Assembly: GCA_029864235.1 (NCBI GenBank)
Contig: JAOTTW010000006.1
Span: 1-40,238, forward strand
Direction of reading: 5' to 3'
Source of the DNA: Candidatus Nitrosopumilus sp.
GTDB lineage: Archaea > Thermoproteota > Nitrososphaeria > Nitrososphaerales > Nitrosopumilaceae
Length of the DNA: 40,238 nt
Position 1 is the stretch's first letter; every line of letters begins with the position of its first letter. Below are positions 1-40,238 of this stretch, in pieces. The notes beneath the pieces were generated by a model, which worked only from the letters and a program-made list of their open reading frames with translations, did not search any database and had not been told where the DNA came from. A program made the translations under genes and the position numbers.

Positions 1-125
1 CAGAACCACAACCAGAACCACAACCAGAACCACAACCAGAACCACAACCAGAACCACAACCAGAACCACAACCAGAACCACAACCAGAACCACAACCAGA
101 ACCACAACCAGAACCACAACCAGAA
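1..125 (+). repeat. Perfect 12-bp tandem repeat (CAGAACCACAAC)n inside a CDS
   Basis: Ten consecutive identical copies of cagaaccacaac fill 1-120, followed by a partial unit at 121-125. The array is cut by the window edge, so the true copy number is higher or unknown. It is in frame and encodes (Pro-Glu-Pro-Gln)n. The lack of any synonymous change between copies suggests recent expansion by slippage or unequal recombination. Confidence 0.95.
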
Positions 126-422
126 ATCATTTCATCTAGTGAAGATCCATTTGAAGGAATTAGTGATGATGATATTGCAAACTATTCTGATCTTTATGAT
201 GTCCCTCCACCAGAAAATGATGATGAGGCAAAACAATTAGGTATAAAAATTCGAAATTGGATTAAACATGGAAGACCAAAATCTGAGGAATCTATCACTA
301 AAAAGATACAAGTAGATGATGAATTCATAGAAGAAAATATTCAGAATGATAAACAAAAACAAAATAAGGATGAAGTAAAACTAAAAAAGAAACGAGGTAT
401 TTTTGGGTTCTTTAGAAAATGA
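1..422 (+). CDS. C-terminal part of an unrecognised protein with PEPQ repeats (5' end outside window)
   Basis: The frame is open from the window start to TGA at 420-422, giving about 139 C-terminal residues. The first 40 or so are uninterrupted Pro-Glu-Pro-Gln units encoded by a perfect 12-bp tandem repeat. An acidic, Asp/Glu-rich linker follows, and the protein ends in a very basic tail (KKKRGIFGFFRK). No enzymatic motif is visible. The stop overlaps the argF start in an ATGA arrangement, so the two are probably co-transcribed and translationally coupled. The repeat is likely an extended, flexible linker, but the function and N-terminal domain cannot be judged from here. Confidence 0.75.
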   Translation, partial: EPQPEPQPEPQPEPQPEPQPEPQPEPQPEPQPEPQPEPQPEIISSSEDPFEGISDDDIANYSDLYDVPPPENDDEAKQLGIKIRNWIKHGRPKSEESITKKIQVDDEFIEENIQNDKQKQNKDEVKLKKKRGIFGFFRK

Positions 423-1333
423 TATTAAAAACAAAAGATTTACTTACTTTGGCAGAATTATCTCCAAAAGAATTCTCCCAATTAATTGAACTTTCAATTA
501 AACTTAAAAAAGAATTAAAAAAAGGTGGTACAAAACCTATACTTAAAAATAAAACACTATCGATGATATTTCAAAAACCTTCTACTCGAACTAGGGTAAG
601 TTTTGAAACCGGAATGTTTCAACTTGGCGGACATGCAATAAACCTCTCATCAAATGATATGCAATTATCTCGGGGTGAATCTCTAGAAGATACTGCAAAA
701 ACTCTTTCACGTTATACTGATTGCATTATGGCAAGAGTTTATGATCATGATTTGTTAGAAAAATTATCCAAGCATGCTACTGTTCCTGTGATTAATGGTC
801 TTTCTGATTCTTTTCATCCGTGTCAAATTTTAGCTGATTTTATGACAATCAAAGAACAAAAAGGAAAACTGGAAGGTTTGAAAATTGCATGGATTGGTGA
901 TGGTAATAATGTATGTAATTCCATGATTTATGGCTGTGCATTATCCGGAGTAAAAATTTCAATTGCTACGCCTAAAGGATTTGAACCCAACAAAGTAGTT
1001 ATAAAAGAATCTAAAAAGTCCACTGAGATTGAGCTTACTTCTGATCCAATGAAATCTATATCTGACGCTGATGTTGTAGTGACTGATACTTTTACATCTA
1101 TTCATAATAGCGATCCAAAACGAATCAAAAAATTTCTCCCAAAATTTCAAGTAAATCCCACCTTGATGAAAAATTCAAAAAATAACTCAATCTTCATGCA
1201 TTGTCTTCCTGCCAAAAGAGGAAACGAAGTGACCTCTTCTGTAATTGATGGTCCTCAATCTGTTGTTTGGGATGAAGCAGAAAACCGTTTACATACACAA
1301 AAAGCATTATTAGTTTCTCTAATTCGCGCTTAA
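419..1333 (+). CDS. argF: Ornithine carbamoyltransferase
   Basis: This enzyme makes citrulline from carbamoyl phosphate and ornithine in arginine biosynthesis, in the cytoplasm. Its 304 residues match the usual length of about 300-330. The carbamoyl-phosphate motif STRTR is at residues 55-59, HPCQ at 133-136 and the ornithine-side HCLP loop at 261-264. The DTFTS segment takes the place of the SMG loop of many family members. The ATG at 419 overlaps the stop of the upstream gene by 4 nt. The gene lies just ahead of the ribosomal protein operon, but a TATA-like box at 1336-1343 suggests that operon has its own promoter. HCLP favours ornithine over aspartate carbamoyltransferase. Confidence 0.95.
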   Translation: MILKTKDLLTLAELSPKEFSQLIELSIKLKKELKKGGTKPILKNKTLSMIFQKPSTRTRVSFETGMFQLGGHAINLSSNDMQLSRGESLEDTAKTLSRYTDCIMARVYDHDLLEKLSKHATVPVINGLSDSFHPCQILADFMTIKEQKGKLEGLKIAWIGDGNNVCNSMIYGCALSGVKISIATPKGFEPNKVVIKESKKSTEIELTSDPMKSISDADVVVTDTFTSIHNSDPKRIKKFLPKFQVNPTLMKNSKNNSIFMHCLPAKRGNEVTSSVIDGPQSVVWDEAENRLHTQKALLVSLIRA

Positions 1334-1335
1334 CG

Positions 1336-1343
1336 TATATAAG
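1336..1343 (+). promoter_or_regulatory. TATA box for the rpl18-cbf5 operon
   Basis: The sequence tatataag ends 26 nt before the rpl18 ATG at 1370. This spacing predicts an mRNA with little or no leader. It separates argF from the ribosomal operon. Confidence 0.6.
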
Positions 1344-1369
1344 AGCAGATTCAAACTCGTGTTCTATAG

Positions 1370-1852
1370 ATGGCATATTCAAAGATCTTGAGAAGACTTA
1401 GAGAAGAAAAGACCAATTATAAAAAAAGAGGTACTATGTTAATGGGCAAACGTGACTTTATCACAGTTAACATTACTAATGAAAATACCCAAGTTCAAAT
1501 TCTAACACCGGGAATGACTGGTGATAAGGTTATTGCATATGCACATTCACGTTATTTGCTTGAAAAAGGTTGGAAAGGATCTAGAAAAAGTGTTCCTGCA
1601 GCATATCTTACTGGTTATCTTGCTGGAAAGAAAGCATTAGGGCAAGGAGCAAAAGATGCAATATTGTATACTGGTACTAGAAAATACACTCAAAGAATGG
1701 CCGCAGCCTTGAAAGGAGTTATTGATGCTGGTGTTAAAATTCCTGCAGATTCAGAAACATTTCCACCTGATGAAAGAATTAACGGTGAACATCTAAAAGT
1801 TAAAAATGATATTTCTAAAATCAAGTCTACAATTGATAGTGAGGTCAAATAA
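1370..1852 (+). CDS. rpl18: Large ribosomal subunit protein uL18
   Basis: uL18 is a 5S rRNA-binding protein of the large subunit. The 160-residue product has the archaeal/eukaryotic-type body: a basic N-terminus (LRRLREEKTNYKKR), the central AYAHSRYLLEKGWKG segment and the LTGYLAGKKAL helix. A TATA-like element at 1336-1343 places the transcript start close to the ATG. It is the first gene of a + strand run of rpl18, rps5, rpl30, rpl15 and secY, the archaeal spc-operon order. The gap to rps5 is 2 nt. Confidence 0.95.
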   Translation: MAYSKILRRLREEKTNYKKRGTMLMGKRDFITVNITNENTQVQILTPGMTGDKVIAYAHSRYLLEKGWKGSRKSVPAAYLTGYLAGKKALGQGAKDAILYTGTRKYTQRMAAALKGVIDAGVKIPADSETFPPDERINGEHLKVKNDISKIKSTIDSEVK

Positions 1853-1854
1853 AA

Positions 1855-2505
1855 ATGAGTCAAAGAACACAAAGCCGAAGTGGTGGACAAAGAAGACCTA
1901 GAAGAGAACCTGAAGAGGAAGTTTGGATTCCAAAAACAGTTTTGGGACAAAAAGTAGCGTCTGGTGAAATTACTTCAATTGAAGAAATTATTCAAGATGG
2001 TCTCCGAATTCAAGAGGCTGGAATAATTAAAAAATTACTTCCTGACTTAAAGAGTGAAGTAGTTGATGTTGGTATAATTCAAAAGATGACATCAAATGGG
2101 CAATCAACTAGATTCAAAGCTATTGTTGCAGCAGGTAATGAAAATGGTTACTTGGGGATTGGTCGAGGCAAATCAAAACAAATGAGGATTGCAATTGAAA
2201 AGGCAACTAATCAGGCATTACTAAATGTCGGCCCTATTAAATTAGGATGTGGGAGCTGGGAATGTAGATGTGATGAAAAGCATTCTGTCCCTTTTAAAAT
2301 TAGAGGTAAGGGTGGAAGTGTAACAATCGAGATTATTCCTGCACCACGTGGATTAGGTTTAGTTGCTGGTGGTAAAATTAAACGATTATTGGAATTGGCA
2401 GGGTTAAAAGATGCATGGACAACTGCAAAAGGTTCTACTCCTACAATGAGTTCCACATCAAAAGCAATATTGGATTGTCTTAGACAGACATTTAGTCAAG
2501 GTTGA
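1855..2505 (+). CDS. rps5: Small ribosomal subunit protein uS5
   Basis: uS5 helps control decoding accuracy on the 30S subunit. The 216-residue protein has a basic Arg/Gly/Gln-rich N-terminus, the S5 double-stranded-RNA-binding fold at about residues 60-130 (with GYLGIGRGKSKQMRIAIEKA) and the S5 C-terminal domain (APRGLGLVAGG). It is archaeal/eukaryotic in type. The insert around CGSWECRC is typical of archaeal S5 as far as I can recall. It sits between rpl18 (2 nt upstream) and rpl30 (6 nt downstream). Confidence 0.95.
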   Translation: MSQRTQSRSGGQRRPRREPEEEVWIPKTVLGQKVASGEITSIEEIIQDGLRIQEAGIIKKLLPDLKSEVVDVGIIQKMTSNGQSTRFKAIVAAGNENGYLGIGRGKSKQMRIAIEKATNQALLNVGPIKLGCGSWECRCDEKHSVPFKIRGKGGSVTIEIIPAPRGLGLVAGGKIKRLLELAGLKDAWTTAKGSTPTMSSTSKAILDCLRQTFSQG

Positions 2506-2511
2506 TAGAAT

Positions 2512-2979
2512 ATGGTAAATGCATTTCTTGTTGTTAGAATAAAGGGTCAAGCAGATGTTCCTCACTGGGCAACAACTACTATGCAATTGCTAAAATTAGA
2601 AAAGAAATATCGTGCTACGATACTTCCAGCAAAAGACAATACTTTGGGTATGTTGAACAAAATAAAACACTATGTTTCTTGGATTGAACTTGATACAGAT
2701 TTGGCTAAGGATCTCTTAGATAAAAAAGCTAGAAAGTCTGGTTATCAAAAAATTACTTCTGATGATGTTAAAGAATTAGGTTTTGCAAATACTGATGAAC
2801 TTGCAACAGCTTTGTCTGAAGGAAAAGTTACTTTGTCAAAGTTGAAACCACTAAAACCATGGTTTGCTCTAGCTCCACCTCGATATGGATTCAAACGTAG
2901 TACAAAGAGGTTGTATGGTCAAAAAGGTGTTCTGGGGGAAAACAAGGATCTTGGAACTTTAGTAAGGAATATGATGTAA
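2512..2979 (+). CDS. rpl30: Large ribosomal subunit protein uL30
   Basis: The 155-residue protein has the long archaeal/eukaryotic uL30 form. It starts with the L30 beta strand (FLVVRIKGQADVP) and TMQLLKLEKKYRATILP, and ends with the archaeal extension containing LAPPRYGFKRSTKRLYGQKG. Its position between rps5 and rpl15 fits the conserved ribosomal operon; only 1 nt separates it from rpl15. Confidence 0.95.
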   Translation: MVNAFLVVRIKGQADVPHWATTTMQLLKLEKKYRATILPAKDNTLGMLNKIKHYVSWIELDTDLAKDLLDKKARKSGYQKITSDDVKELGFANTDELATALSEGKVTLSKLKPLKPWFALAPPRYGFKRSTKRLYGQKGVLGENKDLGTLVRNMM

Positions 2980-2980
2980 A

Positions 2981-3406
2981 ATGGCAACACGATTAAGAAA
3001 AACAAGAAAACTTAGAGGCGGGCGAAATATGGGATGGGGACAAATAGGTCAACACCGTGCAAGCGGTCACAAAGGTGGTCTTGGAGTTTCTGGTATGATG
3101 AAATATCATTATAGTACTTTGTTAAAAGAAGATCCTAATCATTTTGGACATGATTCTACTCATCCACCTCACCCAAACATTACAAAAAAATGGGCTAGCG
3201 TCCGTGATCTCGATGATCTATTCTCAAAATTCGGAAAAGAAGAAGAAGGCAAAAAAATCATTGACCTTGGAGCAGCTGGTTTTGACAAGCTTCTTGGTGG
3301 CGGTAAAGTCTCAAATACATATACTGTCAAAGTGAATAAATTTACCGCAACATCTGAAGAGAAGATTAAAGCCGTAGGGGGAGAAGTGTTAGCTGATAAT
3401 GGCTGA
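2981..3406 (+). CDS. rpl15: Large ribosomal subunit protein uL15
   Basis: The 141-residue protein begins with the highly basic, glycine-rich L15 tail (RKTRKLRGGRNMGWGQIGQHR followed by a KGG segment) that threads into 23S rRNA. It ends with the small globular domain (KIIDLGAAGFDKLLGGGKV). The overlap of 8 nt with secY downstream suggests translational coupling, as in many archaea. Confidence 0.95.
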   Translation: MATRLRKTRKLRGGRNMGWGQIGQHRASGHKGGLGVSGMMKYHYSTLLKEDPNHFGHDSTHPPHPNITKKWASVRDLDDLFSKFGKEEEGKKIIDLGAAGFDKLLGGGKVSNTYTVKVNKFTATSEEKIKAVGGEVLADNG

Positions 3407-4829
3407 AAGTACAGTAACAAATATTATTAGAAAAGTGGTTTTTAAGGCAGAACCTTATATTCCCCAAGTTCCTAAGCCCAAAAAGAAAATTCCATTATCT
3501 ACCAGATTGCTTTGGTGTGGTGTTGCATTACTTATCTATATGGTGATGGGTCAAACTCCATTATTTGGAGCAACCGCACCTGAATTTGATTTTCTTCAAT
3601 TTGCAAGAGTAATTTTTGCCTCTCAACAAGGAACTTTGGTTGAATTAGGAATTGGTCCTATTGTAACTGCAGGTCTTTTGATGCAATTATTAAGGGGTTC
3701 TGAAATTTTGAGATTTGATTTCAAGAAACCAGAAGAAAGAGGAATATTTCAAACTGCTACAAAGTTAGTAACTTATGTTGTAATTGTTGCTGAATCTATT
3801 GTTTATGCCGCAGCAGTATATGGTCCGGGAATTTCAGAGCCCTATGTTTTGTATGTGATGATAGGCCAATTAATGGCGGCATCAATTATAATCATGTTTC
3901 TAGACGAGTTAATTCAAAAAGGATGGGGTCTAGGAAGTGGAATCAGTTTATTCATTATGGCTGGAGTTGCTCAGCAAATTCTATGGAGTTTGTTTAGTCC
4001 ATTACCTGCTGGTGATGGAGGAACAATTGGAATTATTCCATACATTGGCCAATCCATAATGAGTGGTGATATCTCTAATATCTTATTCCGTTCAAATCAA
4101 CTCCCAAGTATCTTTGGACTGTGTCTCACTGCAGGAGTCTTACTGATTCTTGTCTTTACTCAGGGAATGAAGATTGAAATCCCAATTGTATCTACAAAAT
4201 ATCGAGGTTTCTCAGCAGTTTACCCAATCAAATTGATGTATGTATCAAATATTCCTGTAATCTTGGCATCTGCACTTACAGCAAACGCTGTATTTATTGG
4301 TCAAATGTTTTGGGCCAACTTCAACCCTAGAAACAATAATGCGTTTATGAATATTATTGGTCAGTTTGACCCCACAAGCCCATCTACACCTATAGGCGGA
4401 ATCATATACTATATCACTCCACCAAGAGGCTTAGATGTAGCTGCTTTAGATCCTGCAAGGGCAGTTGGTTATGTACTATTTATGATTGGAATTGTGGTTG
4501 TCTTTGGCAGGCTGTGGGTTGAATTGGGAGGTCTATCTCCAAAGAGTGCAGCTCAAAACTTACTTGATGCTGATGTACAAATTCCTGGATTTCGAAGATC
4601 AAACAAACCTGTTGAGGCATTACTCAACAAATACATTCCATCTGTAACTATTATTGGTTCTATAATTCTAGGTGCATTAGCAGGTGTCTCAGATGTATTG
4701 GGAGTATTTGGCTCTGGAATAGGAATTTTACTTATGGTTGATATTCTAATTAATTATTACACTCAACTAGTAAGAGAACAGGTAGAAGTTGTAATGCCAC
4801 GGCTAGGTGCTTTACTTGGTAGAAAATAA
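3399..4829 (+). CDS. secY: Protein translocase channel subunit SecY/Sec61alpha
   Basis: SecY forms the membrane pore for secretion and membrane-protein insertion. The 476-residue product is the expected size and has about ten hydrophobic segments. Family landmarks include the GQTPLFGA region after TM1, RFDFKKPEERGIFQTATKL, GWGLGSGISLFIMAGV and the late cytosolic loop FGRLWVELGGLSPKSAAQNL. It overlaps rpl15 by 8 nt and the adenylate kinase gene at its 3' end, in the order conserved across archaea. Confidence 0.97.
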   Translation: MAESTVTNIIRKVVFKAEPYIPQVPKPKKKIPLSTRLLWCGVALLIYMVMGQTPLFGATAPEFDFLQFARVIFASQQGTLVELGIGPIVTAGLLMQLLRGSEILRFDFKKPEERGIFQTATKLVTYVVIVAESIVYAAAVYGPGISEPYVLYVMIGQLMAASIIIMFLDELIQKGWGLGSGISLFIMAGVAQQILWSLFSPLPAGDGGTIGIIPYIGQSIMSGDISNILFRSNQLPSIFGLCLTAGVLLILVFTQGMKIEIPIVSTKYRGFSAVYPIKLMYVSNIPVILASALTANAVFIGQMFWANFNPRNNNAFMNIIGQFDPTSPSTPIGGIIYYITPPRGLDVAALDPARAVGYVLFMIGIVVVFGRLWVELGGLSPKSAAQNLLDADVQIPGFRRSNKPVEALLNKYIPSVTIIGSIILGALAGVSDVLGVFGSGIGILLMVDILINYYTQLVREQVEVVMPRLGALLGRK

Positions 4830-5394
4830 GAAAGTAGTAATGGTAGGAATACCTGGAGTTGGAAAAACTTCTCTTTTAAAACGGGTTGTAGAAATTTTAA
4901 AAGAACGTAACAAAACTGTAAGTGTTTTTAGTTTTGGAACTCTAATGTTTGACGTAGCAAAAGATAATAATATTCAAGATAGAGATGAACTAAGAAAACT
5001 GCCTGTAATCGACCAACAAAAATTACAAAAGATTGCAGCAGAAAAACTTTCTAGTGTGACTGATGAGGTGGTAATTATTGACACTCATGCTTTCATCAAC
5101 TCTTCAGAGGGATATTATCCTGGATTGCCAGAACATGTGCTAAAAATAATAAAACCAACTAACTTTGTTTCAGTCTCTGCAAAGCCTGAAGAAATTTACA
5201 GTAGAAGAATTAAGGATTTTACTAGAAATCGCGATAAAATTACTTTATCAAATATAAAAAAAGAATTGGACTTTCAATCAGGATTTATTTCTGCATACGC
5301 TGTAATTTCTGGCTCACCTATAAAATACGTGCTTAATAGAGAGGGAAAGATTGATGAAGCTGCTGATAAAATAATTAATGCTATAGGACTGTAA
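4816..5394 (+). CDS. adkA: Archaeal-type adenylate kinase
   Basis: This nucleotide kinase interconverts ATP + AMP and 2 ADP. The P-loop GIPGVGKT is near the N-terminus, followed by the archaeal AdkA pattern (SFGTLMFDVAK, IDTHAFI, PEEIYSRRIKDFTRNRDKI) rather than the bacterial Adk lid. I prefer TTG at 4816, which puts the P-loop around residue 11; GTG at 4807 in the same frame is possible. Either start overlaps secY by 14-23 nt. Its place between secY and the DUF106 gene is the typical archaeal arrangement. Confidence 0.88.
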   Translation: MVENKKVVMVGIPGVGKTSLLKRVVEILKERNKTVSVFSFGTLMFDVAKDNNIQDRDELRKLPVIDQQKLQKIAAEKLSSVTDEVVIIDTHAFINSSEGYYPGLPEHVLKIIKPTNFVSVSAKPEEIYSRRIKDFTRNRDKITLSNIKKELDFQSGFISAYAVISGSPIKYVLNREGKIDEAADKIINAIGL

Positions 5395-5397
5395 ACA

Positions 5398-6021
5398 TTG
5401 GACTTTAATTTCATTTTCTTATTTTTGGATTCTCTCTTCTTACAGTTTGATTTTATTGGAGGGGAACAAGGTGCTTTAGGTAGTGACGATCCTATTGTAC
5501 AAGGATTAATCACTTCAATGTTTGCAGTAAGTGGATTTGGAATATTGTTGAATCTTTTCAACGCTGCTGTAAGAAAAAAAATGGTTGATCAAACCAAATT
5601 AAAACGAATAATGAAAGAAACCAGAGCATTTCAAAAAGAAAGAATGGCTGCAATGAGGGCAAAAGATCAAGCTAAGACTAATGAACTAAACAAAAAATCT
5701 GCATACATGAACAAAATGTCAATGGAAATGATGCAAATGAATATGAGACCAATGCTGATTACTTTTGTACCTTTAATTCTAATATTTTACTTGGTATTAC
5801 CTCAACTCTTTGCATACACAGTAGCAATTTCTCCAATTCCTCTAAACGTCATTCCTGGTGACTTTTTCCAACTAACTTGTACCGCTGCACAAGCAGCAGA
5901 TCCTGAACATGTCTGTAAAGAAGAAAATGCATTATTCCTTTGGGCTTGGTATTTTCTTTCATCAATTGCGTTTAGTGGTATAATTATGAAACTAACCAAA
6001 ACATCAATGGATCTTAGTTGA
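5398..6021 (+). CDS. DUF106 / EMC3-type membrane insertase (YidC-Oxa1 superfamily)
   Basis: A 207-residue membrane protein with predicted segments near residues 35-55, 117-140 and 178-200. Between the first two lies a charged cytosolic coiled-coil region (RIMKETRAFQKERMAAMRAKD). This is the topology of archaeal DUF106 proteins, which are related to YidC, Oxa1 and EMC3 and are thought to help insert membrane proteins. The start is TTG at 5398, three nt after adkA. The position beside secY supports a role in membrane protein biogenesis. It overlaps cmk by 4 nt. Confidence 0.85.
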   Translation: MDFNFIFLFLDSLFLQFDFIGGEQGALGSDDPIVQGLITSMFAVSGFGILLNLFNAAVRKKMVDQTKLKRIMKETRAFQKERMAAMRAKDQAKTNELNKKSAYMNKMSMEMMQMNMRPMLITFVPLILIFYLVLPQLFAYTVAISPIPLNVIPGDFFQLTCTAAQAADPEHVCKEENALFLWAWYFLSSIAFSGIIMKLTKTSMDLS

Positions 6022-6578
6022 CAAAATCAATTGTAATCTCTGGTCCGCCTGCAGTTGGAAAAACCACCATCGCCAAAGGTTTAGCTGAGGAATTCAATCT
6101 GACATATATCAGTGGAGGTGATGTGCTCAAAGAGATGGCAAAGGAACAAGGATTTAACTCTGATGGTGATGATTGGTGGGATACTAACGAAGGAATGGAG
6201 TTTCTTGCTCAACGTGAACAAAACGATAAATTTGATAAAACATTAGATGAAAAATTAATTGCTCTTTTTAATCAAGGTGGAATGGTAATAACTAGCTACA
6301 CTCTACCTTGGATAGTTAAAGATGGAATAAAGATTTGGTTAGACGGTTCTCATGAAAGCAGTTCAAAAAGAATGCAAACTAGAGATAACATGAGTTCTGA
6401 GAAAGCATATGAAGTAACAAAAAAGCGATTCAACAAAAATAAAGCATTGTATAAAAAATTATACAATTTTGATTTTGGTGATGATAAATCTGTGTTTGAT
6501 TTAACTATTAACACAGACAATCTAACAGCGCAACAAGTAATCGATGTGGCAAAAGAAACTGTGAGAAAATTACTATGA
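6018..6578 (+). CDS. cmk: Cytidylate kinase (archaeal type)
   Basis: Phosphorylates CMP/dCMP. The 186-residue protein opens with the P-loop GPPAVGKTT followed by ISGGDVLKEMA, as in short archaeal Cmk. A lid-like basic stretch (RMQTRDNMSSEKAYEVTKKR) follows. The start is TTG at 6018, overlapping the DUF106 gene by 4 nt, and the end overlaps the cbf5 ATG by 4 nt. The secY-adk-DUF106-cmk-cbf5 order is a widespread archaeal module. Confidence 0.9.
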   Translation: MTKSIVISGPPAVGKTTIAKGLAEEFNLTYISGGDVLKEMAKEQGFNSDGDDWWDTNEGMEFLAQREQNDKFDKTLDEKLIALFNQGGMVITSYTLPWIVKDGIKIWLDGSHESSSKRMQTRDNMSSEKAYEVTKKRFNKNKALYKKLYNFDFGDDKSVFDLTINTDNLTAQQVIDVAKETVRKLL

Positions 6579-7573
6579 CACTAAAACAACTTGAAAGTCT
6601 TGTTGTAATTGATCAAGACATTACTGATGATGCTTATGGAACATATTATGATAAAAGAACGCTGGAACAATTGTTAAATTATGGAATAATACTTTTGGAC
6701 AAACCTCCAGGACCAACTAGTCATGAAACTGTTGCTTGGGTAAAAAGAATTTTAAAAATTCCAAAAATTGGTCATAGTGGCACACTTGATCCTCAGGTTT
6801 CGGGAGTGCTACCTCTTGGATTAGGCGAGGCAACAAAAGCACTTGGTGTCTTGCTTTATGGTCCAAAAGAATATCATGCACTTGGACGAGTCCATTCACT
6901 TCCTTCAAAAGAAAAACTTGATGAGATACTGAACTTGTTTAAAGGTGAAATTTATCAAAAACCCCCTCAGCGTTCTGCAGTTGTACGAAAAACAAGAAGT
7001 AGAACTATCTATGAACTTGAAATTCTAGAGCAAAAAGAAAGACTACTATTGATGCGTATACTGTGTGAGGCTGGAACCTATATTAGAAAATTATATTATG
7101 ACATTGGAGAAATTTTGGGACCTGGTGGCACCATGATAGAACTTAGACGAACTAGGGTTGATCAATTCCGTGAAACAGATGGGTTAGTAACAATGCATGA
7201 ATTAGCAGATGCATTTGCATTATGGGAAGAAAAAAAGGATGACTCTAAACTTTTGAAAATAATAAAACCCGTTGAACTAACACTAAGTGAATTAAAATCT
7301 GTTGTAATTCGAGATTCCGCAGTTGATGCATTATGTCATGGTGCTCAACTAGCAATTCCTGGAATATTGCAAATATCTCCTAATCTAAAAAAAGGTGATA
7401 TTGTAGGAATCTATACTCAAAAAGGTGAGGCAGTAGCACTTGCAGAATCATTAATGTCAGAAGAAGAAATACGTGATGCCACAAAAGGATATGCGTTTGA
7501 AACAAAAAGAATCATTATGGCCCCAAACATATATCCAAAAAAATGGAGAACCAAACTAACCCATAAGGAATAA
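6575..7573 (+). CDS. cbf5: tRNA/rRNA pseudouridine synthase Cbf5 (dyskerin homologue)
   Basis: Catalytic subunit of archaeal box H/ACA RNPs, which makes pseudouridine in rRNA and can act on tRNA U55. The 332-residue protein has the TruB/Cbf5 core with LLDKPPGPTSHE and the catalytic-Asp motif GHSGTLDPQVSGVLPLGLG. Other core motifs are KPPQRSAVVRKTRSRTIYELE and the loop CEAGTYIRKLYYDIG. A PUA domain occupies about residues 245-325. It is the last gene of the ribosomal/secY operon. Confidence 0.96.
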   Translation: MTLKQLESLVVIDQDITDDAYGTYYDKRTLEQLLNYGIILLDKPPGPTSHETVAWVKRILKIPKIGHSGTLDPQVSGVLPLGLGEATKALGVLLYGPKEYHALGRVHSLPSKEKLDEILNLFKGEIYQKPPQRSAVVRKTRSRTIYELEILEQKERLLLMRILCEAGTYIRKLYYDIGEILGPGGTMIELRRTRVDQFRETDGLVTMHELADAFALWEEKKDDSKLLKIIKPVELTLSELKSVVIRDSAVDALCHGAQLAIPGILQISPNLKKGDIVGIYTQKGEAVALAESLMSEEEIRDATKGYAFETKRIIMAPNIYPKKWRTKLTHKE

Positions 7574-7586
7574 CTTGCATTAGAAA

Positions 7587-8033
7587 ATGTTTGCAAAAAG
7601 TCTTGTGGTCTTTGTTTGTGTAGGTATTTTAACAGGGTTTCTCTTTGGCATTTATCTTCTTGATGTAAAAAACACTAGTCAGCTTGTTTATGTTGAAGGG
7701 TCTTCTCTTTCAATTGTTACTGAAAAATCTGATTTTAAAAAAGGAGAGGAAATTAAAATTAAAATTATAAATTCTGGAACAACTCCTTTGACTTTTTCAG
7801 ATTCCTCATATGGACTACGTATTACTGGTCTTTCTGGAATGCTAATGTATTCACCAACATCGGCCCAAGTAATTTCAAACCTAGAACCAAAAGAAGAGAT
7901 TGAATTTGTTTGGAGACAAATTAAAAATGACGGAGAACCTATATTGGAGGGTTTGTACAAAATTTATGTCAAGGGAATAGATGATAAGGAAAATAAAGTA
8001 GAAAAATCAATCACCATAAATATTTGGAAGTAG
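7587..8033 (+). CDS. Membrane-anchored protein with a predicted beta-sandwich domain
   Basis: A 148-residue protein with one N-terminal hydrophobic segment (about residues 5-25, FAKSLVVFVCVGILTGFLFG). It is followed by an extracytoplasmic domain rich in predicted beta strands (EEIKIKIINSGTTPLTF, EPKEEIEFVWRQ, GLYKIYVKGID). This pattern resembles Ig-like/BsuPI-type domains, but that is a weak resemblance. It lies 13 nt after cbf5, so it could be read from the same transcript, and ends shortly before the tRNA gene. No enzymatic residues are evident. Confidence 0.7.
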   Translation: MFAKSLVVFVCVGILTGFLFGIYLLDVKNTSQLVYVEGSSLSIVTEKSDFKKGEEIKIKIINSGTTPLTFSDSSYGLRITGLSGMLMYSPTSAQVISNLEPKEEIEFVWRQIKNDGEPILEGLYKIYVKGIDDKENKVEKSITINIWK

Positions 8034-8053
8034 TTTCTTTGTTTCTAACACAA

Positions 8054-8060
8054 TATATAA
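8054..8060 (+). promoter_or_regulatory. TATA box for tRNA-Ser
   Basis: The sequence tatataa lies 37 nt before the tRNA 5' end. This would give a precursor with a leader of roughly 10-15 nt, to be removed by RNase P. Confidence 0.5.
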
Positions 8061-8096
8061 TCAAATTTTCCCGAATTAATCTGTCGAAAGACATGT

Positions 8097-8196
8097 GCCG
8101 GGGTCGCCTAGCCTGGTAGGGCGCGCGCCTGGAAATAATTACCATAAAGCGCGTTCTCGCAAGGGAACGGGAGTTCAAATCTCCCTCCCGGCGCCA
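8097..8196 (+). tRNA. tRNA-Ser(GGA) with a 13-nt intron and encoded CCA
   Basis: All arms can be folded. The acceptor GCCGGGG (8097-8103) pairs with TCCCGGC (8186-8192), with one G-U. The D stem GCC/GGC is 8106-8108/8120-8122 and the anticodon stem CGCGC/GCGCG is 8124-8128/8149-8153. The long variable arm TTCTC-GCAA-GGGAA (8154-8167) marks a class II tRNA. The T arm is GGGAG-TTCAAAT-CTCCC (8169-8185), then discriminator G and encoded CCA. The anticodon loop reads C-T-GGA-A, then 13 extra bases (about 8135-8147), then A38, giving anticodon GGA for serine. The extra bases sit at the canonical 37/38 intron site of archaeal tRNAs. Confidence 0.93.
8135..8147 (+). other. tRNA-Ser intron, 13 nt, position 37/38
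   Basis: Removing these bases (ataattaccataa) restores a 7-nt anticodon loop. UGG of the anticodon region (8130-8132) can pair with CCA (8142-8144) inside the intron, with A-U pairs 8134/8140 and 8135/8139. This forms a small, relaxed bulge-helix-bulge-like substrate for the splicing endonuclease. Exact boundaries could shift by a base. Confidence 0.75.
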
Positions 8197-8235
8197 TTCA
8201 CAATAAATTAATGACAAGAAATCCTTATTTCATTA

Positions 8236-9531
8236 ATGAAGGAATATGATGTTGCCATTATAGGTGCAGGGATATTAGGTACGGCGATTTCATATTGGTT
8301 ATCTGTACTTTACGATCTCAATGTATGCGTAATTGAAAAAGAAAATGATGTAGCACAACACACCAGCAGTAGAAATACAGGCGTTGTTCATTCCCCCTTT
8401 TACCTAGACCCTAAAAAAAGAAAAACATCCGCAGTTTCATCTTTAATTTCTCATGATTTATGGGAAATTTTTGCAAAGAAAAAAAATCTACCTTGGTTTG
8501 AAGTTGGAACAATTGAAGTTGCCTCAAATGAACAACAACAGAAAACTTTGGAGAAATACATGAAGTGGTCTGCACAAAATGGGATTCCTGATAAACAAGT
8601 TGAATTACTTGATTCACAGGGTCTTTTAAAAAAAGAATCAAATTTACGTGCCTATTCTGGTCTTTATTGTTCACGAGATGTTTCCACTGATTATGGAATT
8701 TTTACTAAAGAGTTACAAAAAGAATCTGAAAAATATGGAACAAAATTTTTGTTTAATAAAGAAGTAAAAGATACTAATGACAAATCAGAGATACAACTTA
8801 CTTTCTCTGATGATTCTACTTTAACGGCAAAATTCATGATAAATTGTTCTGGTGGCAACTCACTAGATATTGCTAAAAAATGTAACTTAGCAAAAGAATA
8901 TGATGATATTCATTTTAGGGGGGAATATTGGGTAACTGAAAAACGATATGCAGATTTAGTTAAAACAAATATTTACACGGTAGCAAGATTTTCAGAATTC
9001 CCATTTTTAGATCCTCATTGGATTAAAAGATCTAATGGAACCACTGAGATTGGACCAAATGCGGTTCCTGTAGCAACTCCTGAAACTTATGAAGGATATG
9101 CAAGTGAATTAAATGTGGCAGTTTCTAAAATCCGTGAAATATTTGGAGGAAATGTTAGACGTCTTCTTACAAACCGTAGTTTTTTATCTATGCTTTCCAA
9201 AGAATTTCTTAGTTCTATTTCAAAAACTGCGATGGTTCATCGAGTCCAACAATTTATTCCAAAAGTTCAGCCTGAATATTTTACTAAGCGTGGTACCGCC
9301 GGAATACGAACACCTGTTATTTCTACCAAAGGTGAATTTGTTAAAGATATTTTGGAGCTTGTTGGTGAAAACTCATTTCATATTGTAAATTATAATTCCC
9401 CTGGGGCTACTGGTGCTCCAGCATACTCTGCACTTATAATAAAAAAATTACAAGATAAAGGATTTTTAGATTATTCTCAAAAACCAAAAGAATCTTTTTG
9501 GAATTTTGAAGAAATTATCGGCCATTTCTAA
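8236..9531 (+). CDS. FAD-dependent oxidoreductase, L-2-hydroxyglutarate oxidase type
   Basis: A 431-residue member of the DAO flavoprotein family. The dinucleotide-binding motif GAGILGTAISYWLS is near residue 10, with the flavin-contact stretch HTSSRNTGVVH at about residues 42-52. A C-terminal FAD segment (NYNSPGATGAPAYSALI) is also present. The pattern is closest to L-2-hydroxyglutarate oxidase/dehydrogenase (LhgO), which returns this stray metabolite to 2-oxoglutarate; a glycerol-3-phosphate dehydrogenase-like role is a less likely alternative. The gene starts 39 nt after the tRNA. Its stop interlocks with that of the convergent CBS gene (shared CTAA). Confidence 0.8.
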   Translation: MKEYDVAIIGAGILGTAISYWLSVLYDLNVCVIEKENDVAQHTSSRNTGVVHSPFYLDPKKRKTSAVSSLISHDLWEIFAKKKNLPWFEVGTIEVASNEQQQKTLEKYMKWSAQNGIPDKQVELLDSQGLLKKESNLRAYSGLYCSRDVSTDYGIFTKELQKESEKYGTKFLFNKEVKDTNDKSEIQLTFSDDSTLTAKFMINCSGGNSLDIAKKCNLAKEYDDIHFRGEYWVTEKRYADLVKTNIYTVARFSEFPFLDPHWIKRSNGTTEIGPNAVPVATPETYEGYASELNVAVSKIREIFGGNVRRLLTNRSFLSMLSKEFLSSISKTAMVHRVQQFIPKVQPEYFTKRGTAGIRTPVISTKGEFVKDILELVGENSFHIVNYNSPGATGAPAYSALIIKKLQDKGFLDYSQKPKESFWNFEEIIGHF

Positions 9532-10352
9532 TTTTCATACTCTGTAATTTTATCTGACAATAAAATTAGACAAATATCCCAAGGTGTGATGATCTGATCC
9601 TTAAACAATACACTTGGATGTGCCATTTTATACATGATTTTACAAATTTCTTGAATTGTCAAATCATGCGTGATATTCTTTGCTTCTTCAAGATTAAACT
9701 CACTAGTTGACAAATCCATAAAATTTTTTATTTCTTTAAGATATTTTAATTCATCTGTAATTTTTTGAAGAATTATTCTGTCGTTTATAAATTTGTTTGA
9801 ATCAGCAAGAAAAAGTCTTCTAGTATTGTTCAATAACATAGAATTAAGAACATCTCCTATGGTGTCTTTTTTATCAAATGTAATGAGCTTCTTTTTAGGT
9901 AGTTGTGAGATGGAAATTTCAGTTTTAACTCTCATTCCTATTTCCAGCAATTTTTTTGCTGACAATGCTGAATAATCTGAAAACTCATTGGGAATTGCTG
10001 CAAATGCTCTTCTGGTTTGCTTCCAATAATTGACTACTTCTTTAAGTTTAGATTTTTTAGTAACTGTTGGAAATCTCTTTTCCATCATATCCTCCACTTT
10101 GGTATCATAGAACAAACTTGAATATGGGTTATTGATAAGAGAAACTATGATGTCTTTACCTCCAACGATCCCTATTGGTTTATTTTTTTCACGAACAACT
10201 ACTGCATCCGTAAATGATTCTAATTGCTGTACCAGCATTCCTGTTGCAACCCAGGTTTCAGTCCCTTTTTCAATATTAACGCAAAGTGATGCTGTTAACG
10301 AATCTCCAAATAAAGATTCAAGTGAAAGTTCAGATATTGGAATCGTACTCAT
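9528..10352 (-). CDS. CBS-domain protein
   Basis: A 274-residue cytoplasmic protein made of CBS-like repeats, the clearest being residues 40-98 (TDAVVVREKNKPIGIVGGKDII then VEDMMEKRFPTV) and about 145-200. CBS pairs bind adenine nucleotides or S-adenosylmethionine and usually act as regulators; the partner here is not obvious. No kinase, channel or DNA-binding domain is attached. A TATA-like element lies on the - strand at 10366-10375. The 3' end overlaps the FAD oxidoreductase by 4 nt. Confidence 0.75.
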   Translation of the reverse strand: MSTIPISELSLESLFGDSLTASLCVNIEKGTETWVATGMLVQQLESFTDAVVVREKNKPIGIVGGKDIIVSLINNPYSSLFYDTKVEDMMEKRFPTVTKKSKLKEVVNYWKQTRRAFAAIPNEFSDYSALSAKKLLEIGMRVKTEISISQLPKKKLITFDKKDTIGDVLNSMLLNNTRRLFLADSNKFINDRIILQKITDELKYLKEIKNFMDLSTSEFNLEEAKNITHDLTIQEICKIMYKMAHPSVLFKDQIITPWDICLILLSDKITEYEN

Positions 10353-10365
10353 TTTTCTATATTAT

Positions 10366-10375
10366 CTATTTTATA
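10366..10375 (-). promoter_or_regulatory. TATA-like element for the CBS-domain gene
   Basis: On the - strand this reads TATAAAATAG, centred about 19 nt upstream of the ATG at 10352. It predicts a transcript with almost no leader. Confidence 0.45.
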
Positions 10376-10460
10376 CACAATAAATAAAATGAATCACAAT
10401 TTTCAAATCTGAACATCTTCTAATCAAGCTTAATATCTTATAAAAAATACAATTTTAGAT

Positions 10461-10739
10461 ATGTTACCTGACAAATGTTCACTTATGGAAAAGGGAAAAC
10501 AATGTGTAAATCCTCCCGAATTTATAGTTTCGGTAGCAGTTGACAAAGATGAATTTATGGTGGGGGTCACATGTACTAGACATAAACAGATTGTTTCAGG
10601 TAAAATCCAAATTCTTCAAGGCAAAGGAAAAATTCCACACGGTAAAGTTAGTTTTTCATCCCTAAAAGCAGTAGGAACTGATTGTATTCATGGTGATTCC
10701 AATGATTTTATTCAATTAGATTCAACTAATAAAAATTGA
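10461..10739 (+). CDS. Unrecognised small Cys/His-containing protein
   Basis: A 92-residue soluble protein that I do not recognise. The N-terminal half has Cys6 and Cys16, then CTRHK, with a later Cys-Ile-His (DCIHGDS), so a metal site is possible but not a standard zinc ribbon. AT-rich TATA-like sequence (cttaatatcttataaa, about 10429-10444) precedes the ATG by roughly 20-30 nt, suggesting a leaderless, independently transcribed gene. Confidence 0.65.
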   Translation: MLPDKCSLMEKGKQCVNPPEFIVSVAVDKDEFMVGVTCTRHKQIVSGKIQILQGKGKIPHGKVSFSSLKAVGTDCIHGDSNDFIQLDSTNKN

Positions 10740-10801
10740 AATAATTTTATATCTCCGATTTCTTAGTGCTGTTTGATATTTTGTCTGAGCTATAAAAATA
10801 A

Positions 10802-11137
10802 ATGATATCATTAATTGTAATAAACAAAGCTGTAGTTAATGAGATTAAAAGTACCTCCCAAAGTATAAGACAGAAAGAAAAATGGATAACAATTGGTGAA
10901 AATGATGGACCTGCTCACATGCATATTGATTCTGAATTGATAAAATCATACAAATTTATCAAAGAAGAAAAAACTAATCATGCAAGTTACAGTATTAGAT
11001 TCTATGACGAAAATGGTAAGAGAGTATTGAGTGCTTTTTTTACCAAAATGTATAATGAAAATAAAACACTCAATTTAGAAAGTGAGGAAATCTATAATAA
11101 AATAAATCACAAGTTTGGTTCAAAACTTGAATTTTAA
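10802..11137 (+). CDS. Unrecognised small protein, possibly ChuX/HutX-like
   Basis: A 111-residue soluble protein with a conserved-looking core: WITIGENDGPAHMHID, YSIRFYDENGKRVLSAFFTKMY, and a C-terminal helix (EEIYNKINHKFG). The His-x-His motif and the strand pattern recall archaeal proteins annotated as ChuX/HutX-like heme-use domains, but I recall this only loosely, so treat it as hypothetical. No alternative start is available in the frame. A stable hairpin follows 6 nt after the stop. Confidence 0.65.
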   Translation: MISLIVINKAVVNEIKSTSQSIRQKEKWITIGENDGPAHMHIDSELIKSYKFIKEEKTNHASYSIRFYDENGKRVLSAFFTKMYNENKTLNLESEEIYNKINHKFGSKLEF

Positions 11138-11142
11138 AAAAA

Positions 11143-11163
11143 CCTTGTCTGAAAAAGACAAGG
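11143..11163 (+). terminator. Hairpin between convergent genes
   Basis: A perfect 8-bp stem, CCTTGTCT (11143-11150) and AGACAAGG (11156-11163), with loop GAAAA. It begins 6 nt after the stop of the + strand gene and ends 10 nt before the stop of the proposed - strand peptide gene. It could serve both as a terminator or RNA 3' end. It lacks the long U tract of a bacterial intrinsic terminator. Confidence 0.5.
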
Positions 11164-11172
11164 AGAAAAATA

Positions 11173-11262
11173 TCATTGTTCTAATTGTTTTTTCTTCTTT
11201 TCTTTTTCAGATTGTTGTTTAGCTAATTCTAATTCTTCATTTGTATGTTTGAATTTTTTCAA
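11173..11262 (-). CDS. Possible 29-residue lysine/glutamate-rich peptide (TTG start)
   Basis: The - strand frame TTG at 11262 to TGA at 11173-11175 encodes a highly charged, helix-forming peptide (starts KKFKHTNEELELAK, ends KKKKQLEQ). A TATA-like TTTTTATATC on the same strand (11294-11285) is centred 27 nt upstream of the TTG, the spacing seen at other leaderless genes here. A hairpin follows the stop. No ATG or GTG is available. The small size and simple composition keep confidence low. Confidence 0.35.
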   Translation of the reverse strand: MKKFKHTNEELELAKQQSEKEKKKKQLEQ

Positions 11263-11335
11263 TCTGTTATTAGTCTACAATTTAGATATAAAAACTGCAT
11301 AGTATTTTCTCATCAGCGCTGTGCCTATTTATGTT

Positions 11336-12304
11336 TCAATACCCTACTGAGTAGATTGGTCTTTTACCTCTGATTCCATGTTCTAAATTTTTTATAGTGA
11401 TCTCTGCCATCTTTTCTCTGGTTTCTTTTGTAGAGCTTCCAATATGGGGAGCTAAAACAACATTTTGTATTCTTGTTAATGGGTGGTTTTTGTTAATCGG
11501 TTCTATTTGAAAAACATCTAATGCAGCACCGGCAATCATTTTTTTCTTTAATGCTATAACTAAATCTTTTTCATTGATTATTTTTCCACGTGCTGTATTT
11601 ATCAAAAATGCTGACTTTTTCATCTTTTTGAATACTTTTTTGTTAAATAATTGGTCCGTCTCATTTGTATGTGGAACATGAATTGAAATTATATCACTTT
11701 GCAAAATTAATTTATCAAAAGAGACATAATTTACTCCAAGTAATTTTTCCTTAGTTTTAGAAATTGGCATCCTATTGTGATACACAATTTTCATATCAAA
11801 TGCTCTTGCTCGTTTTGCAAGTGTACTTCCAATTCTGCCTAATCCTAAAATTCCCAAAGTTTTATGTTGCAGATCTAATCCAACATAATCATAAGCACCG
11901 TATATCTCAGTCCATTTACCTGCACGAATAATTCTGTCTCCTTCCGAAACTCTGCGTAACACATCAATAATTAATGAAAAAGCAAGATCTGCAGTGGCGT
12001 TAGTTAAAACCTCCGGAGTATACCCTACAAAAATCTTATTTTTTTTTGCATAATCCGTATCAATATGATCAAACCCTACACTGTATGTACTTATGACTTT
12101 GAGATTCTTTGCCAAATCAATTAATTCTTTATCTATTTTATCATATGGAAAACAAATCAATCCATCAACTTCTTTTATCTTTATTCGTAATTTTGATTTT
12201 GGAATTGGAATTTTCCCTGAATGAATCTCAATCTGATATTTTTTCTTTAATTTTTTTAATGCAAAATCATGTAATCTTCTTGTTAGGAATACTCTCCTTT
12301 TCAT
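11336..12304 (-). CDS. D-isomer-specific 2-hydroxyacid dehydrogenase
   Basis: An NAD(P)-dependent dehydrogenase of the glyoxylate/hydroxypyruvate reductase and D-lactate dehydrogenase family. The Rossmann motif is LGLGRIGSTLAKRA. The catalytic Arg is in NTARGKIINE, the Glu in FQIEPINKNHPL and the His in APHIGSSTKE. ATG at 12304 is preferred: it gives a usual N-terminus (KRRVFLTRRLHDFAL) and lies about 28 nt from the TATA element at 12329-12335. GTG at 12316 in frame would add four residues. The substrate cannot be told from sequence; glyoxylate or hydroxypyruvate reduction is plausible. Confidence 0.9.
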   Translation of the reverse strand: MKRRVFLTRRLHDFALKKLKKKYQIEIHSGKIPIPKSKLRIKIKEVDGLICFPYDKIDKELIDLAKNLKVISTYSVGFDHIDTDYAKKNKIFVGYTPEVLTNATADLAFSLIIDVLRRVSEGDRIIRAGKWTEIYGAYDYVGLDLQHKTLGILGLGRIGSTLAKRARAFDMKIVYHNRMPISKTKEKLLGVNYVSFDKLILQSDIISIHVPHTNETDQLFNKKVFKKMKKSAFLINTARGKIINEKDLVIALKKKMIAGAALDVFQIEPINKNHPLTRIQNVVLAPHIGSSTKETREKMAEITIKNLEHGIRGKRPIYSVGY

Positions 12305-12328
12305 TAACTTTGACACTTATCTTAAACC

Positions 12329-12335
12329 ATTTATA
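12329..12335. promoter_or_regulatory. Shared TATA element for two divergent leaderless genes
   Basis: The sequence reads ATTTATA on + and TATAAAT on -. Its centre is about 25 nt from the ATG of the eight-cysteine protein (12357, +) and about 28 nt from the ATG of the 2-hydroxyacid dehydrogenase (12304, -). The two ATGs are only 52 bp apart, so a single TBP site, or two overlapping ones, must serve both directions. Confidence 0.55.
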
Positions 12336-12356
12336 CGATTTCTTTCTAAACTCACC

Positions 12357-12503
12357 ATGTCTGTTGAGAGTGAAGATGAAGAAGAATTTGCCATTTGTGT
12401 AGAGTGTGGGAATTCTATTGAGAAATGTGTTTGTGTGTGTCCTTATTGTGGTGAACGTGATAAATGTGAATGTGCATTGTTTGATGCAGCTACAGGTGGT
12501 TAA
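12357..12503 (+). CDS. 48-residue cysteine-rich zinc-binding-type protein
   Basis: ATG at 12357 to TAA at 12501-12503. After an acidic N-terminus (SVESEDEEE) the peptide has eight cysteines in 26 residues: C14, C17, C24, C26, C28, C31, C37 and C39. They include the knuckles CVEC and CPYCG. Eight cysteines could hold two zinc ions or an Fe-S cluster. A TATA element 25 nt upstream predicts a leaderless mRNA. The gene is divergent from the 2-hydroxyacid dehydrogenase and ends 43 nt before the oxidoreductase alpha gene. I do not recognise its function. Confidence 0.75.
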   Translation: MSVESEDEEEFAICVECGNSIEKCVCVCPYCGERDKCECALFDAATGG

Positions 12504-12546
12504 CTAAATTTATCCATAGAATTAATAATATTCAAAATATGGAGAT

Positions 12547-14463
12547 GTGGGTATGGGTTGTATTGATTTTACTTGGTTAATTGGGGGTCCACAGGGTAGT
12601 GGTGTTGAATCAGGTGCAAATGTATTCTCTAAGGTTTGCGCCGAACAGGGCTATAATGTATTTGGAAAAAGAGAATTTTATTCAAACATCAAAGGTGAAC
12701 ACAGTTACTTTGCGGTGCGCGTCTCTGATAATAAAATCCATTCTAATGTAAATGATGTATCTTTAATGGCATCATTTGATGCTGAAACGATTTTTCGTCA
12801 TTTCGATGAGGTTGCACCAGGCGGTGGAATTATCTATGATTCTGATCTAGAAAAAATAACTACAGATGATGTACGTACTCTGGATGAATATTTTAAAGAA
12901 AGACTACATAAATTACTTGAATCAAAGAACAAACCATTTACAATTCCTGGTGTTTTAGAAATAGCAAAAGAAAAAGGAGTCCATCTATATCCAGTATCAT
13001 TTAGAGGATTGCTTGCAGATCTTGCAGAACAAACTGAAAATCCCAAATTAAGAGGACTAGTTAGAATGTATAATGTTCTTGGAGTATCTTTGTCTTTAGG
13101 TCTCATCAAAATGTCACTTGATTCTCTTTTACAATCCATTGATTCAATCTTTGCAAAAAAACCATTAATTGCAGAGATTAACAAACAGGCAGCAACTTTT
13201 GTATATAATTATGCCGCTGCAAAATTTACTGACTTTACATATTCATTAAACGGAATCACCAAAGATCCTGACACTATTCTTGCCCAAGGTCACTTTGGAA
13301 CATCAGTTGGAAAAATGGTTTGCGGTTGCAGATTCCAATCATATTATCCCATTACGCCAGCTTCTGATGAAAGTGTTTATCTTGAGTCACATGAACTTTT
13401 AGAAGTTCAAAACGATAGACCCGGCTCCACCCTTGTAATTCAAACAGAAGATGAAATTTCTGCAATGGGAATGATGATTGGTTCTGCATTAACTGGTACA
13501 CGTTCTTCAACTTCTACTTCAGGACCTGGGTTTGCATTAATGACTGAAGCATTGGGATGGGCAGGAATCAATGAGGTTCCTGTTGTAATCACTTTGTATC
13601 AAAGAAGTGGGCCCTCAACAGGTTTACCTACAAGACATGGACAAGATGATTTACTTTTTGCTGTAAACGCAGGACATGGAGATTTTCCAAAAATTGTTTA
13701 TGCATCAGGAGATATTGAAGAAAGCTTTTATGATACTGGACAATGCTTTAACTATGCAGACATTTATCAAGTTCCAGTCATTCATATGATGGACAAATTC
13801 CTATCTAGCTCTGTTATTACCTGCAAAAAGTTTAATCCAAAAAAGGTCATAATTGATAGAGGTCAATTACTAGATAAAGTAGATGGTGAATACAAGAGAT
13901 TTGCTTTTACTAAAGATGGAATATCACCCCGATCCAAACTAGGTTTGGATAATGGAATTTTTTGGAATACTGGGGACGAATCAGATGAATATGGGCATAT
14001 TTCAGAAGATCCTGATATGAGAATAAAAATGATGGACAAAAGAATGTCTAGGCTTGATTTGATATTAAAGAATATTCCTGATGATGAGCAAGTTGTCTCA
14101 TTTGGTGTACATGATCACACAATAATTTCATGGGGTTCTACCAAAGGACCAATAACTGATGCAATTGATTTACTAAAAAAAGATGGAATCAATATAGGAT
14201 TTATTCAAATTAAATTAATTCATCCATTTCCTACTGATTATGTCAAATTTCTTCTAAAAGATGCAAAAACAATAATTGACATTGAAGCAAATCATTCTGG
14301 ACAATTAGGAAAACTTTTCAAACAAAATGTCTTACGAGATATTGATTACTATATTCTGAAATATACTGGAAGAGGTATGACAAGTACTGAGATTCATGAT
14401 TCGTTAAAAAAGATAATAGAAAATAAAGCAAACAAGAAGGAGATTCTAAGTCATGGCGCTTAA
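12547..14463 (+). CDS. korA: 2-oxoacid:ferredoxin oxidoreductase, alpha subunit (gamma-alpha fusion)
   Basis: With the beta subunit this enzyme oxidises a 2-oxoacid (2-oxoglutarate or pyruvate) to its CoA ester with ferredoxin as acceptor, or runs in reverse for CO2 fixation. The 638-residue chain carries the gamma domain first ([19 protein letters not shown], about residues 8-200). The alpha domain follows, with [18 protein letters not shown], a [16 protein letters not shown] loop and [10 protein letters not shown]. The start may be GTG at 12547 or ATG at 12553; GGAG at 12541 would suit the ATG. It overlaps korB by 11 nt. The substrate choice is not settled by sequence. Confidence 0.9.
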
Positions 14464-15415
14464 ACTTGCAGATTACAAAACTGATGTGCACAATGATTGG
14501 TGCCCCGGTTGCGGCGACTTTGGAATTGTAAATGCATTACAAATGGCTTTAGCTGAAATGGGAATTCAACGTGACAAGGCAGCAATATTTTCTGGTATTG
14601 GATGTTCTGGAAAAACATCTCATTTTATCAATACTTTTGGTATTCATACATTGCATGGTAGAGTTTTGACTTTTGCTCAGGGAGCAAAACTTGCAAATCC
14701 AAATCTTACAATAGTTGCAGTTGGTGGAGATGGTGATGGATTGGGTATTGGAGCCGGACATTTTGTTGCTGCAGGAAGACGAAATATTGATATGACTTAC
14801 ATTATATTTGATAATGGAGTATATGGCCTGACAAAAGGACAGGCATCCCCCACATTAAAGCTAGGAGAGAAAACAAAATCACTCCCATCTCCAAACACAA
14901 ATTATAACGTTAATCCAATTGGATTGGCAGTTGCAAGCGGATTTACATTTGTAGCTCGCGGGTATTCTTATGATGTAAGACATCTCAAAGATTTAATCGT
15001 TAAAGCAGTAAATCATAAAGGCTTATCATTTCTTGATGTACTGCAGCCATGTCCTACATACAACGACATTAACACCAGAGATTGGTATGCAGGAGTTGAT
15101 TTGGCAAAAGAATCTATGGAAAGACATTCAAGAATTTATAAATTGGAGGATACACATTTCGATCCTGTAGTCCATATAGCAGAAGAAGCTGAAGTTAATG
15201 AAAAACTCGCACAAGCCTTGATTAAATCTCTTGAATGGGGTAACAAGATTCCCACAGGAATATTTTATCAAAATGAAATAATTTCGCCATATGGTGATAG
15301 AATAACTGATAAGATTCCAAATTATCTTGAGAATCCTCCTTCAAGTCAAAATATCTCCCAAAATGGTTTATCAACAACGGATGTTTCAAAAATTCTAGAC
15401 TCTCTTAAAGTTTAG
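14453..15415 (+). CDS. korB: 2-oxoacid:ferredoxin oxidoreductase, beta subunit
   Basis: TPP-binding subunit of the complex. In the 320-residue chain, [14 protein letters not shown] near residue 17 gives cysteines expected to bind a 4Fe-4S cluster along with a later one. The TPP motif runs from [15 protein letters not shown] to [16 protein letters not shown]. It overlaps the alpha gene by 11 nt. Two-subunit (alpha-gamma fused plus beta) enzymes are typical of aerobic archaea such as Sulfolobus and Nitrosopumilus, where the system feeds the TCA cycle or 3-hydroxypropionate/4-hydroxybutyrate metabolism. Confidence 0.93.
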
Positions 15416-15467
15416 ATTAAAAAACCAGATAAGTTATAGACTAGTTTATTTCTAGATCCACTTACTG

Positions 15468-15902
15468 TTGAACACAATAGATGCAAATAAGATATTTCGG
15501 AAATCTATCATAAAGGGTTTCTTTGAACCTCAACTGATTAATCTTGATTTTAAAAAATCAGCAGTCAAACATCCTTCAATTTCTGATGATGGTTTAATGC
15601 AATCTGATCTGCTTCATGTATTTTTTGATATTGAAACCGGTTCCGATTATCCTGATGGTGATGAATGGTTTATCGTTGATTTGCTCTTTCCATATGACAT
15701 TAAACTACCTGATAACCTAAAAGGAACTGACTATTTTACTACTGTTTCAGAAGATAATGGTAAAACATTTTGGCATCACCGTGAATTAATTCGATACAAA
15801 TATGGAAAATCAAAAAAACTAGATGATGCATTAATTTTTCTTGAATCAAAATACAAAGAACTACATAGTTTACTTGAACCTATTCAAAAAGATCTCAAGT
15901 AG
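15468..15902 (+). CDS. Unrecognised 144-residue soluble protein
   Basis: I do not recognise the family. The start appears to be TTG at 15468; no ATG or GTG is nearby in frame. The protein is acidic, mixed alpha/beta, with no membrane segment or metal motif (notable stretches: LLHVFFDIETGSDYPDGDEWF, TVSEDNGKTFWHHRELIRYKYG). The C-terminus is helical. It is convergent with the next gene, and the tails overlap by 8 nt. Confidence 0.65.
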   Translation: MNTIDANKIFRKSIIKGFFEPQLINLDFKKSAVKHPSISDDGLMQSDLLHVFFDIETGSDYPDGDEWFIVDLLFPYDIKLPDNLKGTDYFTTVSEDNGKTFWHHRELIRYKYGKSKKLDDALIFLESKYKELHSLLEPIQKDLK

Positions 15903-16428
15903 TTACGTTCCAAGCATTTCCTTTAAAAATATACTTTTTGTTATGAGATATTGCAGAATTTAGACGCCATCTAACAGATTCTGTATCAAACCTATATCTA
16001 ATCTCAATAATGTCTGATGGTAATTTTTCTGGATTGAGATGATATGGTAATAATTCTAAAACAAAATCAATTTTTTCAATAGCATTGTCATACCGCCTTT
16101 TATCTTCAATATCTAAAATAAACACAATCTTTGGTTCTCCCAAAAAATTTAGCTGAATTTTTATTGCATTACCTGAACCTCTACGTCTTTTCATCTCCTT
16201 AAAAATATCTTTGATTTTTTCCCATCGTCTGTAGTCAAACCACTTAAAAAATTCTTCATTAAATGCAAGTGGAATATCTACATCTAAAAAACTCACATAA
16301 TCATTATCATGAGGTTCTATCTCTTCTTGAGAAATAGCAAATCTAGAATTGAGAAATCCATAAATTACTTCAATCTCCCAAGGAGAAATACCATAATATC
16401 TTAACGAAGTTATTAAATTTTTACTCAC
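15895..16428 (-). CDS. Unrecognised 177-residue soluble protein
   Basis: GTG at 16428 is the likely start; nearby ATGs are out of frame. No transmembrane segment or known motif is seen. The middle is basic (FFKWFDYRRWEKIKDIFKEMKRRRG), followed by strand-rich sequence (AIKIQLNFLGEPKIVFILDIED) and a C-terminal IRYRFDTESVRWRLNSAISH. Length and composition look like a genuine gene. It is convergent with its + strand neighbour. Confidence 0.65.
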   Translation of the reverse strand: MSKNLITSLRYYGISPWEIEVIYGFLNSRFAISQEEIEPHDNDYVSFLDVDIPLAFNEEFFKWFDYRRWEKIKDIFKEMKRRRGSGNAIKIQLNFLGEPKIVFILDIEDKRRYDNAIEKIDFVLELLPYHLNPEKLPSDIIEIRYRFDTESVRWRLNSAISHNKKYIFKGNAWNVTT

Positions 16429-16498
16429 AATTTCATATCTCTAAATTTCTAATTAAACCTTCAAGGCTAAAAAATCATAAATTTACCTGAAAATTAAA

Positions 16499-16506
16499 AT
16501 TATAAG
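16499..16506 (+). promoter_or_regulatory. TATA box upstream of the 107-residue gene
   Basis: The sequence attataag is centred about 25 nt before the ATG at 16528, predicting a leaderless transcript. Confidence 0.5.
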
Positions 16507-16527
16507 TAAAGAGAATTTAGTCTATCC

Positions 16528-16851
16528 ATGAAGAAAGAATTTGTTGTAAGAAGTATTGATGCAGCCCCTGATGGTGCACCATACGTTGTAGTTTCTTTGT
16601 CATCTGTCAAGGATCTTAAAGAAGGAACAGGTTCTCCACCATCACCTTTTGGTAGTCCAAAAGTCATGGGGTTCACAAACATGAATGACATGATGAAAGA
16701 TCTCAACAAAATGTTCTCTGGAATGGGAATGGGTATGCAAGCTGGTGTTACTCAGCTAAAACTAGAAATGCACGAATACAAAGAAATGGGCTTATCTGTA
16801 GGTGATAAAGTCTATCTTGAATTGACCAAAGAAGAAACTTTGGGCATATAG
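16528..16851 (+). CDS. Unrecognised 107-residue protein with a Met/Gly-rich middle
   Basis: A small soluble protein of unknown function. The N-terminus (KKEFVVRSIDAAPDGAPYVVVSLSSVKD) and C-terminus (LKLEMHEYKEMGLSVGDKVYLELTKE) look like beta strands of a small barrel. They flank a flexible, proline- and methionine-rich stretch with MNDMMKDLNKMFSGMGMGMQ. I take this to be an archaeal lineage-specific family. The TATA box at 16499-16506 and a T8 run right after the stop make it look monocistronic. Confidence 0.7.
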   Translation: MKKEFVVRSIDAAPDGAPYVVVSLSSVKDLKEGTGSPPSPFGSPKVMGFTNMNDMMKDLNKMFSGMGMGMQAGVTQLKLEMHEYKEMGLSVGDKVYLELTKEETLGI

Positions 16852-16861
16852 ATTTTTTTTA
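16852..16861 (+). terminator. Poly-T tract after the 107-residue gene
   Basis: An 8-nt T run (16853-16860) follows the stop codon by 1 nt, suiting archaeal oligo-T termination. On the - strand the adjoining T-rich sequence could also serve the convergent gene that stops at 16878. Confidence 0.5.
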
Positions 16862-16877
16862 AAAATTTTCTCTAATT

Positions 16878-17429
16878 TTAGATTGTGTTGAAATATTTCC
16901 AACCATAAAAAGCACCTATTGTTGCAATAACAAACAACATTGGCTTCCATGCAAATACTGGAATACTTGGGGTTGCAAGCTTTACTTTGTAATTATCCAA
17001 AATTGCATGTACATCTTTTTTGATTCTGTCATGCCATATCTTGTAATCAACTTGATATTTTTTTAGAATCTCTTCTACTTCATAAACAACGGGTGTTCTT
17101 TGTGAAAAAAGATGTTGAAGATAATCTCTTGATACCTCTACTTCAGCATGAATTCCAATCAATCCTTTCTTGAGATCTACCATCCTAACGTGCATTTCCC
17201 ATGGCTTCTTTAGTTTAAGATTCAAACCATTTCCTATTTGATCTGGTTGCTTATGTTCAAATTTCACTTTGGTAAATCCCTCGGTTGTAAAAATTTTTAT
17301 TAGTTCATCAAAACTCTTCTTTACAACTATATGCAATTGCTCGACTCCTTCTTTACTGTCTACATCAATTTTGTGCTTTATTCCATCAAAAAATGAAATT
17401 GTCTTTGGGTATGTAGTGAGATATTCCAT
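16878..17429 (-). CDS. Tail-anchored protein of unknown function
   Basis: A 183-residue protein with a soluble, mixed alpha/beta body and a single hydrophobic segment at the extreme C-terminus (about residues 162-178, WKPMLFVIATIGAFYGWKYF). This suggests a tail anchor with the bulk in the cytoplasm. No recognised domain is present. A TATA-like CTTTAAATAG on the - strand (17460-17451) lies about 26 nt upstream of the ATG. Confidence 0.7.
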   Translation of the reverse strand: MEYLTTYPKTISFFDGIKHKIDVDSKEGVEQLHIVVKKSFDELIKIFTTEGFTKVKFEHKQPDQIGNGLNLKLKKPWEMHVRMVDLKKGLIGIHAEVEVSRDYLQHLFSQRTPVVYEVEEILKKYQVDYKIWHDRIKKDVHAILDNYKVKLATPSIPVFAWKPMLFVIATIGAFYGWKYFNTI

Positions 17430-17450
17430 TATTGTGAGAATAAAATAGCT

Positions 17451-17460
17451 CTATTTAAAG
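17451..17460 (-). promoter_or_regulatory. TATA box for the tail-anchored protein gene
   Basis: CTTTAAATAG on the - strand is centred about 26 nt before the ATG at 17429. Confidence 0.5.
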
Positions 17461-17477
17461 CAGAACAAAAATCCCTG

Positions 17478-18254
17478 CTAATTACCAAACTTATTTTTCA
17501 GACCTCTAACATATACACACTGATCTGGTGAAATTGTCATTTCATTTGGATTGATCTTTCTATCAGTAAGTCTTGCTCCTGAGTCCCTAACAATTGCAAA
17601 TGGTTTTAATTCTGCACCCTCGCCCATTTTGTGATTGGCAATTGTTGCAATATTGTCAACTACTGCTTGAAATGTCACTTTAAGGAGGTTCCCATCAAGA
17701 TCTCTTTTTGCTCTCATATCCAAAACTGGTTCAATTCCTGCACATGCAACAGCAATACCTGATGTTCCAACACGAACTGGCATTAATCTACTATCTACTA
17801 GAATTACTCCTACATGAATTAGAAATTTTAAGAAAACCTTTCTACGAATTTGCTCAGCAATAAGATATGGATCTTTTGGATAAAGAATTATTTTTCCCAT
17901 TTTAGTATTGGATTTATCAATCCCAGCATTTGGTGCCATAATGTTGTCTGCTGATGTTATGACAAAACCAGAAATCCCGCCAAAGATTTTATCTGATTCT
18001 CTTATGATAATTTCTGCAATTTCTGATTTTAATTGAAATTTCTCTGCCACTTTGATTCCTTTTTTTGATACCTTAATTGTATCAAGATCTATAATTCTAC
18101 CCTGGGAATTTGAAATATACTTTGTTGAAATTACAATAATGTCCTTATCTACAAGTTTTTCATTATTTTTCTTTAATGTATCTAACAATGTCTCAAATAC
18201 ATCGAATTGAACTATTTTTCTTTCAGCTAATAGAGGTAATACTGTTAGTGGCAT
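17478..18254 (-). CDS. cofE: Coenzyme F420:L-glutamate ligase
   Basis: CofE adds the gamma-linked glutamates to F420-0 in F420 biosynthesis, a GTP-dependent reaction. The 258-residue protein is the usual archaeal length, without the nitroreductase-like C-terminal domain of the mycobacterial FbiB fusion. Characteristic stretches are DIIVISTKYISNSQGR, TSADNIMAPNAGIDKSN, GVILVDSRLMPVRVGTSGIA and NHKMGEGAELKPFAIVRDS. ATG at 18254 is used. The gene is divergent from the leuC-type gene. No other F420 genes are seen nearby. Confidence 0.92.
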   Translation of the reverse strand: MPLTVLPLLAERKIVQFDVFETLLDTLKKNNEKLVDKDIIVISTKYISNSQGRIIDLDTIKVSKKGIKVAEKFQLKSEIAEIIIRESDKIFGGISGFVITSADNIMAPNAGIDKSNTKMGKIILYPKDPYLIAEQIRRKVFLKFLIHVGVILVDSRLMPVRVGTSGIAVACAGIEPVLDMRAKRDLDGNLLKVTFQAVVDNIATIANHKMGEGAELKPFAIVRDSGARLTDRKINPNEMTISPDQCVYVRGLKNKFGN

Positions 18255-18295
18255 ACTATTTAGTTATGTTATTTCTTTTTTATTGTTCTGAAAAG

Positions 18296-18303
18296 CTTTT
18301 AAT
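18296..18303 (+). promoter_or_regulatory. TATA box for the isomerase operon
   Basis: The sequence cttttaat is centred about 27 nt upstream of ATG 18327, supporting that codon over the TTG at 18321 and predicting a leaderless mRNA. Confidence 0.5.
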
Positions 18304-18326
18304 CTCTTAAAGAAGGATTTTTGAAC

Positions 18327-19598
18327 ATGAATATTGTTGAGAAGATACTTGCACGTGCATCAGGTAGGAATAACGTCTATCCTGATGATGTAGTATTTGC
18401 AAATGTTGACAAAGTAATGGTTCATGATGTTTCTGGTCCAGGTGTTCTTAAAGTATTTGACAAATTAAAGAAACAAGGGTTTGATATTGAAAAATTATGG
18501 GATTCCTCAAAGGTTTGGGTAGCTGAAGATCATTTTGTTCCTTCCGCTGACAAAATTTCTGCTGAAAATATCGTAAAATTATCTAATTTTACAAAAAAGT
18601 ATGGAATTGCAAAACATTTCAAGTATGGTATGGGTCAATATGGAATTTGTCATACATTATCTCATGAGGAAGCATTGGTCATGCCTGGCGATGTTTATGT
18701 TGGTGGTGATTCTCACACCAATACTACTGGAGCATTAGGAGCATTTGCATGTGGATTAGGTCATACTGATGTTGCATATGTTTTACTTAATGGAAAGATT
18801 TGGTTCAAAGTTCCTGAAACAATCTACTTCAAACTAAATGGAAAACTTCCAGATCATGTGATGGCCAAGGATTTCATTTTAAAAATAATTGGTGATATTG
18901 GAACTGATGGAGGAAATTATAAAACAATGCAATTTGGAGGATCAGGAATTGATGCTATGTCGGTTGAAAGTAGATTGACATTATGTAACATGACAACTGA
19001 AGCAGGAGCTAAAAATGGAATTGTTGAGCCTGATCAAAAAGTTGTAGATTATCTTACAAGTAGAGGAGCCATTAATGTTTCTCTGATTAAAGGAAATCAT
19101 GATGCAGAGTATGCACAAATTATTGAATACGAGGGCTCTGAAATGGAGCCTCTTGTTGCAAAACCTTTTTCTCCTGAAAATATTGCAATAGTAAGAGAAG
19201 CGCCTTCAATTGAACTTGACAAATCATACATTGGATCTTGCACTGGTGCAAAATATGAAGACTTGGAAGCTGCAGCAAAAATTCTTAAGGGTAAAAAAGT
19301 AAAGATTAGAACTGAAGTTTTACCTGCATCGATTTCAATTTACAAACGTGCTATGGAAAACGGATTACTGAAAATTTTCTTAGATGCTGGAGTTACTGTA
19401 GGTCCTCCAACATGTGGTGCATGTTGTGGTGCACATATGGGAGTGTTGGCAAAAGATGAAATTTGTATCAGTACTACAAATAGAAACTTTCCAGGACGTA
19501 TGGGTCACGTTGAATCTCAAACATATCTTTCATCTCCACTTGTAGCAGCAGCCTCTGCAATAACTGGCAAAATCACCGATCCGAGGGACTTGAATTGA
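18327..19598 (+). CDS. leuC: Aconitase-family hydratase large subunit, archaeal LeuC/HacA type
   Basis: Large subunit of a 3-isopropylmalate dehydratase (leucine) or homoaconitase (lysine/2-oxoadipate) of the archaeal two-subunit type. The protein is about 423 residues, matching the archaeal form. Fe-S cysteines lie in GSCTGAKYEDL and CGACCGAHMG; GDSHTNTTGALGAF and STTNRNFPGRMGH are also present. ATG 18327 is chosen from the TATA spacing. It overlaps the small-subunit gene by 4 nt. A second, bacterial-type pair follows directly, so the two sets may divide leucine and lysine (AAA pathway) work. Confidence 0.85.
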   Translation: MNIVEKILARASGRNNVYPDDVVFANVDKVMVHDVSGPGVLKVFDKLKKQGFDIEKLWDSSKVWVAEDHFVPSADKISAENIVKLSNFTKKYGIAKHFKYGMGQYGICHTLSHEEALVMPGDVYVGGDSHTNTTGALGAFACGLGHTDVAYVLLNGKIWFKVPETIYFKLNGKLPDHVMAKDFILKIIGDIGTDGGNYKTMQFGGSGIDAMSVESRLTLCNMTTEAGAKNGIVEPDQKVVDYLTSRGAINVSLIKGNHDAEYAQIIEYEGSEMEPLVAKPFSPENIAIVREAPSIELDKSYIGSCTGAKYEDLEAAAKILKGKKVKIRTEVLPASISIYKRAMENGLLKIFLDAGVTVGPPTCGACCGAHMGVLAKDEICISTTNRNFPGRMGHVESQTYLSSPLVAAASAITGKITDPRDLN

Positions 19599-20080
19599 AA
19601 GGTAACATTATAAAATATGAGCAAGACAACATTGATACTGATGTCATAATCCCAGGCCAATATTTAAAAATCCATGATTATGCTGAACTTGCAACTCACG
19701 CCATGGAAGGACTGGATCCTGATTTTCATTCCAAGGTGAAAGAAGGTAATTTTATCTTGTCTGGAAAAAATTTTGGATGTGGTTCTTCTCGTGAACATGC
19801 TCCAATTGCATTATCTCACTCAGGAATAAAGGCAGTTTTGGCCTTATCGTTTGCTAGAATTTTTTATAGAAATGCAGTTGATGGTGCATTTTTATTACCA
19901 ATTGAAATTCAGGAGGATGCATATAAGGGAATTTCAGAAGGCGATGAAATTGATATTGATGTTAGTAAAAATGAAATAAAAAATCTAACAAAAAACCATA
20001 CATACAAAATGAAACCCTTTTCAGAAATTATTGGAAAAATCATCGAGGCTGGTGGGCTCTTTAATTACAAACCAGACTAG
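19595..20080 (+). CDS. leuD: Aconitase-family hydratase small subunit, archaeal LeuD/HacB type
   Basis: A 161-residue swivel-domain partner of the preceding large subunit. It carries [40 protein letters not shown] and [18 protein letters not shown]. The residues after QYL (here YLKI) lie in the loop known to influence isopropylmalate versus homoaconitate preference in archaeal homologues; this version fits neither textbook motif that I can recall. The start is TTG 19595, overlapping the large-subunit stop. Confidence 0.85.
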
Positions 20081-20088
20081 GATTAAAA

Positions 20089-21504
20089 ATGGGAAAAACG
20101 CTTTTTGAAAAAATTTGGGATGCTCATTTGGTTGTTGAAAAACAATCTAGTCCATCTTTAATCTACATTGATAGACATCTTGTACATGAGGTAACATCAC
20201 CACAGGCATTTGACGGTCTACGAATCAATAATAGAAAAGTTCGAAGACCTGATCTTACTATTGCTACGATGGATCATAATGTTCCAACAACCGACAGAAG
20301 CCTTCCAATTTTAGATCAAACATCGTCAATTCAAATTCAAACACTTGAAAAAAATTGCAAGGATTTTGGAATTCAATTATTTGATATTGCTAGTCCAAAT
20401 CAAGGTATTGTTCATGTAATTGGACCTCAATTAGGAATAACCTTGCCTGGAACTACTATTGTTTGCGGTGATAGTCATACATCGACACATGGTGCATTTG
20501 GTGCACTTGCACTTGGAATAGGAACAAGTGATGTAGAACATGTTTTAGCCTCTCAAACACTTTGGTTGGAAAAACCAAAACCATTTGAAATTAGAGTTGA
20601 GGGAAAACGAAAGAACCCCCATGCAGTGACTGCCAAAGATATCATTTTGTCAATCATCAAAAATATTGGGACTGGAGGTGGTACTGGAACCGTGGTGGAA
20701 TATCGTGGTGAAGGAATTACGGACCTTTCTATGGAAGAGAGAATGACTATTTGTAACATGTCTATTGAGGCTGGGGCTAGAGCAGGATTAATTGCTCCTG
20801 ATGAAAAGACTTTTGATTACCTTAGAAATAGAAAATATACTCCAAAAAATTATGAATCTCTAGTAGATTATTGGCATGAAAATTTAAAAACTGATTCTGA
20901 TGCAAAGTTTGAAAAACAATATTTTTTACAGATTGATAACATTGCACCACAAGTTAGTTGGGGAACAAATCCTGGAATGACTTGTGATGTTACTGACTCA
21001 GTTCCTTCTCCTGATGATTATTCCAATGGTGATCAAAATCAAAAGAAAGGAGCAGAAAAAGCTCTTGAATATATGGATCTAAAACCTGGAACACCAATAA
21101 CTGATATCAAAATTGATAGAGTGTTTATTGGTTCTTGCACAAATGCCAGATTAGAAGATCTTATTGAAGCATCAAAGGTTATCAAGGGAAGAAAAGTTTT
21201 TCCAAGTGTCAGGGCAATGGTTGTACCTGGGTCCCAAATGGTAAAAAGACAAGCAGAAGATATGGGTCTTGATAAAATCTTCACTGATGCTAATTTTGCA
21301 TGGAGAGAAGCTGGATGTAGCATGTGTTTAGGAATGAATCCTGACATTTTATATCCTGGCGAAAGATGTGCTAGTACATCCAATAGGAACTTTGAAGGAA
21401 GACAAGGAACTGGAGGCAGGACACATCTTGTTAGTCCTGTAATGGCAGCAGCTGCTGCAATTGAAGGACATTTTGTTGATGTAAGAGAATTGGAATTAAA
21501 TTAG
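20089..21504 (+). CDS. leuC: 3-isopropylmalate dehydratase large subunit, bacterial type
   Basis: Isomerises 2- and 3-isopropylmalate in leucine synthesis. At 471 residues it has the bacterial LeuC length. It matches the bacterial sequence closely: [69 protein letters not shown] and [14 protein letters not shown]. Fe-S cysteines are in [11 protein letters not shown] and [10 protein letters not shown]. It begins 8 nt after the archaeal-type small subunit. The strong bacterial character suggests acquisition by lateral transfer into an existing archaeal operon. Confidence 0.93.
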
Positions 21505-21505
21505 A

Positions 21506-22090
21506 ATGAAGTCATTTAAAAAAATAAAAACAATTGTTACTCCTCTTGATAAAGTGAATGTAGATACTGATCAAATTGTCCCAAAACAATTTCTCAAACT
21601 AGTCCAAAAGTCTGGATTTGGAAAATTTCTTTTTTATAATTGGAGATTTGATGAAAATGAGAATAAGAAACAAGATTTTGTTTTAAATGATGACAAGTAC
21701 AAAAACTCGAAAATTCTTGTCGCGGGAGATAATTTTGGTTGTGGTTCAAGTCGTGAGCATGCAGTATGGGCATTACAAGATTATGGCTTTTCAGTAATAA
21801 TTGCACCCTCTTTTGCCGATATTTTTTATAGTAATTGTTTCAAAAATGGAATTTTACCAATCAAATTAGATGAAAAAACAATCAAGAAATTACAGCAACA
21901 AACAGATGAGATAGAGATTGATTTGGAAAACCAAACAATAAAAACATCTAATGAAAAAATTCCCTTTGCAATTGACTCTCATAAGAAAAAAGTTCTCCTG
22001 CAAGGTCTAGATGATATTGGACAAACTCTTCAATTTGAAGACAAAATATCTGAATTTGAAAAAAATTCTACAATCCCATCTCTTTTATGA
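21506..22090 (+). CDS. leuD: 3-isopropylmalate dehydratase small subunit, bacterial type
   Basis: A 194-residue bacterial-style LeuD. It has [53 protein letters not shown] and SFADIFYSNCFKNGILPI. It pairs with the 471-residue large subunit 1 nt upstream. Its 3' end overlaps the convergent nucleotidyltransferase gene by 23 nt. Confidence 0.93.
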   Translation: MKSFKKIKTIVTPLDKVNVDTDQIVPKQFLKLVQKSGFGKFLFYNWRFDENENKKQDFVLNDDKYKNSKILVAGDNFGCGSSREHAVWALQDYGFSVIIAPSFADIFYSNCFKNGILPIKLDEKTIKKLQQQTDEIEIDLENQTIKTSNEKIPFAIDSHKKKVLLQGLDDIGQTLQFEDKISEFEKNSTIPSLL

Positions 22091-22796
22091 TCTTTTTCAC
22101 AGTCTTTTCATTTCTCTCTAAAACTAATGGTGATTCTATATCCATCCATTCTTTTTCTTCAATATCATAAGCACTAATCTTTTTTTCCTTTGATAATTGT
22201 TGGAGTATATCAAATGATAAGTTGATTTCTTTTTGATTTCTTTTTGCTTTAATTCTCTTTAAGATGTCTTTTCCTAAAATATAGATTCCCAGACATTCTG
22301 CTATTTTCAATTTCATTTTTGGTTTTTCTTTGAATTCTGTAACTATTCCATCCTCAACAATTGCAAAACCTGTTTCTTCTTTTCTTCTGGTTCTAGTTGC
22401 AATACATGCAGTGCTCTTTTTCTCTCTAAAAAAATCTCTCATCTTTTTAAGATTTATTGCACACAAATTATCTACAAACCATAAAACAAACTCTGATTCA
22501 TCTTTGAGTTTTTCTTCAATATGTAACAGATCTCCACCTGTTCCACTTTGTGAGTCTTGAACAAATGTGATATTTTTTACGTTGTTTAGATTGTCATAAT
22601 AATTTTTAATTTGGCCCCCAAGTCCTTCATAATCTGAAATAATGATAATCTCTTTGATGAACCTAAATGTATTCAAGTAATTTACAATATATTCAATCAA
22701 TGGTTTTCCATTAATTGGAGTCATAGCCTTTGGAAAAAACTCTGTATACGGCCTACCTCTAGTTCCTTTACCACCAGCTAAAATTATGGCCTTCAA
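22068..22796 (-). CDS. Sugar-phosphate nucleotidyltransferase family protein
   Basis: A 242-residue GT-A-fold nucleotidyltransferase that would join an NTP and a sugar-1-phosphate or similar substrate. The N-terminus holds IILAGGKGTRGRPYT and the lysine motif FFPKAMTPINGKPLIEYI; the family usually has GTRLRPLT, so the G and Y are departures. QDSQSGTGGDLLHIEE and a WFVDN metal-type Asp follow. No hexapeptide-repeat domain is attached. It sits 3 nt after rps9 and is likely the last gene of the rpo3-ribosomal transcript. Substrate unknown. Confidence 0.82.
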   Translation of the reverse strand: MKAIILAGGKGTRGRPYTEFFPKAMTPINGKPLIEYIVNYLNTFRFIKEIIIISDYEGLGGQIKNYYDNLNNVKNITFVQDSQSGTGGDLLHIEEKLKDESEFVLWFVDNLCAINLKKMRDFFREKKSTACIATRTRRKEETGFAIVEDGIVTEFKEKPKMKLKIAECLGIYILGKDILKRIKAKRNQKEINLSFDILQQLSKEKKISAYDIEEKEWMDIESPLVLERNEKTVKKIIKEMGL

Positions 22797-22799
22797 AGT

Positions 22800-23249
22800 C
22801 TAACGGTATGACTTTTGTTTTCTTCTTCTGGCTCCAGGCCCGCCAAATTTCTTTGGTTCTTTTCTCCTAGCATCTCCGCTAATCAGATATTTATCATATT
22901 CAGAAATTCGTTGTCTGAGATCTTCTCTGATAGATTTTGACAGTGGGTGATCTTTTGGATCTTTTTTGGATTTAGTCCATCCAGTTAATGCTCTTGAAAT
23001 TGCAGTTGCTGTTGCACTTGCCTGTCCCATGTAACCTCCACCTCTTACCCTAACAGAAATGTCAATTTTATCTCTCAAATCTCCTGTGATTTCTAAAGGT
23101 GCAAGCATGACTTCTCTTGCCGTCTCTTGAGGAATCATTTCTACTGGAACATTATTGATTCTAACTTTTCCCTGTCCTTTTGTAATGTATACATGTGCAC
23201 TAGATGTTTTTCTAGTTGCAAAATAGATTTCAGTTTTTGGAGTTGTCAT
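22800..23249 (-). CDS. rps9: Small ribosomal subunit protein uS9
   Basis: The 149-residue protein has the uS9 core (ATRKTSSAHVYITKGQGKVRINN, RVRGGGYMGQASATATAISRAL). It ends in the conserved basic tail (GPGARRRKQKSYR), which reaches the P-site tRNA. It overlaps rpl13 by 4 nt (ATGA) and precedes the nucleotidyltransferase by 3 nt. Confidence 0.96.
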   Translation of the reverse strand: MTTPKTEIYFATRKTSSAHVYITKGQGKVRINNVPVEMIPQETAREVMLAPLEITGDLRDKIDISVRVRGGGYMGQASATATAISRALTGWTKSKKDPKDHPLSKSIREDLRQRISEYDKYLISGDARRKEPKKFGGPGARRRKQKSYR

Positions 23250-23707
23250 TCAGTCCACCCTATTGTCTTTCCAAGTTCACCCATGGTTGTATAGTTTGAT
23301 GCAGATCTTTTAATCTTAGCTTTTTCAAATTGAATCTTTTCAAATGGACTCAATTCTTTTGGGGAACCAATATAGGTTCTAAGTTTTTTGTGTGCAGTTA
23401 ATCCTGATGACTTCTTTCTTGGTAACATTCCTCTAATCATTCTTTTCATGATTGTGTCTGGTCTTCTAGGATGAAATGGACCATGTTTTGGATTAATGAT
23501 ACTTGAAATCTCTAAAAAATCTCTGTATTCTTTAATAATATTGGAGCGTGTTCCACTAATCATAATTTTTTCACAATTTACAATTGATACTCTGTTTCCT
23601 TTTAACAATAACTTGGCAACATTTGATGATAATCTTCCAGCAATGTGGCCTGTAGCATCGACGACAATCGGACGATCTGTTACAATTGTATCTTCTTGAC
23701 TAACCAA
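23246..23707 (-). CDS. rpl13: Large ribosomal subunit protein uL13
   Basis: The 153-residue protein shows VVDATGHIAGRLSSNVAKLLLKGNRVSIVNCEK, HPRRPDTIMKRMIRGMLPRKK and a C-terminal helix. The start appears to be TTG at 23707, giving an 8-nt overlap with rpl18e. The order rpo3-rpl18e-rpl13-rps9 is the classic archaeal cluster. Confidence 0.95.
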   Translation of the reverse strand: MVSQEDTIVTDRPIVVDATGHIAGRLSSNVAKLLLKGNRVSIVNCEKIMISGTRSNIIKEYRDFLEISSIINPKHGPFHPRRPDTIMKRMIRGMLPRKKSSGLTAHKKLRTYIGSPKELSPFEKIQFEKAKIKRSASNYTTMGELGKTIGWTE

Positions 23708-24047
23708 GTAGTTTCACTCCTTTTCCAGTTGGATTATTTTCTATTAATTCTAAATAACTAATAATTCTTCCACCATTTTCAATAATCTTTGTTGCAGCAG
23801 AATTTGAAATAGAAAACGAACAAAGTGTAATTTTATGAGGGATGTTTCCCGTTCCTAAGACTTTACCTGGAAAGACCACTGTTTCGTTTTCTTTTGTTAA
23901 CTGACCAATTCTATACAAATTGATATCTCTCCTAGCAACTGATGGTTTTAGTATGTATTCAGACAATTTTGCCCAAATTGGAGCATCATTCTTGACTGAT
24001 GCCCTCTTTAGATCCTTTGCCATACGTATAACTATTTGATTAGTCAT
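23700..24047 (-). CDS. rpl18e: Large ribosomal subunit protein eL18 (L18e)
   Basis: A 115-residue archaeal/eukaryotic-specific ribosomal protein. It has the L18e/L15-like fold pattern: PIWAKLSEYILKPSVARRDINLYRI, VVFPGKVLGTGNIPHKITL, FSISNSAATKI and a C-terminal NPTGKGVKLLG. It lies 43 nt downstream of rpo3. Confidence 0.95.
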   Translation of the reverse strand: MTNQIVIRMAKDLKRASVKNDAPIWAKLSEYILKPSVARRDINLYRIGQLTKENETVVFPGKVLGTGNIPHKITLCSFSISNSAATKIIENGGRIISYLELIENNPTGKGVKLLG

Positions 24048-24090
24048 GTGAATAATGCGTTTTAAAACCCAAATATAATGTCTATGCTTC

Positions 24091-24753
24091 TTATTCTAAA
24101 TTACCGATGATATCTTTGAATTCAACCAATCTTTTGTTGACTTCCTCTACACCTGCAAGGATAATTTCCTCTGGTTTAAGTGATCCTGTGGATTCTACAG
24201 TGAGAATTCTTTCATCTTCATTATTAGTTTCAGTTAGAACTGAAATGTTTGATGAATTCCATTTTGCATGTTCAGTTCCACGGCCTAGTCGTGCATAGCA
24301 TTCCACTTTCACTCTTTGTCCTGTAGCTAATTGTACAATGGGAATTTTATCTGAAATTGGTTTAATCAGATCATTTTCTGATATCAACTCATTAGATAGA
24401 ATTGTCCTTGTTATATCAGAATCACCAGAATCCAATACTAACATGACTTTACAGTTTGAGCAACCAGTTTCACTTTTACAATCACACTCTGTTGGCTCGT
24501 TAAATCTTGTTAGGTCAGTCTTTAGTGGAATCAATCCTAGTCTATGTGCCAAACCTTCATCTGGTATTACTGATGAATTCTCTAATATGTCAACAGTATC
24601 TATGGCAAATATAGGAACACCATTGAGACAGATACGCCTAAGTGCATTTGAGTATTGTAATGGAACTCCTTTAAGTTTTACCGACATTTTTTTATCACCT
24701 TTGCTAATAATCTCTAATGAAGACAAATCTTGATGGAAATCTTCAAAGTCCAC
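24091..24753 (-). CDS. rpoD: DNA-directed RNA polymerase subunit Rpo3 (subunit D)
   Basis: Homologue of bacterial alpha and eukaryotic Rpb3, which with Rpo11 nucleates polymerase assembly. The 220-residue chain has VPLQYSNALRRICLNGVPIFAIDTV, DEGLAHRLGLIPLKTD and a C-terminal dimerisation helix. Cysteines C90, C92, C98 and C101 form a compact CxCx5Cx2C loop at the place of the Rpb3 zinc loop. It is shorter than crenarchaeal Rpo3 and seems to lack the ferredoxin-like Fe-S domain. GTG 24753 is the likely start. It leads the rpl18e-rpl13-rps9 operon. Confidence 0.94.
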   Translation of the reverse strand: MDFEDFHQDLSSLEIISKGDKKMSVKLKGVPLQYSNALRRICLNGVPIFAIDTVDILENSSVIPDEGLAHRLGLIPLKTDLTRFNEPTECDCKSETGCSNCKVMLVLDSGDSDITRTILSNELISENDLIKPISDKIPIVQLATGQRVKVECYARLGRGTEHAKWNSSNISVLTETNNEDERILTVESTGSLKPEEIILAGVEEVNKRLVEFKDIIGNLE

Positions 24754-24780
24754 ATAAAAATCTAGCTAGATTCACGTATA

Positions 24781-24788
24781 GATAAATA
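24781..24788 (+). promoter_or_regulatory. TATA box for the SBDS-exosome operon
   Basis: The sequence gataaata is centred about 30 nt before the SBDS ATG at 24815, inside the 61-bp divergent gap to rpo3. Confidence 0.45.
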
Positions 24789-24814
24789 CCAAATTGTGAT
24801 AGATTATTTCAGAA

Positions 24815-25501
24815 ATGGCCGATGTAACTGTTGTAAAATATTCTTTTGAAGGAGAAAAATTTGAGATTTTGGTAAAGCCCGATCCTGCACTGGAATATAA
24901 ACTTGGAAAGAAAAAGGATATCTCATCTGTTTTGGTTTCTGATGAGATTTACACTGATTCAAGTAAAGGTACAAAACCCTCTACTGAAAAACTTCTCAAA
25001 GCTTTCAAAACTGAGGATGAAACAGAAATTGCTCAAAAGATTCTTGAAAAGGGTGATCTAAATTTAACAACTGAACAGAGACGTAAAATGACTGAAGAAA
25101 AGAAAAAGCAAATTGTTGAATTTATTGTCAAGACATACGTTGATCCTAGAACACATTTACCTCATCCTCCATTAAGAGTAGAACAAGCTATGAAGGATGC
25201 ACGAGTTTCAGTAGACCCTCAAAAATCAGTAGATGAACAGATTAAAGATATAGCTGAAAAACTTCGCTCTGTAATTCCACTGAAATCTGAAAATCTCTCA
25301 CTTGAAATTGTTGTTCCTGCACAATATGCCTCACAATCATATGCTGTTCTAAAATCAATTGGTTCTCTTAAGAAAGAAGAATGGCAAAATAATGGTTCAC
25401 TAAAAGCAATACTTGAAATACCCGCTGCAGCAAGGCCAAACGTGATTGATAGATTAGGTTCTATTACCAAAGGATCTGCTACAGTAGAGGTAATGAAATA
25501 A
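24815..25501 (+). CDS. Ribosome maturation protein SBDS/Sdo1 homologue
   Basis: SBDS helps release the anti-association factor aIF6 from the large subunit together with an EF-2-like GTPase. The 228-residue protein shows the N-terminal FYSH domain (VVKYSFEGEKFEILVKPDPALEYK), the central three-helix region (LTTEQRRKMTEEKKKQIVEFI, TYVDPRTHLPHPPLRVEQAM) and a ferredoxin-like C-terminal domain. It overlaps rrp4 by 1 nt and leads the archaeal exosome superoperon. Confidence 0.95.
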   Translation: MADVTVVKYSFEGEKFEILVKPDPALEYKLGKKKDISSVLVSDEIYTDSSKGTKPSTEKLLKAFKTEDETEIAQKILEKGDLNLTTEQRRKMTEEKKKQIVEFIVKTYVDPRTHLPHPPLRVEQAMKDARVSVDPQKSVDEQIKDIAEKLRSVIPLKSENLSLEIVVPAQYASQSYAVLKSIGSLKKEEWQNNGSLKAILEIPAAARPNVIDRLGSITKGSATVEVMK

Positions 25502-26181
25502 TGGATAATAGACGAAAATATGTTATCCCTGGAGATGTAGTGACTACCGGTCCCTACAGACCTGAACAAAATGTTATTTTGGAAGGAAGCAAGATAATTG
25601 CTACAACTGTAGGCATTTCAGAAATTTATGATGATTCTGTTAAAGTAATTCCATTAACTGGAAAATATATTCCAAAAATCAATGATCTTGTAATTGGAAA
25701 AGTTATCTCTCATTCATCCTTGTCATGGGAATTAGATATCAACTCTTGTTATGTTGGATTTTTACCCGCACAGGATGTCTTTGGACGGGATTTTTCAGCA
25801 CATGCTGATGATTTATCTTCCAAACTAAAAACAGGTGATCTTGTTGCAGCAAGAATTGCCAATTTTGATAGGACACGTGATCCTCTTGTAACAATATCTG
25901 ATAGGGATCTTGGGAAGATCGACACTGGAGACTTGGTTAAAATATCTTCAAGTAAAGTCCCACGCCTAATTGGAAAAAGAGGTACGATGATTCAAACAAT
26001 TGAGATGGCTACAAACGCAGCAATAACCATAGGACAAAATGGCTGGGTAGTAGTTTCTTGTGAGAATCCCGAGGGATTATTAAAGGCTAAAAAAGCAATC
26101 CAAATGGTTGATGAACAAGCACATATTGCAAATTTAACTGATCAGATAAAAGAAATGTTAGAATCAAAAGGTGAATCATAA
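25501..26181 (+). CDS. rrp4: Exosome subunit Rrp4 (S1 and KH domains)
   Basis: RNA-binding cap subunit of the archaeal exosome. The 226-residue chain has an N-terminal domain (KYVIPGDVVTTG), an S1 domain at about residues 60-135 (DLVIGKVISHSSLSWELDIN) and a KH domain (VPRLIGKRGTMIQTIEMATN). It overlaps SBDS by 1 nt at the 5' end and rrp41 by 1 nt at the 3' end, indicating tight coupling. Confidence 0.95.
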   Translation: MDNRRKYVIPGDVVTTGPYRPEQNVILEGSKIIATTVGISEIYDDSVKVIPLTGKYIPKINDLVIGKVISHSSLSWELDINSCYVGFLPAQDVFGRDFSAHADDLSSKLKTGDLVAARIANFDRTRDPLVTISDRDLGKIDTGDLVKISSSKVPRLIGKRGTMIQTIEMATNAAITIGQNGWVVVSCENPEGLLKAKKAIQMVDEQAHIANLTDQIKEMLESKGES

Positions 26182-26918
26182 TGGGTGGAAGGGAGTCAGA
26201 ATTAGTTTTACTAGATGAAAATGGAATTCGATGCGATGGGAGAAAAGTAGATGAACCAAGAAGAATAATGATTAAAGCTGGCGGACTAAAAAATGCAGAT
26301 GGATCAGCTTACATTGAATTTGGTGATAACAAAATACTTGTTGGAGTTTTTGGTCCAAGAGATGTTCATCCTAAACACATGTCAAACACTGATACTGGTA
26401 TCCTAAGAGTTAGGTATCATATGGAGCCATTCTCAGTATCTGAAAGAAAAAATCCTGCTCCATCAAGAAGAGAAATTGAAATTTCTAAAGTTATCAAAGA
26501 GGCACTTCAACCTGCAGTCATATTGGATAAATTCCCAAGAACTGCAGTTGATGTTTTCATTGAAGTTCTTCAAGCCGATGGTGGTACTCGTTGTGCTGCA
26601 CTTTCTGCTGCATCTGTTGCATTAGCTGATGCAGGAATTCCGATGAGAGACATGGTTGCTGCATGTGCTGCAGGAAAAGTTGCAGACACTGTAGTTCTTG
26701 ATGTAAATAATGAAGAGGATCAAGCAGGTCAAGCAGATATGCCTATTGGCTACATGCCAAATCTGAAAAAAATTACCTTACTACAATTAGATGGTGTTCT
26801 TACTCCAGAAGAATATAAGAAATGTATTGAAACTGGAATTATTGGGTGCAAAATTGTTTATGATTTACAAAAGAAAGCTTTGCATGACAAATACTTTGGT
26901 AGTGGAGGAGAACAATAA
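26181..26918 (+). CDS. rrp41: Exosome subunit Rrp41 (catalytic RNase PH)
   Basis: Phosphorolytic 3'-5' exoribonuclease subunit of the hexameric ring. The 245-residue RNase PH domain has ENGIRCDGRKVDEPRRIMI, the RNA/phosphate-contact region RYHMEPFSVSERKNPAPSRRE and VFIEVLQADGGTRCAALSAA. The acidic catalytic region is EEDQAGQADMPIGYMPN. Asp residues there mark it as the active subunit, unlike Rrp42. It is adjacent to rrp42 with no gap. Confidence 0.96.
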   Translation: MGGRESELVLLDENGIRCDGRKVDEPRRIMIKAGGLKNADGSAYIEFGDNKILVGVFGPRDVHPKHMSNTDTGILRVRYHMEPFSVSERKNPAPSRREIEISKVIKEALQPAVILDKFPRTAVDVFIEVLQADGGTRCAALSAASVALADAGIPMRDMVAACAAGKVADTVVLDVNNEEDQAGQADMPIGYMPNLKKITLLQLDGVLTPEEYKKCIETGIIGCKIVYDLQKKALHDKYFGSGGEQ

Positions 26919-27731
26919 ATGTCCTCAAGTATAATAGATGAATTAAAAAAATCACAAATTCTTGAATTATTGGAACAAGGAAAACGAATTGATGGTAGGG
27001 CATTGGATGAAACAAGAGAATTAATTATTGAGACAAATGCAATTCCAAAAGCTAATGGGTCTGCAAGAGTTAGGCTTGGTGATAGCGAAGTAGTTTGTGG
27101 TGTAAAAATCCAACCTGATAGACCTTTTCCTGATATGGGTGATAAAGGAATATTCATTTGCACTGCTGAACTTTTGCCTCTATCTCATCCTAGTGTTGAA
27201 ACTGGCCCTCCTGGCCCTGATGTAATTGAATTAGCAAGAGTTGTTGATAGAGGAATTAGAGAAAGTCATATGATTGATCTGTCCCAATTAGTAATTAAAA
27301 AAGACAAGTCTGTTGTAGGTGTTTTTGCTGATAATGTTGTATCTGATTACGATGGAAATCTTTTTGACGCTTGTGCATATGCTGCAACAGCTGCTATATT
27401 ATCTTCAAAAACCCCAAAATGGGAATTAAATGATGATATCCCAACACTTGTTGAAGGTCAAGAATCTGACGTACCAATTACAACAATACCTGTCTCTGTA
27501 ACTATGGGTAAAATTGGAAATCATATTATTGTTGATCCAAACGCTGATGAATGGGATGTAATGGATGCAAGAATAACCATCACTACTGATTCTGATGGAA
27601 ATATTTGTGCCTCACAAAAAGGTGGAAATGATGGTTTCAGTATGGATGAGATTGTAAGATGTGGAGAAATATCTATTATGATCGGCTCAAAAATTCGAGA
27701 AAAATTAAAACAAGTAAAGGAAGGCAATTAG
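26919..27731 (+). CDS. rrp42: Exosome subunit Rrp42 (structural RNase PH)
   Basis: Non-catalytic partner of Rrp41; alternating Rrp41/Rrp42 dimers form the hexameric ring. The 270-residue chain begins with the family pattern GKRIDGRALDETRELIIE. It continues with GSARVRLGDSEVVCGVK, ETGPPGPDVIELARVVDRGIRE and GNLFDACAYAATAAIL. It starts immediately after the rrp41 stop. Confidence 0.95.
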   Translation: MSSSIIDELKKSQILELLEQGKRIDGRALDETRELIIETNAIPKANGSARVRLGDSEVVCGVKIQPDRPFPDMGDKGIFICTAELLPLSHPSVETGPPGPDVIELARVVDRGIRESHMIDLSQLVIKKDKSVVGVFADNVVSDYDGNLFDACAYAATAAILSSKTPKWELNDDIPTLVEGQESDVPITTIPVSVTMGKIGNHIIVDPNADEWDVMDARITITTDSDGNICASQKGGNDGFSMDEIVRCGEISIMIGSKIREKLKQVKEGN

Positions 27732-27735
27732 CAAG

Positions 27736-27945
27736 TTGGCCAAGAAAAAATCTCTAAAAGGATTGGGTGCAAGGTATGGAATTAAACTCCGAAAGCAATA
27801 TACCAAAATCCATCTTACGCTAAAAGAAAATAGAACTTGTCCTGAGTGCGGCTCAAAAAAATTTTCTAGAGATGCAGTCGGGATATGGTCGTGTAAAAAA
27901 TGTAGTTTCAAAATTGCAGGAACCGCATATGATATCAATCTTTAG
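27736..27945 (+). CDS. rpl37ae: Large ribosomal subunit protein eL43 (L37Ae)
   Basis: A 69-residue zinc-ribbon ribosomal protein. The start is TTG at 27736 (MAKKKSLKGLGARYGIKLRK). Zinc ligands lie in CPECGSKKF and CKKCSFK, 15-18 residues apart. It belongs to the conserved exosome operon. Its last 17 nt overlap the start of pcc1. Confidence 0.95.
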   Translation: MAKKKSLKGLGARYGIKLRKQYTKIHLTLKENRTCPECGSKKFSRDAVGIWSCKKCSFKIAGTAYDINL

Positions 27946-28174
27946 TGCAAAAATTTACGTTGATGCAAAAAAGAAAACAGCAGCAATTTTTGATTCCGTG
28001 AACATTGATAATGAATACTATCCTGAAAATCCCACAAAAACGAAAATGTCTCTAAATGAAAAAATTGAAATTTCTATAGAATCTGAGTATATTTCTCATC
28101 TTCGTGCAAATCTAAACTCTACTCTAAGATTAATTCAGGCAAGCTATGATTCAATTGAATCGGTAAAGATATAA
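27929..28174 (+). CDS. pcc1: KEOPS complex subunit Pcc1
   Basis: Pcc1 is the dimerising subunit of KEOPS, which makes the t6A modification of tRNA. I choose ATG 27929 (MISIFSAKIYVDAKKK), giving 81 residues, the normal Pcc1 size. An upstream in-frame start at 27872 would add residues that only shadow L37Ae. The fold pattern is beta-beta-alpha-beta (IEISIESEYISHLRANLNSTLRLIQASYDSI). Position between rpl37ae and prefoldin beta matches other archaea. An rpoP gene, often found in this gap, is absent. Confidence 0.85.
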   Translation: MISIFSAKIYVDAKKKTAAIFDSVNIDNEYYPENPTKTKMSLNEKIEISIESEYISHLRANLNSTLRLIQASYDSIESVKI

Positions 28175-28177
28175 TAA
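28169..28177 (+). promoter_or_regulatory. TATA box for prefoldin beta
   Basis: A TATA-like sequence (atataataa, at the end of pcc1) is centred about 26 nt before the prefoldin ATG at 28199. It allows a separate leaderless transcript in addition to operon read-through. Confidence 0.45.
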
Positions 28178-28198
28178 AACTCTAAACAAGAAAATAGT

Positions 28199-28606
28199 AT
28201 GTCAACAGGACAAATGCCCCCATGGCTTCAAGAACAACTCATGAAGCTACAACAATCACAACAAAATTTACAATCAGTCCTGACTCAAAAACAACATCTT
28301 CAAATGGAAAAAGTAGAAACTGAGAAAGCTCTTGAAGAATTACGAAAGGCAGATGAAGATGATAATGTATACAAACACTCTGGCTCAATTCTAATCAAAT
28401 CTACAAAAAAAGAACTAGTTGATGAACTTGAAGAAAAACTAGAGATGGCAAAAACACGTTTTACTGTACTTGAAAAACAAGAAACAAGAATCAAAGAAAC
28501 TCTTAAAGAACAAGAAACAAAAATTACTGAAATGATGAGAGGTGGAGCAGGAAGCGGCGCGAAGATGACTGATCAACCTGCTAAAATTGATGATCCTAGA
28601 AAATAA
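28199..28606 (+). CDS. pfdB: Prefoldin beta subunit
   Basis: Chaperone subunit that captures unfolded proteins and passes them to the thermosome. The 135-residue protein has two long helices forming the coiled coil (LMKLQQSQQNLQSVLTQKQ and DELEEKLEMAKTRFTVLEKQ) with the beta-hairpin between them (VYKHSGSILIKSTKKELV). Its C-terminal tail after residue 117 (Gly/Ala/Lys-rich, ending DDPRK) is longer than in many archaeal prefoldins. It closes the SBDS-exosome gene cluster. Confidence 0.93.
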   Translation: MSTGQMPPWLQEQLMKLQQSQQNLQSVLTQKQHLQMEKVETEKALEELRKADEDDNVYKHSGSILIKSTKKELVDELEEKLEMAKTRFTVLEKQETRIKETLKEQETKITEMMRGGAGSGAKMTDQPAKIDDPRK

Positions 28607-28656
28607 CCTATTAAAATTTCAAACAAAATATTAATAAATTAAATCAGTTATATTTA

Positions 28657-29343
28657 TTGAACTTTCAAAATTTGAGAATAATTGTAGATGAACGTGAGCG
28701 CAAGAGTGGCATCCCTGATCTACTAAGATCTGTAGGTCTCAATCTAGAAATGAAAACACTTCCGGTAGGTGATTATATTGTTGCACCTGAAATAGTCATT
28801 GAAAGAAAAAGTATTCGTGATTTACTATCATCTATATTTGATGGTCGATTATTTGATCAATGTTCAAGACTAAAGGAACATTTCCAATACCCAATAATAC
28901 TGTTAGAGGGAAACGTTGATGAAATTGATGAAATTGCTGATAATCCACTAATTTTTTATGGTGCAATTTCTACAGTAGTCATTGATTTTAAAATCCCTGT
29001 AATCCCTACTCCTAGCGCAATACATACAGCTAAACTCCTTGTTTCAATGTGTTCCAGAAAAGAATCTCCAAAAGGACCATATTTAAAGAAAATCAAAAAA
29101 TCAAATGATTTAGAAAAGCAACAATTATCATCATTATGTAGTCTTCCTGGAATTGGCGAGAAATTTGCAGTAAGAATGTTAGAAAAGTTTGGCACTCCTC
29201 TCAAAGTTTTTACTGCAACTACTACAGAGCTTGCAAAAATTGATGGTCTAGGTGAAGCAAGAGCAAAAAAAATTAAAAAAATTCTAGAATCTCAAAGTAC
29301 ATTTCTAAAAACAACAAATCAAAAAACTCTGCATGATGCATGA
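28657..29343 (+). CDS. xpf: XPF/ERCC4-family structure-specific endonuclease (short form)
   Basis: Nuclease acting at branched DNA in repair and fork processing. The ERCC4 domain carries IIVDERERKSGIP, GDYIVAPEIVIERKSIRDLL and FDGRLFDQCSRLKE, with the GDYxn-ERKxxxD active site. Tandem helix-hairpin-helix motifs follow (LCSLPGIGEKFAVRMLEKFG and LAKIDGLGEARAKKIKKIL). At 228 residues it lacks the helicase domain of euryarchaeal Hef and resembles the crenarchaeal form, which works with PCNA. The start is TTG 28657, or TTG 28672 giving MRIIVDERER. Confidence 0.92.
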   Translation: MNFQNLRIIVDERERKSGIPDLLRSVGLNLEMKTLPVGDYIVAPEIVIERKSIRDLLSSIFDGRLFDQCSRLKEHFQYPIILLEGNVDEIDEIADNPLIFYGAISTVVIDFKIPVIPTPSAIHTAKLLVSMCSRKESPKGPYLKKIKKSNDLEKQQLSSLCSLPGIGEKFAVRMLEKFGTPLKVFTATTTELAKIDGLGEARAKKIKKILESQSTFLKTTNQKTLHDA

Positions 29344-29377
29344 TATCATTAAATAAATTGATAAATATGTATCATTG

Positions 29378-30136
29378 ATGTTAGTCTCACTTGACTGGTT
29401 GAAAAAAAATCTATCTGATCCTAATCTTGTAATTTTAGATACCAGACCTAAACCCATGTTTTTGTATGGTCATCTTGAAAGTTCTCAATCATTATCGATA
29501 GAACAAGTAGTTCAATTCGATCAATACGGTTCAAATCTTGTTTTAGATGAAGAAAATTTTGCTGAACTGCTTAGTTCTCTGGGAATTGATGATACAAAAA
29601 CTGTTGTAGTGATTGGTGATTTTATGGATCCATCTGCAGCACGTATAGTGTGGACTTTTCTATATTTCGGACATGAAAGGACATTCTTACTTGATTCAAC
29701 AATTTCTAATTTACAAAGAAATGGATTTAAATTTATAAAAAAAACATTTACTCCACTGCGTACAAATTTTATTCCAAAGATAAATAGTACAATTAGAATT
29801 GATGCTGAAACACTCAAAAATAATTTAGATAAATTTACTATTTTAGATGCAAGAACCCCACAAGAATTTATGGGGGGTCATATACCAAATTCAAAACTCA
29901 TTCCATTCACGGAAGGTATCGGATATGATGAAAAGATCTTTAAAGATTCTGAATTCTTACAAAATCTTTTTTCTCAACAGATGATTTCAAAGACTAATCC
30001 GATTATTTGTTATTGTATGCACGGGCATAGGGCATCAAGTTTATTTCTTCAGTTAAAGATTGCAGGTTTTGAAAATGTCAAACTATATGATGGCTCATTT
30101 GTTGAGTGGTACGGAAGAAGATTCCCCCTTGAGTAA
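29378..30136 (+). CDS. Two-domain sulfurtransferase (rhodanese family)
   Basis: A 252-residue tandem rhodanese protein. The N-terminal domain (VILDTRPKPMFLYGHL) has no cysteine at the active-loop position and is structural. The C-terminal domain (ILDARTPQEFMGGHIPNSKLIPF) carries the active-site loop CMHGHRAS, with catalytic Cys at about residue 213. It would move sulfane sulfur from thiosulfate or mercaptopyruvate to an acceptor. ATG 29378 is preferred to the TTG just before it. The 3' end overlaps the convergent nob1 by 42 nt. Confidence 0.88.
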   Translation: MLVSLDWLKKNLSDPNLVILDTRPKPMFLYGHLESSQSLSIEQVVQFDQYGSNLVLDEENFAELLSSLGIDDTKTVVVIGDFMDPSAARIVWTFLYFGHERTFLLDSTISNLQRNGFKFIKKTFTPLRTNFIPKINSTIRIDAETLKNNLDKFTILDARTPQEFMGGHIPNSKLIPFTEGIGYDEKIFKDSEFLQNLFSQQMISKTNPIICYCMHGHRASSLFLQLKIAGFENVKLYDGSFVEWYGRRFPLE

Positions 30137-30601
30137 TTTCCTCTTCAACGTTGTTCCGCACATAGGGCATTCTTTTCCTGATATGTGATTTATACAACAA
30201 CCCGGGCAATAATGAACCCACCTGCCAACATCCTGAATACCTGTAGTCATTATTGGCGTTGTCTTTAGACCAATGTTTTTTGCAACATTTGTTATTGCAA
30301 AGTCATCTGTGATTAAGTGGCCATTGAGATTAATACAGAGTGCGATTATTGAAATGTCTTGTTTTGATAATTGTTGATAGTCTCCTGTTTCTTTTGCCGA
30401 CGCAATTGCAGAATTCATTGATTCATTATCTGGATCCATTATCTTAAGTCGATTTGTCTCAAAAAGAGTTCCTAATGCATCATGATTTTTTTTGATATGC
30501 TTGATCTCTTCATACACAAGTGAAGTAGTATAACAATCATTGTCAGATCCAAATGGAACTCCTGCATAAAATGCACTGGCATCTAAAATTCTAAAATCCA
30601 A
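30095..30601 (-). CDS. nob1: Nob1-type rRNA endonuclease (PIN domain plus zinc ribbon)
   Basis: Nob1 cleaves the 3' end of pre-16S rRNA during small-subunit maturation. The 168-residue protein begins with a PIN domain (FRILDASAFYAGVP; later acidic residues in SKQDISIIAL and LITDDFAI). It ends with a zinc ribbon (YCPGCCINHISGKECPMCGTTL, C-x2-C/C-x2-C). It overlaps NAD kinase by 11 nt upstream and the sulfurtransferase by 42 nt at its 3' end. Confidence 0.92.
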   Translation of the reverse strand: MDFRILDASAFYAGVPFGSDNDCYTTSLVYEEIKHIKKNHDALGTLFETNRLKIMDPDNESMNSAIASAKETGDYQQLSKQDISIIALCINLNGHLITDDFAITNVAKNIGLKTTPIMTTGIQDVGRWVHYCPGCCINHISGKECPMCGTTLKRKLLKGESSSVPLNK

Positions 30602-31406
30602 GCTTGCTCATCTGTCTCAAACCACGTTTCTTTAATCTAATAAAAACTGCTGGTTTTTTGTATTTTTTAATTATTATTGGTTCTTCAAATCCTGCAGATT
30701 TAACAACCTGTGCATCCATTACTATGCTGCAGTCATGAGATGATATTATTTCAATTTTCTCATCTGGAACAACAATTGATTCTAATCGATACACTGGCGC
30801 AACCGGTGTTATGATCAAGACATCCAAGCTTTCATGAAGAATTGGACCTCCCAATGAGAATGAGTGGCCTGTTGAACCACTAGGAGTTGCTATGATCACA
30901 CCATCCATCTTTTGTTTTACTGTGTCATTTTGAAATTTTATTTCAATTTCTGCAGTTTTTGTAAGATTTGTCCTGCAAATGTAGATCTCATTTAATGCGG
31001 GGGGGAATTCTTTTCCTCCACTTGATGCTACCACTCTGATTCTTTTATCCAAAAAAAACTTATCTTTTAAAATACTGTTTATTGCATCATCAATATCTTC
31101 AATAGTGATTTCTGCAAGAATTCCTCTATTGCCTCCCACATTAATGGTAAGGAGCGGTGTCTCATTTTCAAGATTTCTAAATACTCTGAGAGTTGTCCCA
31201 TCCCCGCCAAGTGTGACTACAAGATCCAAGTTCACCTTTTTTAATTCCTCAAGTGACTCTAGTTTTTTTGCCCCATCTACTACCACTGGAGATATAGTGT
31301 ACACTTCAGATTTTCTTGCAAGAAACTTTCTTGCAACATCTCTTGCAGCATCTTCTGAATCTTTTGAACCGACTTTACTTATGATTGCAACTTTATGAAG
31401 TTTCAA
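30591..31406 (-). CDS. nadK: NAD kinase
   Basis: Makes NADP+ from NAD+ using ATP or polyphosphate. The 271-residue chain has the diagnostic GGDGTTLR at residues 67-74, an NE motif in PPALNEIYI and the second conserved loop IIATPSGSTGHSFSLGGPI. The length is typical. It is co-directional with and overlaps nob1 by 11 nt. Confidence 0.95.
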   Translation of the reverse strand: MKLHKVAIISKVGSKDSEDAARDVARKFLARKSEVYTISPVVVDGAKKLESLEELKKVNLDLVVTLGGDGTTLRVFRNLENETPLLTINVGGNRGILAEITIEDIDDAINSILKDKFFLDKRIRVVASSGGKEFPPALNEIYICRTNLTKTAEIEIKFQNDTVKQKMDGVIIATPSGSTGHSFSLGGPILHESLDVLIITPVAPVYRLESIVVPDEKIEIISSHDCSIVMDAQVVKSAGFEEPIIIKKYKKPAVFIRLKKRGLRQMSKLGF

Positions 31407-31499
31407 ACAAATTTCTTATCTTTCATGTACTTAATAATGATATTTTTATTAAATTTTCTAGAAAAACAATTAAGTATGAAAACAAATTCATAAAATATC

Positions 31500-32345
31500 A
31501 TGAGTTACGCACATCCCGAAGTGTTAGTTAAAACTGAATGGGTGTCACAGAATCCGCCTGATAATAATAGAAAATTAGTTGAAGTAGATTATGATCCCGT
31601 AAATGGATATCAAAAGGGCCACATTAAAGGTGCTAGTCTAATTTGGTGGAAACGTGATATCAACGATCCAATTACTAGAGATATAATTAACAAAAAGCAA
31701 TTTGAAGAATTAATGTCAAAAAATGGAATTTCAAAAAACTCTGAAGTAATCCTTTACGGCGATTTTAACAATTGGTTTGCAGCTTTTGTTTTTTGGGTTT
31801 TCAAGTACTATGGTCATGAAAATCTCAAGATCATGGATGGCGGCAGAAAAAAATGGGAGTTAGAAAATAGAGAATACACAACAGAAGAACCAAAAATTAA
31901 TCCTTCTACATATTCTGCACTTCCACCTGATGAGGGATTACGTGCATACTTGTATGATGTGAGTCGTGCTCTAGAGCGTGAAGATACAGTGATGGTTGAT
32001 GTAAGGTCTCCCAAAGAATTTACAGGGGAAATTACTGCTCCTCCTGAATATCCAATGGAACATGCACAAAGAGGTGGACATATTCCAGGCGCAAACAACA
32101 TTCCATGGGCAACTGCTGTCAATGATAAAGATGGAACGTTCAAGTCTGTTGAAGAACTAAAACAAAATTATGAACCAAAAAGTGTTACTCCTGATAAAGA
32201 TATAATTTGTTATTGTAGAATAGGGGAAAGATCATCTCACAGCTGGTTTGTTTTAAAATATTTACTTGGATATCCAAAAGTTCGAAACTATGATGGCTCT
32301 TGGACTGAATGGGGAAATATGATAGGAAACCCAGTGGAAAAATAA
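31500..32345 (+). CDS. Thiosulfate/3-mercaptopyruvate sulfurtransferase
   Basis: A second two-domain rhodanese, 281 residues, only about 1.4 kb from the first. The inactive N-terminal domain holds LVEVDYDPVNGYQKGHIKGA. The catalytic C-terminal domain holds MVDVRSPKEFTGE, HIPGANNIPW and the active-site loop CRIGERSS with Cys239. The closing motif YDGSWTEWGNMIGNPVEK is typical of thiosulfate sulfurtransferases. It is followed after 1 nt by a small gene that may be its partner. Confidence 0.92.
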   Translation: MSYAHPEVLVKTEWVSQNPPDNNRKLVEVDYDPVNGYQKGHIKGASLIWWKRDINDPITRDIINKKQFEELMSKNGISKNSEVILYGDFNNWFAAFVFWVFKYYGHENLKIMDGGRKKWELENREYTTEEPKINPSTYSALPPDEGLRAYLYDVSRALEREDTVMVDVRSPKEFTGEITAPPEYPMEHAQRGGHIPGANNIPWATAVNDKDGTFKSVEELKQNYEPKSVTPDKDIICYCRIGERSSHSWFVLKYLLGYPKVRNYDGSWTEWGNMIGNPVEK

Positions 32346-32346
32346 A

Positions 32347-32658
32347 TTGCTTTTAGATCTGCCTATTCTAAAGAAAGGATCTTTTTACTACATTAAAGAT
32401 GCTAATACTGATTTTATCATGGAAGACAAGACAAAAAGAGGTCTAACCATTAAGGAAACCTCTGTTGATGAAAAACTCAAAGTTAAAGCTGACAAAGGCA
32501 TGATTCATGATATGGATGGAATTGGGCATTGGGTTCCAATAAGATGGTATTTTTCAAAAGATCAGTATGCTCTAGATCAGGTTTTATTTCATGCCCAAAA
32601 TATGGAAAAAAAATACACTGAACTACGTGAGTTGACCTGTCCTGAGGAAAATGACTGA
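32347..32658 (+). CDS. Unrecognised 103-residue protein downstream of a sulfurtransferase
   Basis: The start is TTG 32347, 1 nt after the sulfurtransferase stop, so the two are likely co-translated. The protein is soluble with DMDGIGHWVPIRWYFSKDQYALDQVLFHAQNMEKK and a single cysteine near the C-terminus (LTCPEEND) that could act as a sulfur acceptor, which is speculation. I do not recognise the family. Confidence 0.65.
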   Translation: MLLDLPILKKGSFYYIKDANTDFIMEDKTKRGLTIKETSVDEKLKVKADKGMIHDMDGIGHWVPIRWYFSKDQYALDQVLFHAQNMEKKYTELRELTCPEEND

Positions 32659-32663
32659 TAACC

Positions 32664-32671
32664 TTTTTAAA
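32664..32671 (+). promoter_or_regulatory. TATA box for the ferredoxin-fusion gene
   Basis: The sequence tttttaaa is centred about 27 nt before the ATG at 32695, predicting a leaderless mRNA. Confidence 0.55.
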
Positions 32672-32694
32672 CAAATTCTAATTAATTAAACTAA

Positions 32695-33645
32695 ATGTCA
32701 TTACTTCTTAAAGATCGCGTTTGGTCAATGGAAGCACCTACTGCAAAGAGAGGTGTATATCCATTACATGGTTTTAAGCTTGGACTTTATAGACTGCCGA
32801 TTCAACTTGAAGATCCAAATGAAATTAAATCTGTACATGATGGACTAAAAAAAGCATTTGAAATGGATGCTTATGCAGATAGGATTTTTGCTACATATCG
32901 TTGGAAAGAACAGAATATGAAAGATCCCGATGCAAAGGGATATGACGAAGTAGAGTTATCCGTCACTGTTGAAATTGTTACCGGTGAAGTTGTTGATATT
33001 ATTTATCAAATTTTTCCAATTGAAAAATTTGGAGATCCAAATTGGGTTAAGGATTATAGAAAGAAAGCAGATCATTTTGCTAAAATGATGATTGATACAA
33101 TTTTACGAAATACCATTTTAGCAGACAAGATGATCTCTTATCTTGCAAAAACAGAGAAACTAAATCATCCTCAAGCAATAAAAAGACTAGAGGAACTAAC
33201 TCCTTTGGCAAAAATTGTTCTCGGTGCTAAACCAAAACCAGTTGAAGCAACTGAAGAAGAAATAGATGATGAGGGTGGAGAAATTGAAATACCTGATGGT
33301 GCCAAACCTGGTCCAATTGATGTTGACTATAAATCTAAAATGAAACCATCGGCCCCATTTACTGCAGGTGATCATACAATAAAAACATGGGGCAGAAAAG
33401 CCTCCTCTAATAATGGCATCTTGGGAGTTTGGGGAGAATTTGTATCTGTTGATTATGATATTTGTGTTGCTGATGGAGGATGTATAGAAGCATGTCCTGT
33501 TGGTGTTTATGAGTGGTTTGATACTCCTGGAAACCCCGCATCTGAGAAAAAGCCACTAATGTCTAAAGAACCTGATTGTATCTTCTGTTTGGCATGTGAA
33601 GGTGTATGTCCACCACAGGCAATCAAGATCTTTGAGCAGAAATAG
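32695..33645 (+). CDS. 7Fe-type (3Fe-4S/4Fe-4S) ferredoxin with a unique N-terminal domain
   Basis: A 316-residue protein. The last 100 or so residues resemble the dicluster ferredoxin of Sulfolobus, including EWFDTPGNPASEKK between the clusters. Site 1 reads CVADGGCIEACP (C257, C263, C267) with Asp260 in place of the second cysteine, which favours a [3Fe-4S] cluster. Site 2, CIFCLACEGVCP (C295, C298, C301, C305), is complete for [4Fe-4S]. The N-terminal 190 residues are an unrecognised mainly alpha/beta domain, followed by an acidic linker (ATEEEIDDEGGEIEIPDG). It is a plausible partner for the 2-oxoacid:ferredoxin oxidoreductase, but that is inference. Confidence 0.85.
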   Translation: MSLLLKDRVWSMEAPTAKRGVYPLHGFKLGLYRLPIQLEDPNEIKSVHDGLKKAFEMDAYADRIFATYRWKEQNMKDPDAKGYDEVELSVTVEIVTGEVVDIIYQIFPIEKFGDPNWVKDYRKKADHFAKMMIDTILRNTILADKMISYLAKTEKLNHPQAIKRLEELTPLAKIVLGAKPKPVEATEEEIDDEGGEIEIPDGAKPGPIDVDYKSKMKPSAPFTAGDHTIKTWGRKASSNNGILGVWGEFVSVDYDICVADGGCIEACPVGVYEWFDTPGNPASEKKPLMSKEPDCIFCLACEGVCPPQAIKIFEQK

Positions 33646-33662
33646 TCAACACATTTTGCAAG

Positions 33663-33670
33663 TATAAATA
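33663..33670 (+). promoter_or_regulatory. TATA box for the GT2 gene
   Basis: The sequence tataaata is centred about 31 nt before GTG 33697. Confidence 0.5.
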
Positions 33671-33696
33671 ACAATTAACCATTCCATGAAATTAGG

Positions 33697-35739
33697 GTGG
33701 CGCTAAATCCTTTTACACAATTCGTTTTTGATCTGTTTATTCTATCAGCTATCATAATAACTGCATATACTTGTAACTTCTACTATCTTGCGTATCTCTC
33801 TAGAAGTAGAAAAGAAGTTATAGATACTACTGAAATGGGAACCCCTTCAATTACAATCCAACTCCCGATATATAATGAAAAATATGTTGCCAAAAGATTG
33901 GTGGATGCAGTATGTACTATGGATTATCCAAAAGAAAAGATGCGTATAATGGTATTAGATGATTCTGATGATGATACCGTTGATCTTTTAGGAACAATTG
34001 TGGATGAGTACAAAAAACATGGATTCCAAATTGAACATGTTAGAAGAGGTACAAGAAAAGGATACAAAGCAGGTGCATTAAAGTATGCAATGCAAACTAC
34101 GGATACAGAATATGTAGCAATTTTTGATGCAGACTTTATTCCTCCAAACTGGTTCTTAAAACGAGCAATAACTCATTTTGCAAAACCAAATATTGGATTA
34201 GTTCAATGTCGTTGGGGACATGTTAATGAAAACTATTCTGCAATCACTCAGGCACAAGCTCTTAGCCTTGACTTTCATTTTCTTATTGAACAAAAAGCAA
34301 AAAGCAATTCTCACTTGTTTATGAATTTCAATGGAACTGCTGGAATTTGGAAGCGAGACTGTATTGAGGATGCAGGTGGTTGGCATACTGCAACATTAGT
34401 TGAAGATCTAGACCTTAGTTATCGCGCACAAATGAAAGGTTGGAAATGTGTGTTCTTACCAGATATTGTAGTTGATGCCGAACTTCCAGTTCAGATGAAC
34501 GCTGCCAAGAGACAACAATTTCGTTGGGCAAAGGGCTCAATACAATGTGCACTCAAATTGTTAACTGATATTGTGGTAAAACGTAAAGTTGCAATAGAGA
34601 CAAAAATTCAGGCATTTATTCAACTTACACGACACATTGTCTATCCCTTAATGCTTGTACAATTTCTTGCACTGCCAATTCTTTTAGCCTCCAACATGAA
34701 TCTCTATGTTGTTAGTTTTATTCCTGCACTAACAATCGCAACATATCTTGCAATGGGACCCGGAGCATACATAATGATTATACAAAGCATGTATCATAAA
34801 TCTTGGAAATCAAAAGCAAAAATTCTTCCAGCACTTTTGGTGTATAATGCTGGAATGTCTGTAAATAATAGTGTTGCAGTATTTGATGCAGTACTTGGAA
34901 AGAAAAATGAATTTTTGAGAACTCCAAAATATGGAATAATTACTAAAGAAGATGACTGGCGAAATAAGGCTTATAATTTACCATTTACCAAAATGACATT
35001 ACTAGAAATCTTTTTTGGTGTATATGGGATGATTGGAATTTTTATCTCAATATTTTCAAACAATCCTATTTTTATTCCTATTATTGGGCTTCAAACGGTT
35101 GGATTTTTTTACATTGCATACATGAGTCTCTCCCATACTAGATTTAAAAGAAATAAATCAAGTAAAACTAGAATCTTAAGCAAGAGTGAGAAGATGGCAA
35201 ATACCGTTTACAGGCTTTCAATGGTTGGAATTATTGCAATTATTGTATTTGGTGCTGTGATGGCTTTTAATGGTTATAATTCTGATATTTACCCTCTAGA
35301 TAGAATGCGTGGGCATCTTGATGGTATTATTGGTTCGTCTGATCCTACTATTATTCAATCTCATCTTGTAGCAATCAAAGAGGACTTGGCAATAGTTTTA
35401 GATAATCTTCCTGATAATAACAAAAATCCCGTATGGATATTTCCTACAGAGTCTACAAACTTTTTAAGAATAGAAACTGATGTAAATACTTTGGTTGCAA
35501 GTATTGAAAAGATTTCTAGTATTCCAAAAGACAGCTCTGCATATCACACTGGAATGATGGATATTAGCGATAGAGCACTATTAATTAAAACAAACTTAAT
35601 GGATGCTACACCATACATGTATGTCAGCATTTCTAATGTTGTATTTAGTACAATTTGGATTGTTGCAATAATTGGTATATTTGCAGCACTCAAAAGAAAG
35701 AAAGAGCAATTCAAAGAAATTGATGATTCTGGTATCTAA
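33697..35739 (+). CDS. Membrane family-2 glycosyltransferase, cellulose-synthase-like
   Basis: A processive-type GT2 of 680 residues, probably adding sugars to a cell-surface polymer or glycolipid. TM1 is at residues 8-34. The catalytic domain has DDSDD (88-92), DAD (144-146), ED (236-237) and QQFRW (273-277), the QxxRW signature. Several TMs follow between about 300 and 485. Beyond that, a TM near 508-525, a helical extracytoplasmic stretch of roughly 120 residues and a last TM near 645-665 form an unusual C-terminal extension. The start is GTG 33697, about 30 nt after a TATA box. The stop interlocks with the convergent coiled-coil gene. Confidence 0.88.
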   Translation: MALNPFTQFVFDLFILSAIIITAYTCNFYYLAYLSRSRKEVIDTTEMGTPSITIQLPIYNEKYVAKRLVDAVCTMDYPKEKMRIMVLDDSDDDTVDLLGTIVDEYKKHGFQIEHVRRGTRKGYKAGALKYAMQTTDTEYVAIFDADFIPPNWFLKRAITHFAKPNIGLVQCRWGHVNENYSAITQAQALSLDFHFLIEQKAKSNSHLFMNFNGTAGIWKRDCIEDAGGWHTATLVEDLDLSYRAQMKGWKCVFLPDIVVDAELPVQMNAAKRQQFRWAKGSIQCALKLLTDIVVKRKVAIETKIQAFIQLTRHIVYPLMLVQFLALPILLASNMNLYVVSFIPALTIATYLAMGPGAYIMIIQSMYHKSWKSKAKILPALLVYNAGMSVNNSVAVFDAVLGKKNEFLRTPKYGIITKEDDWRNKAYNLPFTKMTLLEIFFGVYGMIGIFISIFSNNPIFIPIIGLQTVGFFYIAYMSLSHTRFKRNKSSKTRILSKSEKMANTVYRLSMVGIIAIIVFGAVMAFNGYNSDIYPLDRMRGHLDGIIGSSDPTIIQSHLVAIKEDLAIVLDNLPDNNKNPVWIFPTESTNFLRIETDVNTLVASIEKISSIPKDSSAYHTGMMDISDRALLIKTNLMDATPYMYVSISNVVFSTIWIVAIIGIFAALKRKKEQFKEIDDSGI

Positions 35740-37265
35740 GCAATATTCAATTCTTTTCTAATTTCATCTACAGCTCTAATTCCATAAATATCTCGTATTT
35801 GTTGAATTCTTATTATTTCTTTTAGCATGTCTCTGCCAATTGTATCAATCAAGATTGAAAAGACATCACTGAATCTAATTTCCCATCTATCCGCACAATC
35901 CAAAATTTTACTAATAGCCCATTGTCTAACCTCGTGAGGAAGTGGAATATTTTCTCCTGATTCTATTGTTATTCTGTCAAACAGATTAACAATATCTGCA
36001 GTTTGTAATGCCATGCTTTCAAGGTCTTTCACATCTCCATATTTTGATTCAGAGATCATTCTGATGTTTGATTGATATTCAGACAACTTCAACAAAGCCA
36101 TCACCTCTTTTGAAGAGTCACTTGAAGCCTTATTTGTTACATTCTTGACAGATTGGATTTCTTCAAATATTTTGTCAGATTTCTTATGAAATTCTGACGT
36201 TAATGCATCTTGTCTTCTCAACATTTCATTTGTTGAGGAAATCTTTTGCTCAATGCTGTTTGTCTTGTCATACACATTTTGCTTGAAATTAGAGAAATCT
36301 TCCTGAACTGATTTGAGACCTTCACCTACAAATGCAGTAGTATCAGCTCTATGTGCTAATGAACCAATCTCAGTCTCAATTTTATCAATTTTTCCACTAA
36401 GATCTCTGATTGATTGCAGATTTACACTGTTGACTGAATCTGCTTTTGAGGATATTGTCTCAAATTGTTTTTTTAAGCCATCAATAACTCCTCCGAGGGG
36501 TTCAATTTTAGATGCTTTTGATGAGATCCCATCAATTGTGACCTTGATTGCATCTAGTTCTGAACTTAGACCTGATGCTGAATTTACTTTATCTGAAATT
36601 CTTCCAATCTCTTCTCTGAAACTAGTGATCATCTGTGAATTAGATTCTAATTGATCTGTTTTTCCAGAAATAGTTTGAATGTTGTTTTTTAAATTGTCAA
36701 TTTCTGAACTAATCTCCAAAAACGAATCTGTCTTTCCTGAAATCTTTCTTAGATCATCTCTGACCTCATCAATTCTCTGTGCAATTTTTATGATCATCTG
36801 AGAATTGTTTCTAATTGAATTCATACTATTTTGAACTTGGGTAGACAAATCTTGAATTTTTGGTGATGATTTTTGTATTTCGTCAATCCTATTGACTTCT
36901 TCTTGTATTCTTGCAGTTTGGTTGTTGATTTTTGTAATGAGATTTGATTGTGTTCTTACTTGATTTAATCCTGCATAAAGTTTTTGAGTATCATCTTCTA
37001 ATAAATTAATTTGTTTTGATTGTTTTTGTATATTTTCAAGAGTAGATGTTAATGTATCTATCATTCCCTTTATGGCTACTAGAACTTTTTGATTATCGCT
37101 AAAAATTTTTGACATTGCCTTGATTTCTTTTTGTAATGCTTTGCTTGAATCTGAAACAGTTGCTACTTTTTTGAGTATTGCAGATGGAGTTGGTTCACGC
37201 TTGGTACTTTTTTTTGTTGCACCTGCTGTCTTTGTAGCTTTTTTCTTTGTTTCTTTGGTAACCAT
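35736..37265 (-). CDS. Long coiled-coil protein of unknown function
   Basis: A 509-residue protein. The N-terminal 30 residues are Lys/Thr/Ala-rich (KETKKKATKTAGATKKSTK), like a nucleic-acid-binding or histone-tail-like basic arm. Residues 40-380 are heptad-rich coiled coil with recurring units such as IRDLSGKIDKIETEIGSL. The last 120 residues form a distinct helical globular domain (EVMALLKLSEYQSNIRMISESKYGDV to RIQQIRDIYGIRAVDEIRKELNIA). No membrane segment or known signalling motif is seen. It may be structural, SMC-like in shape only. Confidence 0.75.
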   Translation of the reverse strand: MVTKETKKKATKTAGATKKSTKREPTPSAILKKVATVSDSSKALQKEIKAMSKIFSDNQKVLVAIKGMIDTLTSTLENIQKQSKQINLLEDDTQKLYAGLNQVRTQSNLITKINNQTARIQEEVNRIDEIQKSSPKIQDLSTQVQNSMNSIRNNSQMIIKIAQRIDEVRDDLRKISGKTDSFLEISSEIDNLKNNIQTISGKTDQLESNSQMITSFREEIGRISDKVNSASGLSSELDAIKVTIDGISSKASKIEPLGGVIDGLKKQFETISSKADSVNSVNLQSIRDLSGKIDKIETEIGSLAHRADTTAFVGEGLKSVQEDFSNFKQNVYDKTNSIEQKISSTNEMLRRQDALTSEFHKKSDKIFEEIQSVKNVTNKASSDSSKEVMALLKLSEYQSNIRMISESKYGDVKDLESMALQTADIVNLFDRITIESGENIPLPHEVRQWAISKILDCADRWEIRFSDVFSILIDTIGRDMLKEIIRIQQIRDIYGIRAVDEIRKELNIA

Positions 37266-37326
37266 ATATATTCAAAATAAATTCTAACGTTAAAAAAGTT
37301 GGGTCAAAAATAAAAAATGTAAAGAG

Positions 37327-37434
37327 TTACTTGTTGACAACTTCTGGTTCATGAAGTAACTCATGAAATGTTTTTTCTGCTAAACCATTAGCTGTTTCAA
37401 TAAACCCTTTTGGACAATATTCACATTGAATCAT
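37327..37434 (-). CDS. 35-residue C2H2-type zinc-finger-like microprotein
   Basis: ATG at 37434 to TAA at 37327-37329. The peptide has C4 and C7, F11, L18, H24 and H28: a CPKGF turn followed by a helix ending HELLHE. This is a C-x2-C ... H-x3-H arrangement like a classical C2H2 finger with a longer loop (16 instead of 12 residues). A TATA-like box on the - strand near 37466-37458 and a 25-bp palindrome at 37435-37459 lie directly upstream, so the mRNA would be leaderless. It may bind nucleic acid or a protein; function unknown. Confidence 0.7.
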   Translation of the reverse strand: MIQCEYCPKGFIETANGLAEKTFHELLHEPEVVNK

Positions 37435-37459
37435 ATAGTACGGTATAGTACCGTACTAT
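37435..37459. promoter_or_regulatory. 25-bp palindrome, likely operator of the C2H2 microprotein gene
   Basis: The arms ATAGTACGGTA (37435-37445) and TACCGTACTAT (37449-37459) are perfect inverted repeats of 11 bp around a 3-bp centre. The element abuts the ATG of the 35-residue gene and lies just downstream of, or touching, its TATA-like box (37458-37466). That is where a dimeric repressor would block transcription initiation. Confidence 0.65.
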
Positions 37460-37675
37460 TAATAATTGGGTAATTCTAAAGTAACCTATTCTGCAGTCAG
37501 ATACCCCAGGTCATATCTCTACATAATTTTCAGATGACCTATTCATCACTCTGCAATTAGATTAAGATCAATGAGCATAAAGACCTTCAATTAGAAATAA
37601 TATGAAAAAATTCTAAAATTTTTGAAATTTCCTTCACTGCATAACTATTTTTAAACAAATTTGCCAAGTCAAAAC
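37460..37675. other. Intergenic stretch, about 215 bp
   Basis: The region separates the microprotein promoter from the antiporter gene. It holds the antiporter TATA box at 37648-37655 and a weak inverted repeat (AGGTCAT 37508-37514 / ATGACCT 37534-37540). I see no convincing small gene or structured RNA in it. Confidence 0.5.
37648..37655 (+). promoter_or_regulatory. TATA box for the antiporter gene
   Basis: The sequence tttttaaa is centred about 24 nt before ATG 37676, favouring that start over the TTG at 37661, which would lie upstream of the transcript start. Confidence 0.55.
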
Positions 37676-39001
37676 ATGCAAAATTTTGCATTACAGATTG
37701 ATTCTTCTGGAATTCAAAGTTCGCTAAATAATACAGTATCCAGCCTAATTGAACAAATTACTCCTGAATTGCCTCATACCACATTTGTAACTGATTTGGC
37801 TTTTATCATGATAATTGGAGCAATTGTAACTCTCGCATTTTTTAAAATTCGACAACCTTTGATAATTGGATACCTTTTTGCTGGAATGCTTTTAGGTCCT
37901 CTTTCCCCTCTCTGGTCTTGGGTACTACCTGAAGGTGAGCCTTCATCTGATGTTTTAGAAGGTGTTGGAATTTTATCTGATATTTCTGCACTTAATTTGT
38001 TTTCTGAGATTGGTGTAATTCTTCTTTTATTTGTGATTGGGATAGAATTTCCATATGCAAAGATTCGTAGTATAGGTAGAGTTGCAATTGGTGTGGGTAC
38101 AATTGGCTTGTTTACAACACTTGCTGCTGTATTTTATGTATCAATTACACTAGGAATGAATTTCATGGATTCTTTATTTATTGCAGGAGCACTTTCCATA
38201 TCTAGTACTGCAATCATTGTAAAGATTTTAGAAGAGTTAGGACGAATTAAAACTGAATCATCAATACTTGTACTTGGAATACTGATTGTAGAGGATGTAA
38301 TTGCCGTTATTTTGATTTCTTCTTTGCAATCAATTGCACTTGTTGGAACCGTATCAATAGAATCTATTTTGGTTGTAGTTTTAGTTGCAACCGGATTAAT
38401 TGTTGGAACATTTACTATTGGAACTAGGATTATTCCACCTTTAATTGATAGGGTTGCAGCATCAGAACATCGTGAAATTTTACTCTTGAGTGTTCTTGGT
38501 GTGTGTTTTGGCTATGCATTATTAGCAAACATTGTTGGCCTATCTGTTGCAATTGGAGCCTTTCTTGCAGGTGTTTTGGTTGCAGAATCAAAATCTGCTG
38601 AAGTTTCAAAATTACTGGCAAGTCCAATCAAAGACATGTTTGTAGCCGTATTCTTTATCTCAGTTGGAGCATTAATGGACATATCTCATCTTGAAAATTA
38701 TATCTTTATTGCAATAATTCTAATTGCTGTTGCAACTGGAATGAAGTTTTGTGGTAATATGATGGGTAACATTTTGTTTAGGCAAAAAAGAGGTAAATCT
38801 TTACGTTCTGCATTTACTTTAGCATCCCCAAGAGGTGAATTCTCTATAGTTATAGTAAAAGCCGGTGTTGATGTAGGTGTTGTGAGTGCATTTTTGTTCC
38901 CTCTAATTGGGGTGATCTCTATTGTAACGGCATTCATCTCGCCATTTTTGATAAAAGCAAGTGATAAAGTAGTGCCTGTTTTAAAAGAAGACAATGAGTG
39001 A
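37676..39001 (+). CDS. CPA2-family cation/proton antiporter
   Basis: A membrane exchanger, Na+/H+ or K+/H+, of the KefB/NapA/GerN group. About 441 residues with 11-13 hydrophobic segments. Family landmarks include KIRQPLIIGYLFAGMLLGP, LFSEIGVILLLFVIGIEF, SISSTAIIVKILEELG, LVLGILIVEDVIAVILI and LSVAIGAFLAGVLVAES. No cytosolic TrkA-N or TrkA-C regulatory domain is attached. ATG 37676 is chosen from the TATA spacing. It overlaps the next small gene by 8 nt, suggesting a dedicated accessory protein. Confidence 0.88.
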   Translation: MQNFALQIDSSGIQSSLNNTVSSLIEQITPELPHTTFVTDLAFIMIIGAIVTLAFFKIRQPLIIGYLFAGMLLGPLSPLWSWVLPEGEPSSDVLEGVGILSDISALNLFSEIGVILLLFVIGIEFPYAKIRSIGRVAIGVGTIGLFTTLAAVFYVSITLGMNFMDSLFIAGALSISSTAIIVKILEELGRIKTESSILVLGILIVEDVIAVILISSLQSIALVGTVSIESILVVVLVATGLIVGTFTIGTRIIPPLIDRVAASEHREILLLSVLGVCFGYALLANIVGLSVAIGAFLAGVLVAESKSAEVSKLLASPIKDMFVAVFFISVGALMDISHLENYIFIAIILIAVATGMKFCGNMMGNILFRQKRGKSLRSAFTLASPRGEFSIVIVKAGVDVGVVSAFLFPLIGVISIVTAFISPFLIKASDKVVPVLKEDNE

Positions 39002-39422
39002 TGAACTAGAAAAATTAATTTCACAATCACATGACAATGTTACTATTTTTGATTTTGATGATAACAGCGTACCTTGTATAATTCTTGAAGAAAAAAAATA
39101 TGATGAAATCTTGTCAAAAGTTGCAGGAAAATCTCTTTCTATAAACACTGATCTTAATATTTTACAAGATGGTCTAGGTCATGTTTTTGTTGAAATTGTT
39201 TTAAATTTTTCTGAGGGTGGAATTGTTGAGAGACTAATGATAAATGCAAATAAACATCTAATATTTTTTAAATCACTAGCAAAAACATCAATGCTTGCAT
39301 TATCTTCTCCAAAATCTCATTATGGGAAAGATAATGTATTTATGATTCAGCTTCCTCGGCCAGAAAAAGCAGAAGACGCTTTGGAAATCATTGAAAAGGG
39401 TTTACAAAACAATCGAAGATAG
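38994..39422 (+). CDS. Unrecognised 142-residue protein coupled to the antiporter
   Basis: A soluble protein overlapping the antiporter gene by 8 nt, so probably translated with it. The sequence shows an N-terminal acidic patch (TIFDFDDNSVPCIILEE), strand-rich middle (GLGHVFVEIVLNFSEGGIVERLMI) and a C-terminal helix (EKAEDALEIIEKGLQ). It could be a cytosolic regulator standing in for the missing TrkA-type domain, but no known domain is recognisable. Confidence 0.7.
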   Translation: MSDELEKLISQSHDNVTIFDFDDNSVPCIILEEKKYDEILSKVAGKSLSINTDLNILQDGLGHVFVEIVLNFSEGGIVERLMINANKHLIFFKSLAKTSMLALSSPKSHYGKDNVFMIQLPRPEKAEDALEIIEKGLQNNRR

Positions 39423-39443
39423 ATAGTGCAGTCACCGTAACTC

Positions 39444-39456
39444 GAACTCAGAGTTC
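39444..39456. repeat. 13-bp perfect inverted repeat
   Basis: GAACTC-A-GAGTTC lies just after the antiporter-partner gene and before the proposed integrase remnant. It may be a fortuitous palindrome or a relic of an attachment site. Confidence 0.3.
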
Positions 39457-39462
39457 AAATAC

Positions 39463-39672
39463 TTGTCATTTGTATATATAATTCCATGGCAAAATCCATC
39501 TGATACCAAAAAATGTTCTAGATGTGGAAAACCTTTGGATGTTGAGACTGCTGTAAAAACGGATGAAGAAAATCAGCATAATTTAAGAAAAATCGTTTAT
39601 GAAATGATAAATGAAAAATTGAAAACTAAAATGGATCCTACAAACTCCGTGAAAACTGTTAACAAATGTTAA
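39463..39672 (+). pseudogene. Probable C-terminal remnant of a tyrosine recombinase/integrase
   Basis: A 69-residue frame beginning at TTG 39463; the frame stays open back to a stop at 39424. It contains one zinc knuckle (KKCSRCGKPLD) followed by VETAVKTDEE and a long helix (NLRKIVYEMINEKLKTK). Thaumarchaeal tyrosine integrases, as I recall them, end with two knuckles, NP-x-n-C-xx-CG-x-PLD and then a helix. Here the first knuckle is lost (PWQNPSD remains) and the catalytic domain is absent. An intact small zinc protein is the alternative; the TATA-like tract at 39473-39480 lies inside the frame, which argues against a normal promoter. Confidence 0.4.
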
Positions 39673-39690
39673 CAATGTTTTCACAGAGCC

Positions 39691-39697
39691 TATATAT
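39691..39697 (+). promoter_or_regulatory. TATA box for the zinc-ribbon gene
   Basis: The sequence tatatat is centred about 24 nt before the ATG at 39718, predicting a leaderless mRNA. Confidence 0.55.
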
Positions 39698-39717
39698 CAT
39701 ATCTGCATAGTTTTTTC

Positions 39718-39960
39718 ATGAACAAAGAAACACAAGAAGCAGCAACTTGGAGGACATGTCCTAACTGTGGACAAGGTGTAATTCCTTTCAAACTAGGAGT
39801 CTGTATCTGTGGAACACAGGTTGGAAAAATTCAGTATGTACAAAATGCAAGTAGTTTTGCTAAAAACTGGTATTCCTATGTAGGTTCTGATGTGTCAAAA
39901 TACGATACTGCAGTTGAAGAGACCTTTGCAGGAATAGAAGAATTTGAGTTTTCTGTCTAG
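39718..39960 (+). CDS. 80-residue zinc-ribbon protein
   Basis: A small soluble protein with a rubredoxin-like zinc ribbon: CPNCG at residues 14-18 and CICG at about 29-32. An aromatic, acidic C-terminal half follows (SFAKNWYSYVGSDVSKYD, EETFAGIEEFEF). Short knuckles of this sort bind zinc and often nucleic acid or protein. The start at ATG 39718 fits the TATA box 24 nt upstream. Its 3' end overlaps the next, secreted-protein gene by 17 nt. I do not recognise a specific family. Confidence 0.75.
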   Translation: MNKETQEAATWRTCPNCGQGVIPFKLGVCICGTQVGKIQYVQNASSFAKNWYSYVGSDVSKYDTAVEETFAGIEEFEFSV

Positions 39961-40238
39961 TCTGGTATTTTTTATTATATTTCTCTCACTTACTATGATC
40001 CCTGCCTTTGCTGCAAACCCCACACCATACAACGAGTGGGATTTTGATTTTACTAGTGTACAAATTGCCCAAGATTCAAAAAATTTGAATAAAATGATAA
40101 TTTCAATGAATGTGACATATCATGGTGAGATGCAACTTGGAACCGTCTCAATAATAACTAAAGTGACTGATCCTAGCAGTTACACATCTGAGCATACTGA
40201 ATTGCTCAGGGACATGAAAATAGACGAAACCAGACCCT
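39944..40238 (+). CDS. Secreted or membrane-anchored protein, N-terminal part (runs off window)
   Basis: The frame is open from TTG 39944 to the window end, about 98 residues. With this start the N-terminus is a textbook signal peptide: a hydrophobic run (MSFLSSLVFFIIFLSLTM) followed by IPAFAANPTPYNEW, with an AFA|A or FAA|N cleavage site. ATG 39995 would remove the hydrophobic core and is less likely. The mature part is beta-rich (MIISMNVTYHGEMQLGTVSIITKV). It overlaps the zinc-ribbon gene by 17 nt, so translation may be coupled. The family cannot be named from this fragment. Confidence 0.7.
   Translation, partial: MSFLSSLVFFIIFLSLTMIPAFAANPTPYNEWDFDFTSVQIAQDSKNLNKMIISMNVTYHGEMQLGTVSIITKVTDPSSYTSEHTELLRDMKIDETRP

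Follow-up and report, generated by a model that had tools for sequence, protein, structure and literature searches.

The window analysed here, 40,238 nucleotides on contig C57 of a 1.68-Mb Nitrosopumilaceae genome, carries on its minus strand an open reading frame for a 35-aa microprotein (MIQCEYCPKGFIETANGLAEKTFHELLHEPEVVNK), followed by a co-directional coiled-coil gene (Table 1). The CAT at 37432–37434, which is the minus-strand ATG of the short frame, adjoins a 25-bp palindrome that reads ATAGTACGGTA-TAG-TACCGTACTAT on the plus strand, with perfect 11-bp arms around a 3-bp centre, exactly as the original prediction had described it. That prediction had also placed a TATA-like box at 37458–37466; the box is present on the minus strand, but we find it at 37457–37464. 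Its spacing from the ATG is as expected for a leaderless archaeal start and predicts one at 37434, in which case the palindrome would cover the initiation region of the promoter. Among inverted repeats with arms of at least 11 bp and a spacer of at most 10 bp, the palindrome is the sole one in the window; dinucleotide shuffles of the window hold a mean of 0.32 such repeats and up to 3, and by itself the palindrome could have arisen by chance. Its conservation, and its recurrence at a few specific genes throughout the family, set it apart.

Table 1. Features around the 35-aa microprotein gene, in window coordinates; offsets are relative to the microprotein ATG.
Feature	Position	Strand	Basis
35-aa C2H2-like microprotein ORF (stop included)	37327..37434	-	ORF and homologues
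Perfect palindrome, 25 bp, 11-bp arms flanking TAG	37435..37459		Sequence, shuffles
Conserved operator core TACSGTA-N3-TACSGTA, -21 to -5	37439..37455		Conservation
TATA box TATTAATA, -30 to -23	37457..37464	-	Sequence and column conservation
Second conserved dyad GGTTAC-N6-ATTACC, upstream of TATA box	37469..37486	-	Column conservation
Co-directional coiled-coil gene downstream of microprotein	35736..37265	-	Neighbour in 158/164 loci; co-transcription not established

The consensus upstream of microprotein genes is TATTAATAG-TACSGTA-N3-TACSGTA-N4-ATG. The best site lies at −21 in 96 of 105 distinct microprotein loci, and 101 of the 105 carry it with at most one mismatch, bearing out the expectation that the palindrome would be conserved upstream of orthologues. 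This conservation, together with the position, suggests that the palindrome is an operator, and a protein bound to its core, after the TATA box, would be placed to block initiation, as had been proposed. The heptamer is near-symmetric, and its two copies are inverted in some genomes and direct in others; because both arrangements occur, recognition of heptamers spaced 10 bp apart is more likely than recognition of a hairpin. An RNA hairpin is disfavoured both by the direct-repeat variants and by the TATA spacing, with which the site precedes the predicted transcript start. The palindrome is also kept in several genera in which the antiporter gene is not found upstream. The second dyad, upstream of the TATA box, is a possible site for a second regulator; similar dyads (GGTNAT...ATTACC) lie upstream of radA in three genomes (G006, G033 and G023), so that such a regulator may be shared. 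Between the microprotein and coiled-coil genes, the window holds at 37266–37326 a CCTAACTTTTTT-like tract that recurs in many relatives and could be a terminator or a piece of the coiled-coil gene's promoter.

The microprotein gene is real, as its homologues in 156 of 171 sampled Nitrosopumilaceae genomes attest, nearly always in single copy; the class sample outside the family gave no convincing homologue, with four weak matches at E 0.004–0.009. The two Cys and two His ligands of a classical C2H2 zinc finger are present and conserved, in line with the finger originally proposed: C4, C7, H24 and H28 are invariant in 105/105 distinct loci, which were selected by a C..C...H...H pattern, and a 29-row alignment of profile matches gives the same C/C/H/H, with F11 and G17 likewise invariant. 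The spacing is C-X2-C-X16-H-X3-H, compared with C-X2-4-C-X12-H-X3-5-H in the classical finger, which makes the middle spacer four residues longer. AlphaFold predicts a beta-hairpin and a helix (strands at residues 2–3 and 10–11, helix at 15–26, mean pLDDT 88.8). Foldseek returned zero matches for this model, a very short query that is probably too short; curated C2H2 family models gave no match, Pfam only Fer2_2 below the cut-off and NCBIfam nothing, and a PDB sequence search found zinc fingers only at weak E values of at least 0.022, none of them significant. The predicted model suggests a putative zinc finger of C2H2-like design, with one finger only and a Cys-His spacer that exceeds the classical length. 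Work on a C2H2 finger from an archaeal virus found no homologue of its family in Thaumarchaeota (PMC3541406).

Across 180 family genomes we count 474 copies of the perfect operator, TACSGTA-N3-TACSGTA, typically two to four per genome, against 10 matches for the reversed pattern used as a control; in 14 sampled genomes that belong to the order's other families the core was not found. On G148, the one complete chromosome inspected site by site, four perfect sites mark the starts of a winged-helix gene, the microprotein gene, radA and the gene for a second zinc protein, and occur nowhere else. Apart from the site of the second zinc protein, which is just upstream of the TATA box, each falls between that box and the start codon. 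The window's own genome has perfect sites at the microprotein gene, at radA (contig C3) and at the winged-helix gene (C74), while its second zinc protein (C96) has a variant operator whose spacer is 4 bp. A palindrome that falls within the shuffled-window range could, taken alone, be a product of chance or a mobile repeat that regulates nothing, a view to which we now give next to no credence: the excess over the control and the fixed positions at one small set of genes, seen in some 20 genera, rule out chance, and viral contigs hold no relatives of the microprotein or the winged-helix protein, which argues against a mobile element. That a small regulon under one operator, with about four sites per genome, exists in Nitrosopumilaceae is well supported, and we regard it as very likely. 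The surmise that the locus might belong to an undescribed small regulatory unit is supported. The operator recurs beyond the window's single site and its regulon includes radA; a search of open-licence papers turned up no earlier description in Nitrosopumilus of a radA regulon, of the operator or of the microprotein.

The radA product matches the Rad51 family of Pfam (PF08423, 2.1e-89) and HHH_5 (4.2e-10), corresponding to a Rad51/RadA ATPase core with a HhH N-terminus, and scores above cut-off against the NCBIfam RadA equivalog NF003301 (2.3e-151). An operator within one mismatch is found in 31 of 40 distinct radA upstreams, and radA of a few genera (L146, L152 and L153) has a weak operator or none; at both radA and the winged-helix gene the operator overlaps the start codon or closely precedes it. 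One genome of genus g2, G026, has two radA copies (G026:C1:790924 and G026:C1:2062561) with nearly identical upstream regions. The second zinc protein is about 65 aa long (mostly 54–76 aa), has a CxxC...CxxH pattern and is encoded divergently from trpE, with the operator at about −48 in most loci, directly upstream of a TTTATA box. We considered trpE as the target and set it aside, given that the site lies at a near-fixed −48/−49 from most of the divergent zinc-protein starts and that a separate TATA-like box lies closer to the trpE start.

The remaining member of the set, a protein of about 115 aa, is the candidate regulator. AlphaFold predicts a winged-helix core with pLDDT above 90, and Foldseek places the model closest to AspA (2.8e-4) and CzrA (5.9e-4), a winged-helix fold shared with AspA/PadR-like and ArsR regulators. 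No Pfam or NCBIfam family matched the protein above cut-off, and a profile search against solved structures gave nothing significant, with AspA at E 0.17. The gene is present in 158 of 171 sampled family genomes, with one weak match in the class sample outside the family, and it carries the operator (at most one mismatch) in 51 of 52 distinct upstreams. In several genera its promoter has a third heptamer one turn upstream of the operator, an arrangement that would fit oligomeric autoregulation.

Operator presence follows the winged-helix gene more closely than the microprotein. Counting genomes sampled in both searches, perfect sites occur in 121 of the 122 genomes that have the winged-helix gene and in 1 of the 7 that lack it (Fisher p = 8.6e-9), compared with 116 of 120 genomes with the microprotein and 6 of 9 without it (p = 0.007), p-values that overstate independence because the genomes are related. 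The genomes negative for the winged-helix gene fall in about four genera, namely g2, g15, g10 and an incomplete g4 genome. In genus g2 (G005 and G026), radA and the microprotein gene keep only degenerate heptamers, and a search even at E ≤ 10 gave no significant winged-helix match, the best (0.125) lying inside a long unrelated frame; this fits decay of the heptamers after loss of their binder, and alternatively another reader of the site or a diverged gene may be involved. We consider it quite probable that the winged-helix protein binds the operator and is the autoregulated controller of the regulon.

The original prediction had offered instead that the microprotein feeds back on its own operator, and more broadly the microprotein, or another protein, might be the DNA-binding factor within the same regulon. 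Its predicted C2H2-like fold and the operator at its own gene would suit such a role, as would genus g2, which retains the microprotein and degenerate heptamers where the winged-helix gene goes undetected. The co-occurrence counts above run the other way, since perfect sites persist in two-thirds of the genomes without a detected microprotein and are missing in four genomes in which the microprotein is present and the winged-helix gene is not, some of the assemblies in these counts being incomplete. One finger of 35 aa is, moreover, small for a specific 17-bp site of two heptamers. We therefore hold microprotein feedback to be improbable; the microprotein is a target of the regulon, perhaps an effector, and unlikely to be the operator-binding factor.

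With the winged-helix protein as the binder, a simple circuit can be proposed. A dimer or oligomer of this protein would most likely bind TACSGTA-N3-TACSGTA; bound downstream of the TATA box and ahead of the start codon, it would keep the pre-initiation complex from loading or prevent initiation itself, and so block the predicted leaderless transcripts of radA, of the winged-helix gene and of the 35-aa microprotein. Repression is the sense we propose because a protein sitting in this interval should hinder polymerase assembly or escape. At the gene for the ~65-aa zinc protein, where the operator is just upstream of the TATA box, the bound protein might block TFB/BRE contact or might activate. 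Archaeal activators also use positions just upstream of the TATA box, and the operator at about −48 there could accordingly mean that the winged-helix protein activates, or acts as a dual regulator; the blocking position that the operator takes at the other three genes (radA, winged-helix and microprotein) makes this unlikely. Our main reading, to which we assign a probability of about 0.7, is that a winged-helix autorepressor controls radA and small zinc proteins through one operator, in an SOS-like arrangement unrelated to LexA.

The trigger is a separate matter. Since radA is the only target of known function, DNA damage or the state of replication would most naturally govern the regulon. 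The metal-responsive or general stress control first suggested for the microprotein is not supported: the one partner whose function is known is radA, and no metal-transport gene was found at a perfect site. Repression would most plausibly be relieved on DNA damage or replication stress, whereupon RadA and the small zinc proteins would rise together; an SOS-like trigger by DNA damage is plausible, at slightly less than even odds. Cell-cycle or replication state might instead control the regulon, with radA and the zinc proteins made periodic through the winged-helix protein. RadA expression is periodic in the Sulfolobus cell cycle and radA is not strongly UV-induced in S. solfataricus (PMC2246294), and a small, fixed target set is equally compatible with such control; radA is, however, damage-induced in Halobacterium (PMC2556686), and we rate cell-cycle control as the less probable of the two, on the unlikely side. 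At somewhat less than even odds, one may picture a LexA-unrelated SOS-like response in which the family-specific winged-helix autorepressor governs RadA and single-finger zinc microproteins, the latter serving as partners of RadA or DNA or as a signal that releases the repressor.

Archaea have been stated to have no LexA homologues and no classical SOS regulon (PMC2246294). The proposed circuit resembles bacterial SOS (LexA/RecA) in having a common operator at the recombinase gene and, by our reading, at the regulator's own gene, with operator sites over the core promoter; it differs in that the winged-helix candidate, at about 115 aa, matches no LexA family and is without a peptidase domain, and in that the Nitrosopumilaceae targets are far fewer and mostly small zinc proteins. 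In Deinococcus, the targets of DdrO include recA and ddrO. The operator sequence and regulator of the DdrO/IrrE system are unlike those of Nitrosopumilaceae, and the likeness lies in a small set of damage-response genes that a repressor keeps shut until genotoxic stress (PMC8533742). Sulfolobus Sta1, a described activator of the radA paralogue SSO0777 in the damage response (PMC2556686), is likewise a DNA-binding protein devoted to an archaeal gene of the radA family, but it binds an unrelated sequence and activates a paralogue, whereas here the main radA is targeted and the site positions suggest repression. The Halobacterium radA1 motif TTTCACTTTCA and the Sulfolobus Orc1-2 DDRE (ANTTTC) are promoter motifs of damage-responsive genes (PMC2556686, PMC9738581); they too are short motifs common to archaeal damage-responsive genes, radA1 among them, but their sequences and regulators are unrelated to the operator described here. 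AspA, the centromere-binding protein of pNOB8, and ArsR repressors such as CzrA offer the nearest solved folds to the winged-helix protein, at about 20% identity; the winged-helix protein differs in having no significant sequence-family match and neither a plasmid-partition context nor a demonstrated metal site.

The archaeal damage regulators in the papers cited here (Orc1-2, Sta1 and the halobacterial radA1 motif) come from Sulfolobales and haloarchaea. An operator common to radA and a candidate autoregulated winged-helix gene, in an abundant family of marine and freshwater ammonia oxidisers, would allow a precise and cheap test for an SOS-like circuit in these nitrifiers, for which promoter oligonucleotides and one protein are ready assay material. 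It also gives the single-finger zinc microproteins of Nitrosopumilaceae a first functional context.

Beyond the core targets, one-mismatch matches to the operator are near background. Such sites do start a further family of about 130 aa in four genera (G003, G009, G016 and G019), whose members (L370, L371, L372 and L077) share MPKxGFxSITVSExxYxKF and a C-terminal CxxC-x4-CxH cluster; this family is a possible fifth member of the regulon. Two perfect operators, L073:2082 and L081:3001, lie at genes outside the core set: an orphan of 339 aa, whose contig is 4.5 kb long, and a 43-aa ORF close to the end of its contig. Two genomes, G117 and G134, have five perfect sites each.
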